Shown: positions 1-64,000, counted from the first letter of the stretch. The stretch is 64,000 nucleotides of DNA from a virus (IMGVR_UViG_3300031951_006582:1-64000), one strand, 5' to 3'. Notes: generated from the sequence alone by a model not told the origin. Translations and numbers: made by a program.

Positions 1-2
1 TT

Positions 3-290
3 AAGCAGACTGAGACCGAAATTGCGGTCCTTCAGGTACAGTATGGATATCTCAATGAAAAATGTGACGATATCAAAACTGGCCTGAAGGACTTGACAAC
101 TCACATTGACAATCAAACAGAAGCTACTCATAACCTCATCAAAGAGTTTCAAGAAGAAAATAAAAAGCAACACGACGAAGTAAACGAGAAAATCGCTTCA
201 TTTGAAAAGTGGCGCTGGATGCTTATGGGAGCAGGTGTGTTAGCAGGCGCTATAGGATGGCCCACATTATCAGCACTTCTTGGTATGTAA
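3..290 (+). CDS. Coiled-coil plus C-terminal membrane anchor protein (5' partial)
   Basis: The reading frame is open from the first bases of the window with no start codon, so the N-terminus lies outside. The visible 95 residues are a charged, heptad-like helix rich in E, K, Q and N, then a W-R-W motif and a hydrophobic segment (about residues 75-93) ending in GM. This coiled coil plus single C-terminal TM layout is that of XhlA/hemolysin-like phage proteins that sit near lysis or baseplate genes. The family call is inference from layout only. The stop codon abuts the stop of the convergent Nudix gene. Confidence 0.6.
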   Translation, partial: KQTETEIAVLQVQYGYLNEKCDDIKTGLKDLTTHIDNQTEATHNLIKEFQEENKKQHDEVNEKIASFEKWRWMLMGAGVLAGAIGWPTLSALLGM

Positions 291-692
291 TCAAGTAAGA
301 CTGTTCAACTTTTCAATCACAATATCAATATTCACAGTAGAAAATAATCCAGGGTGTAATGGTTTAGGATATAGACCAGACTTTACCCACGCATAGCCTA
401 CGTGTTCGTGATTTAATTTAGGAATAAATTCTTCTTCAATTTGACAGAAAAATGTATGATATGTGAAGTTTCCATTCACGAATTTTTGAATAGGAATAAT
501 CTTTAGATCAGAAATGTCAAATTGCATTTCTTCAAAGCATTCTCTTTTTATCCCATCAGACAACGTTTCATCATTTTCTATTCCGCCACCTGGGATACTC
601 CACATAGGAGTTTGCTTGTCATTTCTCAATAAGTATAGAAAGCTATTTGTTACTGAACTATAGAAGAAAACGCCGGCAGCTTGTTTTGACAT
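291..692 (-). CDS. Nudix hydrolase
   Basis: 133-residue protein if started at the Met of MSKQAAGVFF (692), which leaves a 1-base gap to the upstream gp15 stop; an earlier in-frame Met (770) would overlap gp15 by 77 bases and adds residues unlike the family. The Nudix box is clear: GGGIENDE, seven residues, then RECFEEMQF. It fits G-x5-E-x7-RE-U-x-EE-x-G-U except that the last Gly is Gln. The family hydrolyses nucleoside diphosphates linked to another group; likely roles are pool cleaning, NAD/ADP-ribose or mRNA-cap turnover, and the substrate cannot be read from sequence. It is the last gene of the minus-strand gp14-gp15 operon. Confidence 0.85.
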   Translation of the reverse strand: MSKQAAGVFFYSSVTNSFLYLLRNDKQTPMWSIPGGGIENDETLSDGIKRECFEEMQFDISDLKIIPIQKFVNGNFTYHTFFCQIEEEFIPKLNHEHVGYAWVKSGLYPKPLHPGLFSTVNIDIVIEKLNSLT

Positions 693-693
693 A

Positions 694-2070
694 TTAGATA
701 ACGATACTGTAATCGCCTTCCCCGTACCATCCTTCATATGACTTGACCCACATGCCTTCAGTAGGTGCATATCTATATTGAATATTAGTAGTTAAATTCG
801 TTACAAATTGCACGGTAGTTGCCTCTTCAGCAGAAAATGCAACTTCCCATTGATTAGAATTAGCATTATATTCTATGATATCATTGGCTGCTGCAACTAA
901 ATCTCCCCAAGCAACAGTAGAATCTTCGTCATATCCTATATCTTCAACTATAAGATATCTTACATTTGGCCAAGGTCCCGGCAATCCAGCATTAGGACCA
1001 GTCAACTGAGGATTAATGATTGCGTTAATTGGTTCAAGTGTGTTTTGTGGTAGAGTATCTGGGTCAATATTATAAATCAAGAATCTATCATCAACCGGGT
1101 TAGGTACAATCGTGCCAACAATATCATCTTCCATATATGGGTTCTGTAACCAAATCTGACTGATACCTGGCTTAATTGCTCCATAAACGTTCAATAAGCT
1201 TGTCCAATACAAGTCTGTATTCGGATTCACTGGCTGTTCTAGTGAGCTATTAGGCGGATAGAATGCAGTAGCTTGTGGAAGCAACTGTAATTGATTGCCC
1301 AACAATAATAGTTTATAACCATATGGGCTAATCTTTTGTCTAGTTCCAAGCAACAAGTCTTCATCTTGAATATCATCAAGTGCTGCACCCTTAAAGATAC
1401 TTGCAATAACTTTATGAATGACACCCATCTTCTTGAGCTTACTGGCAGTAGTGAGCCATATAGGCATATAGAACTTCCAAGTCATAACATCAATTGGGTT
1501 GCCTGTTCCCTGAGGAATTTGTCTGCTGGTAAAAGTTATACCATCTTGGAATACTGCACTCAGCGAAGTCCAGTCAACAAAGTTATCAGTGCTTTGCAGT
1601 TCTAATGCTGGATTGAACAGCGTACCTAATTGTTCAATGATTTCTAACTTTTGATTGTAGTTAGTAGTCCAAAAATCAACAGTGATTCTTAGTGTATATG
1701 GAACTGGCATTAATCTTTCAACAGTGAATGCTTGTCCTTGTGTTGTCTCATAGCTTTGAGTATCTTGATTATATGCTCGTTGACGAACATTAACCTTATC
1801 AACGAATGTTGGGTCTTGTGTCCACTTTTGATTATACTCTAGTCCACTGATATAGTAAGTAATCATTGGTGCAGAGGGCAAGTTACTTGCACTGTTGTTA
1901 GCAATGATAGTGCTTGCTTGTCTGCTTGCGTCACCATACATAATTGGCACACGAAGAAGAATATCGTTACCATTTGGGTCTTTGCCCTTAGTTACGTACC
2001 AGTTACTAAAGATTTTAGCAAACTGAATTAAGAACCTTCTTATTTGATTATCGTAAAAATACTGTGCCAT
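694..2070 (-). CDS. 15: Tail sheath stabilizer and completion protein, gp15-like
   Basis: 458 residues. The N-terminus (FYDNQIRRFLIQFAKIFSN, then V-x-K, a Gly-rich turn and LRVPIMYGDASRQ) has the pattern of T4 gp15, which forms the hexameric ring capping the tail and joining it to the neck. A later VPYTLRITVDFWTTNYNQK stretch is also typical. At 458 aa it is much longer than T4 gp15 (272 aa); the extra C-terminal half is beta-rich and unassigned. It lies 3 bases after gp14 in the same transcript, matching the T4 order 14-15, but the pair is inverted relative to gp13 and gp18. Confidence 0.75.
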   Translation of the reverse strand: MAQYFYDNQIRRFLIQFAKIFSNWYVTKGKDPNGNDILLRVPIMYGDASRQASTIIANNSASNLPSAPMITYYISGLEYNQKWTQDPTFVDKVNVRQRAYNQDTQSYETTQGQAFTVERLMPVPYTLRITVDFWTTNYNQKLEIIEQLGTLFNPALELQSTDNFVDWTSLSAVFQDGITFTSRQIPQGTGNPIDVMTWKFYMPIWLTTASKLKKMGVIHKVIASIFKGAALDDIQDEDLLLGTRQKISPYGYKLLLLGNQLQLLPQATAFYPPNSSLEQPVNPNTDLYWTSLLNVYGAIKPGISQIWLQNPYMEDDIVGTIVPNPVDDRFLIYNIDPDTLPQNTLEPINAIINPQLTGPNAGLPGPWPNVRYLIVEDIGYDEDSTVAWGDLVAAANDIIEYNANSNQWEVAFSAEEATTVQFVTNLTTNIQYRYAPTEGMWVKSYEGWYGEGDYSIVI

Positions 2071-2073
2071 CTA

Positions 2074-3795
2074 TTATACTTCCGGGGGTACTGGGTCAAG
2101 AGCAGGTCGCAGCACAGATGATAGTGGTTGTGCTTGAGGAACAACTTCTTCAGTGTTATTTAGATAGATTTCACCCTGGTTGTTAATAAAGCCTGACAGC
2201 AATGACTTGTCGTCCGCAGTAAATCCAGTATCAGTTCTTACATTCTCGCTTATACGAATCCATAACTTTCCGTCCCAACGATATAGCAATTGAGGCATGT
2301 AATCAATGCGTAAGAAATAGTCACCTACTTGTGGATTTTGCGGGAAACTGATTCCAGCACCTACGGGGAAACCATTTGGTGCTTCGCCGTCACCTGTCAG
2401 ATAACCTGTGCTGTATCCAAACGTTCTAGGACTTGATCTAGTGATATACTGGAATCTAGGATCACAGTCTGCACGATAGTCCATTTGCTGAGTGATATCA
2501 CCGGTAAAGCCAGGAGCCTCAGGATTCTGATCAGCAGTAGCGTATGTATTATCAGCGGTACCGTATGGCCCTGTGATTATTCCTAATGACTGTACTGCTA
2601 ATGATTTAGTAGTTTCTACTGACCCAGAACCGCCCTCAGTGCGAACAGGAGCTTCTTCTACCATATTCAAACTAGTTTGAACAAATTTGTCAAGCTTGTC
2701 TTCAAAATGGTCCATGTCAGCGGTCATGTCCCAAATACTTTGCAGTGCTTCTTTTTTGATCTTGATGCCGACACTTGGAGTCTTGTACTTTGAGCTACGC
2801 ATAAACACGACGGTACCTTCTACGGGAACCTCAGTGCCTGTATTGCTTGAAGTGATTACGTCAACAGGCGGAGCGGGCTGATTGGTTTGATCAGACAGCA
2901 CATTGTTAGCTTTGTATCTACCATATGTGGGTACAATATACAACTTGCTCGTATCGTATCCGGCTTTGGGGACTAGTCTCTTAGCTTCTTCAAGCTGTGC
3001 ATTGTTGATTGCTATGTTCTTATTGTAGGTTGATAATATGTCAGCAAGATTACCATTAGTAATCTCTTTCCAATATGTTGAATTAGGTGGGGTGACACCC
3101 GCCGGGACCTCAATGATAGATTCATAGAGCTTATCACCAAAGTTAATTGTGTAGCCCGGCGGATATGTTTTGTCTTTGTCCCAATTACCGAGATAGTTAT
3201 CTTGATTAATTGGTTCTTTGAGAATGTCGCTAAATTCTTCACTGTTAACAAGTGGTTCACACTTGATACGCCATAAATGGGGATACCATGTCTGTGTAAA
3301 ACCTTCACTTGCATAGTTTGCATCGGTAATTTGATAGAATCGTTTCAATGCAACTGGGATAGTCTCATTAAGAGGATTGTAGTCCAACAAGTGTGGTAGT
3401 TCCAGTACGTCACCGACCATAAGTTTTCTACCTACAATGTCTATCATATCATTATAGTGGACAGTGATAAAGATTATATCATTATTCAAGAACAACCCAA
3501 ATTGGCTTAAGTCAAAGTCTAAGTTTTGCACGTTGTAGTGACCGCGCAAGCGATAGATGTTCTTATCATATACTCTATCACGGTTCTCTAAGAACAGCAA
3601 GTCTTGGATGTTTAGTGGACTTAGTACATCATAGTTTGGCTGAGTATAGTCAACACTAGTATCGCCGGTAGCTGGGCCTAGATACTTGTGAATGTACAAG
3701 TCAGTCCCGCCCACAGTGAATTGTTCGGATATCGTTCTATCTAGGAATCGATAGTCGTTTTGTTTGTTCGAACGGTATAAACTAAGCTTTGGCAT
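2074..3795 (-). CDS. 14: Neck protein, probable gp14
   Basis: 573 residues, start CAT at 3793-3795. The N-terminal part (FLDRTISEQFTVGGTDLYIHKYLGP, then a V-G-D-x-L-E-L-P and a K-R-F-Y-Q-I segment) follows the order of T4-like gp14 neck proteins, which connect head portal and tail. It is about twice the length of T4 gp14. The C-terminal part has a VGDYFLRIDYMPQLLYRWDG..W module seen also in other proteins here (sheath, 62473-62850). A late-promoter octamer sits 5 bases before the ATG, so the mRNA is probably leaderless. Position directly before gp15 supports the call; sequence support alone is moderate. Confidence 0.5.
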   Translation of the reverse strand: MPKLSLYRSNKQNDYRFLDRTISEQFTVGGTDLYIHKYLGPATGDTSVDYTQPNYDVLSPLNIQDLLFLENRDRVYDKNIYRLRGHYNVQNLDFDLSQFGLFLNNDIIFITVHYNDMIDIVGRKLMVGDVLELPHLLDYNPLNETIPVALKRFYQITDANYASEGFTQTWYPHLWRIKCEPLVNSEEFSDILKEPINQDNYLGNWDKDKTYPPGYTINFGDKLYESIIEVPAGVTPPNSTYWKEITNGNLADILSTYNKNIAINNAQLEEAKRLVPKAGYDTSKLYIVPTYGRYKANNVLSDQTNQPAPPVDVITSSNTGTEVPVEGTVVFMRSSKYKTPSVGIKIKKEALQSIWDMTADMDHFEDKLDKFVQTSLNMVEEAPVRTEGGSGSVETTKSLAVQSLGIITGPYGTADNTYATADQNPEAPGFTGDITQQMDYRADCDPRFQYITRSSPRTFGYSTGYLTGDGEAPNGFPVGAGISFPQNPQVGDYFLRIDYMPQLLYRWDGKLWIRISENVRTDTGFTADDKSLLSGFINNQGEIYLNNTEEVVPQAQPLSSVLRPALDPVPPEV

Positions 3796-3800
3796 ATAGT

Positions 3801-3808
3801 TATTTATC
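3801..3808 (-). promoter_or_regulatory. Late promoter, leaderless spacing (gp14)
   Basis: GATAAATA on the minus strand, five bases before the gp14 ATG (3795). Confidence 0.7.
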
Positions 3809-3820
3809 GGAAAAAAAAGG

Positions 3821-3849
3821 TTGACACTGGTTACCCTTTTTGTTATAAC
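3821..3849 (+). promoter_or_regulatory. Early sigma70-type promoter
   Basis: TTGACA (3821-3826), 17-base spacer, TATAAC (3844-3849). The spacer starts with CTGGTTACCC, an interrupted palindrome GGT-T-ACC also found in the next promoter. Drives the HNH gene; it is divergent from the late promoter of gp14. Confidence 0.8.
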
Positions 3850-3885
3850 GAATGAATCAACAACAGAAATGAAAGGTTGATCGAA

Positions 3886-4332
3886 ATGAAATTAGTCCCA
3901 GCCGAAAAACTTATTATTCCTATGGAAGACCGTCCTCGTTGCATCGAAGAAGGGTGCGACGAACCTGGGCACCACACTGGTAGATATCGTAAATCAGACG
4001 GCATGCCATATTTTCGTACTCGTTGCGAAAAGCATCATGCAGAATATCAGGGTAAAAAGAAGGGACAGACTTCACGACAGTGGAGAAATAGCTTTCATCC
4101 CTATCTACATCAGCGCAAAGACTATTGCGAAAACATTGATGGGCGCTTAGGTTTTGTTTGCACTACAACCATTACAATGGATGCAATGTTACAAGTAGAT
4201 CATATCGACGGCTGCCCGGATAATAATGATCCGGAGAATCTGCAAACATTCTGTGCATGTTGCCATATTCATAAGACCGTTACTAACAAGGATTATGCCA
4301 CTCCCGGACGAAAAACTCTAAAAAATGGTTGA
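3886..4332 (+). CDS. HNH-type endonuclease with zinc-binding Cys pairs
   Basis: 148 residues. ATG at 3886 is chosen over the in-frame TTG at 3877 because an AAAGG ribosome site (3872-3876) is correctly spaced. The C-terminal half has QVDHIDGCPDNNDPENLQTF followed by C-x-C-C-x-IHKT: the HNH betabetaalpha-metal core with Cys ligands. Upstream, C-I-E-E-G-C and RC-E-KHH form another likely zinc site. These proteins cut DNA as homing or packaging-associated nucleases. It stands alone behind its own strong early promoter and has no split host gene around it, so a homing role is not evident. Confidence 0.75.
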   Translation: MKLVPAEKLIIPMEDRPRCIEEGCDEPGHHTGRYRKSDGMPYFRTRCEKHHAEYQGKKKGQTSRQWRNSFHPYLHQRKDYCENIDGRLGFVCTTTITMDAMLQVDHIDGCPDNNDPENLQTFCACCHIHKTVTNKDYATPGRKTLKNG

Positions 4333-4357
4333 CACGGTTACCCAAAACTGCTATAAA
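4329..4357 (+). promoter_or_regulatory. Early sigma70-type promoter
   Basis: TTGACA (4329-4334), 17-base spacer containing CGGTTACCC, TATAAA (4352-4357). The -35 box overlaps the stop codon of the HNH gene. Drives the 4383-5329 operon. Confidence 0.8.
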
Positions 4358-4382
4358 GAATGTATAGCAAGGAGATTGTAAC

Positions 4383-4619
4383 ATGGCTCAGCAGACGATC
4401 AACGAAATCATGAATGAAATGGCAGAAGATATCCGCTGTGATATTCACGGTGATATCTATGGTCACGAACGTTGGGCCGAAGAAATCTTTCGTCTTCGTG
4501 CTGAACTTCGCCGCAATCGTGAAAAAGCTATTGAAGATAGCTGGGCCCGTAACCCTGATCGTAGCGGCGGTCAGTATAGCGATGCTGAAATTGCTCGTGC
4601 CCGTACGGAGCGGTGGTAA
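4383..4619 (+). CDS. Small early protein of unknown function
   Basis: 78 residues, highly charged and helical (MAQQTINEIMNEMAEDIR, then RLRAELRRNREKAIED). No domain recognised. It has an AAGGAGA ribosome site and its own early promoter (4329-4357), and it is the first gene of a run of tiny genes joined by TAATG stop-start overlaps. Its position suggests host takeover or early regulation, which is inference only. Confidence 0.65.
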   Translation: MAQQTINEIMNEMAEDIRCDIHGDIYGHERWAEEIFRLRAELRRNREKAIEDSWARNPDRSGGQYSDAEIARARTERW

Positions 4620-4717
4620 TGATTGAAATAGCCCGGGCTATGTTTGCGATTGGACTAGGCATACTGTCTATGATAATTTTTAGAGTCTTTCTTGATGTTT
4701 GGAAAGGACGTTGGTAA
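4619..4717 (+). CDS. Tiny single-pass membrane protein
   Basis: 32 residues (MIEIARAMFAIGLGILSMII, ending WKGRW). Start codon overlaps the upstream stop (TAATG) and its own stop overlaps the next start in the same way, which supports real translational coupling. One hydrophobic helix with a basic C-terminus. Function unknown. Confidence 0.5.
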   Translation: MIEIARAMFAIGLGILSMIIFRVFLDVWKGRW

Positions 4718-4875
4718 TGGAAGCATTAACCTTTGACGAATGGTATAAAAAGACATACCCCGGCGATTGGGCGTTGGCGCGTGAAGCATTGTCGCCTCCT
4801 GCAATAGAACGCTATGAACAAGCAAGTCGGGCATGGGAAGCCTCTCGTGAAAACATCCGTTATTGGGACTTATGA
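4717..4875 (+). CDS. Small early protein of unknown function
   Basis: 52 residues, start overlapping the previous stop (TAATG). The sequence is Trp- and Glu-rich (FDEWYKKTYPGDWALAREAL, then a helix with ERYEQASRAWEASRENIRYW). No family recognised. Coupled translation with both neighbours is the main evidence that it is a gene. Confidence 0.5.
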   Translation: MEALTFDEWYKKTYPGDWALAREALSPPAIERYEQASRAWEASRENIRYWDL

Positions 4876-4876
4876 C

Positions 4877-4975
4877 ATGAAGTTTCTTGAATTTATACTC
4901 ACGACATTTGCAGGACGTTTTGTTCTGTTTCTAATGATTGTTGCCGCAGCTTGGGCTTATAAGCTTTTAGGTTGA
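4877..4975 (+). CDS. Tiny membrane protein
   Basis: 32 residues, MKFLEFILTTFAGRFVLFLM then IVAAAWAYKLLG. It is almost entirely one hydrophobic helix. It starts 1 base after the previous stop and ends 3 bases before the next ATG, so it belongs to the same early operon. Function unknown. Confidence 0.45.
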   Translation: MKFLEFILTTFAGRFVLFLMIVAAAWAYKLLG

Positions 4976-4978
4976 CCC

Positions 4979-5329
4979 ATGACTACTAACGCTTATCTGT
5001 TCATGTGGACTCAGTATGGCATTGAAGCCATCGTACCTATCACACAATATGAAGAACAAGACAAGCTTGACACTTGGAACATTCTCAGGGGTCAACCTAC
5101 GGGCAAGAATCCATTAGACGATATTCTTAGCTCCATGCAACTCAGGGCACGATTCAATCCTGGTCGTCACTATGAAATCTATGCTATGGATTGTGAGGAA
5201 GGCATCACCGAAGAACAGTTGTTTGAGTTGTGGGATAGCAACCCTCAATATGCAGCAGACCTGACCCGTGAAAAGGGTGTCTGTATGTTCAATGGTCGCA
5301 AGCCATTGCATGAAATCAAGGTTAGGTAA
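4979..5329 (+). CDS. Conserved-looking early protein, unknown function
   Basis: 116 residues. It starts MTTNAYLFMWTQYGIEAIVP and ends in a basic RKPLHEIKVR tail. Alternating hydrophobic/charged composition suggests a small soluble alpha/beta fold. No motif identifies it. It is the last gene of the early operon that starts at 4383, and the next early promoter begins 8 bases after its stop. Confidence 0.6.
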   Translation: MTTNAYLFMWTQYGIEAIVPITQYEEQDKLDTWNILRGQPTGKNPLDDILSSMQLRARFNPGRHYEIYAMDCEEGITEEQLFELWDSNPQYAADLTREKGVCMFNGRKPLHEIKVR

Positions 5330-5337
5330 TTTTTCGG

Positions 5338-5366
5338 TTGACAATTACCTATGGCTATTGTATAGT
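5338..5366 (+). promoter_or_regulatory. Early sigma70-type promoter
   Basis: TTGACA (5338-5343), 17-base spacer, TATAGT (5361-5366), followed by a normal leader with AGGAG. Drives the 5399-7310 operon (unknown protein, MazG, ACP-like). Confidence 0.8.
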
Positions 5367-5398
5367 GTATAAGTAATCTGAAATTCAGGAGATAATCT

Positions 5399-6649
5399 AT
5401 GGCTCGTCGCCCCGCTCTCATCAAGGCTCGTAAGCCTAAGAAGACCACTGTTCGTGTCGGCAAAGGTCTGACCGTTGCTAAAAGCACTAACACTACTGTT
5501 AAGGACCTTCGTCCGAAGGATACTGACATTGTTCATTACGGTCCCGAACCGAATTTCAGTGATAAGCAGCCCAATCCTGAACGCCGCGAAAGCGAACTTG
5601 GGAATGCGTATAGTTGGTACTCTCACTTTTATGGTCCTAAGGATGCTAAGATGTTCATCATCCAGTATCTTGAAGATACTAAGGCTGATAAGGAAATCAT
5701 CAAGCTTGTTCGTAAGGCCCCTGATAATCGCACTGTAACTACTGCTGGTTGGGTTGCTCGTTGTGCTACCCGTGGTCTTATCCTCGAACAGAAGAATATT
5801 GATTATATTCAACGGGCAGTTGACATTCTTGTTGACTTTGCTAAGCGCAATGTCAAGGATGATACTGATACTGAAACTGAAACGAAGCCTAAGCGTACTG
5901 TCAACATTCAGGAAGTCATGCGTGAAAAGGCTGATGAAGCCCTCGGTGATGTAGAAGCACTGTTTGACGAATTTATTGACGCAGGTTGCCCTAAGGACTT
6001 CAACGTTGACAAGCGTGTTGTAGGCGCACTGTCTGCACGTAACGTTCTCCCGCAGCATCTTGCTCTTGCTATTAAGCGTTATCAGCGTCTCCTTGACGAA
6101 TACCTTGAAGTTCAGGAAGGCAAGTGCGACCAGCTTAAGGAAGCATACAGCAACTACAGTAAGATGCAGATCCGTTATACTATCAAGTTTATCGAGGATA
6201 TCATCGGTGAATTGAATGGCTATATCAGTCTCAAGCAGGCAACTAAGAAGCCTCGTGCTAAGAAAGCAGTTCCTGTTGAAAAGGTTGTAGCTAAGCTTAA
6301 GCACTGCAAGGTATTCAAGGACGATGCTCTCAAGCTTGATCTTACTGGTCTAAGCCCCGTCAAGCTCCATCAGAGCACCGAAGCTTGGGTCTATGACACT
6401 AAGAAGCGTAAGATGCATCACTATGTCGCAGACGACTACAGCAAGTGCCTGATGATCAAGGGCAATACTGTTATTGGTTTTGACAAGAAGGAGTCAGGCA
6501 TCAAGTCGCTTCGCAAGCCTGCTGAACAGATTAAGGCATTGATGGGCAGTAAGCCTGCTGCTCGTAAGTTTTTCAAGGAGATCAAGGCTGTTGAAGCGGT
6601 ACCAAACGGTCGCTTCAATGCAGACATGATCATCCTCAAGGCATTTTAA
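5399..6649 (+). CDS. Lysine-rich early protein, unknown function
   Basis: 416 residues, first gene behind the early promoter at 5338-5366 with an AGGAG site. The N-terminus is strongly basic (MARRPALIKARKPKKTTVR), the middle is helical with an acidic DDTDTETETKPKR linker, and the C-terminal part (about 300-416) contains a TEAWVYDTKKRKMHHYVADD stretch resembling a small beta domain. The basic N-terminus suggests nucleic-acid binding. Codons are CGT/CTT/AAG-rich, as in the polymerase and ClpA genes and unlike the AGA/TTA-rich late genes. I do not recognise the family. Confidence 0.7.
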   Translation: MARRPALIKARKPKKTTVRVGKGLTVAKSTNTTVKDLRPKDTDIVHYGPEPNFSDKQPNPERRESELGNAYSWYSHFYGPKDAKMFIIQYLEDTKADKEIIKLVRKAPDNRTVTTAGWVARCATRGLILEQKNIDYIQRAVDILVDFAKRNVKDDTDTETETKPKRTVNIQEVMREKADEALGDVEALFDEFIDAGCPKDFNVDKRVVGALSARNVLPQHLALAIKRYQRLLDEYLEVQEGKCDQLKEAYSNYSKMQIRYTIKFIEDIIGELNGYISLKQATKKPRAKKAVPVEKVVAKLKHCKVFKDDALKLDLTGLSPVKLHQSTEAWVYDTKKRKMHHYVADDYSKCLMIKGNTVIGFDKKESGIKSLRKPAEQIKALMGSKPAARKFFKEIKAVEAVPNGRFNADMIILKAF

Positions 6650-6660
6650 AAGGAAAATAT

Positions 6661-7074
6661 ATGACAACCCAAATTGATCTAAACAAGTACGCCGATTTTG
6701 TTCTTACCGTTTGTTCGGATCCTAGTAAAGCAGTAGACGCATTTGTGTCCCGCGTAAAGGAACTGGATGAAACAACCGGAGTCAATATTCCCTTATTGCT
6801 GACAGCCGGTATTGGTCTAGGAAGTGAAGGAGGAGAATTCCAAGAGATTGTCAAGAAGGTATTGTTCCAAGGTAAACCTTTGTCGGACGATACAGTGTTT
6901 CATCTTAAGCGTGAACTGGGCGACATTGCTTGGTACTGGGCTAATGCTTGTAACGCACTTGGACTTGATCCTAATGAGGTGCTTGCAGAGAACGTACACA
7001 AGCTACAGTCACGCTATCCGGGTGGCAAGTTTGATGCTCACTACAGCGAGAACCGTAAGGACGGCGACCTGTGA
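6661..7074 (+). CDS. MazG-like nucleotide pyrophosphohydrolase
   Basis: 137 residues, all-alpha. The metal-binding pattern of MazG/dUTPase-like NTP pyrophosphatases is visible: GLGSEGGEFQEIVKKVLF (ExxE type) and, after a helix, LKRELGDIAWYWANAC (ExxD). Such enzymes hydrolyse (d)NTPs to monophosphates. In phages they are thought to tune nucleotide or alarmone pools. It is 11 bases downstream of the 5399 gene and its stop overlaps the GTG start of the acyl-carrier-like gene, so the three are one early transcript. Confidence 0.8.
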   Translation: MTTQIDLNKYADFVLTVCSDPSKAVDAFVSRVKELDETTGVNIPLLLTAGIGLGSEGGEFQEIVKKVLFQGKPLSDDTVFHLKRELGDIAWYWANACNALGLDPNEVLAENVHKLQSRYPGGKFDAHYSENRKDGDL

Positions 7075-7310
7075 CGAAAGATGTTGAAGTATCTATTTTA
7101 AAACTTGTTGCCGAACAGTTTGGTTTAGGCAAAGTACATCCTAAAGATCGTCTTATTGAGGATTTACAGGGTGATGCATTAGACACAATTGAACTTATAA
7201 TGCGCCTAGAAGAACAATTTAATATTCAAATACCTGACGAAAAAGTAGACGATATCATTACGGTACAGGATGCTATTGATTGCGTTATTAAAAGCAATCA
7301 GTTAGTTTAA
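7071..7310 (+). CDS. Acyl-carrier-protein homologue lacking the phosphopantetheine serine
   Basis: 79 residues, GTG start overlapping the MazG stop (GTGA). The whole length follows bacterial AcpP: EDL-x-GD-x-LDTIELIM, RLEEQF, IPDEKVDDIITVQDAID. The invariant DSL attachment site reads D35-A36-L37 (GCA codon at 7176-7178), so the Ser that carries 4'-phosphopantetheine is Ala. Canonical ACPs shuttle acyl chains; this one cannot be charged at that site. It may act as a decoy or partner-binding protein for ACP-interacting enzymes. Early expression fits interference with host lipid or stress pathways (inference). Confidence 0.85.
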   Translation: MTKDVEVSILKLVAEQFGLGKVHPKDRLIEDLQGDALDTIELIMRLEEQFNIQIPDEKVDDIITVQDAIDCVIKSNQLV

Positions 7311-7331
7311 GCATAGTCATAATCGTTTCCT

Positions 7332-7339
7332 GATAAATA
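7332..7339 (+). promoter_or_regulatory. Late promoter (gp13)
   Basis: GATAAATA, 19 bases of leader sequence before ATG 7359. Confidence 0.7.
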
Positions 7340-7358
7340 ACATTAACAGGAAACAATT

Positions 7359-8144
7359 ATGGCAGCAGACCCACTAGCAACACCAACTAACGCTAATTTA
7401 ACACAACTTAAAGAGGCTCTCTTTGAGAACCTTCGCTTACGTTTAGGCGGAGACATTGTTGATCTTGAATTAGATCCAGATCATTATGAAGCCGCATACG
7501 ACTATGCAATTAAGCTGTATAGACAGAGAGCGCAGAACGCAACGGTAGAAAGCTACACTCTTATGAGAGTGGAGAAGAACGTTGATACCTACACTCTTCC
7601 CAGCGAATTCATCAACGTCCGCTGCTTATATCGTAGAACAGTAGGTCTTGAAACAGGACCAAGTTCTACATCGTTTGACCCGTTCTCAAGCGCCATTCTC
7701 AATACATACCTACTGAACTACAACTATACCGGCGGTCTGGCTACGTATGATTTCTATGCCGGTTACGTAGAACTAGCAGCCAGAATGTTCGGTGGATATG
7801 TCACCTTCACATTTAACCCTGTAACTAAAGTCTTGCGAGTTGTAAGAGACTTCAAGGGTTCAGGTGAGCGCATTCTCATTTGGGCAGATATTCAGCGCCC
7901 TGAGATTGAGTTGATACAAGACCCTGGCGCCGGCGTTTGGATCGGCGACTATACACTTGCAGTACTAAAGGGTATCATCGGTGAGGCTCGTGAGAAATTC
8001 CAATCAATCGCAGGACCAAGCGGCGGCACTTCATTGAACGGCGCTGCTATGAAGGCTGAGTCCAAAGCTGAACAAGAAAGATTGATTGATGATCTACGTA
8101 AGTATCAAGATTATTCCCAACCACTCACTTGGATTCAAGGATAA
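7359..8144 (+). CDS. 13: Neck protein, gp13-like
   Basis: 261 residues. The N-terminal third (KEALFENLRLRLGGDIVDLE, LDPDHYEAAYDYAIKLYRQR, then A-x-V-E-S-Y) is the helical signature of T4-like gp13 neck/head-completion proteins, which bind the portal after packaging. The rest is a mixed beta region. A perfect late-promoter octamer lies 20 bases upstream of the ATG. It is separated from gp14/gp15, which are inverted 4-7 kb away, so the usual 13-14-15 order has been rearranged. Confidence 0.6.
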   Translation: MAADPLATPTNANLTQLKEALFENLRLRLGGDIVDLELDPDHYEAAYDYAIKLYRQRAQNATVESYTLMRVEKNVDTYTLPSEFINVRCLYRRTVGLETGPSSTSFDPFSSAILNTYLLNYNYTGGLATYDFYAGYVELAARMFGGYVTFTFNPVTKVLRVVRDFKGSGERILIWADIQRPEIELIQDPGAGVWIGDYTLAVLKGIIGEAREKFQSIAGPSGGTSLNGAAMKAESKAEQERLIDDLRKYQDYSQPLTWIQG

Positions 8145-8147
8145 GGC

Positions 8148-8176
8148 TTGACAACACCCTCTTCTTGTGTTATATT
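8148..8176 (+). promoter_or_regulatory. Early promoter giving a leaderless kinase mRNA
   Basis: TTGACA (8148-8153), 17-base spacer, TATATT (8171-8176), then CTAAGA and the ATG at 8183. The expected start of transcription coincides with the start codon and there is no room for a ribosome site. Confidence 0.75.
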
Positions 8177-8182
8177 CTAAGA

Positions 8183-8818
8183 ATGATCATAGGAATTACA
8201 GGACTTATCGGTAGCGGCAAAGATACTGCCGCTGACTATCTTTGCACTTTTCATGGCTTTAAGCGCATGAGTTTTGCCAGCGCATTAAAAGATGCTGTAG
8301 CAATCATCTTCAATTGGGACCGTGAACTTCTAGAAGGTTCAACTAAGGCCAGCCGTGAATGGCGTGAGCAAGTTGACGAATGGTGGGCAGAGCGTCTTGG
8401 CATCCCTCATCTAACCCCTCGTTGGGTGCTACAGCAATGGGGAACTGATGTTGCTCGTAAGAACTTTCATAATGACATTTGGGTAGCAAGCGTAGAGAAC
8501 AGACTACGCAATATCAAGGATGATATCGTAATCACTGATTGCCGCTTTGCTAATGAGGTAGATGCTATCAAGAACGCAGGTGGTATCACTCTTAGAACTC
8601 ATCGCGGCGAAGATCCTGAATGGTATTTTGTTGCTGTTTCTCTTAATACGACTACCGACCCTGCACTTAAAGAAGTGTATAAGGACGGATTAGATAACAA
8701 GTTCAACGTTCATGCCAGCGAGTATAGCAGTGTTGGGCTAGCCTACGATTATCATGTTGACAATAACGGAACGATTGACCATCTACACAAGCAGATGGAA
8801 TCAATAATCAACCGTTAA
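8183..8818 (+). CDS. 1: Deoxynucleoside monophosphate kinase, gp1-like
   Basis: 211 residues. P-loop at the N-terminus (MIIGITGLIGSGKDTAADYL), later IVITDCRFANEVDAIKNAGG as the Walker B/lid region: the arrangement of T4 gp1-type dNMP kinases, which phosphorylate dNMPs (including modified ones) for DNA synthesis. I use ATG 8183 rather than the TTG-type start at 8129 because the P-loop then begins at residue 7 and because the early promoter -10 box (8171-8176) lies just 6 bases before it, so the upstream start would not be transcribed. The mRNA is thus predicted leaderless. The 3' end overlaps the antisense HNH gene by 18 bases. Confidence 0.85.
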   Translation: MIIGITGLIGSGKDTAADYLCTFHGFKRMSFASALKDAVAIIFNWDRELLEGSTKASREWREQVDEWWAERLGIPHLTPRWVLQQWGTDVARKNFHNDIWVASVENRLRNIKDDIVITDCRFANEVDAIKNAGGITLRTHRGEDPEWYFVAVSLNTTTDPALKEVYKDGLDNKFNVHASEYSSVGLAYDYHVDNNGTIDHLHKQMESIINR

Positions 8819-9151
8819 GTCTCCCCTCTTCCATGTGACCTCTTTGCGCTTGACTACTTCAATACAATTGAGGCATATGGTTCGTAGATTGCTAAACGCT
8901 ACATTATTCAAATCGCCGTCGATGTGAAAGACGGTCATCTGACTAGGATACAGACTCTTAAAGCCGCACAAATCACAGTGCGGCTTTTTTTGATATCCAG
9001 CTTTCTCCCAACCGGGTCTTAATGGCTTCTTCTTAGCCTTCTTCTTGCCACAACTATCACATATACTGCGATAGTAGGTTTTGCCATTGCGGATGTAGTT
9101 TATCGCCCTATAATTCTTGTTGCAACTCTTGCATATGGGTCTTTTTAGCAT
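8801..9151 (-). CDS. HNH endonuclease
   Basis: 116 residues. Two N-terminal zinc pairs (C-K-S-C and C-D-S-C), a third C-D-L-C, then TVFHIDGDLNNVAFSNLRTI followed by C-x-x-C: an HNH fold with Cys4 zinc support. Family members nick or cut DNA, often as free-standing homing endonucleases in T4-like genomes. It is convergent with and overlaps the kinase gene by 18 bases. A late-type octamer (9157-9164, AATAAATA on the minus strand) lies 5 bases before its ATG, so expression is probably late and leaderless. Confidence 0.75.
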   Translation of the reverse strand: MLKRPICKSCNKNYRAINYIRNGKTYYRSICDSCGKKKAKKKPLRPGWEKAGYQKKPHCDLCGFKSLYPSQMTVFHIDGDLNNVAFSNLRTICLNCIEVVKRKEVTWKRGDLTVDY

Positions 9152-9156
9152 AATGA

Positions 9157-9164
9157 TATTTATT
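9157..9164 (-). promoter_or_regulatory. Late promoter variant, leaderless spacing (HNH)
   Basis: AATAAATA on the minus strand, five bases before the ATG at 9151. Confidence 0.55.
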
Positions 9165-9212
9165 CATTTATGCCTTTAAAGGTTCGGTTAAACCAAGTTT
9201 TTTGATTTATAA

Positions 9213-9220
9213 ACTAAATA
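9213..9220 (+). promoter_or_regulatory. Late promoter variant (sheath)
   Basis: ACTAAATA, 73 bases before ATG 9294. The leader between them contains the inverted repeat CTTGATA (9232-9238)/TATCAAG (9246-9252), which may fold and protect or regulate the sheath mRNA. Confidence 0.5.
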
Positions 9221-9293
9221 ATCATTAGAATCTTGATAATGTATATATCAAGGTAGGTGGTAAACCTCATAATCATACGAAGGAAAAAATATT

Positions 9294-12200
9294 ATGGCAC
9301 TAGTATCCCCAGGTGTAGAAGTTACGATTACAGATCAATCACAGTATCTTCCAGCACCCACAAACTCAATTCCTTTTATTCTGCTTGCTACTGCACAGAA
9401 TAAAGCAAACCCGAACGGCACTGGAGTAGCATCTGGTACTACAGCCGCTAACGCAGGCAAGCTATTCCAAGTAACAAGTCAGCGTGATCTTGTAACTCTT
9501 TACGGCGACCCGTTCTTTTACTCTACTTCAAACGGTACTCCAATTCAGGGTTATGAATTGAACGAGTACGGTTTGCTTGCTGCATACTCAGCACTTGGTA
9601 TCACCAATCGTGTATTCTGCGTAAGAGCAGACATTGACCTAGCAAGTCTCGTGGGTCAGACTGGTCGTCCAAGCGGTGAACCAGCAGCCGGTTCATACTG
9701 GTTAGACACAACCTCTTCAACTTGGGGTATCAATGAGTTCAATGCTGTTACTGGACAGTTTGAATTGCAGCTACCTATCGTAATCACTGACCCAGAACTA
9801 TTAACAGGTGGTTACCCCGTTCAATCAATAGGAACTCCTGGTGATTATGCAGTAAATGCAATCCCCACTTATGATTTCCCTAGCGCACCAACAGCAGTTC
9901 AGTTCTTTTATAAGAATAGTGCAAACGTTTGGGTGTCTATTGGTTCTCCGGAATGGTTAGCTTCATGGCCAACCGTTACAGGTTCCAACACTGTTACTAC
10001 GTTTACTCCTGGTAATACTATCACTATCACAATTGATAACGGTGCAAGTGCAACTATTACTGTTCCAAGCTCACCCAATAACACTCTTGCAAATTTGGTA
10101 TCACAAATCAATTCATTGGGATATGCATATTTGTCAGCCGGTTCAACTAATCAAAGACTGCAATTATTTTCTAAACAGCCTGCTTCTACACTTGGTGATC
10201 TTGTTCCCTATAGTTTAGGAATTTCAGGAACTGGTACTATTCTTACTACTTTGGGTATTCAAGCCGGAACTTATTATCAGCCTGGAGTTGCATATGGAAC
10301 TTCTTCACAGCAACCTCTCTGGACTGCTGGACAGACATATCCTAGACCAAACGGTTCAGTCTGGTTTAAGGTTGGTACAGCCGGATCCGGTCTAAACACT
10401 GCGATTTCTGAGTGGGATAGCATTACTAATAATTGGGTACCTAAAACAATAGCTTATGCTACTTCAGATGTTAATGCTATTACTGCACTTGACTCAACTG
10501 GTGGTAAGAATATTCCAGCAGGAACTGTATACACGCAGTATAATTTCGATGCATCAACATCTGCGATTGACAATGATTCCCCACTATACTATTGGGAAAG
10601 AATTGCAACAGGTCCAACTGTAATCACCGGTAGTGTTACTAATCCACAATTCACTAATGGAGCATACACACTTAATGTGTGGGCATCAGTACCAGGATCA
10701 AGTATTTTAGGTGAATACACCGTTTCGCTAAACGATAACAGCGATGCTCAAGACTTCGTAGATGCTTGGAATAGTGCAGCTATACCGTTCACTACTGCAA
10801 GTGTTACCTCTGCCGGTGCAATTCAACTTACGCACACTCAGGGCGGAACAATTAATATGAGCGACTTTAGTTCAGTTGATGGTTTTAGCTCTGGCTTAAT
10901 TGAGGACGCTGGATTTATTTCTGGTTCAACCCTAGGTGTTAAAACTGGATTTAGCTATGAAGTTAATTTCCAACCAGATCAAACATCAACTGATAGTGTT
11001 GATGGTGCAGGCTTGGTAGTCAACGTTCAGACTGCATATCAGAAGTATTATGTAAATCCGACCGCATTTCCAAATGCAGGTGGCGACTACTTAGTAGGTG
11101 ATACTGTAACTTTTTCAGGAGCTGATTTAGGCGGTACAAGCCCAGCCAATGATTTGGTTGTTGTCGTAACCGCAGTGAACCCTGGAACAGGTGAAGTATT
11201 AGCAGTTACTCCGGCTTCTGGCACACCTAACCAAGCAGCAGCCATGTACACAACTTTATTATCAAATTGGGTAGAGTTTGAAATGACTGCAAACGAAGGT
11301 GCACCCGTAGCTGCTCCTGCAAACAACACTAACTGGTTCTACTCAGTAGTAGATCAAGTTGATATTATGGTCAACACTACTGCAGGTTGGAGAGGATATA
11401 GAAATGCCAACTATGACAGCAACGGTTTCCCTCTTCCTTCAGGATCAAACACAACTGATCCTAACGGACCAATCGTAAGTGCTACTGAGCCAACCGTACA
11501 GAGTGACGGAACTGCACTTGCGTTTGGTGATCTTTGGATTGACACAAGTGATCTTGAAAACTATCCAATCATCAATCGTTGGCAGCTTGTAGAAGGTGCC
11601 GGATCATGGGTAAGAATTGATAATGCAGATCAGACAAGTTCAACTGGTGTTCTATTTGCAGATGCACGTTGGGCACAAAACGGCACAACTGACCCAGTTG
11701 ACGATCCGATCCCATCAATCGTTACTTTGCTAACCAGCAATTATCTAGATGTTGATGCTCCAGCAGACGAACTTTATCCAGTAGGTATGCTATTGTTTAA
11801 CACTCGTCGTTCAGGCTACAATGTTAAGCAATATCGTGTGAATTATTTCAATGCAGAAAGATTCCCTGATACTTCATTGCCTACTGAAAAGAATACTTGG
11901 GTATCTGTTTCTGGATTGCAATCGAACGGCGCACCGTTCATGGGTCGTAAGGCTCAGAGAGCAATGGTTGTTCAAGCATTGAGAGCAGCAATTGATACCA
12001 ATTCTGCCCTACGTGATGAAGACAACGCATTCAACTTGCTTGCTACTCCGAACTATCCTGAACTACAGCCTAACATGGTTGTACTCAACAATGATAGAGG
12101 ACAGACTGGATTTATCATTGGTGATACTCCAATGAGACTCCCAGAGAATGCAACTGCAATTCAAGCGTGGGCAACTAACGCAGCAGGCGCAACTTCAACA

Positions 12201-12884
12201 GGTGAAGAAGGTCTTGTAACTCGTGATACTTATATGGGTCTATTCTACCCATCAGGTATTGCCCCTGATCTATCAGGTAATCTCGTAGCAGTTCCCCCAT
12301 CACACATGATGATCAGAACTATTCTACGTAACGACAACATTGCGTTCCCTTGGTTCGCCCCAGCCGGTACTCGTCGCGGTATCATTGACAATGCTACAAG
12401 CATTGGATATCTCGATAGTGCAACAGGTGAGTTTGTCTCAATGAGAACTAACATCGGAATTCGTGACGTACTGTACACGAATCAGATTAACCCATTGGTA
12501 TTCTTCACTGGTAACGGACTATTGAACTATGGTAATAAGTCAAGCTTCAACTCAAGTTCTGCTCTTGACAGAATCAACGTTGCAAGACTTGTTGCTTACA
12601 TTCGTCGTCAATTGACACTTGCAGCAAGACCGTTCGTATTCGAACCAAATGATGCATTGACAAGACAAGAGATTTCAGGTGTTGTTGAAACACTAATGGT
12701 TGATCTTGTTGCTAAGAGAGGTATCTATGACTATCTCGTAGTTTGCGATGAATCAAATAACACACCAGCACGTATTGACAGAAACGAGCTTTGGGTAGAC
12801 GTAGCAATTGAGCCTGTTAAGGCAATTGAATTCATCTACATTCCGGTTCGTGTGTTCAATACAGGTGAGATTTCAGGACAATAA
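9294..12884 (+). CDS. 18: Tail sheath protein, gp18-like, unusually long
   Basis: 1196 residues against 659 in T4. The start MALVSPGVEVTITDQSQ and the C-terminal third (QALRAAIDTNSALRDEDNAF, INVARLVAYIRRQLTLAARP, ending in a basic/beta handshake arm) are clear sheath signatures; the protein forms the contractile cylinder. Residues about 130-800 are a large insertion with several beta domains and three W-rich modules of the form G-x-x-W-x-D-T...W (GSYWLDTTSSTWG, GSVWFKVG, GDLWIDTSDLENY). Insertions of this kind decorate the outer sheath surface. It has an AAGGA ribosome site, a late promoter at 9213-9220 and a strong terminator after the stop. Confidence 0.9.
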   Translation: MALVSPGVEVTITDQSQYLPAPTNSIPFILLATAQNKANPNGTGVASGTTAANAGKLFQVTSQRDLVTLYGDPFFYSTSNGTPIQGYELNEYGLLAAYSALGITNRVFCVRADIDLASLVGQTGRPSGEPAAGSYWLDTTSSTWGINEFNAVTGQFELQLPIVITDPELLTGGYPVQSIGTPGDYAVNAIPTYDFPSAPTAVQFFYKNSANVWVSIGSPEWLASWPTVTGSNTVTTFTPGNTITITIDNGASATITVPSSPNNTLANLVSQINSLGYAYLSAGSTNQRLQLFSKQPASTLGDLVPYSLGISGTGTILTTLGIQAGTYYQPGVAYGTSSQQPLWTAGQTYPRPNGSVWFKVGTAGSGLNTAISEWDSITNNWVPKTIAYATSDVNAITALDSTGGKNIPAGTVYTQYNFDASTSAIDNDSPLYYWERIATGPTVITGSVTNPQFTNGAYTLNVWASVPGSSILGEYTVSLNDNSDAQDFVDAWNSAAIPFTTASVTSAGAIQLTHTQGGTINMSDFSSVDGFSSGLIEDAGFISGSTLGVKTGFSYEVNFQPDQTSTDSVDGAGLVVNVQTAYQKYYVNPTAFPNAGGDYLVGDTVTFSGADLGGTSPANDLVVVVTAVNPGTGEVLAVTPASGTPNQAAAMYTTLLSNWVEFEMTANEGAPVAAPANNTNWFYSVVDQVDIMVNTTAGWRGYRNANYDSNGFPLPSGSNTTDPNGPIVSATEPTVQSDGTALAFGDLWIDTSDLENYPIINRWQLVEGAGSWVRIDNADQTSSTGVLFADARWAQNGTTDPVDDPIPSIVTLLTSNYLDVDAPADELYPVGMLLFNTRRSGYNVKQYRVNYFNAERFPDTSLPTEKNTWVSVSGLQSNGAPFMGRKAQRAMVVQALRAAIDTNSALRDEDNAFNLLATPNYPELQPNMVVLNNDRGQTGFIIGDTPMRLPENATAIQAWATNAAGATSTGEEGLVTRDTYMGLFYPSGIAPDLSGNLVAVPPSHMMIRTILRNDNIAFPWFAPAGTRRGIIDNATSIGYLDSATGEFVSMRTNIGIRDVLYTNQINPLVFFTGNGLLNYGNKSSFNSSSALDRINVARLVAYIRRQLTLAARPFVFEPNDALTRQEISGVVETLMVDLVAKRGIYDYLVVCDESNNTPARIDRNELWVDVAIEPVKAIEFIYIPVRVFNTGEISGQ

Positions 12885-12889
12885 TTAAG

Positions 12890-12917
12890 TTAATGGGTGC
12901 CCCCGGGCACCCATTAA
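12890..12917 (+). terminator. Intrinsic terminator-like hairpin after the sheath gene
   Basis: TTAATGGGTGCC pairs with GGCACCCATTAA (12-bp stem, 4-base loop). Followed by TAAAAG, not a T-run, so termination strength is uncertain. Confidence 0.6.
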
Positions 12918-12922
12918 TAAAA

Positions 12923-12930
12923 GATAAATA
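12923..12930 (+). promoter_or_regulatory. Late promoter (tube)
   Basis: GATAAATA between the sheath terminator and the gp19 ribosome site CAGGAG. Confidence 0.75.
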
Positions 12931-12950
12931 CTTATAACAGGAGAATACAA

Positions 12951-13595
12951 ATGGCAACAGCCTCACAATCATTGTTCAACATGACCGTAGCATCTGATAA
13001 CGCAGGCGGCAACCAAGGTCTGTTGATGCCTAAACTACAGTTCCGCTTTAGAGTCAACTTCTTGAACTTTGGGGTTGATGTTAATGGCGGACTACAATTA
13101 ACTAAGCAAGTAGTAGATTGTTCAAGACCAAACCTCTCATTTGAAGAAGTTACATTGAACGTTTACAACTCAAGAATGTATCTTGCAGGTAAGCATACTT
13201 GGTCAGAACTAACCGTCAACGTTCGTGATGACGCTGCTGGTACTGTTTCAAAAGCAGTCGGTCAGCAGATTCAAAAGCAATTTGACTTCGTTGAGCAGGC
13301 ATCTGCTGCAACTGGTCAAGACTATAAGTTCCAAACAAACATTGAAATTCTAGACGGTGGTAACGGCGCTCTTGCTCCGACTGTTCTTGAAACTTGGGAA
13401 TGCTACGGTTGCTTCATCAAGTCTGCTAACTATAACCAGTTAGCATATGGAACAAACGATCCAGCAACTATTGCTCTATCTATTCGTTACGACAACGCAA
13501 TTCAAGCACCACTCACAAGCGGTGTTGGTCAGTTGGTTGGTCGTGCGTTCAACGGCGTAGACGGCATCGTAACTGGTATTGGCGCACAACTTTAA
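12951..13595 (+). CDS. 19: Tail tube protein, gp19-like
   Basis: 214 residues, near T4 gp19 (163 aa). Features: KLQFRFRVNFLNFGV near the start, KQVVDCSRPNLSFEEVTLNV and LAGKHTWSELTVNVRDDAAG, then E-T-W-E-C-Y-G-C-F. This beta-barrel protein polymerises into the inner tube along which DNA passes. It directly follows the sheath gene, behind a terminator and a perfect late octamer (12923-12930), with a CAGGAG ribosome site. Confidence 0.85.
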   Translation: MATASQSLFNMTVASDNAGGNQGLLMPKLQFRFRVNFLNFGVDVNGGLQLTKQVVDCSRPNLSFEEVTLNVYNSRMYLAGKHTWSELTVNVRDDAAGTVSKAVGQQIQKQFDFVEQASAATGQDYKFQTNIEILDGGNGALAPTVLETWECYGCFIKSANYNQLAYGTNDPATIALSIRYDNAIQAPLTSGVGQLVGRAFNGVDGIVTGIGAQL

Positions 13596-13610
13596 TAGTT
13601 AGGACAATAA

Positions 13611-14888
13611 ATGACTTTAGGTAATTGGGGTCAAAGTCTATTAGATGGGGCTGCCTCAGCATTATTTGGCAGCCCCTACCTAAGAGATTTCCAGCACGCT
13701 TCTAAAACGTTTAGACCTGATTCTTACACACATGCCCCTAAACTAAAATTCCTCTTCCATACATACTTTGAAATCAATCCTGAAGCATACTTCGGCACTC
13801 CCCCAAATATCGGCATACTTGTAAAAGAAGTTAGGCTTCCTTCTTTTACGATGGATGTTGCACAATTGAATCAGTACAATAGAAAAAGACTTGTTCAGTC
13901 CAAAATCAAATACGATCCTATAGAAATAGTATTCCACGATGACAATGGCAACAACGTTAATGCTATGTGGGAACAATATTACCAATATTATTACAATGAC
14001 GGAAATAGACCCGGACAGGTATTGCGCGGAAACAGAGGAAATAATAGATTCTTTCAATTAGGAGATAATGACGCTATTACTAGTTATAACAGTAGTAATA
14101 TATATACCGAAACCGATGGTTCGGAAGATCACAGTTGGGGTCTAAAAGGGGGCGCAACTAATCCTGACGGAGTTAAAGTACCATTCTTTAAAAACATCAC
14201 AATATTTGGGTTAAATCAACATGATTTTACTGCATATACCTTAATTAATCCAATGATCACTAACTTCGCTCACGACACTTACAACTACGCTGAAGGGTCG
14301 GGCATAATGCAAAACAGAATGACTATTGATTATGAAACAGTAGTCTACAATTCAGGCTCTTTAGATGGAAGAAGCCCGGGAGACATTGTTACTGGTTTTG
14401 GTGATGAAGCTAATTATGACAGAACTCGTAGTCCTATTATGTCAGCCGGCGCCAACGGAACAATATTAGGTAGAGGTGGTTTGATTGATGCAGCAGGCGG
14501 CGCAATCAGAGCATTGGGCAGAGGTGATATATTTGGTGCAGCAAACACTGGATTAAACTTACTTGATAGAGCTACAAATCGAAATTTTGGTCAAAGTTTG
14601 GTAGAAGGCGCAGCTTTTGATTTGGGCAGTATGTTTGTTGATGCTATAACTAATACTCCAACTAACAGAAATAGAAATACACTTTTTTCTCTTCCGGGCG
14701 CAAGTCAAACACCGGGATTAAGCGGTCTCGCAGGCTCACCTACAATTGATGCAAGACGAACCCCGCAGCCTGTACTCAGCGAACCAACAGCTGGTGCACA
14801 ATTTAATGGGAATCAAGTTCCTCCCGGATTTCCGGTAGAGGCACCGTTTGGTGGAAACTTCAATACTGGACCCGGCGGAGCAGCATAA
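13611..14888 (+). CDS. Tail-tube-fold protein, probable baseplate tube initiator (gp54/gp48-like)
   Basis: 425 residues. The first about 230 residues follow the tube-protein pattern (KLKFLFHTYFEIN, VKEVRLPSFTMDVAQLNQYN, KIKYDPIEIVFHDDNGNNV), with a helical insertion YYQYYYNDGNRPG. The last about 170 residues are a Gly/Ala/Pro-rich low-complexity extension. In T4 such gp19-related proteins (gp48, gp54) cap the baseplate and start tube growth, which fits its position straight after the tube gene. A specific gp54 or gp48 assignment is not possible by eye. Confidence 0.55.
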   Translation: MTLGNWGQSLLDGAASALFGSPYLRDFQHASKTFRPDSYTHAPKLKFLFHTYFEINPEAYFGTPPNIGILVKEVRLPSFTMDVAQLNQYNRKRLVQSKIKYDPIEIVFHDDNGNNVNAMWEQYYQYYYNDGNRPGQVLRGNRGNNRFFQLGDNDAITSYNSSNIYTETDGSEDHSWGLKGGATNPDGVKVPFFKNITIFGLNQHDFTAYTLINPMITNFAHDTYNYAEGSGIMQNRMTIDYETVVYNSGSLDGRSPGDIVTGFGDEANYDRTRSPIMSAGANGTILGRGGLIDAAGGAIRALGRGDIFGAANTGLNLLDRATNRNFGQSLVEGAAFDLGSMFVDAITNTPTNRNRNTLFSLPGASQTPGLSGLAGSPTIDARRTPQPVLSEPTAGAQFNGNQVPPGFPVEAPFGGNFNTGPGGAA

Positions 14889-14891
14889 ATA
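14884..14891 (+). promoter_or_regulatory. Late promoter, leaderless spacing
   Basis: CATAAATA overlapping the previous stop codon, then GTATT and ATG 14897. Confidence 0.6.
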
Positions 14892-14896
14892 GTATT

Positions 14897-15253
14897 ATGG
14901 CTATATTCAGTGTAACATCTTTGGGAAATACCGTAAGAGTTTTTGATAACTTTTATTCCAACGCACTTAAAGTAAACTCAACAGACTGGGATGTTGTGTA
15001 CTCATTCTTTTTGGGCAATTCAAATAATAAGCTAGAGGCAAGCAATTTTGCATCATTGCTGTTCTTTATTGCACAAGAAGGTCAATTCAATGTATTAGAC
15101 TTACTTGCTACAATTAAAGGTAAGACTACTAAGTTACAGATGAATCAAGTAATTTGCTATTACCTAAACACGTTCAGACCCAAAACAACTTTATACGGTG
15201 TGGGAATTATACCTAAACCAAACGAAGCAGTACAACGCAACGTAGTATTGTAA
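14897..15253 (+). CDS. Conserved-looking structural-region protein, unknown
   Basis: 118 residues (MAIFSVTSLGNTVRVFDNFY, DWDVVYSFFLGNSNNKLEAS, KGKTTKLQMNQVICYYLNTF). Predicted compact helical protein. It sits between the tube-like gene and gp4 and is preceded by a late octamer with exactly 5 bases to the ATG, so it is a late gene. Virion or assembly role is inference. Confidence 0.6.
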   Translation: MAIFSVTSLGNTVRVFDNFYSNALKVNSTDWDVVYSFFLGNSNNKLEASNFASLLFFIAQEGQFNVLDLLATIKGKTTKLQMNQVICYYLNTFRPKTTLYGVGIIPKPNEAVQRNVVL

Positions 15254-15254
15254 C

Positions 15255-15689
15255 ATGGGTAAGTGGGCACAAGGCAAATACACGCCTAAAAATCCACAGA
15301 AGTATATAGGTAATAACCAGCCCAAATATCGTTCCGGTTGGGAACTCACTTTCATGACATTCTGTGATAGTAACGATAGCATCATATATTGGGCTAGCGA
15401 ATCAATGAGAATTCCATATAAACATCCGTTAACCGGTAAGCCTACAATCTATGTTCCTGACTTCTTTGTAGTATATCAAAACAGATTTGGTAAGCAAGTT
15501 GCTGAAGTCGTTGAGATAAAACCAAAGAAACAGAGTATCATTGAAAGCAAAGTTGCAAGCGCCAAAGATAGAATGGTAGTAGCAATCAATCACGCTAAGT
15601 GGACAGCAGCAATGGCATACTGTAAGAGCCAAGGACTAACCTTTAGAGTCATCACCGAAGATGATATCTTTTACAACGGGCGCAAGTAA
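15255..15689 (+). CDS. 4: Head completion protein gp4 (nuclease-fold)
   Basis: 144 residues. KWAQGKYTPKNPQKYIG, YRSGWELTFMTFCDSNDSI, IPYKHPLTGKPTIYVPDFFV and AEVVEIKPKKQ match T4 gp4 (also called gp50/65 head completion), which has a TnsA/PD-(D/E)xK-like core: acidic D in VPDF and E-x-K in EIKPK. It acts after packaging to complete the head for tail joining. It begins 1 base after the previous stop, so the two are coupled. Confidence 0.85.
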   Translation: MGKWAQGKYTPKNPQKYIGNNQPKYRSGWELTFMTFCDSNDSIIYWASESMRIPYKHPLTGKPTIYVPDFFVVYQNRFGKQVAEVVEIKPKKQSIIESKVASAKDRMVVAINHAKWTAAMAYCKSQGLTFRVITEDDIFYNGRK

Positions 15690-15690
15690 A

Positions 15691-15698
15691 ACTAAATA
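15691..15698 (+). promoter_or_regulatory. Late promoter variant, leaderless spacing (gp16)
   Basis: ACTAAATA, CTTGT, ATG 15704. Confidence 0.55.
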
Positions 15699-15703
15699 CT
15701 TGT

Positions 15704-16186
15704 ATGACCAAAAAGCTTGAAGAACTATTTGAATTAGCATCATCCGACGAGAATGATTTGACTATTCCTTTGCCTGAAGTTACTGAAGAAGTGACAGAAA
15801 ACGCACTAAGCACATTAGATAAGATTGAAGCAGCACTTCCTCAAGTTAAGGGACTTGAAGCGGCTGACACTGAGATGGATGAGCTGGCAGAACTTGCTAC
15901 GTCAAGCTACAAAGACTTGATGGATCTTGGGATGCAAGTTGAATCTCGTTTTAGCTCGGAAATCTTCAATAGTGCAAGTAGTATGTTAGGTCACGCTATT
16001 ACAGCTAAAACAGCAAAGATTAACAAGAAATTAAAGATGCTTGACCTACAGATGAAGAAAGCCCAACTTGATCAGAAAATGCAGTCAAAGAGCGAAGAAG
16101 TAGAGAATACTCCATTGGGTGAGGGTAAGTCACTTGACCGCAACGAATTGCTCAAGATGTTCAACACCAAAAATAACGATCAATGA
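15704..16186 (+). CDS. 16: Terminase small subunit, gp16-like
   Basis: 160 residues, near T4 gp16 (164 aa). Acidic N-terminus, central helical region SSYKDLMDLGMQVESRFSSE then FNSASSMLGHAITAKTAKIN and a charged coiled coil, then a short tail. This is the layout of T4-type small terminases, which form rings that stimulate the gp17 motor. The neighbouring gp4 supports the call. ACTAAATA lies 5 bases before the ATG. The large subunit gp17 is not in the window. Confidence 0.7.
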   Translation: MTKKLEELFELASSDENDLTIPLPEVTEEVTENALSTLDKIEAALPQVKGLEAADTEMDELAELATSSYKDLMDLGMQVESRFSSEIFNSASSMLGHAITAKTAKINKKLKMLDLQMKKAQLDQKMQSKSEEVENTPLGEGKSLDRNELLKMFNTKNNDQ

Positions 16187-16192
16187 TAAATA
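16185..16192 (+). promoter_or_regulatory. Late promoter
   Basis: GATAAATA overlapping the gp16 stop; leader with CAGGAAA before ATG 16219. Confidence 0.7.
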
Positions 16193-16218
16193 CATAATAT
16201 AATATTGCAGGAAACCAT

Positions 16219-16848
16219 ATGCGCAGTCTAAAACAATACATCATAGAAAGTGTTCACACTTACGATTATACTGTCAAAATTGCGGGCCAAGTTGATAAGA
16301 ATTGGCTTGACATGTTCAAGTATAATCTTAAGAAGTTTGATCCAATTGAAATTTCAGAACCAAAGACCACACCTATTCAAAAGAGTCCATATGGATTCAA
16401 TGAGGTAACGAACGAGCCAGTAACTCTAATCAAGTGCAAGTTCCGTTATCCTGCTACTGAGCCAATGGTTCAGCAAATTGCTCAGTTGTTGGGCTACAAT
16501 GTGAACATGGTTCGTCTTGTAAAGACCGGTTATGATGAGAGTGTCACTTCTGAAATGGAAGGCTATGTAAATCAAATGGAGCATAGCCCTGTTCTAACTC
16601 ACGAAGAACTTGAAGAACAACCTGGTGCTAAGGAAGCTGCTAAGGCATATGGTAACAGCTATCTTGACAGCATCAAAGAACAAACTAAGGATGACAAGAT
16701 TGACATTCCTTACGAAGGCACAAAGACACCGGCAGCATTTGATCCTTTCAAGCCAGAAACATTAATGTCAACAATGGGCAAAGATAGTCCAATGAGCAAG
16801 ATTACTCGTCCAGCTAAGCCACAAACCGGCGCAATGGGAGGCAGATAA
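16219..16848 (+). CDS. Head-internal or prohead-core candidate with capsid-targeting-like leader
   Basis: 209 residues. N-terminus MRSLKQYIIE-S has a basic start, a hydrophobic patch and an I-I-E site, like T4 internal-protein leaders (MKTYQEFIAE) cut by the gp21 prohead protease after [LI]-x-E. The next 100 residues form a small alpha/beta domain (HTYDYTVKIAGQVDKNW, LIKCKFRYPATEPMVQQIAQ); the tail is disordered and Pro/Lys-rich. A late promoter lies at 16185-16192. Its stop overlaps the next start (TAATG). Role in the prohead core is inference. Confidence 0.6.
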   Translation: MRSLKQYIIESVHTYDYTVKIAGQVDKNWLDMFKYNLKKFDPIEISEPKTTPIQKSPYGFNEVTNEPVTLIKCKFRYPATEPMVQQIAQLLGYNVNMVRLVKTGYDESVTSEMEGYVNQMEHSPVLTHEELEEQPGAKEAAKAYGNSYLDSIKEQTKDDKIDIPYEGTKTPAAFDPFKPETLMSTMGKDSPMSKITRPAKPQTGAMGGR

Positions 16849-19800
16849 TGAAAGATATTTTAGGTAAGCTCTCAGCTATTGAAGCATCTGCACCAAAGAA
16901 GGCTGCTAAGAAGATGTTGAATGAAGATTCGACTACTCCTCCTATGAATGTCTCCAATAAGCCTGCCTCACTCAAGGATGTATTTGAGAATATGGCGATG
17001 CAGAGACCAATTCCTGTAGTAGGAAAACAAGGTGATACGCAGGAGACTGGAGCGGGATTCTTACACGTAACAGATAATAGTCCAGCAGCGCAAGCATTAA
17101 GCAATGCATTTGGCGATTTAGCAAGTCAGGGTAAAGCACAGATTGTGATGCCTACTTCAGGTCAAAAAACAGGCCAGCAGACTCAGCAAACTAAACCAAC
17201 CGGGCAGGCCGGTCAACAGCAACAAACAGGTCAGTCTGCTAAAGCCGGTGCTACTGGTCAGCAACTTGACGAACTATCACCTGACTTGTTAAAAAGAGCA
17301 GGTGCTGAGGCATCAAAAAGACAACAAGCAGCCAAAGGCCCACAATCTTTGGGTACAGAGTTTGAAGGTGGAATTGAACTGGGTTATGAAGTAAACGGTC
17401 AGAAAACTCATGTTGTCTCCCCTTCAGAAGCAGCAGAGCATATTGAAAAAGGAATACTCACCCCTGACACTAGGGTTATTGTATTTTCACCCTCCGGCCG
17501 CAAAACAGCAATGGTACTTGCTAGTAAAGTACCTGCACTAAAAGCGATGTTTAATCCACAAACCCCGGGCTCAAAGTTTTGGGGTATGAAAGCAGATAAA
17601 TTTGGCCAAGCAGCAAAGGCAGCAACTTCTAGAGACCAAGCTAAAGACTATTCTGCACAACAAACTGCGGGAATGAGTCCTGCTCAAAAGCGTCAGTTTG
17701 ATGCTATGTCAAAATCAGGTGCACTTGCAGAAGAACAGCTTGACGAACTATCACCGAAAACGCTTGCTTCCTACACTAAGAAGGCATCCGATGATTTGGT
17801 TGATAGAGCCGAAGATCATGCCTATATGAAGTCACCTGAGCGAGTGCCTGGAGGATATACCAAAGCAATAGCTCGCAATCAAGCCAAAGGCCTAAACAGG
17901 CAGCAAGGAATCAGCAGGGCAGTAGATAAACTTTCAGGCAATGCCAAAGTTCCTGCAAATGAGGGTGCAAAAGTTGATCGTATGGTCAAGCACATTGCTA
18001 AGTCAGAGCGTAAGCTAGGCAAGTCAAAGGACGAAGCAGAAGATATTGCATGGGCAACTGCTAACAAGCGCGGTATGCTTGACAACAAGAATAAGAAGAA
18101 GATGAAGGAAGCTGACATTCCATCAACAAACGGTATTGATACTATGGGTGCTGGTTTAGGTGCTGGTCGTAGCAGAACAACTTTAGAAGGTAAGAAGCCA
18201 GACTTCTTAGACCTAGACAAAGATGGTAACAAGAAAGAACCAATGAAAAAGGCAGCAGCCGACAAGAAAAAGAAAAAGGTAGATGAATCTATGAATCACA
18301 GAATTAGTGCAGCCCGCTTAGAGGGCAAATCACACGGTCTAAGAGGTCATGCACACTCTGGCAAGAGATACGAAGACCTAGAAGAAATGAAAGCATATCA
18401 CGAAGGCTACAAAGAAGGCCTTGATGAATGTTATGGTCAGGGCGTGTATGAAACTGCAATGCCAGCAACAGTTCCTGGTATGGCAAGCGCAGCAATGCCT
18501 ACTATGGAAGACGAAATGGAAGAAGGCATCAGAGATAATCTCAAGAAGGCAGGCATGGCCGCTGCATTGGGCGCAACTGCATTAGGTGCTGGGGGAATGG
18601 CTAAGGGTGCTTATGACTATCATCATAAGGAAATCCCAGGCATGGGCATGTCGCAGTCAGATTTTGACAAATCAATCGGTCATGATCCAGCTGCTGGTCG
18701 CAAAAGTTACTTTGGTACAAACACTAATGAAGCTGAAATGGATGAAGGCAATGCCTTCACAGCAGCACTTGCAAAGACTCCAAAGGGAGGCAAGTTCACA
18801 GTAGGCGGTAAGACATTCACTGATCGTACAAACTATGATACTAAAGTTGATGAGTATGCATTTGAAGCATGGGACCGCGAACTAAGTAATCTTCTTAACG
18901 AAGGTACTGAAGTTAACGAAGGTCTTTCAGTTTCAATCTCAAAAGATCAACAGAATTCACCAGACTCAGTAACTATCACTGCACAAGATGAAGAAGCAGA
19001 ACATCTTCTTGCATTCGTAAAGAACGCAGGTCTAGGCCTCTTCGGTGATGACCATGATCATTCACCTTCAAGCGCAATGTCAATTCAGCCGGCACACGGT
19101 GCGCCTGATGAAGTTGGCGCAGGTGGTGTTGACGTAGAAGTAGTTGACGGAAACGATGGCATCATGGGTCTCATGCAGAAGCTATCCGGAATTCAATCAG
19201 CAGGTGCTGATGACTACGAAGACGAAGAAGGTGACGAAGAACAGCTTTATGGCAATCATTCAGCAGCCGATAAAAAAGATTGCGGCGATTATGATCAACC
19301 TTCTAACGAAGACACTTGCAACGAATGCGGTGGAATGATGGAAACTGGACATAGTTGCGGTTCAAAAGAAATGGTTGATGAAGTAGAATCAGAAGACCAA
19401 ATGGAATTTGAAGTAGCAGAAGACAATGCTCCTGATTCAGGCGCAGCAGAAACTACTGCTGATGAAAACGCTGAAGCTGAAGAAGATAAAGCCCTTGCTC
19501 TTAAGAGCGTAAACGAATCATTCTTTGATATTTTGGCTCGCCTTGAACAATTGTCAGAAGGTTCAGGTGATGAACCAAAGCATCCTAAGCATCACGAAAA
19601 AGATGAAAAAGATTACGATGACGCTGAAGAAGAGGAAGAAGTTAAGGAATCAGCAGATGAAGACTCAGCCGAAGACCTAACTGAATGGGCCAACAATGCA
19701 GGCAAGAAGGGTACTGATGCATCTTTTGAGGCAGACATTGACTTCATGACTAAAGTTATCGCAGGCGGACTCAACAAGCCTAAGTCAACCGGTCAGACAA

Positions 19801-19901
19801 CTGTTCCTGTCATTGCAGGTCAAGAAAACAGAATGCACGATCATCAAGGTACTGTAAGTGATTCAGTTGATGACTGGGTAAAGCTTGCAGGAATCAAATA
19901 A
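16848..19901 (+). CDS. Large modular low-complexity protein with repeated L-x-E sites (internal-head candidate)
   Basis: 1017 residues. It alternates Q/T/G-rich, Lys-rich and very acidic (E/D runs near the C-terminus) segments with small modules, e.g. DKLSGNAKVPANEGAKVDRM, KKPDFLDLDKDGNKKEPMKK, MNHRISAARLEGKSHGLRGH and a CNECGGMMETGHSCG zinc-ribbon-like pair. Sites of the form L-x-E recur (KMLNE, QQLDE, EEQLDE, GLDE, NLLNE, QLSE), as expected for prohead-protease processing. It follows the 16219 gene with a TAATG overlap and is closed by a strong terminator. The function is unknown; a packaged polyprotein is my inference. Confidence 0.6.
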   Translation: MKDILGKLSAIEASAPKKAAKKMLNEDSTTPPMNVSNKPASLKDVFENMAMQRPIPVVGKQGDTQETGAGFLHVTDNSPAAQALSNAFGDLASQGKAQIVMPTSGQKTGQQTQQTKPTGQAGQQQQTGQSAKAGATGQQLDELSPDLLKRAGAEASKRQQAAKGPQSLGTEFEGGIELGYEVNGQKTHVVSPSEAAEHIEKGILTPDTRVIVFSPSGRKTAMVLASKVPALKAMFNPQTPGSKFWGMKADKFGQAAKAATSRDQAKDYSAQQTAGMSPAQKRQFDAMSKSGALAEEQLDELSPKTLASYTKKASDDLVDRAEDHAYMKSPERVPGGYTKAIARNQAKGLNRQQGISRAVDKLSGNAKVPANEGAKVDRMVKHIAKSERKLGKSKDEAEDIAWATANKRGMLDNKNKKKMKEADIPSTNGIDTMGAGLGAGRSRTTLEGKKPDFLDLDKDGNKKEPMKKAAADKKKKKVDESMNHRISAARLEGKSHGLRGHAHSGKRYEDLEEMKAYHEGYKEGLDECYGQGVYETAMPATVPGMASAAMPTMEDEMEEGIRDNLKKAGMAAALGATALGAGGMAKGAYDYHHKEIPGMGMSQSDFDKSIGHDPAAGRKSYFGTNTNEAEMDEGNAFTAALAKTPKGGKFTVGGKTFTDRTNYDTKVDEYAFEAWDRELSNLLNEGTEVNEGLSVSISKDQQNSPDSVTITAQDEEAEHLLAFVKNAGLGLFGDDHDHSPSSAMSIQPAHGAPDEVGAGGVDVEVVDGNDGIMGLMQKLSGIQSAGADDYEDEEGDEEQLYGNHSAADKKDCGDYDQPSNEDTCNECGGMMETGHSCGSKEMVDEVESEDQMEFEVAEDNAPDSGAAETTADENAEAEEDKALALKSVNESFFDILARLEQLSEGSGDEPKHPKHHEKDEKDYDDAEEEEEVKESADEDSAEDLTEWANNAGKKGTDASFEADIDFMTKVIAGGLNKPKSTGQTTVPVIAGQENRMHDHQGTVSDSVDDWVKLAGIK

Positions 19902-19931
19902 GCATAAGAACTTATACATAAAATTATGCTG

Positions 19932-19960
19932 AAATAGCCGGGCTAGTTCCCGGCTATTTT
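19932..19960 (+). terminator. Intrinsic terminator
   Basis: AAATAGCCGGG (19932-19942), 6-base loop, CCCGGCTATTT (19949-19959), running into T residues. Ends the gp13-to-internal-head transcript before the fibre gene. Confidence 0.85.
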
Positions 19961-19987
19961 ATTGGGAATTGTAAATGTACATAAAAC

Positions 19988-19995
19988 GATAAATA
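19988..19995 (+). promoter_or_regulatory. Late promoter (giant fibre)
   Basis: GATAAATA, 29 bases before ATG 20025. Confidence 0.7.
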
Positions 19996-20024
19996 CTATT
20001 AGACTATTAATAGGATTTCAATTC

Positions 20025-23000
20025 ATGGCTCAACGCAATATAGATTTTGGTAGTTTTCCTGACGATCCAAATGCAGATGCAATTAGAACCGCCTTCCAAA
20101 AGGTACAGGAAAATTTCACAGAATTATTTTCTGGTTTACAAGAACAAGCAGTTATCTCGGTTAACAGAACTGCCGGCGTCGGTACAACTGTTAACTCCCC
20201 TACCGGAAATGTTATTATCAGTGCTAATATTGCCCAAGTCAGAATTCAAAGTACAACCCTAGACCTATCAACCGGATCAAACGCTTCGCCGGCATCACTT
20301 GCAGTAATCAATCAGGGCACTGTTCCGTTTTTCATTAATTTGCCGCAAAGCGTTACTGGAATTTCAAACATCAGCTTAGGTAACACGTTAACTGCTAACA
20401 CCGTCAATGTAAACTTACAAATCAATGGTAATACTGCCAGCTTTACTGGTAACATAGCTACTACTGCCAACGTCAATGCAAACAACGCTAATATCACAAA
20501 TAACATATTAGTGGGTGCAAATGCTAACGTAACCGGCAATTTGAATGTCACTACAAACGCTAACGTTACGGCGAATGTTAATGCAGGCAACATAAACGCT
20601 ACAGCGAGAATCACTGCTGCAAACGCAAACATTACTGCGAACTTGAATGCCAACATTATAAATGCTAACTTCCTATACGGTGACGGTAGCAATCTTACTA
20701 ATGTTAGCGCAGTTGCAAATACACGAATTCTAAATGGCACAAGCTATGCTAACATTAGCGATGTAAATGGTAACCTAAATATTGTCATAACTGGTAACCC
20801 GACAATGACTGTGGCTGCAACCGGTGCAAATATTACAGGAACATTGGGTGTATCAGGTAACTTAACAGCAGGTAATTTGATTGGTGTTCTGGCCAACGGT
20901 GGAACCAGCAACATTACTATTGCAGGAGCAACAGGTAATGTTACTACTGCGGTTGCCGGAACTGCTAGAATTACCGCTACATCAACTGGAGCAAACGTAG
21001 CCGGTACATTAGGCGTAAGTGGTAATGCTAATGTTGGTAACTTAGGTACTGCACAGGTATTGGCGAGTGCTAACGTCACTGCACCTCAATTGATCAGTAA
21101 CGTTGCAACTGGCACTGCTCCATTAGTCGTTACATCTACCACTCAGGTAGCAAACTTGAATGCAGCAACTGCCGGTACCGCAACAAGTGCCACTACAGCC
21201 GGTACAGTAACAACGGCAGCACAACCAAATATCACAAGCGTTGGTACACTAAGTTCATTAGCAGTAACAGCCAACGTAACTGCTGGCAATGTATATGCTA
21301 ACTCAGGTACAGTAGGTGCAAGTCTATTAACCGGTACATTAACAACTGCTTCACAGCCTAATATCACTGGCGTTGGCACACTAACGGCTCTTGGAGTTAA
21401 TGGAAATATTACTGCTGCCAACATTACTGCAAATACTGGCGTATTTACAGGTAACGGTAGTGGACTATCGGCACTTAATGCAAGCAATCTTTCAACGGGT
21501 ACAGTTCCGAGTGCTAGACTAACCGGTAGCTATTCTATCTCAGTTACAAGCGCAGGGACAGCAGGCACTGTAACGACAGCAGCACAGCCTAATATTACAT
21601 CAGTAGGTACATTGACAGTCCTAGATGTAAACGGAAACATTACTGCTGCAAATATCACTGCTAACACAGGCGTATTTACAGGTAACGGTAGTGGATTAAG
21701 TGCAATTGCTGGCGCAAACGTAACAGGTACTGTTGCTAATGCTACTACTGCAACTCTTGCAAATACAATCAATGTCACTACACAAACTTCTGGCAATGCA
21801 TTCCTTGTATTAGGTAACGCATTGACTGGAAATGTTAGTGAAACTGCAAACGCAGCGTTTGTAGCTAATACAAGCAATGGCGCAATTCACGCAACTACAT
21901 TTGTCGGTGCATTAAGTGGTGCTGCAACCACAGCAGGTACAGTAACAACCGCAGCACAACCAAATATCACAAGTGTCGGTACATTAGCTAATCTATCAGT
22001 GACAGCAAATGTTACTGCTGGTAATGTCTATGCTAACTCCGGTACTGTTGGTGCGTCACTACTAACAGGTACCTTAACTACTGCTGCACAACCAAACGTA
22101 ACAAGCGTTGGTACATTAGGTAATTTATCAGTGACCGCAAATGTTACTGCTGGAAATGTCTATGCTAACTCAGGCACAATCGGCGCTTCATTACTCGCTG
22201 GCACACTAACTACTGCTGCTCAACCAAACGTAACAAGTGTTGGTACGTTAACTGGCCTCGGAGTGAATGGTAATATTACTGCTGCAAACATTACTGCTAA
22301 CACAGGCGTGTTTACTGGTAATGCTGCTGGATTAACAAACATACCAGGTGGTAATGTTTCAGGAGCAGTGGCCAGTGCTACAACAGCAGGCACCGTAACA
22401 ACTGCTGCTCAACCAAACATCACTTCAGTCGGTACTCTATCATCGCTATCAGTTTCCGGAAATCTATCTTCGGGTAATGCTAACTTAGGAAATCTCGCAA
22501 GAGCTAATTTCTTCCAAGGTGATGGTAGCCTATTGACAAATATCTCAGTTGGCGCCGGAAGCTTCATTGCTAATGGAAATAGTAACGTAAGCGTTACCTC
22601 TGCTAACGGTAACGTAGCTATCTCAGCAGTAGGCAACGCTAATATAGTAGTCGTTACTGGTACCGGTGCAAACATCAATGGCACTGCGAATGTTTCTGGT
22701 AATCTATCAGCCGGTAATATTTCAGCTACGTCAATCGCGGGCAACTTAACTACTGCTGCTCAAACAAACATTACAAGTTTAGGTACGCTAACTGGACTAA
22801 ACGTTAACGGTACTAGTAATTTAGGCCCTAACAGCAATGTCATTATTACGGGCGGTGTCGCTAACGCATTCTTGAGAACAGATGGTAGTGGTAACCTATC
22901 TTGGGACACTGCAACTCTTGTTCCAGCTCAAGGTTCCAATACCCAAGTCATTTTCAATGATGGCGGCACAGTATATGCAGGTAGTAACGCCCTAACATTT

Positions 23001-25490
23001 AACAAGACTTCAAACGTATTAACATTGGGTGGAAACTTATCAGTAGGAAACATCAGCGGTGCAAATAATGTTATTTCTAACTTCTTTACTGGTACGCTAA
23101 GAACTAATGCTCAACCTAACATCACGAGCGTAGGCACTCTTGCCTCATTAAACGTAAATAATACTATCACTGCTGTGGCATTTACTGCTAACACAGGCGT
23201 ATTTACGGGTAATGGTAGTGGACTAAGTGCAATCGCTGGTGCTAATGTTACCGGAACAGTAGCAAATGCTACATTCGCAACATCTGCCGGTTCTGCAACC
23301 ACAGCAGGTACTGTAACAACTGCTGCACAGCCAAATATTACGAGTGTAGGTACATTAACTGGATTAACCGTTGACGGAAACATTACTGTAGGAAATATCA
23401 GCGGTGCAAATAACGTTATTTCTAACTTCTTTACTGGCACGCTAAGAACTAATGCTCAACCAAATATCACTTCAGTTGGTACATTAACGGGTCTAGGAGT
23501 AAACGGAAACATTACTGCTGCAAATATCACTGCTAATACAGGTGTGTTTACGGGTAATGGTAGTGGACTAAGTGCAATCGCAGGTGCTAACGTAACTGGC
23601 ACTGTATCAAGTGCAGCCACTGCAACAAATGCAACTGCGGTATTAACTAATACATCTACTGCAACTACGGTATACTTAACCGGTACGTCTACTGCTGCAA
23701 ATGCACATGCCTCACTTGAAAAAGTAACCGGCATTTTTGCTAATATGAGCAATAATAGTATTACTGCAACAACATTTGTAGGTGCTCTATCTGGCGCTGC
23801 TACGAGTGCAACTACTGCCGGTACAGTAACAACTGCGGCTCAACCGAACATTACAAGCGTGGGCACTCTTACATCGCTCGGTGTTAACGGAACAATTACC
23901 GCAGTCAACATTACAGCTAATACCGGCGTCTTTACTGGTAATGGTAGTGGTCTTAGTGCAATTGCTGGTGCGAACGTAACCGGTACAGTATCTTCAGCCA
24001 CAACGGCAGGTACTGTAACAACTGCTGCACAGCCAAATATCACTTCAGTTGGCACACTAACTTCTTTGGGTGTTAACGGCACTGTAACAGCAGTAAACTT
24101 CACTGCTAATACTGGTGTGTTTGCTGGTAGTGGTGCTAACTTAACTACACTTAATGCAAGCAACATCTCAAGTGGTACATTAGCACAAGCAAGATTGGCA
24201 AACGCAAGTGTAACATTGGGTAGTACAGCATTGACATTAGGCGGCACGGTAACAACAGTGGCCGGTCTAACAAGTGTTACATCTACAACGTTTGTCGGTT
24301 CATTGTCGGGGGCAGCAACTACGGCAGGTACTGTAACAACAGCAGCACAGCCGAATATCACAAGTGTTGGTACATTGACAGGCCTTGATGTAAACGGAAA
24401 TATTACTGCTGCAAATATCACTGCCAATACAGGGGTGTTTACGGGCAATGGTAGCGGTCTATCTGCGTTGAATGCAAGCAATATTTCAACAGGAACCCTT
24501 GCTCAAGCAAGACTCGCTAATGCAAGCGTAACATTAGGTAGTACTGCGTTAACGTTAGGGTCAACGGTTACAACTGTTGCTGGTCTATCAAGTGTAACTT
24601 CTACTACATTCGTTGGTTCATTGTCAGGTGCTGCTACAACTGCTGGTACTGTAACTACAGCAGCACAACCCAACATTACTTCAGTCGGTACACTAGCCAA
24701 TCTGACCGCCGGAGCAATCACTATCAACGGAACAACTGGATTGCCGGCACAAATAAGTGGGCAACCAGTAATTACTGGATCGCTAGGATCTCCAAATATC
24801 GGGGCATTGTATATAGGTGATGGTACTGGTTGGCAATTTAAGTTTAGATCAAGAATCGGTAGTGTTGATACAGATAGAGTAACCTTCTTTGATAACGGCA
24901 ACGTAACTCTCAACACCGGTGTAATTACAGGTAACGGTAGCGGTCTAAGTGCAATCGCCGGCGCTAATGTCACTGGAGCAGTCGCATTTGCTACAACCGC
25001 AAATGCTGTAGCAGGAGCTAACGTAAGCGGCACTGTTTCAAGTGCAACTACTGCAACAACAGCAGGTACTGTAACAACAGCAGCCCAGCCAAATATCACC
25101 TCAACCGGTACACTAACCAGCTTGACTGTATCGGGCAATGTTACTGCTCAGGCTAATGTCAATATGACAGGCTTTGTGATTCGTTCTGTCAGCACTGGTA
25201 TTGCAGCAGCAGGTAGTAACCAAGGTACCGCAACAGCAATCACAAGAGAAATGAATGTTGTCTCTACTGTAGCATCAGGTGCGGGGGTTATTCTTCCAAC
25301 TGCGGTAGCAGGTATGGTGGTATCAATTACTAACACAAGTGCTAACTCATTACTAGTTTATCCGCACTCGGGCGGAGACATTAACGGTGCAGCAACAAAC
25401 GTTGCTTTCACTCACACCGCAGGAGCAACATTACAGTATATTGCTCCTACAACTTCTGACTGGTACACAGTCGGTGCAACTTATGCTTAA
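20025..25490 (+). CDS. Giant repetitive tail fibre/adhesin
   Basis: 1821 residues from ATG 20025 (TAGGA ribosome site; an upstream start at 19962 would put the late promoter inside the gene). N-terminal attachment part: RNIDFGSFPDDPNADAIRTA, FQKVQENFTELF. Then Asn/Thr/Ala/Gly-rich beta repeats, with 16 copies of a T-x-T-x-A-Q-[PT]-N-[IV]-T-x-x-GTL motif, often followed by NGNITAANITANTGVFTGNG and SGLSAIAGANVTGTV. The C-terminal about 100 residues (from GFVIRSVSTG, ending SDWYTVGATYA) are non-repetitive, as in receptor-binding tips. Almost free of Cys, Met and Trp. Likely a trimeric beta-helical fibre. Late promoter at 19988. Confidence 0.8.
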   Translation: MAQRNIDFGSFPDDPNADAIRTAFQKVQENFTELFSGLQEQAVISVNRTAGVGTTVNSPTGNVIISANIAQVRIQSTTLDLSTGSNASPASLAVINQGTVPFFINLPQSVTGISNISLGNTLTANTVNVNLQINGNTASFTGNIATTANVNANNANITNNILVGANANVTGNLNVTTNANVTANVNAGNINATARITAANANITANLNANIINANFLYGDGSNLTNVSAVANTRILNGTSYANISDVNGNLNIVITGNPTMTVAATGANITGTLGVSGNLTAGNLIGVLANGGTSNITIAGATGNVTTAVAGTARITATSTGANVAGTLGVSGNANVGNLGTAQVLASANVTAPQLISNVATGTAPLVVTSTTQVANLNAATAGTATSATTAGTVTTAAQPNITSVGTLSSLAVTANVTAGNVYANSGTVGASLLTGTLTTASQPNITGVGTLTALGVNGNITAANITANTGVFTGNGSGLSALNASNLSTGTVPSARLTGSYSISVTSAGTAGTVTTAAQPNITSVGTLTVLDVNGNITAANITANTGVFTGNGSGLSAIAGANVTGTVANATTATLANTINVTTQTSGNAFLVLGNALTGNVSETANAAFVANTSNGAIHATTFVGALSGAATTAGTVTTAAQPNITSVGTLANLSVTANVTAGNVYANSGTVGASLLTGTLTTAAQPNVTSVGTLGNLSVTANVTAGNVYANSGTIGASLLAGTLTTAAQPNVTSVGTLTGLGVNGNITAANITANTGVFTGNAAGLTNIPGGNVSGAVASATTAGTVTTAAQPNITSVGTLSSLSVSGNLSSGNANLGNLARANFFQGDGSLLTNISVGAGSFIANGNSNVSVTSANGNVAISAVGNANIVVVTGTGANINGTANVSGNLSAGNISATSIAGNLTTAAQTNITSLGTLTGLNVNGTSNLGPNSNVIITGGVANAFLRTDGSGNLSWDTATLVPAQGSNTQVIFNDGGTVYAGSNALTFNKTSNVLTLGGNLSVGNISGANNVISNFFTGTLRTNAQPNITSVGTLASLNVNNTITAVAFTANTGVFTGNGSGLSAIAGANVTGTVANATFATSAGSATTAGTVTTAAQPNITSVGTLTGLTVDGNITVGNISGANNVISNFFTGTLRTNAQPNITSVGTLTGLGVNGNITAANITANTGVFTGNGSGLSAIAGANVTGTVSSAATATNATAVLTNTSTATTVYLTGTSTAANAHASLEKVTGIFANMSNNSITATTFVGALSGAATSATTAGTVTTAAQPNITSVGTLTSLGVNGTITAVNITANTGVFTGNGSGLSAIAGANVTGTVSSATTAGTVTTAAQPNITSVGTLTSLGVNGTVTAVNFTANTGVFAGSGANLTTLNASNISSGTLAQARLANASVTLGSTALTLGGTVTTVAGLTSVTSTTFVGSLSGAATTAGTVTTAAQPNITSVGTLTGLDVNGNITAANITANTGVFTGNGSGLSALNASNISTGTLAQARLANASVTLGSTALTLGSTVTTVAGLSSVTSTTFVGSLSGAATTAGTVTTAAQPNITSVGTLANLTAGAITINGTTGLPAQISGQPVITGSLGSPNIGALYIGDGTGWQFKFRSRIGSVDTDRVTFFDNGNVTLNTGVITGNGSGLSAIAGANVTGAVAFATTANAVAGANVSGTVSSATTATTAGTVTTAAQPNITSTGTLTSLTVSGNVTAQANVNMTGFVIRSVSTGIAAAGSNQGTATAITREMNVVSTVASGAGVILPTAVAGMVVSITNTSANSLLVYPHSGGDINGAATNVAFTHTAGATLQYIAPTTSDWYTVGATYA
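21190..25130 (+). repeat. Diverged coding repeats of the giant fibre
   Basis: Sixteen units built on a GGTAC(A/T)GTAACAACnGCnGC-type segment (encoding T-V-T-T-A-A-Q-P-N), with spacing from about 40 to about 140 codons. Several units share near-identical DNA of 50-100 bases (e.g. around 23040-23110 and 23390-23460), giving substrate for recombination between units. Confidence 0.8.
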
Positions 25491-25507
25491 CATAGAAAGG
25501 TAATATA

Positions 25508-25678
25508 ATGGCTAAAGCAAAAACAAGTGGTGGTTCAAATAAGGGACAAAAGATTTCATTTACTCAACAATCTAAGGGTAAAACAACGATTGGATTGTCA
25601 CATAGTTCAATCAAGTTTTCTACTATGAATAAGCATAAGCGTAGAAATTATAAAGCATACCGAGGTCAAGGTAGATAA
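25508..25678 (+). CDS. Small very basic protein
   Basis: 56 residues, MAKAKTSGGSNKGQKISFTQ through KHKRRNYKAYRGQGR. Rich in K, R, S and G with a Y-R-G-Q-G-R tail, a type of small protein common between structural genes of T4-like phages. AAAGG ribosome site 8 bases upstream. It could bind nucleic acid; no function is known to me. Confidence 0.6.
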   Translation: MAKAKTSGGSNKGQKISFTQQSKGKTTIGLSHSSIKFSTMNKHKRRNYKAYRGQGR

Positions 25679-25687
25679 AGGATTAAC

Positions 25688-28207
25688 ATGGCACAGCCCA
25701 TTTGGAACACACCTGCAGGAAACATAGGAGCTTTCGCTTCAGGATCAGTAATAAGATTTCAGTTATCCGCGTTTCCTGTCCCGCCAGCAACAAGCCTAAC
25801 CTATCAATTGATAAGTGGGCAACTACCAGCGGGTGTTTCAATCAGTAACATCGGTTTAATTTCAGGAAACACGCAGCCTGAAATTATGAACACGACATAT
25901 ATATTTACTGTTAGGGTTACTGACAACAATCAAAACATAAGAGATAGAACGTTTTCTATTATTATGTCGGGGGTAGATGCTCCGGAATTCATTACTCCTC
26001 CAGGAACTCTATTAAATACGTTTGACAGTCTTTGGGTAGAATATCCTATTGAATATTCCGTTCCCATCCCTGATACTTCAGTGATTGTTAATTTAGTACA
26101 GGGTAGACTTCCACCTGGGTTAGAAATCAATGAATTTGGATTGATCAGAGGATATCCCAATCCCCCGGTTGTTAATGTTAGCTTAGGCTCAGTAAATGCT
26201 TCAGTGCTTGCAACTATAGATAATACCATGGTTGCATCAAGCACACTTGGATTTCGTCCAGGTCGTCCTATTGTGTTCAGCGGTGATGTGTTCGGTGGCG
26301 TAACAGCAGATCAAACTTATTATGTTAGAGAGATAATAGATAGCACTACATTTACAATCTCTACTTCAGTCAATGGTCCAATATATGAGCTATCGAACGA
26401 TGCAGGATTTATGATTGCATTTTTACCTAATATCTCAGTAGGTCAGCCCACTATACAAACTTACGATTTTACACTAAAGTTGATAACGCCATTTGGTGAA
26501 GCACTTGAAACTTATTCAATTGTTGTTACCAATCAGAATGCCTCCCCGTCAATTGGTGGCCCGGGTAGACCATTCAATACTAGACCGCCGACCATCTTGA
26601 ATACAAGACCGCTCACTTATGATATTTTAGTGAACGATATTGATTACAGATTTTATCTATTTCCGCCAAACAGTCGCGGAGAAACTTATGCTCCAACTCA
26701 GTTAGCCAATATCGGAAGATTCAACAGTGATGACAAGTTTGCTTTTCAAATCTTAGGAAAAGACTTTGACAATAGCGAACTTGAATATGTGTTTGCTAAC
26801 TTACCATTAGGATTAGTGGGGGATTCTACTACCGGATGGGTAACTGGAAATCCAATGATTTCTCCTGACAATATAAATCAGTTTACGTTCTCAGTAGCGG
26901 TACGTAAGCGTAACAATCCTAGCATCACGACTCCATCTTTCAACTTCTCATTCATAGTTAGAAACAGCGTTGATGGTGAAATAGTTTGGGTGACTCCTAC
27001 TGATTTAGGAACAGTGTTTAACGGAACAGATAGCACGTTAAGTATAGTTGCGACGAGTGATGTACCTTTGCAATATTCTCTTGTATCTGGTACTCTTCCT
27101 CCAAATCTATCACTACTCAGCACGGGTGAATTAGCAGGCACTTTTGCTTTTCAACCTAATGATTTCTTAGTAGGTGCAGATGCCATCAGTGAATTTACAT
27201 TCACGGTAAGAGCGTCCTCTCCTAATTTCCCTATTGTCAATAGTGATAGAACGTTTACTGTATCTGTACAGCAACTATTCCCGTACCCACTAGATAACAT
27301 TTACATTAAGTGTACACCTGGTATTGCTGATAGAGACTTGTTAGCAACACTGCTGGACAATGACTCATTGATTCCTAGCGAGATGATTTATAGACCACAA
27401 GACAGTAATTTTGGTAAAGCTACCAGCGTAGTATATGAACACGCATTTGGTATAAATGCAAGTAGTTTCAATGAATATGTTGCGGCTGTTACTATAAATC
27501 ATTATTGGAGACAGTTGACCTTAGGGGAAATAAAGACTGCTGTTGCAAGAGACGAGGAAACAGGAGAAATCATTTACGAGGTTGTATATAGCTCAGTAAT
27601 TGACAATCTTGTGAATCCAAAAGGTCAAAGCGTAAGTAAAGAAATCCTTTGGCCTAGATTTATTCCACTGAATCAGGGTCCATGGTATGCCAGCGTAACT
27701 GATATCTATACGAGCTATATTGGACAGAATAATCAAGTAGATTTCTATACAAGCTTAACTCCAGGATACGCAAGGTTGCTATATCCAAACAGTTTAGATA
27801 ACATGAGAGAGCAAGTAGCAGATGTGCTGGGCACAGTGAATAACACTAACATCTTGCCATTATGGATGACAAGTCAGCAACTAGACGGTAACACATTAGG
27901 ATTTACTCCGGCTTGGGTAATATGCTATACTAAGCCCGGATTCTCAGAGACAATCAAAAACAACATCGAAACCAATTGGAAGAATCCAGTAGGACAGCTT
28001 CAAACACTTAACCTAATTGATTTCAAGATTGATAGATTTACTGTTGAAAAGAAAAATACTTACGACTTTGACAACAATTTGGTTCCCCCGGCTTGGACTT
28101 CACTACCGAGTGGTTCTCCTGTCCCTGATCCAGCAGACAGTAAAGATTTTTATGTGTTGTTCCCTCGTCCGACAATTTTACCTAACCAGCTACAATATCC
28201 ACGATAA
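25688..28207 (+). CDS. Ig-like (He_PIG type) virion adhesin
   Basis: 839 residues. Contains four copies of an Ig/cadherin-like strand motif of the form Y-x-L-x-x-G-x-LPxG(V/L)-x(6)-G-x-I-x-G: LISGQLPAGVSISNIGLISG, LVQGRLPPGLEINEFGLIRG, a diverged copy around FANLPLGLVGDSTTG, and LVSGTLPPNLSLLSTGELAG. The C-terminal about 300 residues are non-repetitive with aromatic loops. Such putative Ig domains bind surfaces on phage fibres or baseplates. It lies between two fibre-like genes and is preceded by an AAAGGATT ribosome site. Confidence 0.65.
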   Translation: MAQPIWNTPAGNIGAFASGSVIRFQLSAFPVPPATSLTYQLISGQLPAGVSISNIGLISGNTQPEIMNTTYIFTVRVTDNNQNIRDRTFSIIMSGVDAPEFITPPGTLLNTFDSLWVEYPIEYSVPIPDTSVIVNLVQGRLPPGLEINEFGLIRGYPNPPVVNVSLGSVNASVLATIDNTMVASSTLGFRPGRPIVFSGDVFGGVTADQTYYVREIIDSTTFTISTSVNGPIYELSNDAGFMIAFLPNISVGQPTIQTYDFTLKLITPFGEALETYSIVVTNQNASPSIGGPGRPFNTRPPTILNTRPLTYDILVNDIDYRFYLFPPNSRGETYAPTQLANIGRFNSDDKFAFQILGKDFDNSELEYVFANLPLGLVGDSTTGWVTGNPMISPDNINQFTFSVAVRKRNNPSITTPSFNFSFIVRNSVDGEIVWVTPTDLGTVFNGTDSTLSIVATSDVPLQYSLVSGTLPPNLSLLSTGELAGTFAFQPNDFLVGADAISEFTFTVRASSPNFPIVNSDRTFTVSVQQLFPYPLDNIYIKCTPGIADRDLLATLLDNDSLIPSEMIYRPQDSNFGKATSVVYEHAFGINASSFNEYVAAVTINHYWRQLTLGEIKTAVARDEETGEIIYEVVYSSVIDNLVNPKGQSVSKEILWPRFIPLNQGPWYASVTDIYTSYIGQNNQVDFYTSLTPGYARLLYPNSLDNMREQVADVLGTVNNTNILPLWMTSQQLDGNTLGFTPAWVICYTKPGFSETIKNNIETNWKNPVGQLQTLNLIDFKIDRFTVEKKNTYDFDNNLVPPAWTSLPSGSPVPDPADSKDFYVLFPRPTILPNQLQYPR

Positions 28208-28210
28208 ATA
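28203..28210 (+). promoter_or_regulatory. Late promoter
   Basis: GATAAATA overlapping the stop of the Ig-like gene; precedes GTG 28237. Confidence 0.7.
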
Positions 28211-28236
28211 GATTATATTAATAGGAATTTAACACA

Positions 28237-29277
28237 GTGTCACAAATCAACACTAACGGAATCAATGTAAACTATCCTGTCCCGGGGCAGAACAATAGCT
28301 CTCAGGGCTTCAGAGATAATTTTGGGCAAATTAGAACCAATCTAAACACTGCGGCAACAGAAATCACCGACTTGCAAACTAAAGTTGTGTTGAAGGCTGC
28401 ATTGGATAACTCAGTTCTTAATAACGACATGGCTAATGTACAGATTAGTAACTGTTCTACTAGAGGCTTTAGAGGTACAACTTTCAATTTAGGAAATGCT
28501 CTCGCCGGTACAGTTCTCGTTGACGTTAACAAAGCAGATGTTCATTACGGTACAGTTACTGGAAACGTAACATTGCAGTTTGGGAGCTGGGCTCCAACTA
28601 ATACTGAAAGTAAGGTTTCTCTAAGACTAGCAGTTGCTAATGTTGATGCTGTTATTTCATTGCCGAGTCAGGTAGTTTCATCTAATAACAACTTCGGTAC
28701 TACGCTAATTGAAAATTACACAAGAATCGGCAACACAGCTACTATCACTGCTCCTGCAAACACGGAAGTTCTAGAATTTACGTTTACGTCATTAGATTGC
28801 GGTAACACAATCAATATGACCCCCACCAACAGACCATATCAAGCTACTCAGATAGTAACACGTACTCCTCCCCCAACTGGCGTACCGGGCGATGTTGCAG
28901 GAACGGTATCCGTAGATGCTAACTATGTGTATGTCTGCACAGGTGATTTTGACTCAGACATATACGCTAAGGGAGTTGCAAACACAAATGCAACAGGCAA
29001 CATCATTCGACTTAACAATACTACTAACTTAGTAGCAGACGCACCAATCATCTTTACTGGTAACGTAGATACAGCAAATACAAATCTCGTAGCTAATACG
29101 GTATACTACATCAAAACAGTAGCATCACCTGATATTACTATTAGTGCTACAAGAGTAGCCGGAACGGCAGGCGCAGAGTTTGCTGTGGGGACCAAAGCTA
29201 ATATTGCTAATACTATTACAGCTACAGCTATCGTAGGTACTGATATTTGGAAACGTATTGAACTAGATACCTGGTAA
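28237..29277 (+). CDS. Fibre/baseplate-associated structural protein
   Basis: 346 residues, GTG start with a TAGGAA site and a perfect late octamer (28203-28210). The N-terminus SQINTNGINVNYPVPGQNNS then SSQGFRDNFGQIRTNLNTAA is the attachment domain also seen, in diverged form, at the start of the giant fibre. The C-terminal half is Asn/Thr-rich beta sequence. Probably a second fibre or fibre-connector subunit. Receptor unknown. Confidence 0.65.
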   Translation: MSQINTNGINVNYPVPGQNNSSQGFRDNFGQIRTNLNTAATEITDLQTKVVLKAALDNSVLNNDMANVQISNCSTRGFRGTTFNLGNALAGTVLVDVNKADVHYGTVTGNVTLQFGSWAPTNTESKVSLRLAVANVDAVISLPSQVVSSNNNFGTTLIENYTRIGNTATITAPANTEVLEFTFTSLDCGNTINMTPTNRPYQATQIVTRTPPPTGVPGDVAGTVSVDANYVYVCTGDFDSDIYAKGVANTNATGNIIRLNNTTNLVADAPIIFTGNVDTANTNLVANTVYYIKTVASPDITISATRVAGTAGAEFAVGTKANIANTITATAIVGTDIWKRIELDTW

Positions 29278-29281
29278 TATC

Positions 29282-29527
29282 GTGGAACATCCGTTTTTAA
29301 GCAGCAACGATTTAAAAGACAAGACTATTGAAGAAATTCAAGATGCTATGTCTAACTTGATGAATAAGCTTACCTTTGCTTATAGAACGCAGAACGGCCC
29401 TTTAATTCATCAACTTCAAATGGTCTTAGAAAGTCACAGAACACAATACTATAAAAAAATGGATGATATATTTGCTAAGCAAAAGCTAAACAACCAAATC
29501 AACATTCAAAGTGATAGACCAGCATGA
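29282..29527 (+). CDS. Small helical protein, unknown
   Basis: 81 residues, GTG start 4 bases after the fibre gene stop. Helical with MSNLMNKLTFAYRTQNGPLI and a HQLQMVLESHRTQYYKKMDD coiled-coil stretch. Its stop overlaps the next ATG. Small helical proteins next to fibre genes in T4-like phages may be chaperones or structural parts; neither can be shown here. Confidence 0.6.
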   Translation: MEHPFLSSNDLKDKTIEEIQDAMSNLMNKLTFAYRTQNGPLIHQLQMVLESHRTQYYKKMDDIFAKQKLNNQINIQSDRPA

Positions 29528-30081
29528 ATAACACTAGGATTGAACGTGATTTCTGTTTTCAAACAGGGTTGTACTTTGAAGACAAATTCCATATAGGCGT
29601 CTATGATATAACTCTATCCATGTTAGTAGAAACTGACTCAATTAAAGAACAAAATATTGCGATGGATCGCATAATCTATTTTTTGCATGAAGTAATGCAA
29701 AACTCTGTACTAATAAGTTCACGTAATCAAGACGTAATTAGACAGTATCAAGGCATAGATTTAAGAGTATGTGAGCTACCCGAAGAACCCTACGATCAAA
29801 TATTAGCAATGGTTTTGCTACTCAAGCTAAACAGCATAGCCGAAAATAGACTCAAGATTACAGATTTAGTTATCGGTTCATCACTAAGCGATGGTGTAAG
29901 GTTCAATGTAGTATCAGAAGTAGCAGAAGGTGCATTCAGCGGAAAATACTGGTGGAATAGCTCTTGTGTAGCAATGAATAGCCGCGACTTTGAGATAGGA
30001 GATCATAGCAAAGTTATCAAGCTATTCACTGATGATTGGATCAATTTGGGTCTATCCTGGCGAGATATGGCTAAAAATTAA
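29524..30081 (+). CDS. Conserved-looking hypothetical protein
   Basis: 185 residues (MNNTRIERDFCFQTGLYFED; IAMDRIIYFLHEVMQNSVLI; TDLVIGSSLSDGVRFNVVSE). Mixed alpha/beta with a likely central sheet. ATG overlaps the preceding stop by 4 bases (ATGA), so it is coupled to the 29282 gene and late. No family recognised. Confidence 0.6.
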   Translation: MNNTRIERDFCFQTGLYFEDKFHIGVYDITLSMLVETDSIKEQNIAMDRIIYFLHEVMQNSVLISSRNQDVIRQYQGIDLRVCELPEEPYDQILAMVLLLKLNSIAENRLKITDLVIGSSLSDGVRFNVVSEVAEGAFSGKYWWNSSCVAMNSRDFEIGDHSKVIKLFTDDWINLGLSWRDMAKN

Positions 30082-30082
30082 C

Positions 30083-30110
30083 TTGCTTTTTTACAGCATC
30101 TATGTAATAA
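30083..30110 (+). promoter_or_regulatory. Probable promoter, near-leaderless (DnaE-like gene)
   Basis: TTGCTT (30083-30088), 16-base spacer, TAATAA (30105-30110), then 7 bases to the ATG at 30118. Weaker boxes than the other early promoters, but the geometry is the same. Confidence 0.5.
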
Positions 30111-30117
30111 TGACATT

Positions 30118-30627
30118 ATGCTAAAAGACAAATACGGTCAAATTATATATTCTGAAAAAGATTTAGTAGAACTATATCTTGCAAATCCTGATTTGGTTTT
30201 TTCTAGACCGATACTGTCAGACAGCAACATACCCTTTGATCAAGACTTGAATATTGACACTATTCCAAAGATAGTGAAATACATTTCATCTGATATCTCA
30301 GTTGAAGCCTTCGATATGATGAAGCAAAACAACTGGCATATGCCGGATGAATACAAAAATCTTGATATTGCAAAGTATGTATTAGATCAGTGTCAACACG
30401 AAGAAGAAATACAGAGAGCAGGACAAGAACTCCTTCTATATCAAGAAAGAGATATGTTCATTCTGTTGAAGTACTTGAAGTATCTCGTTGACACGATGAG
30501 AAATAACAACATTGTTTGGGGAGTAGGCAGAGGTTCTAGTGTTTCTAGCTTTGTTTTATTCTTGATAGGAGTCCATAAAATCAATTCGTTGTATTATGGA
30601 CTAGAGATTGATGAATTTTTAAAATAG
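30118..30627 (+). CDS. DnaE-like polymerase III alpha fragment without catalytic acidic residues
   Basis: 169 residues. The C-terminal half reads RDMFILLKYLKYLVDTMRNN, then VWGVGRGSSVSSFVLFLIGV and INSLYYGLEIDEFLK. This tracks the DnaE palm entry (YF-x-I-V-x-D-x-I-x-W-A, V-GPGRGSAAGSLVAY-x-LGI, DPL-x-Y-x-L-x-F-ERFLN). The protein stops just where DnaE continues into the PDIDxDF catalytic motif. So it keeps the GS motif of the C-family fold but has none of the metal-binding aspartates. The N-terminal half is helical and unassigned. Transcribed from its own leaderless early-type promoter. Function unknown; it may bind DNA or host polymerase. Confidence 0.6.
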   Translation: MLKDKYGQIIYSEKDLVELYLANPDLVFSRPILSDSNIPFDQDLNIDTIPKIVKYISSDISVEAFDMMKQNNWHMPDEYKNLDIAKYVLDQCQHEEEIQRAGQELLLYQERDMFILLKYLKYLVDTMRNNNIVWGVGRGSSVSSFVLFLIGVHKINSLYYGLEIDEFLK

Positions 30628-30642
30628 TCAGCTATTTAGATA

Positions 30643-30650
30643 TATAAATA
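30643..30650 (+). promoter_or_regulatory. Late promoter, exact T4 octamer
   Basis: TATAAATA before ATG 30668, preceded by a weak 6-bp hairpin (30622-30637). Confidence 0.7.
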
Positions 30651-30667
30651 GTAGAAAGGAGTCAGTT

Positions 30668-31120
30668 ATGGCAAAGTATAGAACAGCACAGGGAAAAGTC
30701 GTTGATATGGCACAACTTGCTGCAAAGAATGAGCGTACTCGTGCAGTAGGAAACATGAGCGTAAACGCTCGTGGTGATACTATTGATGGTCAAGGAAGAA
30801 TTATTCTTCCAGTCACTAAGAAGGTTGGCGAGAAGTATCAAAGAACAGTAAGCAATCGTGCAGCTAATATCGTTAAGAGAAAGCAGGTAGATAGCTTTAC
30901 TCCAATTGAAAACGCGCCTGCCCCTGAGACTAAGGTTGAACTAACAGAGGAAGAACTTGAATTTTTAGATACTGCCGAGGAAGATAATGAAATTGAAGCT
31001 ATCAAGGCAGTTGAGGCAGCTAAGGCATTAGAAGCAGCGAGAGCCGAAGAAATGAAGAAAAAGATTAAAGTTAAACCAGCAAGTGAAGCACCGGACTTTT
31101 TTGATCCTAGTAAAGACTAA
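30668..31120 (+). CDS. Conserved T4-like phage protein, unknown
   Basis: 150 residues. MAKYRTAQGKVVDMAQLAAK, NERTRAVGNMSVNARGDTID and RIILPVTKKVGEKYQRTVSN form a basic N-terminal half; the C-terminal half is acidic then Ala/Glu/Lys helical, ending PDFFDPSKD. I recall similar proteins in T4-like marine phages but no function. Late promoter TATAAATA at 30643-30650 and an AAAGGAG site precede it, so it is likely virion-associated. Confidence 0.65.
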   Translation: MAKYRTAQGKVVDMAQLAAKNERTRAVGNMSVNARGDTIDGQGRIILPVTKKVGEKYQRTVSNRAANIVKRKQVDSFTPIENAPAPETKVELTEEELEFLDTAEEDNEIEAIKAVEAAKALEAARAEEMKKKIKVKPASEAPDFFDPSKD

Positions 31121-31122
31121 AA

Positions 31123-31491
31123 ATGGCAAATCAAGCACATAAAACAAGACATAAATTTAAAAAGCTTATTCCACTCAAGGACACAATTCTTGTTCATGGG
31201 ATGGAATTTAAAGAGCGTCTTAGTCGCGGAGGTCTTATTCTCCTAGACGATGACATGAAAAGTCAAGGCATTCGGCCCAGATGGGCACAGGTCTATGCAG
31301 TTGGGCCGGATGTTACTGATGTTAAAGTAGGCGATTATATTATGATAGCACACGGTCGCTGGTCACGTGGTCAAGCAATTGAAGACGAAACTGGCGAGAA
31401 AGTAATCCGTAAAGTAGACCCTAATGATATTTTATTAATAAGTGATGAACCAGTACAAGATTATACAATGAGTGATAAAATTATTGCGTAA
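31123..31491 (+). CDS. GroES/gp31-like co-chaperonin
   Basis: 122 residues. KLIPLKDTILVHGMEFKERL, SRGGLILLDDD and RWAQVYAVGPDVTDVKVGDY then IMIAHGRWSRG reproduce the GroES beta-barrel (PL-x-D-x-V ... GGI-x-LP ... G-x-VxAVGPG ... VKVGD-x-V). T4 gp31 replaces host GroES so that GroEL can fold the major capsid protein. The mobile-loop region is present; the family's C-terminal ILL-x-DE-P pattern (NDILLISDEPV) is also seen. Starts 2 bases after the preceding stop, in a late transcript. Confidence 0.8.
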   Translation: MANQAHKTRHKFKKLIPLKDTILVHGMEFKERLSRGGLILLDDDMKSQGIRPRWAQVYAVGPDVTDVKVGDYIMIAHGRWSRGQAIEDETGEKVIRKVDPNDILLISDEPVQDYTMSDKIIA

Positions 31492-31494
31492 GTG

Positions 31495-31552
31495 GATTGG
31501 GAAGTGAGAAACATTTCTAAGAGGCTCGTGTGGCGAGAATCACTTCCCAATC
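31495..31552 (+). ncRNA. Structured RNA element: 13-bp stem with branched loop
   Basis: GATTGGGAAGTGA (31495-31507) is perfectly complementary to TCACTTCCCAATC (31540-31552). The 32-base interior holds CTCG-TGTGG-CGAG and a weak GAA-ACAT-TTC hairpin, so a three-way-junction fold is possible. There is no T-run after it, so it is not a plain terminator. It fills most of the 85-base gap between groES and the small membrane gene. Role unknown: processing site, mRNA stabiliser or small RNA. Confidence 0.5.
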
Positions 31553-31576
31553 TGATTAACATTTAAGTGTGAGAAT

Positions 31577-31759
31577 ATGACAAACAAAACCATCAAAGAC
31601 TATGCACCCTATATCGCTGCATTTGCTGCCTTAGGCGCAGCCGCTGCTGCTGCTACTTTTGCATATGTAAAAACTTCAAAATCCCTTAAGGAATTGGAAG
31701 ATATTGATCTTGACTTTGGCAATGATTCCGTGTTATCTTCTGTTTTTAAGAAGGACTAA
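31577..31759 (+). CDS. Small Ala-rich membrane protein
   Basis: 60 residues. One TM helix (YIAAFAALGAAAAAATFAYV) followed by an acidic cytoplasmic-type tail (KELEDIDLDFGNDSVLSSVF). It starts downstream of the structured RNA element and ends 3 bases before the GTG of the clamp loader, so the two may be co-transcribed. Function unknown. Confidence 0.55.
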   Translation: MTNKTIKDYAPYIAAFAALGAAAAAATFAYVKTSKSLKELEDIDLDFGNDSVLSSVFKKD

Positions 31760-31762
31760 TCT

Positions 31763-32686
31763 GTGAAGAATCAATTGTGGGTTGAGAAGTACCGCCCTAA
31801 TACGGTGAGTGATTATGTATTCGTTGACGAAAATCAGAAACAAATTGTACAACGCTGGATTTCTGATGAGTCCATTCCTCATCTACTGCTTTCAGGCGAT
31901 CCAGGCACAGGCAAAACGACTCTTGCAAAAGTTCTCATCAACGAACTAGGCATTGAAGAATTTGACGTTCTTGAAATCAATGCGTCTCGTGAGAACGGCA
32001 TTGATGCATTGCGTGAACGTATCAATGGCTTTGTTCAAACGATGCCTTTTGGTAAGTTCAAGATCGTTCTACTAGACGAAGCTGACTATCTTACTCAGCC
32101 TGCACAGGCAGCACTTCGTAACGATATGGAAGCGTATCATCAAACAGTGCGCTACATTCTGACTTGTAATTATCAGCACAAGATTATACCTGCGTTGAAG
32201 TCACGTTGTCAAGAATTTCATATCGCAAAGCCCGATATCACTGAATACACAACTCGTGCAGCTACAGTGCTGATTACAGAGGGCATTGACTTTGACCTTG
32301 ATGACCTTGATACTTATGTTCGTGGTTGCTATCCCGATCTTCGCAAGTGTCTTAATCAGCTACAGCAGAACAGCGTTGATGGCAAGCTTAATAAGCCACA
32401 GTCAACTGGCAGCGGCGAAGATGAACTATTGATTGCTGCAACTGATTTGTTCAAGAGCGGTAAGATTCTTGAAGGTCGTCAACAGTTGATGCAGTATATC
32501 AGTCTGTATCCAACTCGTATTGAAGATTGCTATCGTTGGATGTATGACAATCTTGATTTGTGGGGCAATACTAATGAGCGTAAGGATGCAGCAATCATTA
32601 CGATTCGCAATGGTCTTGCTAATCTGCCGCTTGTTGGCATCCCTGAGATTAGTCTTGCGGCAACACTCGTAGAATTAACAGCCTAA
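31763..32686 (+). CDS. 44: Clamp loader ATPase, gp44-like
   Basis: 307 residues (T4 gp44: 319), GTG start. WVEKYRPNTVSDYVF (RFC box II), GDPGTGKTTLAKVL (Walker A), VLLDEADYLT (Walker B), a TCNYQHKI sensor 1 and a LKSRCQEFHI SRC motif: the AAA+ RFC small-subunit/gp44 family. With a gp62 partner it loads the gp45 clamp onto primer ends. gp45 and gp43 are 27-30 kb downstream. No clear gp62 was recognised beside it. Confidence 0.9.
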   Translation: MKNQLWVEKYRPNTVSDYVFVDENQKQIVQRWISDESIPHLLLSGDPGTGKTTLAKVLINELGIEEFDVLEINASRENGIDALRERINGFVQTMPFGKFKIVLLDEADYLTQPAQAALRNDMEAYHQTVRYILTCNYQHKIIPALKSRCQEFHIAKPDITEYTTRAATVLITEGIDFDLDDLDTYVRGCYPDLRKCLNQLQQNSVDGKLNKPQSTGSGEDELLIAATDLFKSGKILEGRQQLMQYISLYPTRIEDCYRWMYDNLDLWGNTNERKDAAIITIRNGLANLPLVGIPEISLAATLVELTA

Positions 32687-32697
32687 GGAGAATATAA

Positions 32698-33117
32698 ATG
32701 GCTAAATGGAACCTAATGCCGAAATACAAGAAAAGTATTCAAGAAATTGAATTTTGGACAAAAGACGGTAAAGTAATTCAGTATAGTGTTTGGTGGCGCG
32801 GCGGTAACGTCATTCTCAATACCGCTACTGACGAAGCACCTGAAATTGATTTAGAGAATGCCGATGATGACGGGTTGGATGTGTATTCCCTTGCTGACGG
32901 TGAAAATATTCTAGACGTAGAAATGGATAGCTTCTGGGACGGCGACAGTACTGAATGGTTAGCTGTCTCTCCCGATGTAACAGAAGAAGAACTACAGGAA
33001 GTTATTGATGCTTGGGAAGAAGAATGGAGCGAAGGCGTAGAAAATCTTGGCTGGGAACTTGATGACAGCGAAGTATATTTCCACGGCGAGTTAGAGATTG
33101 AAAAGGTAGAAGAATGA
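32698..33117 (+). CDS. Acidic Trp-rich protein, unknown
   Basis: 139 residues with an N-terminal beta part (KSIQEIEFWTKDGKVIQYSV, WWRGGNVIL) and a very acidic C-terminus (DAWEEEWSEGVENLGWELDD). It directly follows the clamp loader with an AAGGAG site, the place of gp62 in T4, but it has no visible likeness to gp62. The charge suggests a protein-binding or DNA-mimic-like role; this is speculative. Confidence 0.6.
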   Translation: MAKWNLMPKYKKSIQEIEFWTKDGKVIQYSVWWRGGNVILNTATDEAPEIDLENADDDGLDVYSLADGENILDVEMDSFWDGDSTEWLAVSPDVTEEELQEVIDAWEEEWSEGVENLGWELDDSEVYFHGELEIEKVEE

Positions 33118-33416
33118 GATACCTATTAATTTCGTATCTTAGAAAAGTTAACGGACAGATTGATGAAATGGTCAATGTGTCTAAGCGTGTTCGTACCAGT
33201 GATATGAATAATGCCAATGTTATTCTTGATTTTGCTGAAGGAAAAATAGTAAAGTGCGTGATTGAAGGCAGAAATCACGACACTACATTTGAACAAATGC
33301 GTGACTATTACTTTAAGGTATATCCTCAACTTGTACAACAGCTAGAAAAGGAAGCACCTATTACTGCTGATCAAGAAAAGAAGGCAAGTAAGATTAAAGT
33401 AAAAACGGGGCGCTAA
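33114..33416 (+). CDS. Conserved-looking small protein, unknown
   Basis: 100 residues. Beta-rich N-terminus (MRYLLISYLRKVNGQIDEMV) and a helical, basic C-terminal tail (EKKASKIKVKTGR). ATG overlaps the previous stop (ATGA). Its stop codon lies inside the loop-side of a bidirectional terminator shared with the convergent phoH gene. No family recognised. Confidence 0.6.
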   Translation: MRYLLISYLRKVNGQIDEMVNVSKRVRTSDMNNANVILDFAEGKIVKCVIEGRNHDTTFEQMRDYYFKVYPQLVQQLEKEAPITADQEKKASKIKVKTGR

Positions 33417-33427
33417 GGCCCCGTTTT
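33402..33427. terminator. Bidirectional terminator between the 33114 gene and phoH
   Basis: AAAACGGGGC (33402-33411), loop GCTAAG, GCCCCGTTTT (33418-33427). Perfect 10-bp stem with A-run and T-run, serving both convergent genes; it includes the stop codon of the plus-strand gene. Confidence 0.88.
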
Positions 33428-33429
33428 CA

Positions 33430-34200
33430 TTATGAGTACATATTTAAAATATGTTCAATAATCTTGTGTCTTCTAATGTCTCTTGTGTCAAACTCACAAG
33501 CAGCCATTCCAGGAACACGATGTTCTAGAATCTTAGATTTCAAATCTAACAATCCATTGTCTAAAGTTTTTCTGTCGGTTTGCTCAACGTCGCCAGTAAT
33601 AACAATCTTACTGCCCTCACCAATTCTTGTCATTAGCATTTTCATCTGACTAGGCGTTGCATTCTGGGCTTCGTCCAGAATGATCCAACTATGTTTGAAA
33701 TTGCGGCCTCTACAGAAGGCCAGGGGCGCAATTTCAATAATCTGCTCACTGATCATATACTCTAGTTCTTTGGTTGAATAATATTCTCTCAACACATCAA
33801 AAAGAGGTCTGACCCACGGTTCCATTTTTTGATTTAAGTCTCCAGGCAAAAACCCGTGCTTTTCATCATCAACTGCCACTGCTGGTCTTGTAAGTAATAT
33901 TTTATCACAATCACCTCTCCTCATTGCTTGGATTGCCGCTAGCATTGCTAGGTATGTTTTACCGGTTCCCGCAGGACCACTCACTACGACTATATCTATG
34001 TTAGGATCTGTCAAATTGACTATGTATTTTTCCTGATTTACCGATTGAGGTATTAGTTCGATAGGTCTTGTGGCCCTTTTGGGTTGGGTTTGGTTGAAAT
34101 CAATTGTTTTTGATTCATTAGCGTAAGTATGCTCATATTGAGGTTTCTTACTATAACGTGTGTCTTTCTGTCTTAGTGCGCTTGTTTTTCTTTTGCTCAC
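33430..34200 (-). CDS. phoH: PhoH-like ATPase
   Basis: 256 residues. VVSGPAGTGKTYLAMLAAIQ (Walker A), LLTRPAVAVDDEKHGFLPGD, then EIAPLAFCRGRNFKHSWIIL-DEAQNATPSQMKML (Walker B) and KIVITGDVEQTDR: the PhoH core, a RecA-like ATPase related to helicase domain 1. PhoH is common in marine phages, where a role in RNA or phosphate metabolism is assumed but unproven. The first about 50 residues are Lys/Thr-rich and variable. Good GGAGAAAT ribosome site. It is the only minus-strand gene between 9.2 and 64 kb. Confidence 0.9.
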   Translation of the reverse strand: MSKRKTSALRQKDTRYSKKPQYEHTYANESKTIDFNQTQPKRATRPIELIPQSVNQEKYIVNLTDPNIDIVVVSGPAGTGKTYLAMLAAIQAMRRGDCDKILLTRPAVAVDDEKHGFLPGDLNQKMEPWVRPLFDVLREYYSTKELEYMISEQIIEIAPLAFCRGRNFKHSWIILDEAQNATPSQMKMLMTRIGEGSKIVITGDVEQTDRKTLDNGLLDLKSKILEHRVPGMAACEFDTRDIRRHKIIEHILNMYS

Positions 34201-34306
34201 ATATTTCTCCTAATCTGTGCTTTTGACACTTGAGAACTTTTGCTCTCAAAAGTACTTAGAATAAGGATATGAGTAAACTATCAGCAAGTAAAAAAATCTT
34301 TCCTGT

Positions 34307-34314
34307 GATAAATA
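34307..34314 (+). promoter_or_regulatory. Late promoter, distal of a tandem pair
   Basis: GATAAATA in the 178-base gap between phoH and the 34379 gene. The gap also holds TTGAGA/TCTCAA inverted arms (34230-34235 and 34243-34248) in the phoH leader. Nothing else was seen in the gap. Confidence 0.65.
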
Positions 34315-34365
34315 CTTACTCAGTTCGCTGTGAAACAGACGATTCTTGTATTCTGCTTCCGGAAA

Positions 34366-34373
34366 GATAAATA
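34366..34373 (+). promoter_or_regulatory. Late promoter, proximal of a tandem pair, leaderless spacing
   Basis: GATAAATA, GTTCT, ATG 34379. Confidence 0.7.
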
Positions 34374-34378
34374 GTTCT

Positions 34379-34972
34379 ATGAAAACTTCACCAGCAGATA
34401 AGTTCTTTAATGATATTGATTTCGTTAGCATTGTTGACACCATCAAGGGCGTCTACATGAGCGATGGCGCTATGTCTACCCTATTAGATTTTGAGCGTGT
34501 AATGGATGAGGCAGATGTATATGCTTTCAAGAATTGGATAGTCGGCGAACTCGTTGATGGTCCAGTTGTAGGTAGATACAACTGCAAGTGCATCTTTATG
34601 TGGCCGTATAAGTTGATGCCTAATCCGAAAGGTGCGCTGAGACTAACTAATATCGGATGCAAAGTCACATATGGTAAAGGCGAAATCAAAGTTCCCGTTG
34701 AAGTCAAAGACTATGAAGATTTTGTTCCCGGAACCAGATATCCTAAGATGGCAAAAAGAAAAGTTTGGTTCGTTGAAGTAGTTATTCCGTTTGAGTTAAT
34801 GGACGATATCAAAGAAGGTTCTATTGACCTTGCTGACCAAACTATTGACCTCTCAGAGATTGAAGATGCTTATGATGAAGATTTGGATACTGCAATGTCA
34901 GAAGAAGATACTGTAGAAACCCAAGCTGATGAAGCGCAGGCAGCAGCGCCACTGGGACAGGGAATGATGTAA
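34379..34972 (+). CDS. T4-like conserved structural-region protein
   Basis: 197 residues from ATG 34379 (MKTSPADKFFNDIDFVSIVD). I prefer this over the start at 34346, because a perfect late octamer (34366-34373) ends 5 bases before it. Middle motifs: VGRYNCKCIFMWPYKLMPNP, KGALRLTNIGCKVTYGKG, KVWFVEVVIPFELMDDIKEG; acidic C-terminal tail. From memory it belongs with the next gene to a pair conserved in T4-like marine phages; function unknown, probably virion assembly. Confidence 0.65.
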   Translation: MKTSPADKFFNDIDFVSIVDTIKGVYMSDGAMSTLLDFERVMDEADVYAFKNWIVGELVDGPVVGRYNCKCIFMWPYKLMPNPKGALRLTNIGCKVTYGKGEIKVPVEVKDYEDFVPGTRYPKMAKRKVWFVEVVIPFELMDDIKEGSIDLADQTIDLSEIEDAYDEDLDTAMSEEDTVETQADEAQAAAPLGQGMM

Positions 34973-34973
34973 T

Positions 34974-35528
34974 ATGGCACTAGATTACATGGACCTTGAA
35001 GGGCAAATCAAAGACAAAATTACAATTGATGAATATGCTGCTAAGATGGGCAAGGACAGTGATATCGTAACTGTCACATTCACTACAAATAGTAAACTCG
35101 CTGCAAAGGATTTAGTTACTTGGTTTGAGCGCGGATATGATTTCGTGTTAGATGCAAGCGTTAGCGATGGGGAAATTGAACCGGGTAAGTGGTTGGTATT
35201 CATTGAAATGGACCGTAGATCAAAGGTTCCTAATCGTATCGTCACTCTACTACAAGACTTAGAAACACTCACTGGTATTGAGCTGGATGATTGGACAGTT
35301 GAAATAGACGGTGAAGAGTATGAAGCCAGTGAAGAAACAATGAAGGAAAAAATGATTCTAAATCCTAATGAATACGAGTCTGCAAAGGGTTCTGAGGATG
35401 AAGATGAAGAAACCGAAGAAACCGAAGGCGAACTAAATGAAATGCGTCTTCGTGCCGGACTAGACGTAAAAACAACTTATGTCGAAGATGAGTATATCAA
35501 AAACCTAAAAGCAATAGCAGGAATGTAA
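34974..35528 (+). CDS. Partner of the 34379 gene; T4-like conserved protein
   Basis: 184 residues. MDLEGQIKDKITIDEYAAKM, VTVTFTTNSKLAAKDLVTWF, ERGYDFVLDASVSDGEIEPG and KWLVFIEMDRRSKVPNRIVT form an alpha/beta fold; an E-rich linker precedes LNEMRLRAGL. Starts 1 base after the preceding stop. Late transcript. Function unknown; likely acts with its neighbour. Confidence 0.65.
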   Translation: MALDYMDLEGQIKDKITIDEYAAKMGKDSDIVTVTFTTNSKLAAKDLVTWFERGYDFVLDASVSDGEIEPGKWLVFIEMDRRSKVPNRIVTLLQDLETLTGIELDDWTVEIDGEEYEASEETMKEKMILNPNEYESAKGSEDEDEETEETEGELNEMRLRAGLDVKTTYVEDEYIKNLKAIAGM

Positions 35529-35529
35529 A

Positions 35530-35826
35530 ATGACTGAGGTGTTGGTTAGAAACACTAATGAACACTGGATCAACAGCAAATGGCGCCCGTCAATGGGTTG
35601 GATGTATTTGGCTGTATGTATTTTTGACTTCATTCTATTCCCTATATTATGGTCTGTCTTGCAAGCTGCAACTAACGGTAGCGTAACGACTCCCTGGCAA
35701 CCAATTACATTACAAGGCGCAGGCTTATTCCACGTTGCTATGGGTACTGTGTTGGGTATTGCTGCATACGGTAGAACCAAAGAAAAGGTTGAGGGTGTAG
35801 CTAATTCTTCAACCGAAGTTCAGTAA
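35530..35826 (+). CDS. Putative holin (GTA 3TM type)
   Basis: 98 residues. WRPSMGWMYLAVCIFDFILF then PILW is one TM; PWQPITLQGAGLFHVAMGTV-LGIAAYG is a second, followed by R-T-K-E-K and a polar tail. The W-R-P-x-MG, PW-x-P-x-TL-x-G-x-GLFH pattern is that of the holin_3TM family found in gene transfer agents of alphaproteobacteria and in T4-like marine phages. It would permeabilise the inner membrane to time lysis. It starts 1 base after the previous gene. No endolysin was recognised nearby. Confidence 0.65.
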   Translation: MTEVLVRNTNEHWINSKWRPSMGWMYLAVCIFDFILFPILWSVLQAATNGSVTTPWQPITLQGAGLFHVAMGTVLGIAAYGRTKEKVEGVANSSTEVQ

Positions 35827-35834
35827 AATAAAAC

Positions 35835-35863
35835 TTGACATTTGATGCAGAGAATGCTATATA
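35835..35863 (+). promoter_or_regulatory. Early promoter giving a leaderless dnaJ mRNA
   Basis: TTGACA (35835-35840), 17-base spacer, TATATA (35858-35863), TTAAGA, ATG at 35870. The stretch TAAGA-ATG is shared with the kinase promoter. Confidence 0.75.
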
Positions 35864-35869
35864 TTAAGA

Positions 35870-36676
35870 ATGGATCATTATAGCACGTTAGGCGTATCCC
35901 GTGACGCCAGCCAAGAAGAAATCAAAAAAGCTTATCGCAAACTTGCGATGACTCATCATCCTGATAAGGGCGGCAACCCAGTAGAATTTCAAAAGCTTAA
36001 TGACGCATACGAAGTCCTGAGCAACCCCGATAAGAAACTTCAATACGACAATCCTTCCGTACGCTCTAATAACCCGTTCGGCGGCGGATTCCAGTTTGAC
36101 CAGAATCATTTTGATCTAGGCGATATATTCAATCAGATATTCGGTGGTGCCCGCGGACCTGGTGCCGGGTTTAATCAGAAACAAATATTTAGAACCCAAG
36201 TATCAATCTCACTATTAGACGCTTACGTTGGAAAAGAACATGCCTTTCAGCTTTCTACTCCTACCGGAGTAAAGGTAATCAATGTTAAAGTTCCATTAGG
36301 AATTAATAACGGCGACCAAGTTAGATACGAAAATGTCATTGACAACGGCACACTTATAATCGGATTTCACATCCTACCTGACTTGAGATTTGATAGAAAC
36401 GGGGATGATTTATATTGCAATTTGCCTATATCTGTGCTAGATTTAATAGTCGGTACTAAAGTAAAATTCAACACTATCTCAGGAAAAACTATTGAAGTTA
36501 CTATTCCCCCAAACACGCAACCGTCACAACACATTAGATTGCCTGGCATGGGAATGCCTGTAAAGAATGCAGCCAATGTATATGGTGACCAAATACTATT
36601 GCTAAAACCTTTCTTACCTGATAATATCCATAGTGATGTTATTGAAAGCATACAGCGTACCCAAGTAAATAATTAA
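35870..36676 (+). CDS. DnaJ/CbpA-type co-chaperone
   Basis: 268 residues. J-domain at the N-terminus (HYSTLGVSRDASQEEIKKAY, MTHHPDKGG with HPD, LNDAYEVLSNPDKKLQYD), a short G/F-rich linker, then two DnaJ C-terminal beta domains (KVPLGINNGDQVRYENV; VTIPPNTQPSQHIRLPGMGM). It lacks the Cys-rich zinc domain, so it is CbpA/DnaJB-like. It would recruit host DnaK. The -10 box TATATA ends 6 bases before its ATG, predicting leaderless early expression. The ClpA-like gene follows 13 bases later. Confidence 0.9.
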   Translation: MDHYSTLGVSRDASQEEIKKAYRKLAMTHHPDKGGNPVEFQKLNDAYEVLSNPDKKLQYDNPSVRSNNPFGGGFQFDQNHFDLGDIFNQIFGGARGPGAGFNQKQIFRTQVSISLLDAYVGKEHAFQLSTPTGVKVINVKVPLGINNGDQVRYENVIDNGTLIIGFHILPDLRFDRNGDDLYCNLPISVLDLIVGTKVKFNTISGKTIEVTIPPNTQPSQHIRLPGMGMPVKNAANVYGDQILLLKPFLPDNIHSDVIESIQRTQVNN

Positions 36677-36689
36677 AAAGGAAAACACA

Positions 36690-38957
36690 TTGCAGTCTTC
36701 ACCTGAAATTGAAAATATTGTAGCACGTTCAATTGAATCTGCTAAGAAGTATCAACACGAATATGTTACTATTGAACATCTTCTTTTGGCTTTGGTTACC
36801 CATGCGCCTTTCAAGAAGTGTCTCAACGGGTTCAACGTAGATACTGAAATGATGACTCAAGAGATTGAACAGTATCTTACTAGTCTGCAATCAATCGTAT
36901 CCACTGATCCTAATATGCAGCCCAAGCGAACCAATGCGCTTGAGCGTGTGATGAATCGTTCTGTGACGCAGGTGTTGTTCACTGGTCGTAGGCAAGTATC
37001 TACTATTGATCTTTACATGAGCATCGTTAGTGAGAACAACAGCCACGCACATTATTTTCTTCTAAAGTATGGTGTATCTAAGGCTGAGTTTCTAAATCAT
37101 TGGCAGCGTCACTATAAGGGTGAAGACGGTATTTCTGCCATCACTGATACGCAAGCAGAAGAAATTCTTGAAGAATACACGATTAATCTTACTGCACTTG
37201 CTCGTCAGGAAAAGCTTGAGCCTGTGATTGGCCGCAGCAAGGAAATTGATGATATCGTTAATGTCCTCGCAAAGCGTTTCAAGAGCAACGTATTGATGGT
37301 CGGTGACCCCGGCGTTGGTAAAACTGCAATCGCAGAAGGTATTGCTAACGCTATTGTCAATAAGGAAGTCCCTGACTTCTTGCTTGACCATGAACTTTAT
37401 AGCCTTGAAGTTGGTTCGCTACTTGCTGGTTCACGCTATCGCGGCGACTTTGAAGAAAAGGTCAAGCAGGTTCTTGAAGCACTTAACGTAAAGAAGAAGT
37501 CTATTCTCTTTATTGACGAAGCCCACACTATGCAGGGCGCAGGTGGCTCTACGAGCGGTAGCGTTGACTTCTCTAACATGATTAAGCCCGCTATCACTAA
37601 GGGTACGCTGAAGGTCATCGCAAGCACGACTTGGGAAGAGTTCTACGAAAGCTTTGAGAAGGACCGTGCGTTGATGCGCCGCTTCTATCGTATCAGCATT
37701 GATGAGCCTAGCAAGGATTCTACTGTTCGCATTCTTAGCGGTCTTGCTTCTCGTTTGAATGACTTCCACGAAGTTAACATTAGTCAGGAAGCTGTTGATA
37801 CTGCTGTTGAATTGGCAGAACGCTATATCCATGATCGTAAGAATCCTGACAAGAGCATTGACTTGCTTGATGCAGCCTGTGCTAAGCAGCGTGTTCTTAT
37901 GAACAAGGATGCAATCATCACTAAGGAACTTATCTATGAACAGGTAGAAAAGTTCACAGGTGTCCCCGCTGATAAGTTGAGTGGTGATAATATGGATCGT
38001 ATTCAGAATCTTGAAATGAACGTAAAGAACAAGCTTTATGGTCAAGACGAAGTTGTTGATAAGGTTCTTGAGCGTGTCTATGTCAGCTTCGCAGGTATCG
38101 GAAACGATACGAAGCCGACAGCAAGCTTCTTGTTCTTGGGCCCAACTGGTACGGGTAAAACAGAATTGGCTAAGCTGCTGTCCAAGAATTTGGATATGCC
38201 GCTTCTCAAGTACGACATGTCGGAGTACGGTGAGAAGCACAGCGTAAGCAGCTTGATCGGTCCGCCCCCGGGCTACGTAGGTTTTGGTGACTCGCAGGTG
38301 CAGGGCGGTCGTCTAATTTCAGACTTGAGCAAGAACCCTCATTCAATCCTGCTGTTTGACGAAGTTGAAAAGGCTCACCCCGATATTTTCAACATCTTCT
38401 TGCAGATGTTGGATGAGGGAACTGTCACTGGTAGTAACGGTAAGCAGGTGTCTATGAAGAACACTCTTATCATTTTGACAAGTAACCTCGGCAGTGCTGA
38501 TAACGAACGCAACAACATTGGCTTCGGTGATCTTGAAAAGAGTGGCGAAGACGATAAGGCATTGAAGCAGTTCTTCAAGCCAGAGTTCCGCAATCGTCTT
38601 GATATGGTTTGCAAGTTCAACAAGCTTGACACGCTTTCAATCAAGAAGATTGTTGTCAAGTTCATTGAAGACTTGAAGAAGCCGCTTCTTGAAAAGCACA
38701 ACATTAATCTTAACCTAAGCGAATCGGTAGTTGAATATCTTGCTGAACAGGGCTACGATAGTAAGATGGGCGCTCGTCCTCTTGCACGTAAGATTGATGA
38801 GTTGGTTCGTGTTCCTCTTTCAAAGAAGATTTTGTTTGAGAGCATCAAGAATGCTAATGTAATGGCAGTGATGAAAGATGATGCGATAGAGTTTGAAATC
38901 ACTGCCAAGCAGAACGCAAGGATTGGTAGTGATGGCATCATTGAAATTGAAGGTTGA
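36690..38957 (+). CDS. clpA: ClpA-type double AAA+ unfoldase
   Basis: 755 residues (E. coli ClpA: 758), TTG start with AAAAGG site. Clp N-domain repeats (EYVTIEHLLLALVTHAPF), first AAA+ (GDPGVGKTAIAEGIANAI; SILFIDEAHTMQGAGGS), second AAA+ (GPTGTGKTELAKLLSKNL; LLFDEVEKAHPDIFNIFLQM) and the ClpA/B C-terminal domain. There is no ClpB middle domain. At residues 610-612, the place of the IGL loop of ClpA, it has IGF, the form used by ClpX to dock ClpP. It could thus hijack host ClpP or act as a pure unfoldase. It follows dnaJ in one early transcript. Confidence 0.88.
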   Translation: MQSSPEIENIVARSIESAKKYQHEYVTIEHLLLALVTHAPFKKCLNGFNVDTEMMTQEIEQYLTSLQSIVSTDPNMQPKRTNALERVMNRSVTQVLFTGRRQVSTIDLYMSIVSENNSHAHYFLLKYGVSKAEFLNHWQRHYKGEDGISAITDTQAEEILEEYTINLTALARQEKLEPVIGRSKEIDDIVNVLAKRFKSNVLMVGDPGVGKTAIAEGIANAIVNKEVPDFLLDHELYSLEVGSLLAGSRYRGDFEEKVKQVLEALNVKKKSILFIDEAHTMQGAGGSTSGSVDFSNMIKPAITKGTLKVIASTTWEEFYESFEKDRALMRRFYRISIDEPSKDSTVRILSGLASRLNDFHEVNISQEAVDTAVELAERYIHDRKNPDKSIDLLDAACAKQRVLMNKDAIITKELIYEQVEKFTGVPADKLSGDNMDRIQNLEMNVKNKLYGQDEVVDKVLERVYVSFAGIGNDTKPTASFLFLGPTGTGKTELAKLLSKNLDMPLLKYDMSEYGEKHSVSSLIGPPPGYVGFGDSQVQGGRLISDLSKNPHSILLFDEVEKAHPDIFNIFLQMLDEGTVTGSNGKQVSMKNTLIILTSNLGSADNERNNIGFGDLEKSGEDDKALKQFFKPEFRNRLDMVCKFNKLDTLSIKKIVVKFIEDLKKPLLEKHNINLNLSESVVEYLAEQGYDSKMGARPLARKIDELVRVPLSKKILFESIKNANVMAVMKDDAIEFEITAKQNARIGSDGIIEIEG

Positions 38958-38982
38958 GCAGCGAGAAAAATTATATTACAAT
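38954..38982 (+). promoter_or_regulatory. Promoter giving a leaderless mRNA (38989 gene)
   Basis: TTGAGC (38954-38959), overlapping the clpA stop, 17-base spacer, TACAAT (38977-38982), six bases, ATG at 38989. Confidence 0.6.
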
Positions 38983-38988
38983 AGTTAC

Positions 38989-39600
38989 ATGTATAGAGCA
39001 GTATGCCACGTTCCGGGTGCATACCACACCGATAAGGCAAAAACTATAGACAAGTATAGGGATTATCTTGAGAAATTTCACACTGAAATGCTTAGATATC
39101 CCTTATACACGCCTCTAGTTATGACGGATGCCGATTACGATAATATTGAAATATTAATTAACTACATTAACAACTTTAAAAAGAACGACAAGGGAACTAT
39201 TCGTAGAGAAGGCAATAACATAACTTTCTTTAGTAATGATTTGCCCTTACTAAAAAAAGCCCTTAGCATTGATGTACCGGTGAAAATATATCAAGCAGAA
39301 TTGCTACCTGCTGGAGTAAAGTATTTCAAGCGCAAAGTTCCCGCGCCTTTTAGAGTACATTTAAAAGAAGCTAAGATTAATAGTGAAATAAAGGACGATA
39401 TCCTGTCCTATATTGAAAGAACCGACGGTGTAGAAGGTTCATCTGCGTTAATGATTTGGCTAACCAGACCGCATAGATGGGCGCATTCTTGGTGCAGTAA
39501 AACATTTTTCATCAATTATACTGATAGCAGTCAGCTAACGATGATGCATTTATTTTTTCCAGAAGTTATTGGGAAGAACTATAAACTAGAACAGAAGTGA
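38989..39600 (+). CDS. Conserved-looking hypothetical protein
   Basis: 203 residues from ATG 38989 (MYRAVCHVPGAYHTDKAKTI). An upstream frame opening inside clpA (38893) is rejected because a promoter (-35 TTGAGC 38954, -10 TACAAT 38977) places transcription start at this ATG. Visible stretches: MTDADYDNIEILINYINNFK, KIYQAELLPAGVKYFKRKVP, IERTDGVEGSSALMIWLTRP. Mixed alpha/beta; no family recognised. Similar proteins, some with this MY-R start, exist in T4-like phages as far as I recall. Confidence 0.65.
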   Translation: MYRAVCHVPGAYHTDKAKTIDKYRDYLEKFHTEMLRYPLYTPLVMTDADYDNIEILINYINNFKKNDKGTIRREGNNITFFSNDLPLLKKALSIDVPVKIYQAELLPAGVKYFKRKVPAPFRVHLKEAKINSEIKDDILSYIERTDGVEGSSALMIWLTRPHRWAHSWCSKTFFINYTDSSQLTMMHLFFPEVIGKNYKLEQK

Positions 39601-39606
39601 TAAATA
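39599..39606 (+). promoter_or_regulatory. Late promoter
   Basis: GATAAATA overlapping the stop of the 38989 gene; TTGGAG ribosome site, ATG 39631. Confidence 0.7.
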
Positions 39607-39630
39607 CTCTATATATTTTGGAGTTTTATC

Positions 39631-39795
39631 ATGGCAAAAATGATTGAAGAGGTCATCGTTATCAAGCTCGCCAAGCTTGTAAAAGACAGTGACCCAACTA
39701 ATGCAATTATTGCAGAAGATGCACAGATTGCATTAGAACAAGTAGCTCAAGAACTAGCAGGTGACGGGGTCTTAGTAGAGGTTGAGAAAGCTTAA
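39631..39795 (+). CDS. Small protein, unknown
   Basis: 54 residues, MAKMIEEVIVIKLAKLVKDS then an acidic helical part ending VEVEKA. Behind a perfect late octamer (39599-39606) and a TTGGAG site; its stop overlaps the next ATG (TAATG). The pattern resembles a small beta-alpha fold. Function unknown. Confidence 0.55.
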   Translation: MAKMIEEVIVIKLAKLVKDSDPTNAIIAEDAQIALEQVAQELAGDGVLVEVEKA

Positions 39796-40148
39796 TGTCT
39801 CAAGTTACTACTCTGATCCTTTTGCCACAAACAGCATACGTCAATCCAGGTAATGGTGCACCATACACTGTGACAGGCAACGCACAGCCCGCTGCTGCAT
39901 ATTACTTGGGTAATCAGGATTTACAAACAGTAAACTTTAGCACAGTAAATGTGACAGGTAACATTGTTATTGAAGCTACACTAGCAGCCAACAGTGATAA
40001 CGCTGATTGGTTTAAAGTGTATGAGTTTGAGGCGACTGCAAGCAACACCAGCATGTACACAAATATTGATGGCAACTTTGTTTACGTTAGAGCAAAGATA
40101 GAAGATTTTAGTCAAGGTACAGTTAATTTTGTTAAGGTAAGTTACTAA
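39795..40148 (+). CDS. Probable virion surface or fibre-associated protein
   Basis: 117 residues, all-beta: SQVTTLILLPQTAYVNPGNG, PAAAYYLGNQDLQTVNFSTV, VTGNIVIEATLAANSDNADW, FVYVRAKIEDFSQGTVNFVK. The G-N-I-x-I-E-A-x-L and YVRA...QGTVN strands suggest a jelly-roll or carbohydrate-binding-like module as found on phage capsids and fibres. Late transcript with the neighbours on both sides. Exact position on the virion unknown. Confidence 0.6.
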   Translation: MSQVTTLILLPQTAYVNPGNGAPYTVTGNAQPAAAYYLGNQDLQTVNFSTVNVTGNIVIEATLAANSDNADWFKVYEFEATASNTSMYTNIDGNFVYVRAKIEDFSQGTVNFVKVSY

Positions 40149-40149
40149 T

Positions 40150-41043
40150 ATGAGTATGGTTGTCATTATGCCCGGTGGCTTTCACCCATTTCACGCAGGA
40201 CACGCTTCATTGTATCAAAGTGCATTGAAGGCATTTCCTAACGCAGATGTTTATGTCGCTGCAACTAATGACACCAAGACTCGTCCCTTTCCCTTTGAGA
40301 TTAAAGAGAAGCTAGCCAAAGTTGCTGGCGTACAAGACGGTCGCTTTGTACAAGTTACAAGTCCTTTCCAAGCTAAAGAAATACTACAGAACTACAATCC
40401 AGAAGAAGACGTAGTAGTATTTGTACGTAGTGAAAAGGATCGTGATCAGCAACCTAAGCCAGGTGGCACAAAGAAAGATGGTAGCCCTGCATACTTCCAA
40501 CCATACACCGGTGAAGATATGGAACCATTTGGTAAGCACGGGTATATGGCATACTTGCCTACAGTAGAGTTCGGCCCTGGAATCAAATCTGCAACTGAGA
40601 TTCGTAACATTTGGCCTCAACTAAATGATCGTCGCAAACTTGCTATGGTCATGAGCTTGTATCCTAAGGCCCAAGAGAACGAGAGATTAGCACAGAATAT
40701 TGTTAAGATGCTTGATTTAGGTATGGGTACTGAGGAAGTTACTGAGACAATTATAAATGAGCGTCCGGGTGATGTTTACTCAGCAAGACAGGCTGAAATC
40801 ATTGAAGACTTAGGAAATGGTTATTTCTTGGGCGATGATACTTATCAAGACGATGAAGGCTTCTACAAAGAAGGTTACACTGTCTATAAGAAAGAAGGCG
40901 TTGACCAATATAGAATGGTTGACACTGTAGATATGAGCCCCTATAAAAATCCTCCTGGACATATTGAAAGCGAAATCAAAAAGATTATTGCTTCCGATAA
41001 AAATAATCTATCCGAAAACGCAGATTATCTAGACGAAAAATAA
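40150..41043 (+). CDS. Cytidylyltransferase/NMNAT-like nucleotidyltransferase with LxE-containing tail
   Basis: 297 residues. MVVIMPGGFHPFHAGHASLY carries the G-x-F-x-P-x-H-x-GH signature of HxGH nucleotidyltransferases; VVVFVRSEKDRD and GIKSATEIRNIW occupy the places of the ligand-binding and [IS]-S-S-T-x-[IV]-R motifs. These enzymes transfer a nucleotidyl group to form e.g. NAD, CDP- or pantetheine derivatives. The C-terminal 100 residues are a separate acidic part, with ETIINE-RPGD and YLDE-K resembling prohead-protease sites. Substrate unknown. Late transcript. Confidence 0.75.
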   Translation: MSMVVIMPGGFHPFHAGHASLYQSALKAFPNADVYVAATNDTKTRPFPFEIKEKLAKVAGVQDGRFVQVTSPFQAKEILQNYNPEEDVVVFVRSEKDRDQQPKPGGTKKDGSPAYFQPYTGEDMEPFGKHGYMAYLPTVEFGPGIKSATEIRNIWPQLNDRRKLAMVMSLYPKAQENERLAQNIVKMLDLGMGTEEVTETIINERPGDVYSARQAEIIEDLGNGYFLGDDTYQDDEGFYKEGYTVYKKEGVDQYRMVDTVDMSPYKNPPGHIESEIKKIIASDKNNLSENADYLDEK

Positions 41044-41062
41044 TTCCACTACTAGTTCCTCT

Positions 41063-41070
41063 TGTAAATA
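41063..41070 (+). promoter_or_regulatory. Late-promoter variant inside a hairpin (glycosyltransferase)
   Basis: TGTAAATA lies in the left arm of CTTGTAAA (41061-41068)/TTTACAAG (41081-41088). In RNA the right arm abuts the AAGAGGA ribosome site, so the fold could affect initiation. Confidence 0.4.
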
Positions 41071-41100
41071 TCTATACAAGTTTACAAGAAAGAGGACTTT

Positions 41101-42012
41101 ATGGCACGTAAACCAAAGAATACTACTACTAAGAATGTTGCACCAAACGGCGAGGAACGCACAGTTCCCGTAGAAAAGGTGCAAGAAATCGCTGAACAGG
41201 CTGCACAGGAGCAAGCTCCGCAGGCTGGACAAGTTCAAGTTAACGTTGACTATCTCCGCACAACTAAGGTTCACATTGCGATGCCTTGCTACGGCGGTAT
41301 GTTGACAGAATCAACGTTCATGTCATTCATCAAGTGGGCTAACACTGCCCGTCAGCTTGGTATTGACTGGACACTAGAAACAATGGTTAATGAATCATTG
41401 ATTAGCCGCGCAAGAAACACACTAACTGCTAAGTTTCTTGACATGCCCGACGCAACACACTTATTCTTCGTTGATGCTGATATCGGTTGGGAACCCTGGC
41501 ATTTGCTAGTCCTCTTGAATAGGGACGTAGACGTTATCGGTGGTTTGTACCCAATGAAGACTATGCCCATCAAGTGGGTTGTTAACGGGTTTGAGGGTGC
41601 AGAAGAAGGCCCCGATGGACTTCAAGAAGTTTCAAAGGCAGGCACTGGATTCCTTCTTATGAAGAAGCATGTATTTGAGAAGATGAATAGTCACCCCGCG
41701 GTTAAGCAGTACAAGAACGATATCGGTCTTGATCCAAAGTATGACCAGCACTTGAAGACTTACTTCGACACTGCTGTTCGTCAGAATCGCTACTACAGTG
41801 AAGACTGGACATTCTGTGAAAACTGGAGAGATATCGGTGGTCGCATTTGGGTTGACAAGCGAGTTCTTCTCCGTCACTCAGGCTCATATGTATTCTGTCA
41901 GGAAAATCAACAGTACTTGATGGACAACATTGGACCTATGTATGTTCAGGAGCAAGCAGCAAAGGCAGCAGCCGAAGCCGCAGCACAGGAAGCTTCCCCG
42001 CCTAGTCAGTAA
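41101..42012 (+). CDS. GT-A glycosyltransferase-like protein
   Basis: 303 residues. After a basic, Ala/Gln-rich 55-residue leader, KVHIAMPCYGGMLTESTFMS, NESLISRARNTLTAKFLDMP and THLFFVDADIGWEPWHLLVL give a nucleotide-sugar fold with a D-x-D metal site (DAD). Later motifs VIGGLYPMKT, KAGTGFLLMKKHVFEKM and SEDWTFCENWRDIGGRIWVD fit GT-A enzymes. Such proteins are common in T4-like marine phages; acceptor (DNA, virion or host glycan) is unknown. A hairpin spans the stop codon and a terminator follows. Confidence 0.75.
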   Translation: MARKPKNTTTKNVAPNGEERTVPVEKVQEIAEQAAQEQAPQAGQVQVNVDYLRTTKVHIAMPCYGGMLTESTFMSFIKWANTARQLGIDWTLETMVNESLISRARNTLTAKFLDMPDATHLFFVDADIGWEPWHLLVLLNRDVDVIGGLYPMKTMPIKWVVNGFEGAEEGPDGLQEVSKAGTGFLLMKKHVFEKMNSHPAVKQYKNDIGLDPKYDQHLKTYFDTAVRQNRYYSEDWTFCENWRDIGGRIWVDKRVLLRHSGSYVFCQENQQYLMDNIGPMYVQEQAAKAAAEAAAQEASPPSQ

Positions 42013-42026
42013 TAGTTACTGACTAG
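42002..42026 (+). repeat. Perfect hairpin across the glycosyltransferase stop codon
   Basis: CTAGTCAGTAA (42002-42012), loop TAG, TTACTGACTAG (42016-42026). An 11-bp perfect inverted repeat containing the stop codon; no T-run. Confidence 0.7.
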
Positions 42027-42038
42027 TAGCGCAAACTA

Positions 42039-42066
42039 GGGGCCTCAGCAATGGGGCCCCCTTTTT
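42039..42066 (+). terminator. Intrinsic terminator after the glycosyltransferase
   Basis: GGGGCC (42039-42044), 10-base loop, GGCCCC (42055-42060), then C and T5. Confidence 0.8.
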
Positions 42067-42074
42067 GTTTAAGT

Positions 42075-42082
42075 GATAAATA
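42075..42082 (+). promoter_or_regulatory. Late promoter (packaged-cargo operon 42107-45573)
   Basis: GATAAATA just after the glycosyltransferase terminator; precedes ATG 42107. Confidence 0.7.
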
Positions 42083-42106
42083 CTATATTACTATATAGGA
42101 TTACTC

Positions 42107-42733
42107 ATGAAAATTACAGATATCGTCACTGAAAGCACTACATCAGGCTCTATTGCTACAGTAGCAGCCCCTATGGCCACACAATCTCGCAACGCCAGCA
42201 TTTATGGCGGCAAGAAAGGCGGCGACTTATTGACTGGTAAGAAGACCAATAAGAAGTACGCTAACTCAGTAAACGAAAGCAAGATGAAAGAACTTGCTAT
42301 GGATATCAGAAACATGGATAATGGTAACTTCAAAAAGAAGTACGGAAAAGATAAAGAACACATGAAGTTGGCTTTGGGTGATCCTGATGCAAAGAAAACT
42401 GTTCAAGAAGCAGACTTACAAGAAGATGACTTAATCATTGTTCCTGGACAAGGTCGTAGCCGCAAGACTGGATTCATCAAGCACGGTGAGAGTCGCTTAG
42501 ACCACGAAGTTGAAATGGCTCGTAGTGACCTATTCAGTGCTGCTAAGAACGCAAAGCAAGTCTATGAACTAATTGCTGACCTATCAGAAGAAGAAGGTCT
42601 TGAAGGCTGGGTACAAGAAAAGATTATCAAAGCCAATGACTATCTAAACACTATTCGTGAGTATCTAGAAGGTAAGCAACTACAACAACATGAAATGACC
42701 GGCGGCGTCATTGCAGGTGGTGGCGTAGGTTAA
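42107..42733 (+). CDS. Head-internal candidate with capsid-targeting-like leader
   Basis: 208 residues. Leader MKITDIVTE-S resembles the T4 internal-protein leader, though the third residue before the cut is V instead of I/L. A Lys-rich linker follows (YGGKKGGDLLTGKKTNKKYA). Next is a small module around NMDNGNFKKKYGKDKEHMKL, and a C-terminal helical domain (HEVEMARSDLFSAAKNAKQV, GWVQEKIIKANDYLNTIREY) that recurs in phage proteins. Perfect late octamer at 42075. Stop overlaps the next start. Confidence 0.6.
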   Translation: MKITDIVTESTTSGSIATVAAPMATQSRNASIYGGKKGGDLLTGKKTNKKYANSVNESKMKELAMDIRNMDNGNFKKKYGKDKEHMKLALGDPDAKKTVQEADLQEDDLIIVPGQGRSRKTGFIKHGESRLDHEVEMARSDLFSAAKNAKQVYELIADLSEEEGLEGWVQEKIIKANDYLNTIREYLEGKQLQQHEMTGGVIAGGGVG

Positions 42734-43161
42734 TGCGTGATATCATCAACCTATTAGAAGCGGTTGAGAAGGGTTGCCCCCGTGCTACCCACGATATTGA
42801 CTTGAATCTTAAGAATCGTCAAACTGCAATTGATGAATATCTGTATGGCCCAGCTAATCCAAATAAGCCCGGTTCATACTGGAAAGATTTGAGCAAAGTA
42901 TTTAAAGTAGACGAAGCAACAGCAAAGTCTATGATGTGCGGAAACTGTGCTGCATTTGATGTAAGCGATAGTATGCGTGATTGTATTGCGAGTGGCATCA
43001 AGGGTGATGAAGATAATATTGACCCTAATGCTACTATTAATTTAAGTGATTTGGGTTATTGCAACTTCTTACACTTCAAATGTGCAGGAGGTCGTAGTTG
43101 CAAAGCTTGGGTAACCGGCGGACCAATCACTGAAAAAGATAAGAATAAGAAGGCTGACTAA
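42733..43161 (+). CDS. Cys-rich protein with capsid-targeting-like leader
   Basis: 142 residues. Leader MRDIINLLE-A has an L-L-E site. The rest carries MMCGNCAAFDVSDSMRDCIA and LGYCNFLHFKCAGGRSCKAW: six Cys with a C-x2-C start and a C-x-x-W end, reminiscent of high-potential iron-sulfur proteins, although four Cys would be enough for that cluster. Zinc binding is equally possible. It is coupled to both neighbours (TAATG upstream; next ATG directly after its stop). I would call it metal-binding, head-packaged candidate. Confidence 0.6.
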   Translation: MRDIINLLEAVEKGCPRATHDIDLNLKNRQTAIDEYLYGPANPNKPGSYWKDLSKVFKVDEATAKSMMCGNCAAFDVSDSMRDCIASGIKGDEDNIDPNATINLSDLGYCNFLHFKCAGGRSCKAWVTGGPITEKDKNKKAD

Positions 43162-44436
43162 ATGAGTTCTATATTTGATGGCATTGGCGACGAAGGCGTA
43201 GAACAATTAGATGAAAATCTACGCAAGTGGTTCAAAGAGAAGTGGGTTCGTTTTGGTCCCGACGGCAAGATTCGTGGCGCTTGTGCAAGAGGTGATGACA
43301 GTGAAGGTAAGCCTAAGTGTCTCCCACAAAAGAAAGCACACAGTTTAGGTAAAAAAGGTCGTAAGTATGCTGCAAGTAAGAAGCGCAGAGAAGATCCAAA
43401 CCCAGAACGCAGAGGTAAGGCTAAGAACGTAGCTACTAAAAAGAAGTCAAACGAAGACATTCAAGTAAATGAAAAGTGGAGTCAGAAATACAAAGATAGT
43501 ATCAACTGCTCCAATCCAAAAGGCTTTAGCCAAAAAGCACATTGCGCTGGAAAGAAGAAGAACGAAGATATGTACGAAGAAACTAAGAAATGTCCAGAAT
43601 GCGGTGGTCCAATGTATCACGAATCAATGATGACTGAGAAGAAGGATGCTTGCTATCACAAAGTCAAGAGCCGCTATAAAGTCTGGCCTTCTGCATATGC
43701 TAGTGGTGCATTAGTTCAATGCCGTAAGAAAGGTGCAAGCAATTGGGGCACCGGTGGCAAGAAGAATGAGAGCAATATCATGAAGGGTATTGTTGATGAA
43801 GCCGGAAGCGTAATCATCGGTCATGACAAAGATGATCCTCAAGTTGCAGTTCTTGGTGGCGCTGGATCATATAGTCTTAGTAATCTCAAAAAGAAAGCAC
43901 AGATGGAAGCTAATGAATTAGCAAAAGATGTTAGTGAAGGTAAGTTTAAAAACTCATCATATAATGTTAAGCAACTTGCTAACACACTTGACACAATCGT
44001 TGCAGCCGAAGACGAAATGGAAAAACTTTATTTCGGTGAAGATTATACTGGTGAGTTCGCAGCAGAAGTAACTCCAGCAATCAATCCATATGGTGGTCTA
44101 AAAGATCGTAAACACAGAGGTGCCATCAGCGAAACTCCAACTGATAATCCTACTGGTGCTAGTGGTGAAGGTGGCTGGCGTAGAACAGACATTGAAGAAG
44201 AAGAACAGCTTGACGAAAAGTGCTGGAAGGGCTATAAAAAGCAAGGCATGAAAACGATGTTTGGTAAGAAATATCCAAACTGTGTCAAGAATACTAACGA
44301 AGAAGAACAGCTTGACGAAAAATGCTGGGACACTCATAAGCAAGTCGGTATGAAAAAGAAGGGCGATAGAATGGTCCCTAACTGCGTACCAAAAGAATCG
44401 GCTATCATGAGAGGCCTAAAGCGTGAGAGCAAGTGA
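43162..44436 (+). CDS. Mosaic of Lys/Cys modules separated by L-D-E sites
   Basis: 424 residues. After VEQLDE-N comes a DUF5872-like module (LRKWFKEKWVRFGPDGKIRG, GKPKCLPQKKAHSLGKKGRK), then KYKDSINCSNPKGFSQKAHC, then a zinc-type CPECGG, then DACYHKVKSRYKVWPSAYAS, a helical region, and two copies of EEEQLDEKCW joined to a GMK-x-K...PNCV segment. The modules are small, basic and known from many large DNA viruses. The recurring QLDE sites would be cut by a prohead protease, releasing basic peptides inside the capsid (inference). Overlaps the next gene by 14 bases. Confidence 0.65.
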   Translation: MSSIFDGIGDEGVEQLDENLRKWFKEKWVRFGPDGKIRGACARGDDSEGKPKCLPQKKAHSLGKKGRKYAASKKRREDPNPERRGKAKNVATKKKSNEDIQVNEKWSQKYKDSINCSNPKGFSQKAHCAGKKKNEDMYEETKKCPECGGPMYHESMMTEKKDACYHKVKSRYKVWPSAYASGALVQCRKKGASNWGTGGKKNESNIMKGIVDEAGSVIIGHDKDDPQVAVLGGAGSYSLSNLKKKAQMEANELAKDVSEGKFKNSSYNVKQLANTLDTIVAAEDEMEKLYFGEDYTGEFAAEVTPAINPYGGLKDRKHRGAISETPTDNPTGASGEGGWRRTDIEEEEQLDEKCWKGYKKQGMKTMFGKKYPNCVKNTNEEEQLDEKCWDTHKQVGMKKKGDRMVPNCVPKESAIMRGLKRESK

Positions 44437-45421
44437 GTTTCTACCCGAATCAGTAAGCACTGGTCAAGGTGGCGGTAGTGCAGGCGGTAATGGCGGTCAG
44501 ATGGTCGGTGGCCCTACTACCTACGAGCAAGAATATAATATGTTCAAGCGTAAGGGACAGCGTAGAATCACTGCGATGACTAACGAAGCACTTGATAGTT
44601 CATACGAGTATCGTAACAGTAAACAGAATCCCGGTACAGTATTTTACTTTGACGCAGACGACGGTACTGAGTATAAGGTTCAGTTCGGTAAATCAGGTAA
44701 AGCAGTAGAAGTTGCATTCTTTGCTAGAGGCGAAGGTGATGAGCATAAAATCGGCTTAACTGGTTCAGGTGATAGTAGAAAGATATTCGGAACTGTAATC
44801 AATATTGTTAAGGATTACATGGAAAAGAATAATCCAATGACATTATTATTTACGGCGAATAATAGTGAGCAAAGCAGAGTTAAATTATACAACATGTTGG
44901 CGAGTAAAGTTGATCAAGCATTACCTGATTATACATTCCAAGGTGCTTTTAACAACGGAAACTTCACACAGTTTAATATTATTCATAAAGATTCAGGCCG
45001 ATCAGTCGCATTAGACAAAGCAAAAGCCAAAGCAGGCAAAGCACTAGATAAAGTATTTGAAGATAAGATAACATTAAGCGATATCTATAAGAACAACTAT
45101 CCAGATCACGATGAAGTAATTTGGAACTATGTTGGTGATAGTGACTTTGACATACCGTTCACTATCCAAACTATTAACCCAAACAAGCTTAATATATATT
45201 TGACAAGCCAATACAGTATAGAACACATTGAAGAATTGTTTGATATGATGGATGAAGATCAAAAAGAAACAGTTGAACATTATGAAAATGATCCAACATT
45301 AAGTGATCAGATTATTGTAATGAGTGATGGTAGAATAATTGACGGCAATCATAGAGCATTGGCAGCAGTGTTATCCAACAGACCAATTAAATATATTGAT
45401 GTTAGTGAGGAAGAAGTATGA
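44423..45421 (+). CDS. ParB-like domain protein with capsid-targeting-like leader
   Basis: 332 residues, GTG start inside the end of the previous gene. Leader MRASEFLPE-S with an L-P-E site, then a Gly-rich linker. Residues about 60-200 form an alpha/beta domain (GTVFYFDADDGTEYKVQFGK, NNPMTLLFTANNSEQSRVKL). The C-terminus (LSDQIIVMSDGRIIDGNHRA-LAAVLSNRPIKYIDVSEEE) matches the ParB/sulfiredoxin-type fold (I-x-DG-x-I-x-DGNHR-x-A). ParB domains bind CTP or act as nucleases; which applies here is unknown. Confidence 0.6.
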   Translation: MRASEFLPESVSTGQGGGSAGGNGGQMVGGPTTYEQEYNMFKRKGQRRITAMTNEALDSSYEYRNSKQNPGTVFYFDADDGTEYKVQFGKSGKAVEVAFFARGEGDEHKIGLTGSGDSRKIFGTVINIVKDYMEKNNPMTLLFTANNSEQSRVKLYNMLASKVDQALPDYTFQGAFNNGNFTQFNIIHKDSGRSVALDKAKAKAGKALDKVFEDKITLSDIYKNNYPDHDEVIWNYVGDSDFDIPFTIQTINPNKLNIYLTSQYSIEHIEELFDMMDEDQKETVEHYENDPTLSDQIIVMSDGRIIDGNHRALAAVLSNRPIKYIDVSEEEV

Positions 45422-45573
45422 GTCATCTCAGAGATGTGAATAGAAGTTACTTTAAACATTTATATCACGCTTGGAAAGTTGCCTTTATACTAATAGTGCA
45501 TGGATTGTTCCCAAACATATGGGAAACTAAAGCCAGCGATAATCTTTGTCAGCATTCACATCCAAAACGATAA
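45418..45573 (+). CDS. Small DUF6356-like membrane protein
   Basis: 51 residues, MSHLRDVNRSYFKHLYHAWK then VAFILIVHGLFPNIWETKAS. The AW-K-x-AF-x-L-x-x-HGL-x-P-x-x-x-ET pattern fits DUF6356 proteins of alphaproteobacteria and their phages. One amphipathic/TM helix. Start overlaps the previous stop (ATGA). The stop codon overlaps the late octamer of the dps gene. Function unknown. Confidence 0.6.
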   Translation: MSHLRDVNRSYFKHLYHAWKVAFILIVHGLFPNIWETKASDNLCQHSHPKR

Positions 45574-45576
45574 ATA
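45569..45576 (+). promoter_or_regulatory. Late promoter (dps, ART and amidoligase operon)
   Basis: GATAAATA overlapping the stop of the DUF6356-like gene; precedes ATG 45595. Confidence 0.7.
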
Positions 45577-45594
45577 GTTTATAGGACTATTAAT

Positions 45595-46038
45595 ATGCTC
45601 ACTGATACACTTAAAACACTTTTAGCCACAACTTATGCTTTGTCAATCAAGGCTCAGAACTTCCACTGGAATGTAGAAGGCCCTGACTTCCCTCAGTATC
45701 ACGATTTCTTCGGTAACTATTACGAAGAAGTATACGGCAACACGATTGACAAGTTGGCAGAAATCATTCGCCAGCTTGATTCATACACACCAGGAAGCAT
45801 CCTTCGCTATGCTGAGTTGAGTCAAATTGAAGATCAAACAAAGATTCCTCGTGCAATGCTTATGATGGAAGAACTTTATCACGATAATGCTATTGTGCTA
45901 GATATGTATAAGCAAGCGTTTCACGTAGCAAATGAGGCAGATGAGCAAGGAATCTGTGACTTCATTGCAGGTCGTATTGACGCACACGCTAAACATCAAT
46001 GGATGCTAAGAAGTATTCTTAAAACTGCGAGGGCGTAA
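45595..46038 (+). CDS. Dps-like ferritin
   Basis: 147 residues. AQNFHWNVEGPDFPQYHDFF and NTIDKLAEIIRQLDSYTPG carry most of the inter-subunit ferroxidase ligands of Dps (H in FHWN, H in QYHDF, D and E in IDKLAE); the Asp five residues after the second His is replaced by Gly. Dps dodecamers oxidise Fe(II), store iron and shield DNA from peroxide. Own perfect late octamer (45569-45576). It sits within the cluster of packaged-protein candidates but has no leader itself. Confidence 0.85.
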   Translation: MLTDTLKTLLATTYALSIKAQNFHWNVEGPDFPQYHDFFGNYYEEVYGNTIDKLAEIIRQLDSYTPGSILRYAELSQIEDQTKIPRAMLMMEELYHDNAIVLDMYKQAFHVANEADEQGICDFIAGRIDAHAKHQWMLRSILKTARA

Positions 46039-47927
46039 TGTCCCCGAATGATATGCAGATGTTGATCAAATCATTACACCTGTTAGAACAAGAACCTGAA
46101 GTTCAGGAAAACTCGCCAGTGGTTGAAGACACTGCACAATCTGATAATAGAGATTATCTTCCAGCAATAGAAGAATTTTTATTCAATCTAGGTCCCGATG
46201 ACGTTGGTGTAGAGAAGTTTGGCCCATACACTGTACACTTTGAGGGATTCAGTGACTATTGCCAGCAAGACGCAAATGATCGTTGTTATTTGCCTAAAGA
46301 AGATCCTAGACACTTAGACAAATATGAAGACATATATGACGAGGTTCTACGAGACTTCATTAATCGTGAAGATGGCAAAATGCCAATTGATTCAGGATTG
46401 ACTGGCGACGAAGAATACCCTATCTATTACGCTATCTTTAAAGAAGAAGGCATTGTTGAAGCCAAAGAAAGTATTAAAGACCAAGTTGAAAAAGCCTATA
46501 TCCAAGATGGCGGAAACATTGATGACTATTTTGTAAGACACAGCAGAGTTGATAAGTTAGGATTTAGTCCAAAACAAATCTTTGCTCGTAGCCCTGATTT
46601 AGATCATCCTGCATATGATATTGATTATATTGGCAATAGTGTAGGTACTCCTGCACTTTGGTTCTATCCATTAAAATATTATTTACAATCTAAGGAATTA
46701 TTTGCTGAGAAATTGCCATATATATGGTTAGTAAAACTAAGACCAAATGCATGGCTACAACCTGTAGACAGGTTTACTAAAACAAAGAAAGAAGCCCCAC
46801 AAGGAAAAGAAAGAGTAGGCATACTTAAGAATACACTTACTCCAGCAGCAATCTTTTTCAAGCCTGCGTTTGATGTTGTAGATAAGTTCTATGACTATGG
46901 TGGTCAGCATAAGCGTCACGGCGAAGTCAAGGGTGCTCCAGTAGAAGAAGAAATCGCTTATCACGGTACAACAGATGATATAGCTGAGTTCTATCCACTC
47001 ACTCACTTTGGCACTGAGAAGGCTGCTAAAGATAGAATGACATTCAAGAAAATCAAAGATGGTAAAATCTATAAAGTAGATTTAGATATTAAGAATCCAT
47101 TAACTATTAAAGACTTTCCTGGCGTTCACTATGACAGATTATATGCTTTTGAATTGCGTGATAAGAAACTAATTAGTCAAAAAGAAATGGAAGCTATTAC
47201 TACTATTGAAGATAAGGCAGAATTACGAAAAGCATTATTAGCTAAATTAAAAGAATTAGGCTTTGATGGCTTTGTCTATAAGAATAGATACGAAGACAGA
47301 GGCAATCTTAGTTATGTAATAGTTGACCCTAGTCAAGTAAAAGTTCTCGGTGTTGAACCTGCTGCTGAAGAAGTCACTGAAGCAAGCCCAAATACACTTA
47401 AGGGTAGCTTTACTCCAGACTTAGTTGAGAGTAAGAAATGGTTAGCTAATATGTTGGCTAAGGGTCTTAAAGGCAAGAATGCTGGCACTATCTATGTATT
47501 AGGTAGCTGGTACGGCAATATGGGAATCTTCTTACACGAAGCAGATATCAAGTTTGACAAGTTAGTTTTGGTTGAGCCTAACGAAGAATGGTTGCGTCAA
47601 AGTAAAAAACTATTAGATACGTTTAATACTGAGGGCAAAATCGTATTTCTCAATCAAAAAGCAGAAGATGTTGTTTATGAAAAGCCAGGCGTAGTAATCA
47701 ACACAAGCTGCAACGAAACAGGCCCTATATTCTTGAATAAAGTTCCCGATAATATGCTATGTTTATTACAAGCAAGAAACAACAACGAGAATACATTATT
47801 CCCAACAGAAGATGAGGAAGACTTTGTAGACTATTTCCCACTTTCAAAGGTTTATTACACTGGCGATAAATATCTAGAAGACCCTGAAATTAATTATGTT
47901 CGTTATATGAAGATTGGTAGAAAATGA
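46038..47927 (+). CDS. ADP-ribosyltransferase-like plus methyltransferase-like fusion
   Basis: 629 residues. An N-terminal LIKSLHLLE-Q site resembles a packaging leader. Residues about 50-300 are unassigned. About 305-430: EIAYHGTTDDIAEFYPLTHF-GTEKAA, IYKVDLDIKNPLTIKDF, LGFDGFVYKNRY and SYVIVDPSQVKVLG follow the H-Y-[EQ] ART domains of polyvalent phage proteins. About 455-629: GTIYVLGSWYGNMGIFLHEA and LVLVEPNEEWLRQS give a class I SAM-binding fold. T4 packages an ART (Alt) that modifies host RNA polymerase; this would be a functional analogue with an added methyltransferase. Activity is inferred, not shown. Confidence 0.65.
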   Translation: MSPNDMQMLIKSLHLLEQEPEVQENSPVVEDTAQSDNRDYLPAIEEFLFNLGPDDVGVEKFGPYTVHFEGFSDYCQQDANDRCYLPKEDPRHLDKYEDIYDEVLRDFINREDGKMPIDSGLTGDEEYPIYYAIFKEEGIVEAKESIKDQVEKAYIQDGGNIDDYFVRHSRVDKLGFSPKQIFARSPDLDHPAYDIDYIGNSVGTPALWFYPLKYYLQSKELFAEKLPYIWLVKLRPNAWLQPVDRFTKTKKEAPQGKERVGILKNTLTPAAIFFKPAFDVVDKFYDYGGQHKRHGEVKGAPVEEEIAYHGTTDDIAEFYPLTHFGTEKAAKDRMTFKKIKDGKIYKVDLDIKNPLTIKDFPGVHYDRLYAFELRDKKLISQKEMEAITTIEDKAELRKALLAKLKELGFDGFVYKNRYEDRGNLSYVIVDPSQVKVLGVEPAAEEVTEASPNTLKGSFTPDLVESKKWLANMLAKGLKGKNAGTIYVLGSWYGNMGIFLHEADIKFDKLVLVEPNEEWLRQSKKLLDTFNTEGKIVFLNQKAEDVVYEKPGVVINTSCNETGPIFLNKVPDNMLCLLQARNNNENTLFPTEDEEDFVDYFPLSKVYYTGDKYLEDPEINYVRYMKIGRK

Positions 47928-50533
47928 GAGCAAAACAATTCGTACCTATTGTAGAAGCTCAGCAAGAGCTTTTTGAAGTAAATATGAGTCCCGGCAACTT
48001 GAAGAAGCTTGCTAGCGGGATTGATGCCTTAGTAGGTATTGAATTTGAAATGATGGTTCCCGACGTTGGTTCTGTAGATGACGAGGATAGAGAACCAGAA
48101 GAGGATATGGATTACGATGAAGAAGCATATGATATTGAAGATATCGCTCGCTTCTTTAATGACGGTGGCTATAATGATCGCAGTACAATCAGAGACTTAG
48201 AAGAAGAACTAAGAGAAAAATTCTATGAATGGATAAGTGAACAAATAGACGAAGAATGGAATAATGAAGGTAGACAATACTTTGCACAGTGGGTCAAGGA
48301 CAATATAGATCCTGATACTATTGCCGATCACGTAGACAAAGAAGAAGATTTATTTGGTAATAGAAATCCTGACGGATCAGACTGGGATCAGTTCATTGAA
48401 GATGAATGGGAAAAGAGCTTTGATAGCGGTAGTTACGAAAAGGCATACGATGAGTTCCGCGAAGAAAGACAAGATAGCGGCGACTTTGATGAAAGAGACT
48501 TTCTAAGAGGAATCGGCATTCGTTATATGTCCGATGTTAATGATCATGTGAGAGAGTATGTTGCCTGGCCGCACTATACCTATTCTGACGGTGACAGTGA
48601 AATGAACCTTGAGAGTTTAGCAGATGAATTCTCAGATGCAATTGGTCGCAAAGTTCACTACAGTACAGGTTATCACGGCGGACCAAGAACAAATGACGCA
48701 TATACTATTGAACCTGATAGCAGCTTGAGCGGATCAGGTGACGATGCTGGACTTGAGTTCATTAGTCCTCCATTGCCTATTGATGAAGCACTTGAAGATG
48801 TTAAAAAGATCAAAGAATGGGCTGATGATAAGGGCGCATATACTAACAGAACAACTGGTCTGCATATGAACGTTAGCGTTCCTGGATTTAATCAAGAAAA
48901 TCTAGACTTCGTTAAGCTGACATTGTTGCTTGGTGACAAGTATCTATTAGATAGATTTGGTCGTAGTGCAAATACTTACTGCAAGAGTGCTTTAGATATT
49001 ATTGAAGAAGCACCCAATGTACAGGATAAAGAACTTTTATTCAAGAGATTAAAAGACAATCTTGAAACTATAGCAAGTAAAGTCATTCACTCGGGTAGAG
49101 TAGGTAAGTTCACAAGTATCAACCCTAAAGACAATCGTGTTGAATTCAGAGGCCCGGGCGGTGATTGGCTTGGGCAAAACTTTGACAAGATTGAAGATAC
49201 ACTTTATCGTTGCGTAGTAGCACTTGATGCTGCGGTTGATCCTGACAAGTATCGTAAGGAATACTTGAAGAAGCTTACTAAGATGTTTGATCCTGCTAAG
49301 GGTTCATTAGAAGATGTGTTCGTGCAGTATGCAGCGGGTACTATCACTCGTCAAGAATTGAAGGAAAAGCTCAAGGCTACACAATCGCAAAGAAAGAAAG
49401 AAAAGCTTTCTAAAGAAGGCGTGGTTGAATTAGAATTCTATGAAGCACAGGACGGAGATTACATCATTGAATATGATAATCCAACTGGTGATAATCGCAG
49501 AATGTTCCTAAAGAAAACTGAACAAGTAAGTAATGATGATCAAGCATTAAAAGCTGCAATGAATATTGAGCCAAGCTGGTTCAAGCCAGATGACATTGAA
49601 AACATCGTTGTTACTGAGTATACAGGTAGAAAAGTATATAATGTGTTTGATAAGGAAGGTAATGTTGTTGGTACCTACAATGCAGTGACACCTTTACAAG
49701 CAATTGACATTACACTTAGCTACGATAATAGGCTACCTAAACAAGGATTGACTGCTAAGTTAGAAAGTGAGTCGCAGCCAGAACCACTTAGAATGGCTCC
49801 GGGTGAAACAGAGTTTGTTGTAGTGAATAATACGTTGGGTCAAAGAGTAAGCCTAGGTGCAAGAGATAGCGCAACTGCATTAAGCCGTGCATTGCGTAAC
49901 AACCCAAGCTGGGATTCATATGAGCATCTGATTAGAGTTCTCTCAGCAGAACCTCAAACCCAAGAGGAACCACAATATACCGGTTACCGTGTAGCTGGTT
50001 CAAATTCTGAAGAAATTATTGCTGCTAGATCACCTGGCGAAGCACAGCGTATTGCTATGCTACTATATCCTAACTTAGGTGATAACTTAAGTGTCTCTGC
50101 AACGACGATGAGTTCTGGCCTTGCCGCATCACGATACCAACGACATATGGAAGAGATAGCAAGAATGAATGACCGCTCAGCGGGAAGTTCAGAACCGAGA
50201 GAATTTTATGTTAGCAACAACAGATTTGGCGGTACAATTAGGGTTGAAGCCCCTGATGAGGCAGAAGCACTACACGCTGCTACTAGAGCCCGTCCTGAAT
50301 GGTCAATACGAGATTTGACAGCAACCGAAGTAGGCGGAAGATCAAATCAATCTAATAATGGATTGACAGCGGGACAGCCCGGCGAAGGTGAGCTTTATCA
50401 AGTTACAGATGTAGGCGACACCGGGGGCGTAGTCATTCGTGCAACTAGTCCAGAACATGCTATTGAACGAGCTAGACAAGCACATCGCATAGACCCCTCA
50501 AGAGAATTAGAAGCAAGGCTATATAACGGTTGA
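47924..50533 (+). CDS. Amidoligase (COOH-NH2 ligase) with capsid-targeting-like leader
   Basis: 869 residues. Leader MRAKQFVPIVE-A with an I-V-E site. Residues 38-43 GIEFEM, then a long acidic insertion, DAYTIEPDSSLSGSG, AGLEFISPPLPIDEALEDVK and NRTTGLHMNVSVPGFNQENL: the G-x-E-x-E, D-x-S-L, G-x-E-[IVF]-x-SPPL and TGLH motifs of the glutamine-synthetase-fold amidoligase family. These join a carboxylate and an amine, modifying peptides or proteins. The C-terminal 300 residues hold three similar beta-alpha modules (e.g. TEFVVVNNTLGQRVSLGARD, REFYVSNNRFGGTIRVEAPD). Overlaps the ART gene by 4 bases. Confidence 0.75.
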   Translation: MRAKQFVPIVEAQQELFEVNMSPGNLKKLASGIDALVGIEFEMMVPDVGSVDDEDREPEEDMDYDEEAYDIEDIARFFNDGGYNDRSTIRDLEEELREKFYEWISEQIDEEWNNEGRQYFAQWVKDNIDPDTIADHVDKEEDLFGNRNPDGSDWDQFIEDEWEKSFDSGSYEKAYDEFREERQDSGDFDERDFLRGIGIRYMSDVNDHVREYVAWPHYTYSDGDSEMNLESLADEFSDAIGRKVHYSTGYHGGPRTNDAYTIEPDSSLSGSGDDAGLEFISPPLPIDEALEDVKKIKEWADDKGAYTNRTTGLHMNVSVPGFNQENLDFVKLTLLLGDKYLLDRFGRSANTYCKSALDIIEEAPNVQDKELLFKRLKDNLETIASKVIHSGRVGKFTSINPKDNRVEFRGPGGDWLGQNFDKIEDTLYRCVVALDAAVDPDKYRKEYLKKLTKMFDPAKGSLEDVFVQYAAGTITRQELKEKLKATQSQRKKEKLSKEGVVELEFYEAQDGDYIIEYDNPTGDNRRMFLKKTEQVSNDDQALKAAMNIEPSWFKPDDIENIVVTEYTGRKVYNVFDKEGNVVGTYNAVTPLQAIDITLSYDNRLPKQGLTAKLESESQPEPLRMAPGETEFVVVNNTLGQRVSLGARDSATALSRALRNNPSWDSYEHLIRVLSAEPQTQEEPQYTGYRVAGSNSEEIIAARSPGEAQRIAMLLYPNLGDNLSVSATTMSSGLAASRYQRHMEEIARMNDRSAGSSEPREFYVSNNRFGGTIRVEAPDEAEALHAATRARPEWSIRDLTATEVGGRSNQSNNGLTAGQPGEGELYQVTDVGDTGGVVIRATSPEHAIERARQAHRIDPSRELEARLYNG

Positions 50534-50569
50534 CTTTGATTAGCCGATATGATAAAACAGTGATTCACT

Positions 50570-50577
50570 GATAAATA
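50570..50577 (+). promoter_or_regulatory. Late promoter
   Basis: GATAAATA before ATG 50596. A weak TTGACT (50530)/TAAAAC (50553) pair lies upstream. Confidence 0.7.
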
Positions 50578-50595
50578 CTACAAAGGTGATAGAAT

Positions 50596-50904
50596 ATGAA
50601 AATTAATGAACTGCTTAACGAATCGTTTGACAACGTTGAAGATCCAGATACTGACAAGGTTCCTAACATTGTCATGCAGATTCGCAAGAGCATGGACACT
50701 GGCGGCAATCGCCCTATCGTCTTTCGTGATGGATCAAAGGCAGAAGTGCCAGTGAATGCAATGATTGCATTCTTGAATCGCTATGAAACTCTACGCCCAA
50801 TGGATCGTGAAGAAATGCAGAATCTTGCTATTCAGAGCAAAGAAGCATTTGTAGACGTACTAAAGAGCTATAACAAACCTAGAGCACCTAAGAGTATCTA
50901 CTAA
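50596..50904 (+). CDS. Small protein with capsid-targeting-like leader
   Basis: 102 residues. Leader MKINELLNE-S (L-N-E site), an acidic stretch, then a helical domain (PNIVMQIRKSMDTGGNRPIV, FRDGSKAEVPVNAMIAFLNR, REEMQNLAIQSKEAFVDVLK). Perfect late octamer at 50570-50577. Likely processed and packaged with the other leader-bearing proteins; function unknown. Confidence 0.6.
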   Translation: MKINELLNESFDNVEDPDTDKVPNIVMQIRKSMDTGGNRPIVFRDGSKAEVPVNAMIAFLNRYETLRPMDREEMQNLAIQSKEAFVDVLKSYNKPRAPKSIY

Positions 50905-50907
50905 ATA
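50900..50907 (+). promoter_or_regulatory. Late promoter variant, leaderless spacing (SGNH-like gene)
   Basis: ACTAAATA, four bases (ATAG), ATG 50912. Confidence 0.5.
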
Positions 50908-50911
50908 ATAG

Positions 50912-51616
50912 ATGATTTTACTTACAAACGGGTGTAGTTGGACTTGGGGCGGTGGCTTAGGACTTGACCACCCCAACCATAATCAACTACGATTTAATTC
51001 AGTGTGGCCTTATCATTTAGGCAATCTAATCAACGCAGAAAAAACACACAACTTATCTATTGGCTGTGGGAGCAATCAGCGTATAGTGAGAACTACGATT
51101 GATTGGGTACTATCTCAGACTAAAGAAGATTTAGCCAAAACAGTTGCAATCATCCAATGGACAGAACTATCCAGGTATGAGTTTTATTATCCTGCTGATT
51201 ATACTAATCATTATGAAAATAAGCATGATAGGTGGGTTAGATGTAAAATTGACTGCATACTAAATCAATATGATGATGATGAATCTGCTAAAAAGAAGTA
51301 CAATGATCTAAGACTATCTACCTATACTGAAATTGAAGGCATGTATAGATTCGTTAGTGATCTTTTAGCAGTGGAAAATATACTTACTCAACATAACATT
51401 CCTTACTATTTTTGGACTTATGATACTAGACTATTAGAAAGATTCCCTAAAGAAATCTATGAGTTTTGCAAGACTAAGTTCAATTGGCTAAACAGTATTG
51501 ACACCGAAGCATGGCAGTATGACTGTGTTTCCAATGAAGACCCTCATCCTAGCTTCTTAGGTCATAAGCAAATAGCACAGTTTTTAGCTGAACCCACAAC
51601 TAATACTTGTAGTTAA
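50912..51616 (+). CDS. SGNH-like hydrolase-family protein
   Basis: 234 residues. The start ILLTNGCSWTWGGGLG is a block-I-like nucleophile site (GCSxT), NLSIGCGSNQRIVRTTIDWV holds the G and N of blocks II/III, IIQWTELSRYEFY follows, and SNEDPHPSFLGHKQIAQFL supplies the D-x-x-H of block V. SGNH enzymes are esterases or acetyl-hydrolases; phage members may trim host polysaccharide. ACTAAATA ends 4 bases before the ATG, suggesting a leaderless late mRNA. Confidence 0.7.
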   Translation: MILLTNGCSWTWGGGLGLDHPNHNQLRFNSVWPYHLGNLINAEKTHNLSIGCGSNQRIVRTTIDWVLSQTKEDLAKTVAIIQWTELSRYEFYYPADYTNHYENKHDRWVRCKIDCILNQYDDDESAKKKYNDLRLSTYTEIEGMYRFVSDLLAVENILTQHNIPYYFWTYDTRLLERFPKEIYEFCKTKFNWLNSIDTEAWQYDCVSNEDPHPSFLGHKQIAQFLAEPTTNTCS

Positions 51617-51631
51617 TTTTTCCCCATAAGA

Positions 51632-51639
51632 GCTAAATA
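51632..51639 (+). promoter_or_regulatory. Late promoter variant, probable promoter of the curli-type operon
   Basis: GCTAAATA followed by an A/T-only stretch and TAAGGAG before GTG 51670. No other promoter was found up to 57226, and all genes in between touch or overlap. Confidence 0.5.
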
Positions 51640-51669
51640 TTATTATAAAAATAATAATAAGGAGCTTTT

Positions 51670-51951
51670 GTGGGGGAATTTTTTAAACTCGTAGCCGATG
51701 TGGGCTTTCCTATAGCTGCTGCATTAGCTGCAGGCTATTTCGTTTTCCTAACATTGAAATTTATTCTTGCAGGTGTTACTGGTAGTATCAGTGGCATGAA
51801 GGGTATTATCACGGCACTAGACAATCGTGTTAAGACAATGAATCACGATGTTATACGTATTGATACTGTTGTTAGTAACGCTTTAGGTCTTAGACCAGAC
51901 ATTGATCGTATCTCAAGAGCAGACGGCAAAGATGATGCGAGAAAAGACTAA
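51670..51951 (+). CDS. Small membrane protein (YvrJ-like N-terminus), copy 1
   Basis: 93 residues, GTG start with a TAAGGAG site. VADVGFPIAAALAAGYFVFL then TLKFILAG is a TM helix opening with the GFPI motif of YvrJ-like phage proteins; the tail is a charged helix (ITALDNRVKTMNHDVIRIDT). It is the first gene behind the late octamer GCTAAATA (51632-51639) and may head the curli operon. It is a paralogue of the next gene. Confidence 0.6.
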   Translation: MGEFFKLVADVGFPIAAALAAGYFVFLTLKFILAGVTGSISGMKGIITALDNRVKTMNHDVIRIDTVVSNALGLRPDIDRISRADGKDDARKD

Positions 51952-52253
51952 TGGAAGATATTGCTACCTTAATCAGTGAATACGGTTTCCCTATCATCGC
52001 CGCAGGCGGCATGGGATACTTTGTATACTATGTTTGGCAGTGGGCAACTGAAGAAGTTGATCCGGTATTAGGTGAAGCTAACGTGACATTGATTGGGTTG
52101 ATTGATCGTATACGTATGCTTGATAATGACTTAATCCGCTTGAAGCAAAAGGTAGATACTGTTTTGCACTTGCGCGGTAAAACGATTGAATATGAAAGAG
52201 TGCAAGCAGAAGAAGAAATTAACAAAATCACAAAAGAAAAAGATGTAAACTAA
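51951..52253 (+). CDS. Small membrane protein (YvrJ-like N-terminus), copy 2
   Basis: 100 residues. ISEYGFPIIAAGGMGYFVYY then VWQWA is the TM; the tail is a coiled coil (LIGLIDRIRMLDNDLIRLKQ). Same plan as the preceding gene, with which it shares a stop-start overlap (TAATG), so the pair is a tandem duplication. It ends 11 bases before csgF. A link to secretion or lysis is possible but unproven. Confidence 0.6.
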   Translation: MEDIATLISEYGFPIIAAGGMGYFVYYVWQWATEEVDPVLGEANVTLIGLIDRIRMLDNDLIRLKQKVDTVLHLRGKTIEYERVQAEEEINKITKEKDVN

Positions 52254-52264
52254 GGGGAAAACAA

Positions 52265-52708
52265 ATGTTGAAAAGAACAATCATACTGTCACTACTCTTA
52301 GCAAGCACACCTGCACATGCTACTGAAATTGTATTTCAATTTAAAAATCCATCGTTCTCTGGAAACAATGCCGGAGCGCAATGGTTAACGATTGAAAATC
52401 AAGAGTTCAACCGCAAAAAAGACATTCAAGATAAAATTGAAGCGGACTTAAAAGCAAAGGCCCTTGAAGAAAAGAATTCTATCCTCAATCGCTTTATGAA
52501 CAATTTACAATCTCGTATATATTCTCAGTTAGCACAGCAGTTGACTAACAATCTGTTTGGTGCAATGGGAGGACAATCCGGCGCATTCACGCTTGAAGGT
52601 AATCAAATCAAGTATGAGAAGACAGACACCGAAATTCGTCTTGTAATCACTGATGATGCTGGTAATGTTACAGAAATCATCATTCCAACTAGTGGATTTA
52701 AATGGTAA
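52265..52708 (+). CDS. csgF: CsgF-like curli assembly factor
   Basis: 147 residues. Signal peptide MLKRTIILSLLLASTPAHA, then TEIVFQFKNPSFSGNNAGAQ. This equals the conserved mature N-terminus of CsgF (T-x-x-FQFRNPNFGGN), the segment that inserts into the CsgG pore. A helical middle (KNSILNRFMNNLQSRIYSQL) and a beta C-terminus (TDTEIRLVITDDAGNVTEII) follow as in CsgF. CsgF sits at the outer-membrane exit and couples secretion to fibre nucleation. AGGGGA site; the last bases overlap csgG. Confidence 0.88.
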   Translation: MLKRTIILSLLLASTPAHATEIVFQFKNPSFSGNNAGAQWLTIENQEFNRKKDIQDKIEADLKAKALEEKNSILNRFMNNLQSRIYSQLAQQLTNNLFGAMGGQSGAFTLEGNQIKYEKTDTEIRLVITDDAGNVTEIIIPTSGFKW

Positions 52709-53496
52709 TGAATTGGAAAATTTTAATATTACCCTTCTTATTGGGCGGATGCATGTCAAGTGGAGTTGGCGTCCTAAGTATGCAGGATACTCCGGCTGTT
52801 GTAAACACGCAGGTTAAAGAGTTGCAAAGCTTACCGCCGCCCGAGAGACAAGCTGTTGTTGCAGTATATGATTTTCCAGACTTGACCGGTCAGAGAAGGG
52901 ATAGAGACGGCCTTGCAAGTATATCAACTGCTGTTACACAAGGTGGTACTCCATTGCTGATTTCTGCATTGAAAGAGGCAGGTGGAGGTACTTGGTTTAG
53001 GGTAGTTGAGCGCAACAGAGTTGATGACCTTGCAAAAGAGCGTCAAATTGTTAGACAGACTCGTGAAGAATATTTGGGTGAGGGCGCAAACAAGCTTGAA
53101 CCAATGCTATTTGCAGGACTTATAATTCAAGGTGGCATCATTGGGTATGACACTAATATACAAACAGGTGGCGCAGGCGCAAGATATTTAGGCATCGGCG
53201 GCACAACTATGTACAGAAAAGATCAAGTTGTGGTAGCGTTAAGAGCAGTCAACACTAACACAGGAGAAGTGATTCTCAACGTACAAGTTTCAAAAACTGT
53301 ATTGTCTGTAGGTAGAGACTTGTCACTCTTTAAGTTTGTAGATGTTGGCACAAAGTTAGTCGAAGCCGAAGCTGGTATGACTGAGAATGAAGCAAACACA
53401 ATGGCAGTCAAGATGGCTATCGAAGAAGCAGTTTTACAATTAATTAAACAAGGAATAGAGAAGGGATACTTTAGATACGGGGGAACGGGAGAATGA
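52702..53496 (+). CDS. csgG: CsgG-like outer-membrane curli secretion pore
   Basis: 264 residues. Lipoprotein signal with lipobox LLGGC (Cys17), then VVAVYDFPDLTGQ, ISTAVTQGGTPLLISALKEA, RVVERNRVDDLAKERQIVRQ, LIIQGGIIGYDTNIQTGGAG-ARYLGIGG, YRKDQVVVALRAVNTNTGEV and VSKTVLSVG. It follows E. coli CsgG end to end at similar length. CsgG forms a nonameric lipoprotein channel that exports curli subunits. By eye alignment, the constriction residues Tyr51, Asn55 and Phe56 of E. coli correspond to Asp69, Ser73 and Ile74 here. A second ATG (52708) is an equally good start. Confidence 0.92.
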   Translation: MVMNWKILILPFLLGGCMSSGVGVLSMQDTPAVVNTQVKELQSLPPPERQAVVAVYDFPDLTGQRRDRDGLASISTAVTQGGTPLLISALKEAGGGTWFRVVERNRVDDLAKERQIVRQTREEYLGEGANKLEPMLFAGLIIQGGIIGYDTNIQTGGAGARYLGIGGTTMYRKDQVVVALRAVNTNTGEVILNVQVSKTVLSVGRDLSLFKFVDVGTKLVEAEAGMTENEANTMAVKMAIEEAVLQLIKQGIEKGYFRYGGTGE

Positions 53497-54188
53497 AGAA
53501 TAAATTAATGCTTGCAGCAATGGCGATGCTTGCAAGTTCGGTAGCAATGGCTCAGTCAACTACCAACTCAATTTTTATTGAGCAAGTCGGTGATAGTAGT
53601 AATATTAGTATTACTCAGAAAGGTCAGAGTAACAAAGTTGGAACTGAACAGAATCGTGTAGTTCTTGAGGGAAATAGTCAAACAATAGCAGTAACCCAAG
53701 AAGGCAACAATAACTCTATTCAAGGTTCTATTGTTCAGGCTGATAACGTTGATATGGATGTTACGGTGACTGGAGACAATAATACCTTGACATATGATCA
53801 AGGTGATGCAGCCAGCGTAGCCGGTTCTACTCAAACTTTAGCAGTTACTGGTGATTCAAACACCTTAACGTTCAATCAAGGTACTGCTGCGTCGGCTACG
53901 AACGCAACACAAACTGTTACAATCACTGGTGATACTAACACACTTACATCTACTATAAACGCAGATGATGTTGTTAACACTAAGACAATCGCAGGTGACG
54001 GTAATACTATTACTACAGTACAGGATGGTACTGCTGGAAAGAATATTGAAATGCTTCTTACCGGTAACACTAATACTGTTACAGTAAATCAAAAGAGTAC
54101 AACTAATGTTGACACGCTTAAGATCAATAGCACGAGCAACGGCAGCACTATTACTATTAATCAGTGTAACGCCGGCGGCCCATGCTAA
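53493..54188 (+). CDS. Curlin-repeat (CsgA/CsgB-like) secreted protein
   Basis: 231 residues. Signal peptide MKNKLMLAAMAMLASSVAMA-Q. The mature part begins with a canonical curlin unit (SIFIEQVGDSSNISITQKGQ, i.e. Q-x-G-x3-N-x4-Q) and continues with about eight looser units of the form V-T-G-D-x-N-T-L-T-x-x-Q (e.g. VTGDNNTLTYDQGD, VTGDSNTLTFNQGT). It ends CNAGGPC, a possible disulfide. N, T and Q dominate and there is no Trp: an amyloid or beta-solenoid composition. It would be the CsgG substrate. ATG overlaps the csgG stop. Confidence 0.82.
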   Translation: MKNKLMLAAMAMLASSVAMAQSTTNSIFIEQVGDSSNISITQKGQSNKVGTEQNRVVLEGNSQTIAVTQEGNNNSIQGSIVQADNVDMDVTVTGDNNTLTYDQGDAASVAGSTQTLAVTGDSNTLTFNQGTAASATNATQTVTITGDTNTLTSTINADDVVNTKTIAGDGNTITTVQDGTAGKNIEMLLTGNTNTVTVNQKSTTNVDTLKINSTSNGSTITINQCNAGGPC

Positions 54189-55194
54189 TATAGGTAAAGT
54201 TACGCAAAACAGAGGCGTAAGTGAGGTCGTGAAGAATTCGGCAAGAGTTCCTACACGACCTCAGTTACCTATTGCCAAAATGGATAGGGTGCAGACTGGC
54301 AACGGCAGAGTTGAAATTACATTCGTAGATGATTCTACTGTGCGAGTCACCGAACATTCCAGACTTGTGATTGATGATTTCGTTTATAGCGGTAGACCAT
54401 CTACTTCAAGAATGGCTCTTAGATTTGCATCTGGAACTGCAAGATTTGCAACCGGCAAGTCTGGCAAGATGAATAAAAACAATATCAACCTTAGAACACC
54501 AACTGCGACTATCGCAGTGAGAGGTACAGACTTTGCAGCAACAGTAGATGACTTTGGCAAAAGCTTGATTGTCTTACTTCCAGAAGAAGATGGGTCAGTA
54601 GGCGAAATCACGGTAGCCAATGCTGCTGGATTTGTCGTTCTTAATAAAGCATTTCAGGCTACTATAGTATCGACGATGGATAGCAGACCTTCTCGCCCAG
54701 TTATATTGAATCTCACGCTTGATATGATTGATAATATGCTAATCATATCTCCAGCAGAAGAAGTTCGCACAGCCGAAGAGATTGCTGATGCCAGAACTAA
54801 TCTATTAGATTTGACCGAACTTGATGTTGATTTTCTTGCAAGAGACGATTTAAAAGAAGACCAGTTAGCAAGTTCTGAACTTGATATTAATGCAATCAAT
54901 TCAGATTTCTTAGGAGAAGATTTTCTTGATGATCTGAGTACAGAAGAATGTATGACTAGAGACGGTGTCAAACTTTGCGGAACTACATTTGGTCTTAATA
55001 ACACTACTCAGATTACAACTATTATGTCAGGCGATTATCTACGCCTCGTCAGAACACTAAGTACTACAGTTGATATTGTTGTGAAGAAGGATTCAAACAA
55101 AACCCTATTCATAGACAGTAATGGAAAATCATTCCTAATTGAAGTCAACGAACCAGCCGGAGGAACTATCATCAATGTTAAGCAAAGCGAGTAA
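54106..55194 (+). CDS. FecR-domain exported protein
   Basis: 362 residues. Its signal peptide (MLTRLRSIARATAALLLLIS ending in APAAHA-type, here TPAAHA-NIG) is coded in another frame within the last 83 bases of the curlin gene. Mature residues about 28-170 form a FecR domain: GVSEVVKNSARVP, DRVQTGNGRVEITFVDDSTV, RVTEHSRLVIDDFVY, SGTARFATGKSGKMNKNNIN, LRTPTATIAVRGTDFAATVD. FecR domains sense or bind ligands in the periplasm. The C-terminal half is acidic with one C-x-x-x-C-type pair. The gene overlaps the cyclase start by 20 bases. Confidence 0.8.
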   Translation: MLTRLRSIARATAALLLLISVTPAAHANIGKVTQNRGVSEVVKNSARVPTRPQLPIAKMDRVQTGNGRVEITFVDDSTVRVTEHSRLVIDDFVYSGRPSTSRMALRFASGTARFATGKSGKMNKNNINLRTPTATIAVRGTDFAATVDDFGKSLIVLLPEEDGSVGEITVANAAGFVVLNKAFQATIVSTMDSRPSRPVILNLTLDMIDNMLIISPAEEVRTAEEIADARTNLLDLTELDVDFLARDDLKEDQLASSELDINAINSDFLGEDFLDDLSTEECMTRDGVKLCGTTFGLNNTTQITTIMSGDYLRLVRTLSTTVDIVVKKDSNKTLFIDSNGKSFLIEVNEPAGGTIINVKQSE

Positions 55195-57226
55195 AATTTT
55201 ATTGTCACCCTGGTTAGCAGTAGCTACACTATTGTTATTGCTATCAGTGAAGTTGATGAATCCGTTCCTAGTTGATAGTATGAAACTAAAGTACTATGAC
55301 TATCTGATGCTTGGGGAACCAATCAAATCAGAACAGATTGTAGTTGCAAATATAGGGGAGAAAGCAATTGAAAAATATGGTCAATATCCGTTTCCAAGAG
55401 AGGTCCATGCTAAAATTATTAGCGACCTTTATAGCGGAGGGGCTGGCATTGTTGGTAGCACTATACTTATGCCTGAGCCTGATCGTTTGGGGACTGACGG
55501 AGTTCTTGCGAATACACTAAAAGAATATCCGGTTGTATTAAGTCAAACACTTACTGATGATTGCGTTAAGGATAATCGTCTCCCTCGCCGCACAGGCGTT
55601 GCTGTAATTGGTGACGGACAACCCACTGATTTTCTTCCGAACTATCCATGTGTGCTTGATAACATTCCAGCACTTCAAGAGTCTGCCGCAGGCGTCGGGA
55701 TAACGACTTCTCTTCCAGAGACGGACGGGGTAACCCGTCGAGTGCCTTTATTAGGGATTTCAAATGGCGAATACTATCCTGCGTTTTCTTTAGAACTTTT
55801 GAGAGTTGCTGCGGGAGATCCTTCATATCAAGCGAAGATAAATCAGACGGGTGTTGAAGCATTGCGTGTTCCTCAGTTTGGTACGATTAATACAGATGAA
55901 TATGGGCGTGTCTTTATCAATCCGAACTACCAGTTTTCTTCTGTAGAAATCGGCGAGACAATTCCTGATCTGACTGGTAAGATAGTGATATTAGGCGTAA
56001 CTGCTGACGGAGTTGCGAATCCTGTAGCGACTCCATCAGGTGCGCAATATCCCCACACCCTTCAGGCGAGTATGCTTGAGACTCTAATAGCTGGGGAGAC
56101 TGTATCAATTCCGAATTGGGTAGGTCTTGTTGATCTTCTTGCATTCGTCGTCCTTTCACTATTGATAATTTTGTTATCACGGGTACGATATTCAATCGTT
56201 TGGATCGGAATATTAATAGCCGGTTATATTTATGCTCCGATGTATCTATTTACCCATAACAAGATACTATTTGATATTTCTTTCAACGTTTTGGCTGCAT
56301 TAGTAATCTATCTGCACATCTACACTGTTAAGTTTATCAGTGAGTATCTACAGAAGCAACAGATTAAGAAGCAGTTTGGTACATATCTAAGTCCAGACTT
56401 AGTTGCACAACTACAGCGTCAACCAGAACTATTGAAGCTTGGTGGTACAGAACAAGAATTGTCAATCATGTTTACTGATGTTCGCGGATTCACAACTATC
56501 TCTGAACACTATGGTAAAGATGTTCAAGGCTTGACAAGCATCATGAATCGTTATATGACTGCTATGACCAAAGCAATTCTTGAGAACAAAGGTACGCTTG
56601 ATAAGTATATAGGTGATGCTCAAATGGCGTTTTGGAATGCTCCGGTAAACAACGAACAGCACGCCAAAGACGCAGTTAGAACAGCATTCACAATGCTCAA
56701 TTCATTAGAGGAATTCAATAATGAGATTAAAAAAGAAGGCATCCCAGCTTTTGGAATGGGCCTCGGTATTAATACTGATACTGTGGTTGTCGGTAATATG
56801 GGTAGCACTCAGCGTTTCGACTATACTTGTCTTGGTGACGGGGTCAATCTTGCAGCTAGGCTCGAAGGTCAATCAAAGCCTTACGGCGTTAAGATTGTCA
56901 TTGGACCAAAGACTGCCTATTATGTTAAGGATGAATACCAAATCGTAGAACTTGATTTGATTGCAGTTAAGGGTAAGACTGAGCCTGCTAGAATATTTAC
57001 TGTGTTCCCCTTCCACGACATATTGGCCGAGACACAGCATATGAAATTCCTAGAACTATATCGTCAAGGTCATTGGGAAGCTGCTGAAAAGTATGCAAGT
57101 GATCTAAAGAAGTGCTGGAGAGGTGAAATGGACCAGTATTACGATATGATGATTGAAAGAATTCAAGAATTCAGAAACAATCCTCCCGCTAAGTGGGATG
57201 GGGTGTACAGGGCAACTTCAAAGTAA
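55175..57226 (+). CDS. CHASE2-domain class III adenylate cyclase
   Basis: 683 residues from ATG 55175 (MLSKASKILLSPWLAVATLL). One N-terminal TM, a CHASE2 extracytoplasmic sensor (about 30-310; LKYYDYLMLGEPIKSEQIVV, IVILGVTADGVANPVATPSG), three TMs (about 318-390) and a C-terminal cyclase. Cyclase motifs: IMFTDVRGFTTISEHYG (first metal Asp), DKYIGDAQMAFWNAP (Lys and second Asp), GNMGSTQRFDYTCLGDGVNL-AARLE (transition-state Asn/Arg). Lys and Thr positions favour ATP over GTP. It would make cAMP inside the infected cell in response to an envelope signal. Last gene of the curli-type operon. Confidence 0.88.
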   Translation: MLSKASKILLSPWLAVATLLLLLSVKLMNPFLVDSMKLKYYDYLMLGEPIKSEQIVVANIGEKAIEKYGQYPFPREVHAKIISDLYSGGAGIVGSTILMPEPDRLGTDGVLANTLKEYPVVLSQTLTDDCVKDNRLPRRTGVAVIGDGQPTDFLPNYPCVLDNIPALQESAAGVGITTSLPETDGVTRRVPLLGISNGEYYPAFSLELLRVAAGDPSYQAKINQTGVEALRVPQFGTINTDEYGRVFINPNYQFSSVEIGETIPDLTGKIVILGVTADGVANPVATPSGAQYPHTLQASMLETLIAGETVSIPNWVGLVDLLAFVVLSLLIILLSRVRYSIVWIGILIAGYIYAPMYLFTHNKILFDISFNVLAALVIYLHIYTVKFISEYLQKQQIKKQFGTYLSPDLVAQLQRQPELLKLGGTEQELSIMFTDVRGFTTISEHYGKDVQGLTSIMNRYMTAMTKAILENKGTLDKYIGDAQMAFWNAPVNNEQHAKDAVRTAFTMLNSLEEFNNEIKKEGIPAFGMGLGINTDTVVVGNMGSTQRFDYTCLGDGVNLAARLEGQSKPYGVKIVIGPKTAYYVKDEYQIVELDLIAVKGKTEPARIFTVFPFHDILAETQHMKFLELYRQGHWEAAEKYASDLKKCWRGEMDQYYDMMIERIQEFRNNPPAKWDGVYRATSK

Positions 57227-57240
57227 GTTACCCAATATTT

Positions 57241-57269
57241 TTGACACAGACACATATATGTTGTAAATA
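57241..57269 (+). promoter_or_regulatory. Sigma70-type promoter of the OM barrel gene
   Basis: TTGACA (57241-57246), 17-base spacer, TAAATA (57264-57269), then a leader with AAAGGA. GTTACCC lies just upstream (57227-57233). Confidence 0.7.
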
Positions 57270-57321
57270 TAAGACTGACAGTAAAATGTCAGACTTTCAA
57301 ACTTAAAGGAAAAAATAAAGT

Positions 57322-57840
57322 ATGAAGAAGTTAATCGCACTCGCAGCACTCGCAACCGCTGCTTTTACTACCCCTGCAATGGCATCTGATTTTGCCGGTC
57401 CTCGTGTTGAGGTAACCGCTGGAGCTGATGACGTTACTGGTGGTGTTGACACGACTGACATTGCTTATGGCGCAGCCCTTGGTTATGACCTTCAGTTCGG
57501 TAAGGTAGTTGTCGGTGCAGAAGCAACCGCTGCTAACGTCTTTGAGAAGGCTGATCTTGGCGCAGCCGCTCGTCTTGGTTATACCTTGAACAAGAATGTT
57601 CTTGCTTATACCCGCGTCGGTTACGCCAATCTTGAGCGTCCTCAGACTTGCACACCTCGCATTGGGAATACTCCAGCAGTTTGCCGTAATACTGCAAACT
57701 TGGAAGGTCTCACCGTTGGTGGTGGTCTTGAAGTGAAGCTTGTTGGCTCAACATTCGTTAAGGCTGAGTATCGCTACTCTGACTTTGACGGCGCTGTTGG
57801 TCGTCACGGCGGACTCGTAGGCTTCGGTCTTCGTTTCTAA
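57322..57840 (+). CDS. Outer-membrane beta-barrel protein, sphingomonad porin-family-like
   Basis: 172 residues. Signal peptide MKKLIALAALATAAFTTPAM-A, then FAGPRVEVTAGADDV, AYGAALGYDLQFGKVVVGAE, LGAAARLGYTLNKNVLAYTR, LTVGGGLEVKLVGSTFVKAE, YRYSDFDGAVGRHGGLVGFG and a terminal L-R-F. The alternating strands and C-terminal aromatic residue fit an 8-stranded OmpA/Opa-type barrel; wording is close to sphingomonad porin-family proteins. Two Cys lie in one loop. It has its own sigma70 promoter (57241-57269), so it is expressed apart from the curli operon. Possible roles: receptor masking or envelope change (inference). Confidence 0.8.
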   Translation: MKKLIALAALATAAFTTPAMASDFAGPRVEVTAGADDVTGGVDTTDIAYGAALGYDLQFGKVVVGAEATAANVFEKADLGAAARLGYTLNKNVLAYTRVGYANLERPQTCTPRIGNTPAVCRNTANLEGLTVGGGLEVKLVGSTFVKAEYRYSDFDGAVGRHGGLVGFGLRF

Positions 57841-57855
57841 TAATTGACTGAATGG

Positions 57856-57883
57856 AATGGCGGCGAAGAAATTCGTCGCCATT
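57856..57883 (+). terminator. GAAA-tetraloop hairpin after the OM barrel gene
   Basis: AATGGCGGCGAA (57856-57867), GAAA loop, TTCGTCGCCATT (57872-57883): 12 bp with one G-U pair. No T-run follows, so it may stabilise the mRNA 3' end rather than terminate. Confidence 0.6.
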
Positions 57884-57896
57884 ACCATATCCAAAT

Positions 57897-57904
57897 GATA
57901 AATA
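57897..57904 (+). promoter_or_regulatory. Late promoter, leaderless spacing (zincin gene)
   Basis: GATAAATA, CATAT, ATG 57910. Confidence 0.7.
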
Positions 57905-57909
57905 CATAT

Positions 57910-58626
57910 ATGAGAGCTACCGAATTCATTACAGAGCGCAAGAAAAAGCGCAGAAAAACCAAATCTCGCCGCGCCTATGGTGGGTATTTCTTCCCTGGAT
58001 ATGCCTTCTTTGGTGCCGGCGATTCTAGTGGTGACTTCGGCGGAGACGGTGGCGGCGGCGAGAGTGTTAATGAGTCTCCTGAAATTGAATTAGCTAAGCG
58101 ATTGCCCTCGCTTGCAAAACACGACTACAATACTATTGACACTCTAATGAAAAAGATTGCTAAAAAGCACAAAATCACCGACAAAGCACTACACGACTTG
58201 TTTAAGAAGAAATTTAAGGATACGCCTGATCGTTGGGTAAAGAATAAGCTGGACGAAGCCGACAATGTAGACTGTGATTTAGAAAACGAAGTTCAAAAGT
58301 TCGTTGAGTGGACTGCTAAAAAGCTTAATCTTAAAGAGGTTCCCACTGTAGAACTATCAATGGATACCGAAGAGGCCCAAACAAATCATCATACCGGTGG
58401 TCACGTTCCTGGCGAAGGCAGTGTTTGGGTGTATGCAAAGAATCGCAACCTGGTAGATATCCTTAGAACAGTATTTCACGAGTTGGTCCATGTTCGCCAA
58501 CACGAATTAGGCATGATTAAACCTGGTGATAGTTATCCAGGAAGTCCCATCGAAGCAATGGCTGACATGCTCGCCGGTAAGTACATCAAGATTTACGGCG
58601 AAAAAAATAACCACGTATTTCAATAA
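57910..58626 (+). CDS. HExxH metallopeptidase-like protein with capsid-targeting-like leader
   Basis: 238 residues from ATG 57910, 5 bases after a late octamer; an upstream TTG start would precede the promoter. Leader MRATEFITE-R (I-T-E site), then a basic run (KKKRRKTKSRR), a Gly-rich linker, a helical part with a KLDE-A site, and a C-terminal zincin: LRTVFHELVHVRQHELGMI with HELVH as zinc site and SPIEAMADMLAG giving the likely third ligand Glu. A protease with a head-packaging leader would enter the cell with the DNA. Target unknown. Confidence 0.7.
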   Translation: MRATEFITERKKKRRKTKSRRAYGGYFFPGYAFFGAGDSSGDFGGDGGGGESVNESPEIELAKRLPSLAKHDYNTIDTLMKKIAKKHKITDKALHDLFKKKFKDTPDRWVKNKLDEADNVDCDLENEVQKFVEWTAKKLNLKEVPTVELSMDTEEAQTNHHTGGHVPGEGSVWVYAKNRNLVDILRTVFHELVHVRQHELGMIKPGDSYPGSPIEAMADMLAGKYIKIYGEKNNHVFQ

Positions 58627-58641
58627 CGGTTACCATTATAG

Positions 58642-58669
58642 TTGAATTCTCTACGTAGTCTGTTATACT
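58642..58669 (+). promoter_or_regulatory. Early promoter of the dsbA-like/gp43 transcript
   Basis: TTGAAT (58642-58647), 16-base spacer, TATACT (58664-58669), ribosome site AAAGGAG before ATG 58691. GGTTACC lies upstream at 58628-58634. Confidence 0.65.
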
Positions 58670-58690
58670 AATTAGACTAAAGGAGAAAAC

Positions 58691-58945
58691 ATGTCACGTA
58701 CATTTAATGCGGAAGCAAAAGTAAAACTTACTCAACTTATCAACGAAGGTATCAGCGTTCTACAGGAAGTTGATACGCTTAACGAAGGTCTCAATGACAC
58801 TGTTAAGGCGATTGCAGAAGAACTTGAAGTTAAGCCAAGTGTTCTCAAGAAGGCAATCAAGATTGCACACAAGCAGCGTCTTAACGAAGAAAACGAAGCA
58901 AACGAAGAACTTAACACGATTCTACAAACTGTGGGTAAAGCCTAA
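58691..58945 (+). CDS. DsbA-like small dsDNA-binding protein
   Basis: 84 residues. KVKLTQLINEGISVLQEVDT, LNEGLNDTVKAIAEELEVKP and SVLKKAIKIAHKQRLNEENE form a helical protein like the DsbA-type (double-stranded DNA binding, late-transcription accessory) proteins of T4-like phages. The call rests on length, helix pattern and position before gp43. Own early promoter (58642-58669) and AAAGGAG site. Ends 3 bases before the polymerase gene. Confidence 0.5.
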   Translation: MSRTFNAEAKVKLTQLINEGISVLQEVDTLNEGLNDTVKAIAEELEVKPSVLKKAIKIAHKQRLNEENEANEELNTILQTVGKA

Positions 58946-58948
58946 TTA

Positions 58949-61666
58949 ATGTCATACATTGACGCTATATTAGATAATAAATCTGATCGTATTCATGTGG
59001 TGGAACGAACCCCTGAGGGTAAGCGCCTCTACAAGGAATATCAAACAAACTATACATTTTACTATAGCGACCCTAAGGGCAAGTATCGTAGCATCTTCGG
59101 AGATCCTGTAAGTCGTTTCTCTACTCGCAAGAAGGCTGAGTTTGAGAAGGAGCGCAGGATTCATCGTGGCAAAGAACTATTTGAGAGCGATATTCCTGTA
59201 GTTTTCAGATGCTTAAGTGACAACTATTTGGGAGCAGAACCTCCTAAGCTTCACACAGCATTCTTCGATATTGAAGTTGACTTTGACCGAGAACGTGGAT
59301 ACAGCCCAACGGATGATCCATTCAATGCGGTCACTGCTATTTCAGTATATCTAGATTGGTTAGAACAACTGGTGACACTCGTTATGCCTCCCAGACATAT
59401 GAGTGACGAAACTGCACAGGAACTAACAGCAGAGTTTGAAAACTGCTTGTTGTTCCGCAGTGAAATTGAAATGTTTGAAACATTCTTTGCATTGATTGAA
59501 GATGCAGACGTAATTACTGGTTGGAACTCTGAAGGCTACGATATTCCCTATTGTGTGAATCGTGTTACTCGTATTATGAGTAAGGACGATACACGCAAGT
59601 TCTGTCTGCTTGGACAGCTTCCAAAGCCTCGTACTTATGAACGCTTTGGTAAGGAAGAACAGACATATGACCTAATTGGTCGTATTCATATGGACTATCT
59701 ACAGTTGTATAAGAAGTACAACTATGAATCACGCCACAGCTATTCACTTGACTCAATTGGTGAATATGAATTGGGTGAACGTAAGACTCCATATGAGGGT
59801 AGTCTTGATCAGTTGTACAACAAAGACTTCAAGAAGTTCGTAGAATATAACCGTCAAGATACTTTGCTTGTGTATAAGATTCACAACAAGCTTAAGTTCC
59901 TTGATCTTGCAAATGCTCTGGCACATGAAAACACAGTGTTGCTTCCGACAGTTATGGGTTCGGTGGCAATGATTGAAATGGCAATCTATAACGAAGCACA
60001 TAGTCGTGATATGATTGTCCCCGACAAGAAGCGCAAAGATAGTTATGGTGATGAGCAGCAGGCAGCTGGTGCTTATGTTGCTGTTCCAAAGAAGGGCATT
60101 CACGAATGGGTCGGCGCGGTTGACATTAACTCACTGTATCCGTCTGCTATTCGGGCATTGAACATGGCCCCTGAAACTATCGTGGGTCAAGTTCGTCAAT
60201 CATTGACTGAACAATATATGTATGACAAGGGCATTGCACTTGCTAAAGATAAGCGTAAGAAAAAGAACGGTGACGATGCTGATGCGGTTACTGGTGCTAT
60301 TCTTTGGGAAAACTTGTTTGGTTCAATAGAATATACTGCTATTATGAACCAAGAGCGTGGCACTATGCTCACTATTGACTATGAAGATGGTCGTAGTGTT
60401 GAAATGAGTGCCGCAGAGATTTGGAAACTAATCTTTGACAGTCATCGCCCTTGGATGATTAGTGCTAATGGTACAATCTTTACGTATGAGAAAGAAGGTG
60501 TCATTCCAGGATTGCTCTCACGCTGGTATTCAGAGCGTAAGAGTATTCAGAAAGAAGCAAAGGCTGCATATGGCACAGACAAGTTTGAGTATTACGATAA
60601 GCGTCAGTTAGTTCGTAAGATTTTGCTTAACTCTGCGTATGGCGCACTTTTGAATGAGCATTGTCGTTTCTACGATAAAAGAATCGGGCAGTCAGTTACG
60701 TTGTCTGGTCGTCAAATCACTAAGCATATGATGAGCCAGATAAACGAAATCATCACGGAAAAGTATGAACACGACGGCGACGCTATTGTGTATGGTGATA
60801 CTGACTCCTGTTACTTCTCGGCATATCACATTCTTAAAGAACAGATTGATGCTGGTCAAGTATCTTGGGATAAGGACTCGTGCATTGAACTTTACGACCA
60901 AATTGCTGAAATGACTAACGTTAGCTTCCCAGCGTTTATGGAGAAGGCATTTCATTGCCCTCGCAAGAACGGTGAAGTCATTAAAGCTGGTCGTGAACTT
61001 ATCGGTGATAGAACGTTGTTCATCACTAAGAAGCGATATGCTATCAACATCTTTGACCTTGAGGGTAAGCGTCAGGACATAGATGGTAAGATGGGTAAGG
61101 TCAAGGCTATGGGTCTTGATCTTAAGAGAGCAGATACTCCTAAGTATGTTCAAGAGTTCCTAATGGAAGTTCTTATGATGGTACTAGGCGGTAGTCCTCG
61201 TGATGAAGTTATCACTAAGATTAGAGAATTCAAGATTTGGTTGGGTGAACAAGATAGTTGGACTAAGGGTTCTCCTAGGTCAGTTAACAAGCTCACATAC
61301 TATGGTGAACTTGAGGCTCGTAGCAAGACAGGTAAGGCAAACATGCCGGGTCACGTTAGAGCAGCACTGAACTATAACTATCTACGTAAGATGAACAATG
61401 ACCAATATAGTCAGAAGATTGTTGATGGTATGAAGGTTATTGTTTGCAGCTTGAAGGACAATCCGCTTGGCTTTACAAGTGTTGCTTATCCCACAGATGA
61501 ACTAAGACTTCCACAATGGTTTACTGACTTGCCGTTTGACGCACTTGATATGGAACGTAAACTTGTTGATGAAAAGATTGACAACTTACTTGGAGTATTG
61601 AATTGGAAGATTCGTCAAGACACAAATACTAATAGCACAGTCGGTGACTTGTTTGATTTCGGATAA
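58949..61666 (+). CDS. 43: Family B DNA polymerase, gp43
   Basis: 905 residues (T4 gp43: 898). Exonuclease: HTAFFDIEVDFDRE (Exo I, about 106), ITGWNSEGYDIPY (Exo II), YNRQDTLLV (Exo III). Polymerase: AVDINSLYPSAIR (motif A, about 392), KILLNSAYGAL (motif B), IVYGDTDSCYF (motif C, about 616). All catalytic acidic residues are present. It replicates the phage genome with gp44 and gp45. It shares a transcript with the DsbA-like gene and uses CGT/CTT-rich codons like other early genes. Confidence 0.97.
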   Translation: MSYIDAILDNKSDRIHVVERTPEGKRLYKEYQTNYTFYYSDPKGKYRSIFGDPVSRFSTRKKAEFEKERRIHRGKELFESDIPVVFRCLSDNYLGAEPPKLHTAFFDIEVDFDRERGYSPTDDPFNAVTAISVYLDWLEQLVTLVMPPRHMSDETAQELTAEFENCLLFRSEIEMFETFFALIEDADVITGWNSEGYDIPYCVNRVTRIMSKDDTRKFCLLGQLPKPRTYERFGKEEQTYDLIGRIHMDYLQLYKKYNYESRHSYSLDSIGEYELGERKTPYEGSLDQLYNKDFKKFVEYNRQDTLLVYKIHNKLKFLDLANALAHENTVLLPTVMGSVAMIEMAIYNEAHSRDMIVPDKKRKDSYGDEQQAAGAYVAVPKKGIHEWVGAVDINSLYPSAIRALNMAPETIVGQVRQSLTEQYMYDKGIALAKDKRKKKNGDDADAVTGAILWENLFGSIEYTAIMNQERGTMLTIDYEDGRSVEMSAAEIWKLIFDSHRPWMISANGTIFTYEKEGVIPGLLSRWYSERKSIQKEAKAAYGTDKFEYYDKRQLVRKILLNSAYGALLNEHCRFYDKRIGQSVTLSGRQITKHMMSQINEIITEKYEHDGDAIVYGDTDSCYFSAYHILKEQIDAGQVSWDKDSCIELYDQIAEMTNVSFPAFMEKAFHCPRKNGEVIKAGRELIGDRTLFITKKRYAINIFDLEGKRQDIDGKMGKVKAMGLDLKRADTPKYVQEFLMEVLMMVLGGSPRDEVITKIREFKIWLGEQDSWTKGSPRSVNKLTYYGELEARSKTGKANMPGHVRAALNYNYLRKMNNDQYSQKIVDGMKVIVCSLKDNPLGFTSVAYPTDELRLPQWFTDLPFDALDMERKLVDEKIDNLLGVLNWKIRQDTNTNSTVGDLFDFG

Positions 61667-61674
61667 CAACTACA

Positions 61675-61703
61675 TTGACTTTCGCATTAACTTCCGCTAT
61701 TAT
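61675..61703 (+). promoter_or_regulatory. Early promoter of gp45
   Basis: TTGACT (61675-61680), 17-base spacer, TATTAT (61698-61703). A CTAAATA late-like heptamer lies between it and the start codon. Confidence 0.7.
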
Positions 61704-61741
61704 ACACTATAGCATTGCCTAAATATCTAAAAGGAAAACAC

Positions 61742-62473
61742 ATGAAAGATTATTTACTTGATTTGATTCAGCACACTTATGGACTTGGTGTCGTTGAACT
61801 TGTTAAAATTGAAGGTTCAGACACAGAAACTAAGGTTGCTGCGTATGCCGAAGACAAGTCAGTTATCGTAACTGGTACGTTTAAGACTCCTATTGACGGC
61901 TTTCAGGGCACGTTCGGTATGCCCAACTTGAGCAAGCTTAAGACTATTCTTGGCTTTGATGACTATGATGATAAGGCTATCATCAACGTTGCTCGTGATA
62001 CGAGAGACGGTGAGAGCGTCCCTACAGCAATTCATTTTGAGACTTCAACTGGTGACTTCGTTAACGACTATCGTTTGATGAGCAAGGTTGTTGTTGAAGA
62101 TAAGGTAAAGTCTGTGACGTTCAAGGGCGCTGCTTGGGACGTTGAGTTTGAGCCTACTGTTGCCGGCGTTATGCGTCTTAAGAAGCAGGCTTCTGCTAAC
62201 AACGAAGAACTTAACTTCAAGACTAAGACTGACAACGGCGACTTGAAGATTTACTTCGGTGACCCTTCAACTCACTCAGGCAACTTCGTGTTTCAGCCTG
62301 ACGTAGCTGGCAACTTGACTAAGGCTTGGAACTGGCCTGTTAAGGTATTCCTTGCAATCATGGATCTTCCTGGTGACAAGGTTGTTCGTTTCAGTGATGC
62401 AGGCGCTGCTGAAATCACAGTTGACAGCGGTATCGCTAACTATCGTTATTTGTTGCCCGCACAGGCTAAGTAA
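61742..62473 (+). CDS. 45: Sliding clamp, gp45
   Basis: 243 residues from ATG 61742 (MKDYLLDLIQHTYGLG), chosen for its AAAAGGA site; an upstream start at 61715 lacks one. PIDGFQGTFGMPNLSKLKTI, LGFDDYDDKAIINVARD and the FQPDVAGNLTKAWNWPVKVF then LAIMDLPGDKVVRFSDAGAA segments fit the T4 gp45 trimeric clamp (228 aa), which tethers gp43 and, in T4, activates late transcription with gp33/gp55. The promoter lies at 61675-61703. The late octamer dependence seen throughout the window fits a clamp-driven late system. Confidence 0.85.
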   Translation: MKDYLLDLIQHTYGLGVVELVKIEGSDTETKVAAYAEDKSVIVTGTFKTPIDGFQGTFGMPNLSKLKTILGFDDYDDKAIINVARDTRDGESVPTAIHFETSTGDFVNDYRLMSKVVVEDKVKSVTFKGAAWDVEFEPTVAGVMRLKKQASANNEELNFKTKTDNGDLKIYFGDPSTHSGNFVFQPDVAGNLTKAWNWPVKVFLAIMDLPGDKVVRFSDAGAAEITVDSGIANYRYLLPAQAK

Positions 62474-62850
62474 TGATTAAGACGGTCAACGGACAGGGTA
62501 GATATATTATGGTCAATGGGGGTTACCCGGCGACCACATATATCAATACTAGTTCAGGATACATGAATGTCGGAGATGTTAGATACAACACTCAAATGCA
62601 GCGACTTGAAGTATATGATGGTCAAATGTGGTTAGAAATCAATACAAGTCATGCAAGTGTTGGTCTAACTCCTGATGCTGAAATGGCACTTGATTGGGCT
62701 ATCAAGAAGAAGAATGAAGAATTGATTCTTGAAGCAAAGGCTAAAGATAGCCCAGCAATTGCTGATTTGCTTGACCAACGTAAGAAGATTGATGAGCAAA
62801 TCAAAGTTATTGAAATCTTAACGAAAGATAATAAAGTTGGAACAAATTAA
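62473..62850 (+). CDS. Small protein with YDG-W module, unknown
   Basis: 125 residues. NVGDVRYNTQMQRLEVYDGQ-MWLEI is the V-G-D-x-R-x-x-x-x-x-x-x-L-x-x-Y-D-G-x-x-W-x-x-I module also present in the gp14-like and sheath proteins here; a coiled coil follows (LLDQRKKIDEQIKVIEILTK). It looks virion-associated although it is coupled to gp45 (TAATG overlap). Function unknown. Confidence 0.6.
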   Translation: MIKTVNGQGRYIMVNGGYPATTYINTSSGYMNVGDVRYNTQMQRLEVYDGQMWLEINTSHASVGLTPDAEMALDWAIKKKNEELILEAKAKDSPAIADLLDQRKKIDEQIKVIEILTKDNKVGTN

Positions 62851-64000
62851 CCTTTCAAACAGTCACGATCCCGAATGGGCATTGTTTCTGCCCGCAATCT
62901 CGTCTTTCTTCATTGCTGGCTTAGGCAAGCAACGTGAAGGTGAACAATATTTTGACCCGGCGAGAATCCCTGCGGCATTCAACGGAGACGTTGAGTGTTT
63001 GAATTTCTTCAACAGCAAGCAAGGCTTATACACGTATAAGTGGGGCTTGTATTCTGCTGGTCACGCAAATCTTGATATTACTAAGGATGACAATAATGAA
63101 TCTATCATTCGCAAGAGGGAAGAAGGCACTTTTCTTCTAGGAGACTCAGGTGGATTCCAGATTCTTAAATGTCAGTGGCCAGCAGATTGGAAGGACCCTA
63201 ACTGTCCTCGTGCAATGAAGAAGCGTCAACAAGTTCTTACTTGGATGGACGAATACATGGACTATGGAATGTGTCTTGATATTCCGTCACAGTCTCTTAC
63301 GACTTATCACGTTAAGGACAAGAAGACCGGTACATCTGCACATGGTATCAGCACGATTGAAGAAGCAATCACTGCTACGCACATTAACAATGAATATTTC
63401 ATTGCTAATCGTGATGGTCGTTGTAAGTTTCTAAACGTGCTACAGGGTCGTAATCATGGTCAATCAGACGCATGGTACGAAGAAATGAAGAAGTATTGCG
63501 ACACTAATATCTATGGTGATCGTGCATTCAACGGCTGGGCATTCGGTGGTCAAAACAAGATTGACATTCACTTGATGCTTAAGCGTCTTGTTCACATTAT
63601 TCATGATGGCTTCCTTGAAGAAGGTAAGCAGGATTTGATTCACTGTCTCGGCACTTCTATCATGGAGTATGCAGTATTGTTTACTGACATTCAGAAAGCA
63701 ATACGCAAGCATCATAATCCGAAGTTACAAATCACGTTTGACTGTGCTAGTCCGTTCTTTGCAGCAGCAAAAGGTCTTGCTTATAATAACAATACGTTTG
63801 AGCATGATACTAAATGGACTTATGCAATGGATAAGACTGCTGAAAACAAGAAGTATGCTACTGATACTCGCAAGTTCAGTGATGGTGTGTTGGCTGACAA
63901 GATTCATAAAGTCTTTACAGATAGTCCCGTGACTGATAAACTTTTGATGAAAGATATTTGCTATCGTGGTCAAGGCTTCTTGGGTCAGCATGGTAAGGAA
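62837..64000 (+). CDS. tRNA-guanine-transglycosylase-like (DpdA type) protein, 3' partial
   Basis: Open frame from TTG 62837 (overlapping the previous stop by 14 bases) to the window end; 388 codons visible. FLLGDSGGFQILKCQWPAD has the DSGGFQ signature of queuine/archaeosine transglycosylases, MCLDIPSQ supplies the likely catalytic Asp, and GWAFGGQNKIDIHLML and LIHCLGTSIMEYAVLF follow the barrel. Phage members of this family (DpdA) insert 7-deazaguanines into DNA. A TTG start is uncertain; no ATG precedes the conserved N-terminal part (DPEWALFLPAISSFFIAGLG). Other 7-deazaguanine genes are not in the window. Confidence 0.75.
   Translation, partial: MEQINLSNSHDPEWALFLPAISSFFIAGLGKQREGEQYFDPARIPAAFNGDVECLNFFNSKQGLYTYKWGLYSAGHANLDITKDDNNESIIRKREEGTFLLGDSGGFQILKCQWPADWKDPNCPRAMKKRQQVLTWMDEYMDYGMCLDIPSQSLTTYHVKDKKTGTSAHGISTIEEAITATHINNEYFIANRDGRCKFLNVLQGRNHGQSDAWYEEMKKYCDTNIYGDRAFNGWAFGGQNKIDIHLMLKRLVHIIHDGFLEEGKQDLIHCLGTSIMEYAVLFTDIQKAIRKHHNPKLQITFDCASPFFAAAKGLAYNNNTFEHDTKWTYAMDKTAENKKYATDTRKFSDGVLADKIHKVFTDSPVTDKLLMKDICYRGQGFLGQHGKE

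Follow-up and report, generated by a model that had tools for sequence, protein, structure and literature searches.

A curli-type secretion, putative amyloid and adenylate cyclase gene set on a contig most likely derived from a jumbo phage

The 64,000 nucleotides of viral DNA considered here (IMGVR_UViG_3300031951_006582:1-64000, hereafter the window) belong to a 72,298-base virus contig and carry, between 51670 and 57226, a tight run of seven genes on the + strand. The first two encode the small proteins GFPI-A (51670..51951; 93 aa, phrog_18771) and GFPI-B (51951..52253; 100 aa), with an overlap of 1 nt. CsgF (52265..52708) and CsgG (52702..53496) follow, sharing 7 nt, and the end of the CsgG gene overlaps by 4 nt the gene for a curlin-repeat protein with a signal peptide, the putative substrate (53493..54188). 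An out-of-frame overlap of 83 nt joins the latter to the gene for a secreted FecR-domain protein (54106..55194), and the run closes with a CHASE2 class III adenylate cyclase (55139..57226), for which ATG 55175 is a likely alternative start. All seven open reading frames are intact, and the touching arrangement described in an earlier, sequence-only reading of this DNA holds. The profile search which that reading had proposed for each protein gave Pfam matches above cut-off for CsgF (PF10614, 3.9e-25), CsgG (PF03783, 8.6e-50), FecR (8.8e-13), CHASE2 (6.3e-36) and Guanylate_cyc (9.5e-20), with Curlin_rpt falling below it (0.0086). Further along the + strand, a TAAATA box (57264..57269) precedes a gene for an outer-membrane beta-barrel protein (OMP_b-brl, 57322..57840; PF13505, 6.3e-14). 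Homologues of this gene occur in 31 fetched loci and, among the matches listed, in 11 of 46 non-redundant modules, so that it is an inconstant neighbour outside the fixed set.

Another TAAATA box lies just upstream of the seven genes on the same strand (51634..51639). The operon lacks the T4 late box TATAAATA in its exact form, whose sole copy in the window is at 30643. TAAATA precedes 10 of the 19 window genes that have an intergenic region before them, against 2.2 expected, the tail sheath and head-tail adaptor genes being included, and it stands upstream of the first module gene in 49 of 64 relatives (9.75 expected). Given this enrichment the 'late-type promoter' of the earlier reading stands at the level of the motif, and the motif is consistent with late transcription of the module.

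The closest relatives of the contig's DNA polymerase are the enzymes of Sinorhizobium phage Phosso (469 kb) and Agrobacterium phage Atu_ph07 (490 kb), and the contig has further phage genes, among them those for a tail sheath, a head-tail adaptor and a clamp loader. The polymerase (52-81% identical) recurs in each of six large viral contigs (258-360 kb) that were fetched via their module genes, and the tail sheath in five of these. Taken together, the polymerase kinship, the phage genes and the large relatives make it most likely that the contig, and with it the window, comes from a T4-related jumbo phage.

How constant is the set? When at least 1.8 kb upstream and at least 6.5 kb downstream of csgG were required, every one of the 46 non-redundant viral contigs among the matches listed proved to have all seven components; the sample was seeded with homologues of the window proteins, and its counts are no measure of prevalence. 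The survey of csgG neighbourhoods that had been suggested earlier thus finds FecR and the CHASE2 cyclase alongside it in all of these contigs. One operon-like order is followed by 42 of the 46 modules, of which 24 have a second curlin placed after FecR and before the cyclase and 18 do not; in the other four the GFPI pair has moved downstream onto the other strand. Since the seven components are kept together across several gene orders their linkage is probably under selection, and its persistence through inversion argues for a shared function.

The CsgG profile matches the solved E. coli CsgG along most of the protein (5.8e-72), and the lipobox-type Cys17 is invariant in 33 sequences, in agreement with the full-length lipoprotein that had been read from the sequence. 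CsgF has a signal peptide and the N-terminal CsgG-binding motif FQFKNPSFSG, in which F26, P29, F31 and G33 are invariant among 30 sequences; the FQF-x-NP-x-F motif noted earlier is therefore well founded. Its profile aligns to the E. coli CsgF chains of solved CsgG-CsgF complexes, where the counterpart of this stretch is the segment MTFQFRNPNFGG, the portion lodged inside the CsgG barrel. It has been proposed that phage CsgF perhaps no longer pairs with CsgG (PMC9004378); conservation of the binding peptide disfavours such a loss.

The curlin assignment deserves a closer look, Curlin_rpt having scored below its cut-off and NCBIfam CsgA (1e-4) below its family cut-off. The window protein has three strict GxxNxhxhxQ motifs where shuffled versions average 0.016 and 0 of 5000 reach three, and Curlin_rpt finds 15 of 25 aligned curlin members at E<=0.01 (best 1.6e-7). 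The curlin repeat in the window protein is real despite the low Pfam score, and the Q-x-G-x3-N-x4-Q repeats of the sequence-only reading survive scrutiny. A structure model has paired strands (mean pLDDT 82); Foldseek of the model against the PDB returned no significant match. While the window copy has a single curlin, a second is present in 25 of the 46 modules among the matches listed. CsgE, whose absence had been remarked on, was found in 0 of 19 phage records by a search that detected the E. coli control, and its absence together with the lone curlin implies that a separate CsgB-like nucleator is lacking from the window copy.

All 89 cyclase sequences keep the two metal-binding Asp residues and the adenine-type Lys, and the remaining catalytic positions are nearly as constant (adenine Asp 85/89, Asn 85/89, Arg 86/89, the rest mostly gaps). 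The protein has relatives of solved structure. Cyclase activity and adenine preference are accordingly predicted from these residues, and the intact catalytic motifs reported earlier are confirmed.

The FecR-domain protein comprises a signal peptide, a FecR beta domain (about 29-200), a low-confidence linker (229-280) and, at the C-terminus, a beta region (281-361) whose last residues are GGTIINVKQSE; its structure model has a mean pLDDT of 77. The FecR domain is present in 30 of 30 members, and no second consistent family match was found outside it. Neither an N-terminal cytoplasmic anti-sigma part nor a transmembrane helix was detected, the signal peptide directly preceding the FecR domain. 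An hxhxQ strand lies near the C-terminal end in 62 of 62 distinct phage FecR tails, as against 3.4% of other proteins. The same pattern is seen in phage curlins (compare GNTNTVTVNQ in the window curlin with GQENAITINQ in the FecR protein of HTVC008M), and the best local hhalign match of the FecR C-terminus to curlin falls on the terminal strand of the curlin repeat. The strand thus appears to resemble a curlin half-repeat, and we offer kinship between the two only as a hypothesis, since the profile comparison of the whole C-terminal region with curlins is not significant (probability about 1%).

What might such a protein do? The best PDB fold matches in Foldseek are anti-sigma/PupR signalling domains, which counts against a reading as an anchor. 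On the other side, the surface-anchoring domain of the adhesin MpAFP (PDB 5ix9) aligns to FecR profile positions 27-98 (E 0.0036) and superposes in Foldseek with a TM (target) of 0.73 and an rmsd of 1.0 over 61 columns, though the E-values are modest (0.0036, 0.011) and the anchor-like domain alone is what the two have in common. NCBIfam likens the FecR domain, below cut-off, to leptospiral surface adhesins. An anti-sigma iron regulator is disfavoured by the presence of a signal peptide and the absence of the anti-sigma part; these features, combined with the adhesin-anchor-like domain and the hxhxQ strand, favour a nucleator or anchor.

The GFPI proteins are paralogues (hhalign 2.4e-19), each seemingly built of an apolar N-terminal stretch and a long charged helix. 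GFPI-A has a hydrophobic N-terminal segment, the charged helix and a near-invariant C-terminus, RADGKxDARxD; the GFPI-B motif is LIALIDRIRMLDNDLIRL. A search of 50,697 deposited phage records found them solely in six, of HTVC008M and Melnitz, all of which have the module. At 54-59% and 49-57% identity to HTVC008M/Melnitz (CsgG 45% and 44%) they rank among the best conserved parts of the module. A search based on GFPI-A found another module gene nearby in 70 of 80 loci among the matches listed, while in the other 10 the sequence stops no more than 1.5 kb from GFPI on one side, or starts at it; by strand, 47 of the 70 are mostly opposite and 23 mostly co-directional. The pair is an obligatory part of the phage module, and the cellular counterparts discussed below gave no match to it. 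In pelagiphages one or two 'histidine kinases' have been described as preceding the module (PMC9599517), which we equate with the GFPI genes by position alone; proteins of 93-100 aa with neither a fully conserved His column nor a kinase domain or family match do not merit that label. Likenesses to YvrJ (4 of 36 match, best 0.044; 11.6 bits against a cut-off of 29.5) and, for GFPI-B, to the holin phrog_4898 (8.9e-4 over 21 residues) are too weak to identify them.

In the sequence-only reading the whole set with substrate, FecR and cyclase was not known to be on record. It is: the same gene set has been published for pelagiphages (PMC9599517; earlier PMC7029224 and PMC9004378). HTVC008M, uncultivated pelagimyophages and HTVC023P-type podophages (PMC9599517, PMC7029224), as well as Melnitz (PMC9004378), share the window's gene order, which runs from two small proteins through CsgF, CsgG, curlin and FecR, then a second curlin where there is one, to the cyclase, again without CsgE. 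From HTVC008M the window differs at 45% identity for CsgG and 41% for the cyclase, and from these modules generally in its jumbo lineage, its one curlin rather than two and its separate branch in the tree. The kind is therefore already known and the window is an addition from a jumbo phage lineage. What is new is a fixed and more widespread package, the evidence on GFPI and FecR, and the Caulobacterales counterpart.

With the curli system of E. coli (csgDEFG-csgBAC) the module has in common the CsgG pore, the N-terminal peptide of CsgF and the secreted curlin repeats. It differs in lacking CsgE and a separate CsgB, CsgD and CsgC not being seen in the window module either, and in having FecR, the CHASE2 cyclase and the GFPI pair in addition. 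HfaB, a holdfast-anchor protein of Caulobacter, is also a CsgG relative, but the window protein matches its family far more weakly (NF037935, 1.5e-8) than NCBIfam curli CsgG (1.9e-48), and CsgF is present here.

The closest cellular CsgG loci are on two Caulobacteraceae MAG contigs (L148, L149) and a 705-kb contig of Hyphomonas TMED17 (L150). They are five-gene loci, chromosomal and set between metabolic genes, with CsgF, CsgG, one or two curlins, FecR and the CHASE2 cyclase ordered as in the phages. Their CsgG is 57-66% identical to that of the window, and their cyclase and FecR are homologous. The Caulobacteraceae FecR proteins have the tail GGGTIINVTQD or GGGTVINVTQD; that of Hyphomonas is without the Q tail. 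No GFPI match was found in the whole genomes of the three loci. A strong, long FecR match was obtained in only 2 of 398 Caulobacterales genomes, and the other alphaproteobacterial and the Bacteroidota curli loci examined gave no FecR or cyclase match within 9 kb on each side. In a four-gene tree the modules of phages and Caulobacterales group together (SH-aLRT 100) to the exclusion of ordinary curli. In this tree and that of CsgG the cells are nested within a phage-rich clade. However, a CsgG topology that unites all the phages is also acceptable (p-AU 0.36), and the module may have passed either way between phages and Caulobacterales.

The sequences make a strong case that the module is functional, and on balance we lean towards its being a late CsgG-CsgF pore that exports an anchored amyloid, with cAMP signalling alongside. 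What the jumbo phage carries would then be a curli-type export module complete in itself, with transcription probably late in infection. CsgG would form a pore in the outer membrane, as its homology and conservation suggest, and CsgF would plug into it via its N-terminal peptide. The curlin protein would leave through this pore and assemble into amyloid on the infected cell's surface. The likeliest role of FecR is to hold the fibre in place or to nucleate it, its curlin-like C-terminal strand perhaps engaging in this while the FecR domain acts as an anchor. The periplasmic domain of the cyclase may read the state of the envelope and, judging by the catalytic residues, raise cAMP inside, and, more speculatively, the GFPI pair perhaps tunes the cyclase or membrane permeability. 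The most likely benefit would be an infected-cell surface altered against competing phages, or neighbours held near at lysis. Against this reading stand the lack of CsgE and of a separate nucleator, the sub-threshold Curlin_rpt score of the window protein, the non-significant profile comparison of the FecR C-terminal region with curlins, the anti-sigma fold matches of FecR, the want of a significant PDB match for the curlin model, and the behaviour of phage Melnitz described below. Of the pore, amyloid and cyclase reading as originally put, the phage-borne genes, intact CsgG and CsgF with signal peptides, curlin, active-looking cyclase and late-type box have endured; the novelty of the set has not. 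A more ambitious version, in which secreted FecR with its curlin-like strand takes the place of CsgB/CsgE as nucleator and anchor, the phage-only GFPI pair is an obligatory regulator of cyclase or pore, and the Caulobacterales module is of phage origin and has since shed GFPI, strikes us as doubtful.

Other interpretations can be entertained. That the CsgG-CsgF pore is an uptake or leak channel, for nutrients or lysis timing, with curlin a secondary passenger, has been proposed for pelagimyophages and Melnitz (PMC7029224, PMC9004378); the missing CsgE gate and the GFPI-B likeness to a holin PHROG would suit it, but that likeness spans 21 residues only, the curlin gene directly follows csgG in 46 of 46 complete modules among the matches listed, and CsgF, dispensable for pore assembly, is always retained with its binding motif, so we regard it as rather unlikely. 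We deem it less likely still that the module is mainly for signalling, with cyclase and FecR (and perhaps GFPI) shifting host cAMP and the curli genes supplying the sensed input: intactness of the cyclase in the 89 sequences examined and the company of FecR and cyclase in phages and three Caulobacterales loci speak for it, yet the curli genes are retained just as constantly as the cyclase. Attachment of fibres to virions or lysis debris for host capture, with its 'sibling capture' variants, was hypothesized in PMC7029224 and PMC9599517 and accords with the late-type box; signal peptides and an outer-membrane pore, however, imply export from an intact envelope, and cultured OM43 phage Melnitz, which has the module, did not make cells clump in the conditions employed (PMC9004378); we hold this reading to be quite improbable. 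An assembly chimera or host contamination, for which no support was found beyond some bacterial MAGs holding such contigs, can be virtually dismissed: those contigs (L151, L152, L175 and L220) carry the phage-only GFPI genes, cellular versions are without GFPI, jumbo relatives carry the module, identical or very similar modules lie elsewhere between the same flanking phage genes, conserved in independent contigs (many at 75-95%), and homologues retain both the CsgG pore and the signal peptides.

If the preferred reading of an exported, anchored amyloid is true, virus-driven amyloid secretion by infected cells would be an unusual manipulation of the host. The gene set was previously known from ocean phages of hosts that are hard to grow; its occurrence as a conserved package, in what are most likely jumbo phages, with a counterpart in Caulobacterales and two unstudied proteins, provides concrete targets and possibly more tractable hosts in which to pursue them.

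Among the phages carrying homologues of the module, the two small paralogous membrane proteins of the GFPI pair are in many cases encoded convergently with the remaining module genes, and at these loci (L258-L331) it is the cyclase end of the module that faces them. The pair, which is phage-only, is present on contigs (L151, L152, L175 and L220) in bacterial MAGs labelled Flavobacteriales, Sphingobacteriales, Pelagibacter and Rhodobacteraceae; these contigs are probably of phage origin and were assigned to the bacterial genomes by a binning error. CsgG is also encoded on a 1,499-bp deposited record titled 'Salmonella phage' (OR851715.1), probably a case of bacterial contamination.

Within the module the final 83 nt of the curlin gene (window 54106-54188) double, in an alternative frame, as the beginning of the FecR reading frame, signal peptide included; close relatives, such as L012 and L023, have an overlap of identical length, 83 nt, and in others it is shorter. 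In one relative the cyclase is split into two ORFs (L029, 3515-5581).

Sharing the contig with the module are genes for an ATP-dependent protease (window 36690-38957; phrog_4871) and an amidoligase-like protein (window 47924-50533; phrog_2443). Directly 3' of the module, and with its own TAAATA box, is an outer-membrane beta-barrel gene (window 57322-57840) with homologues at 31 fetched loci, whose product is possibly an accessory surface protein.
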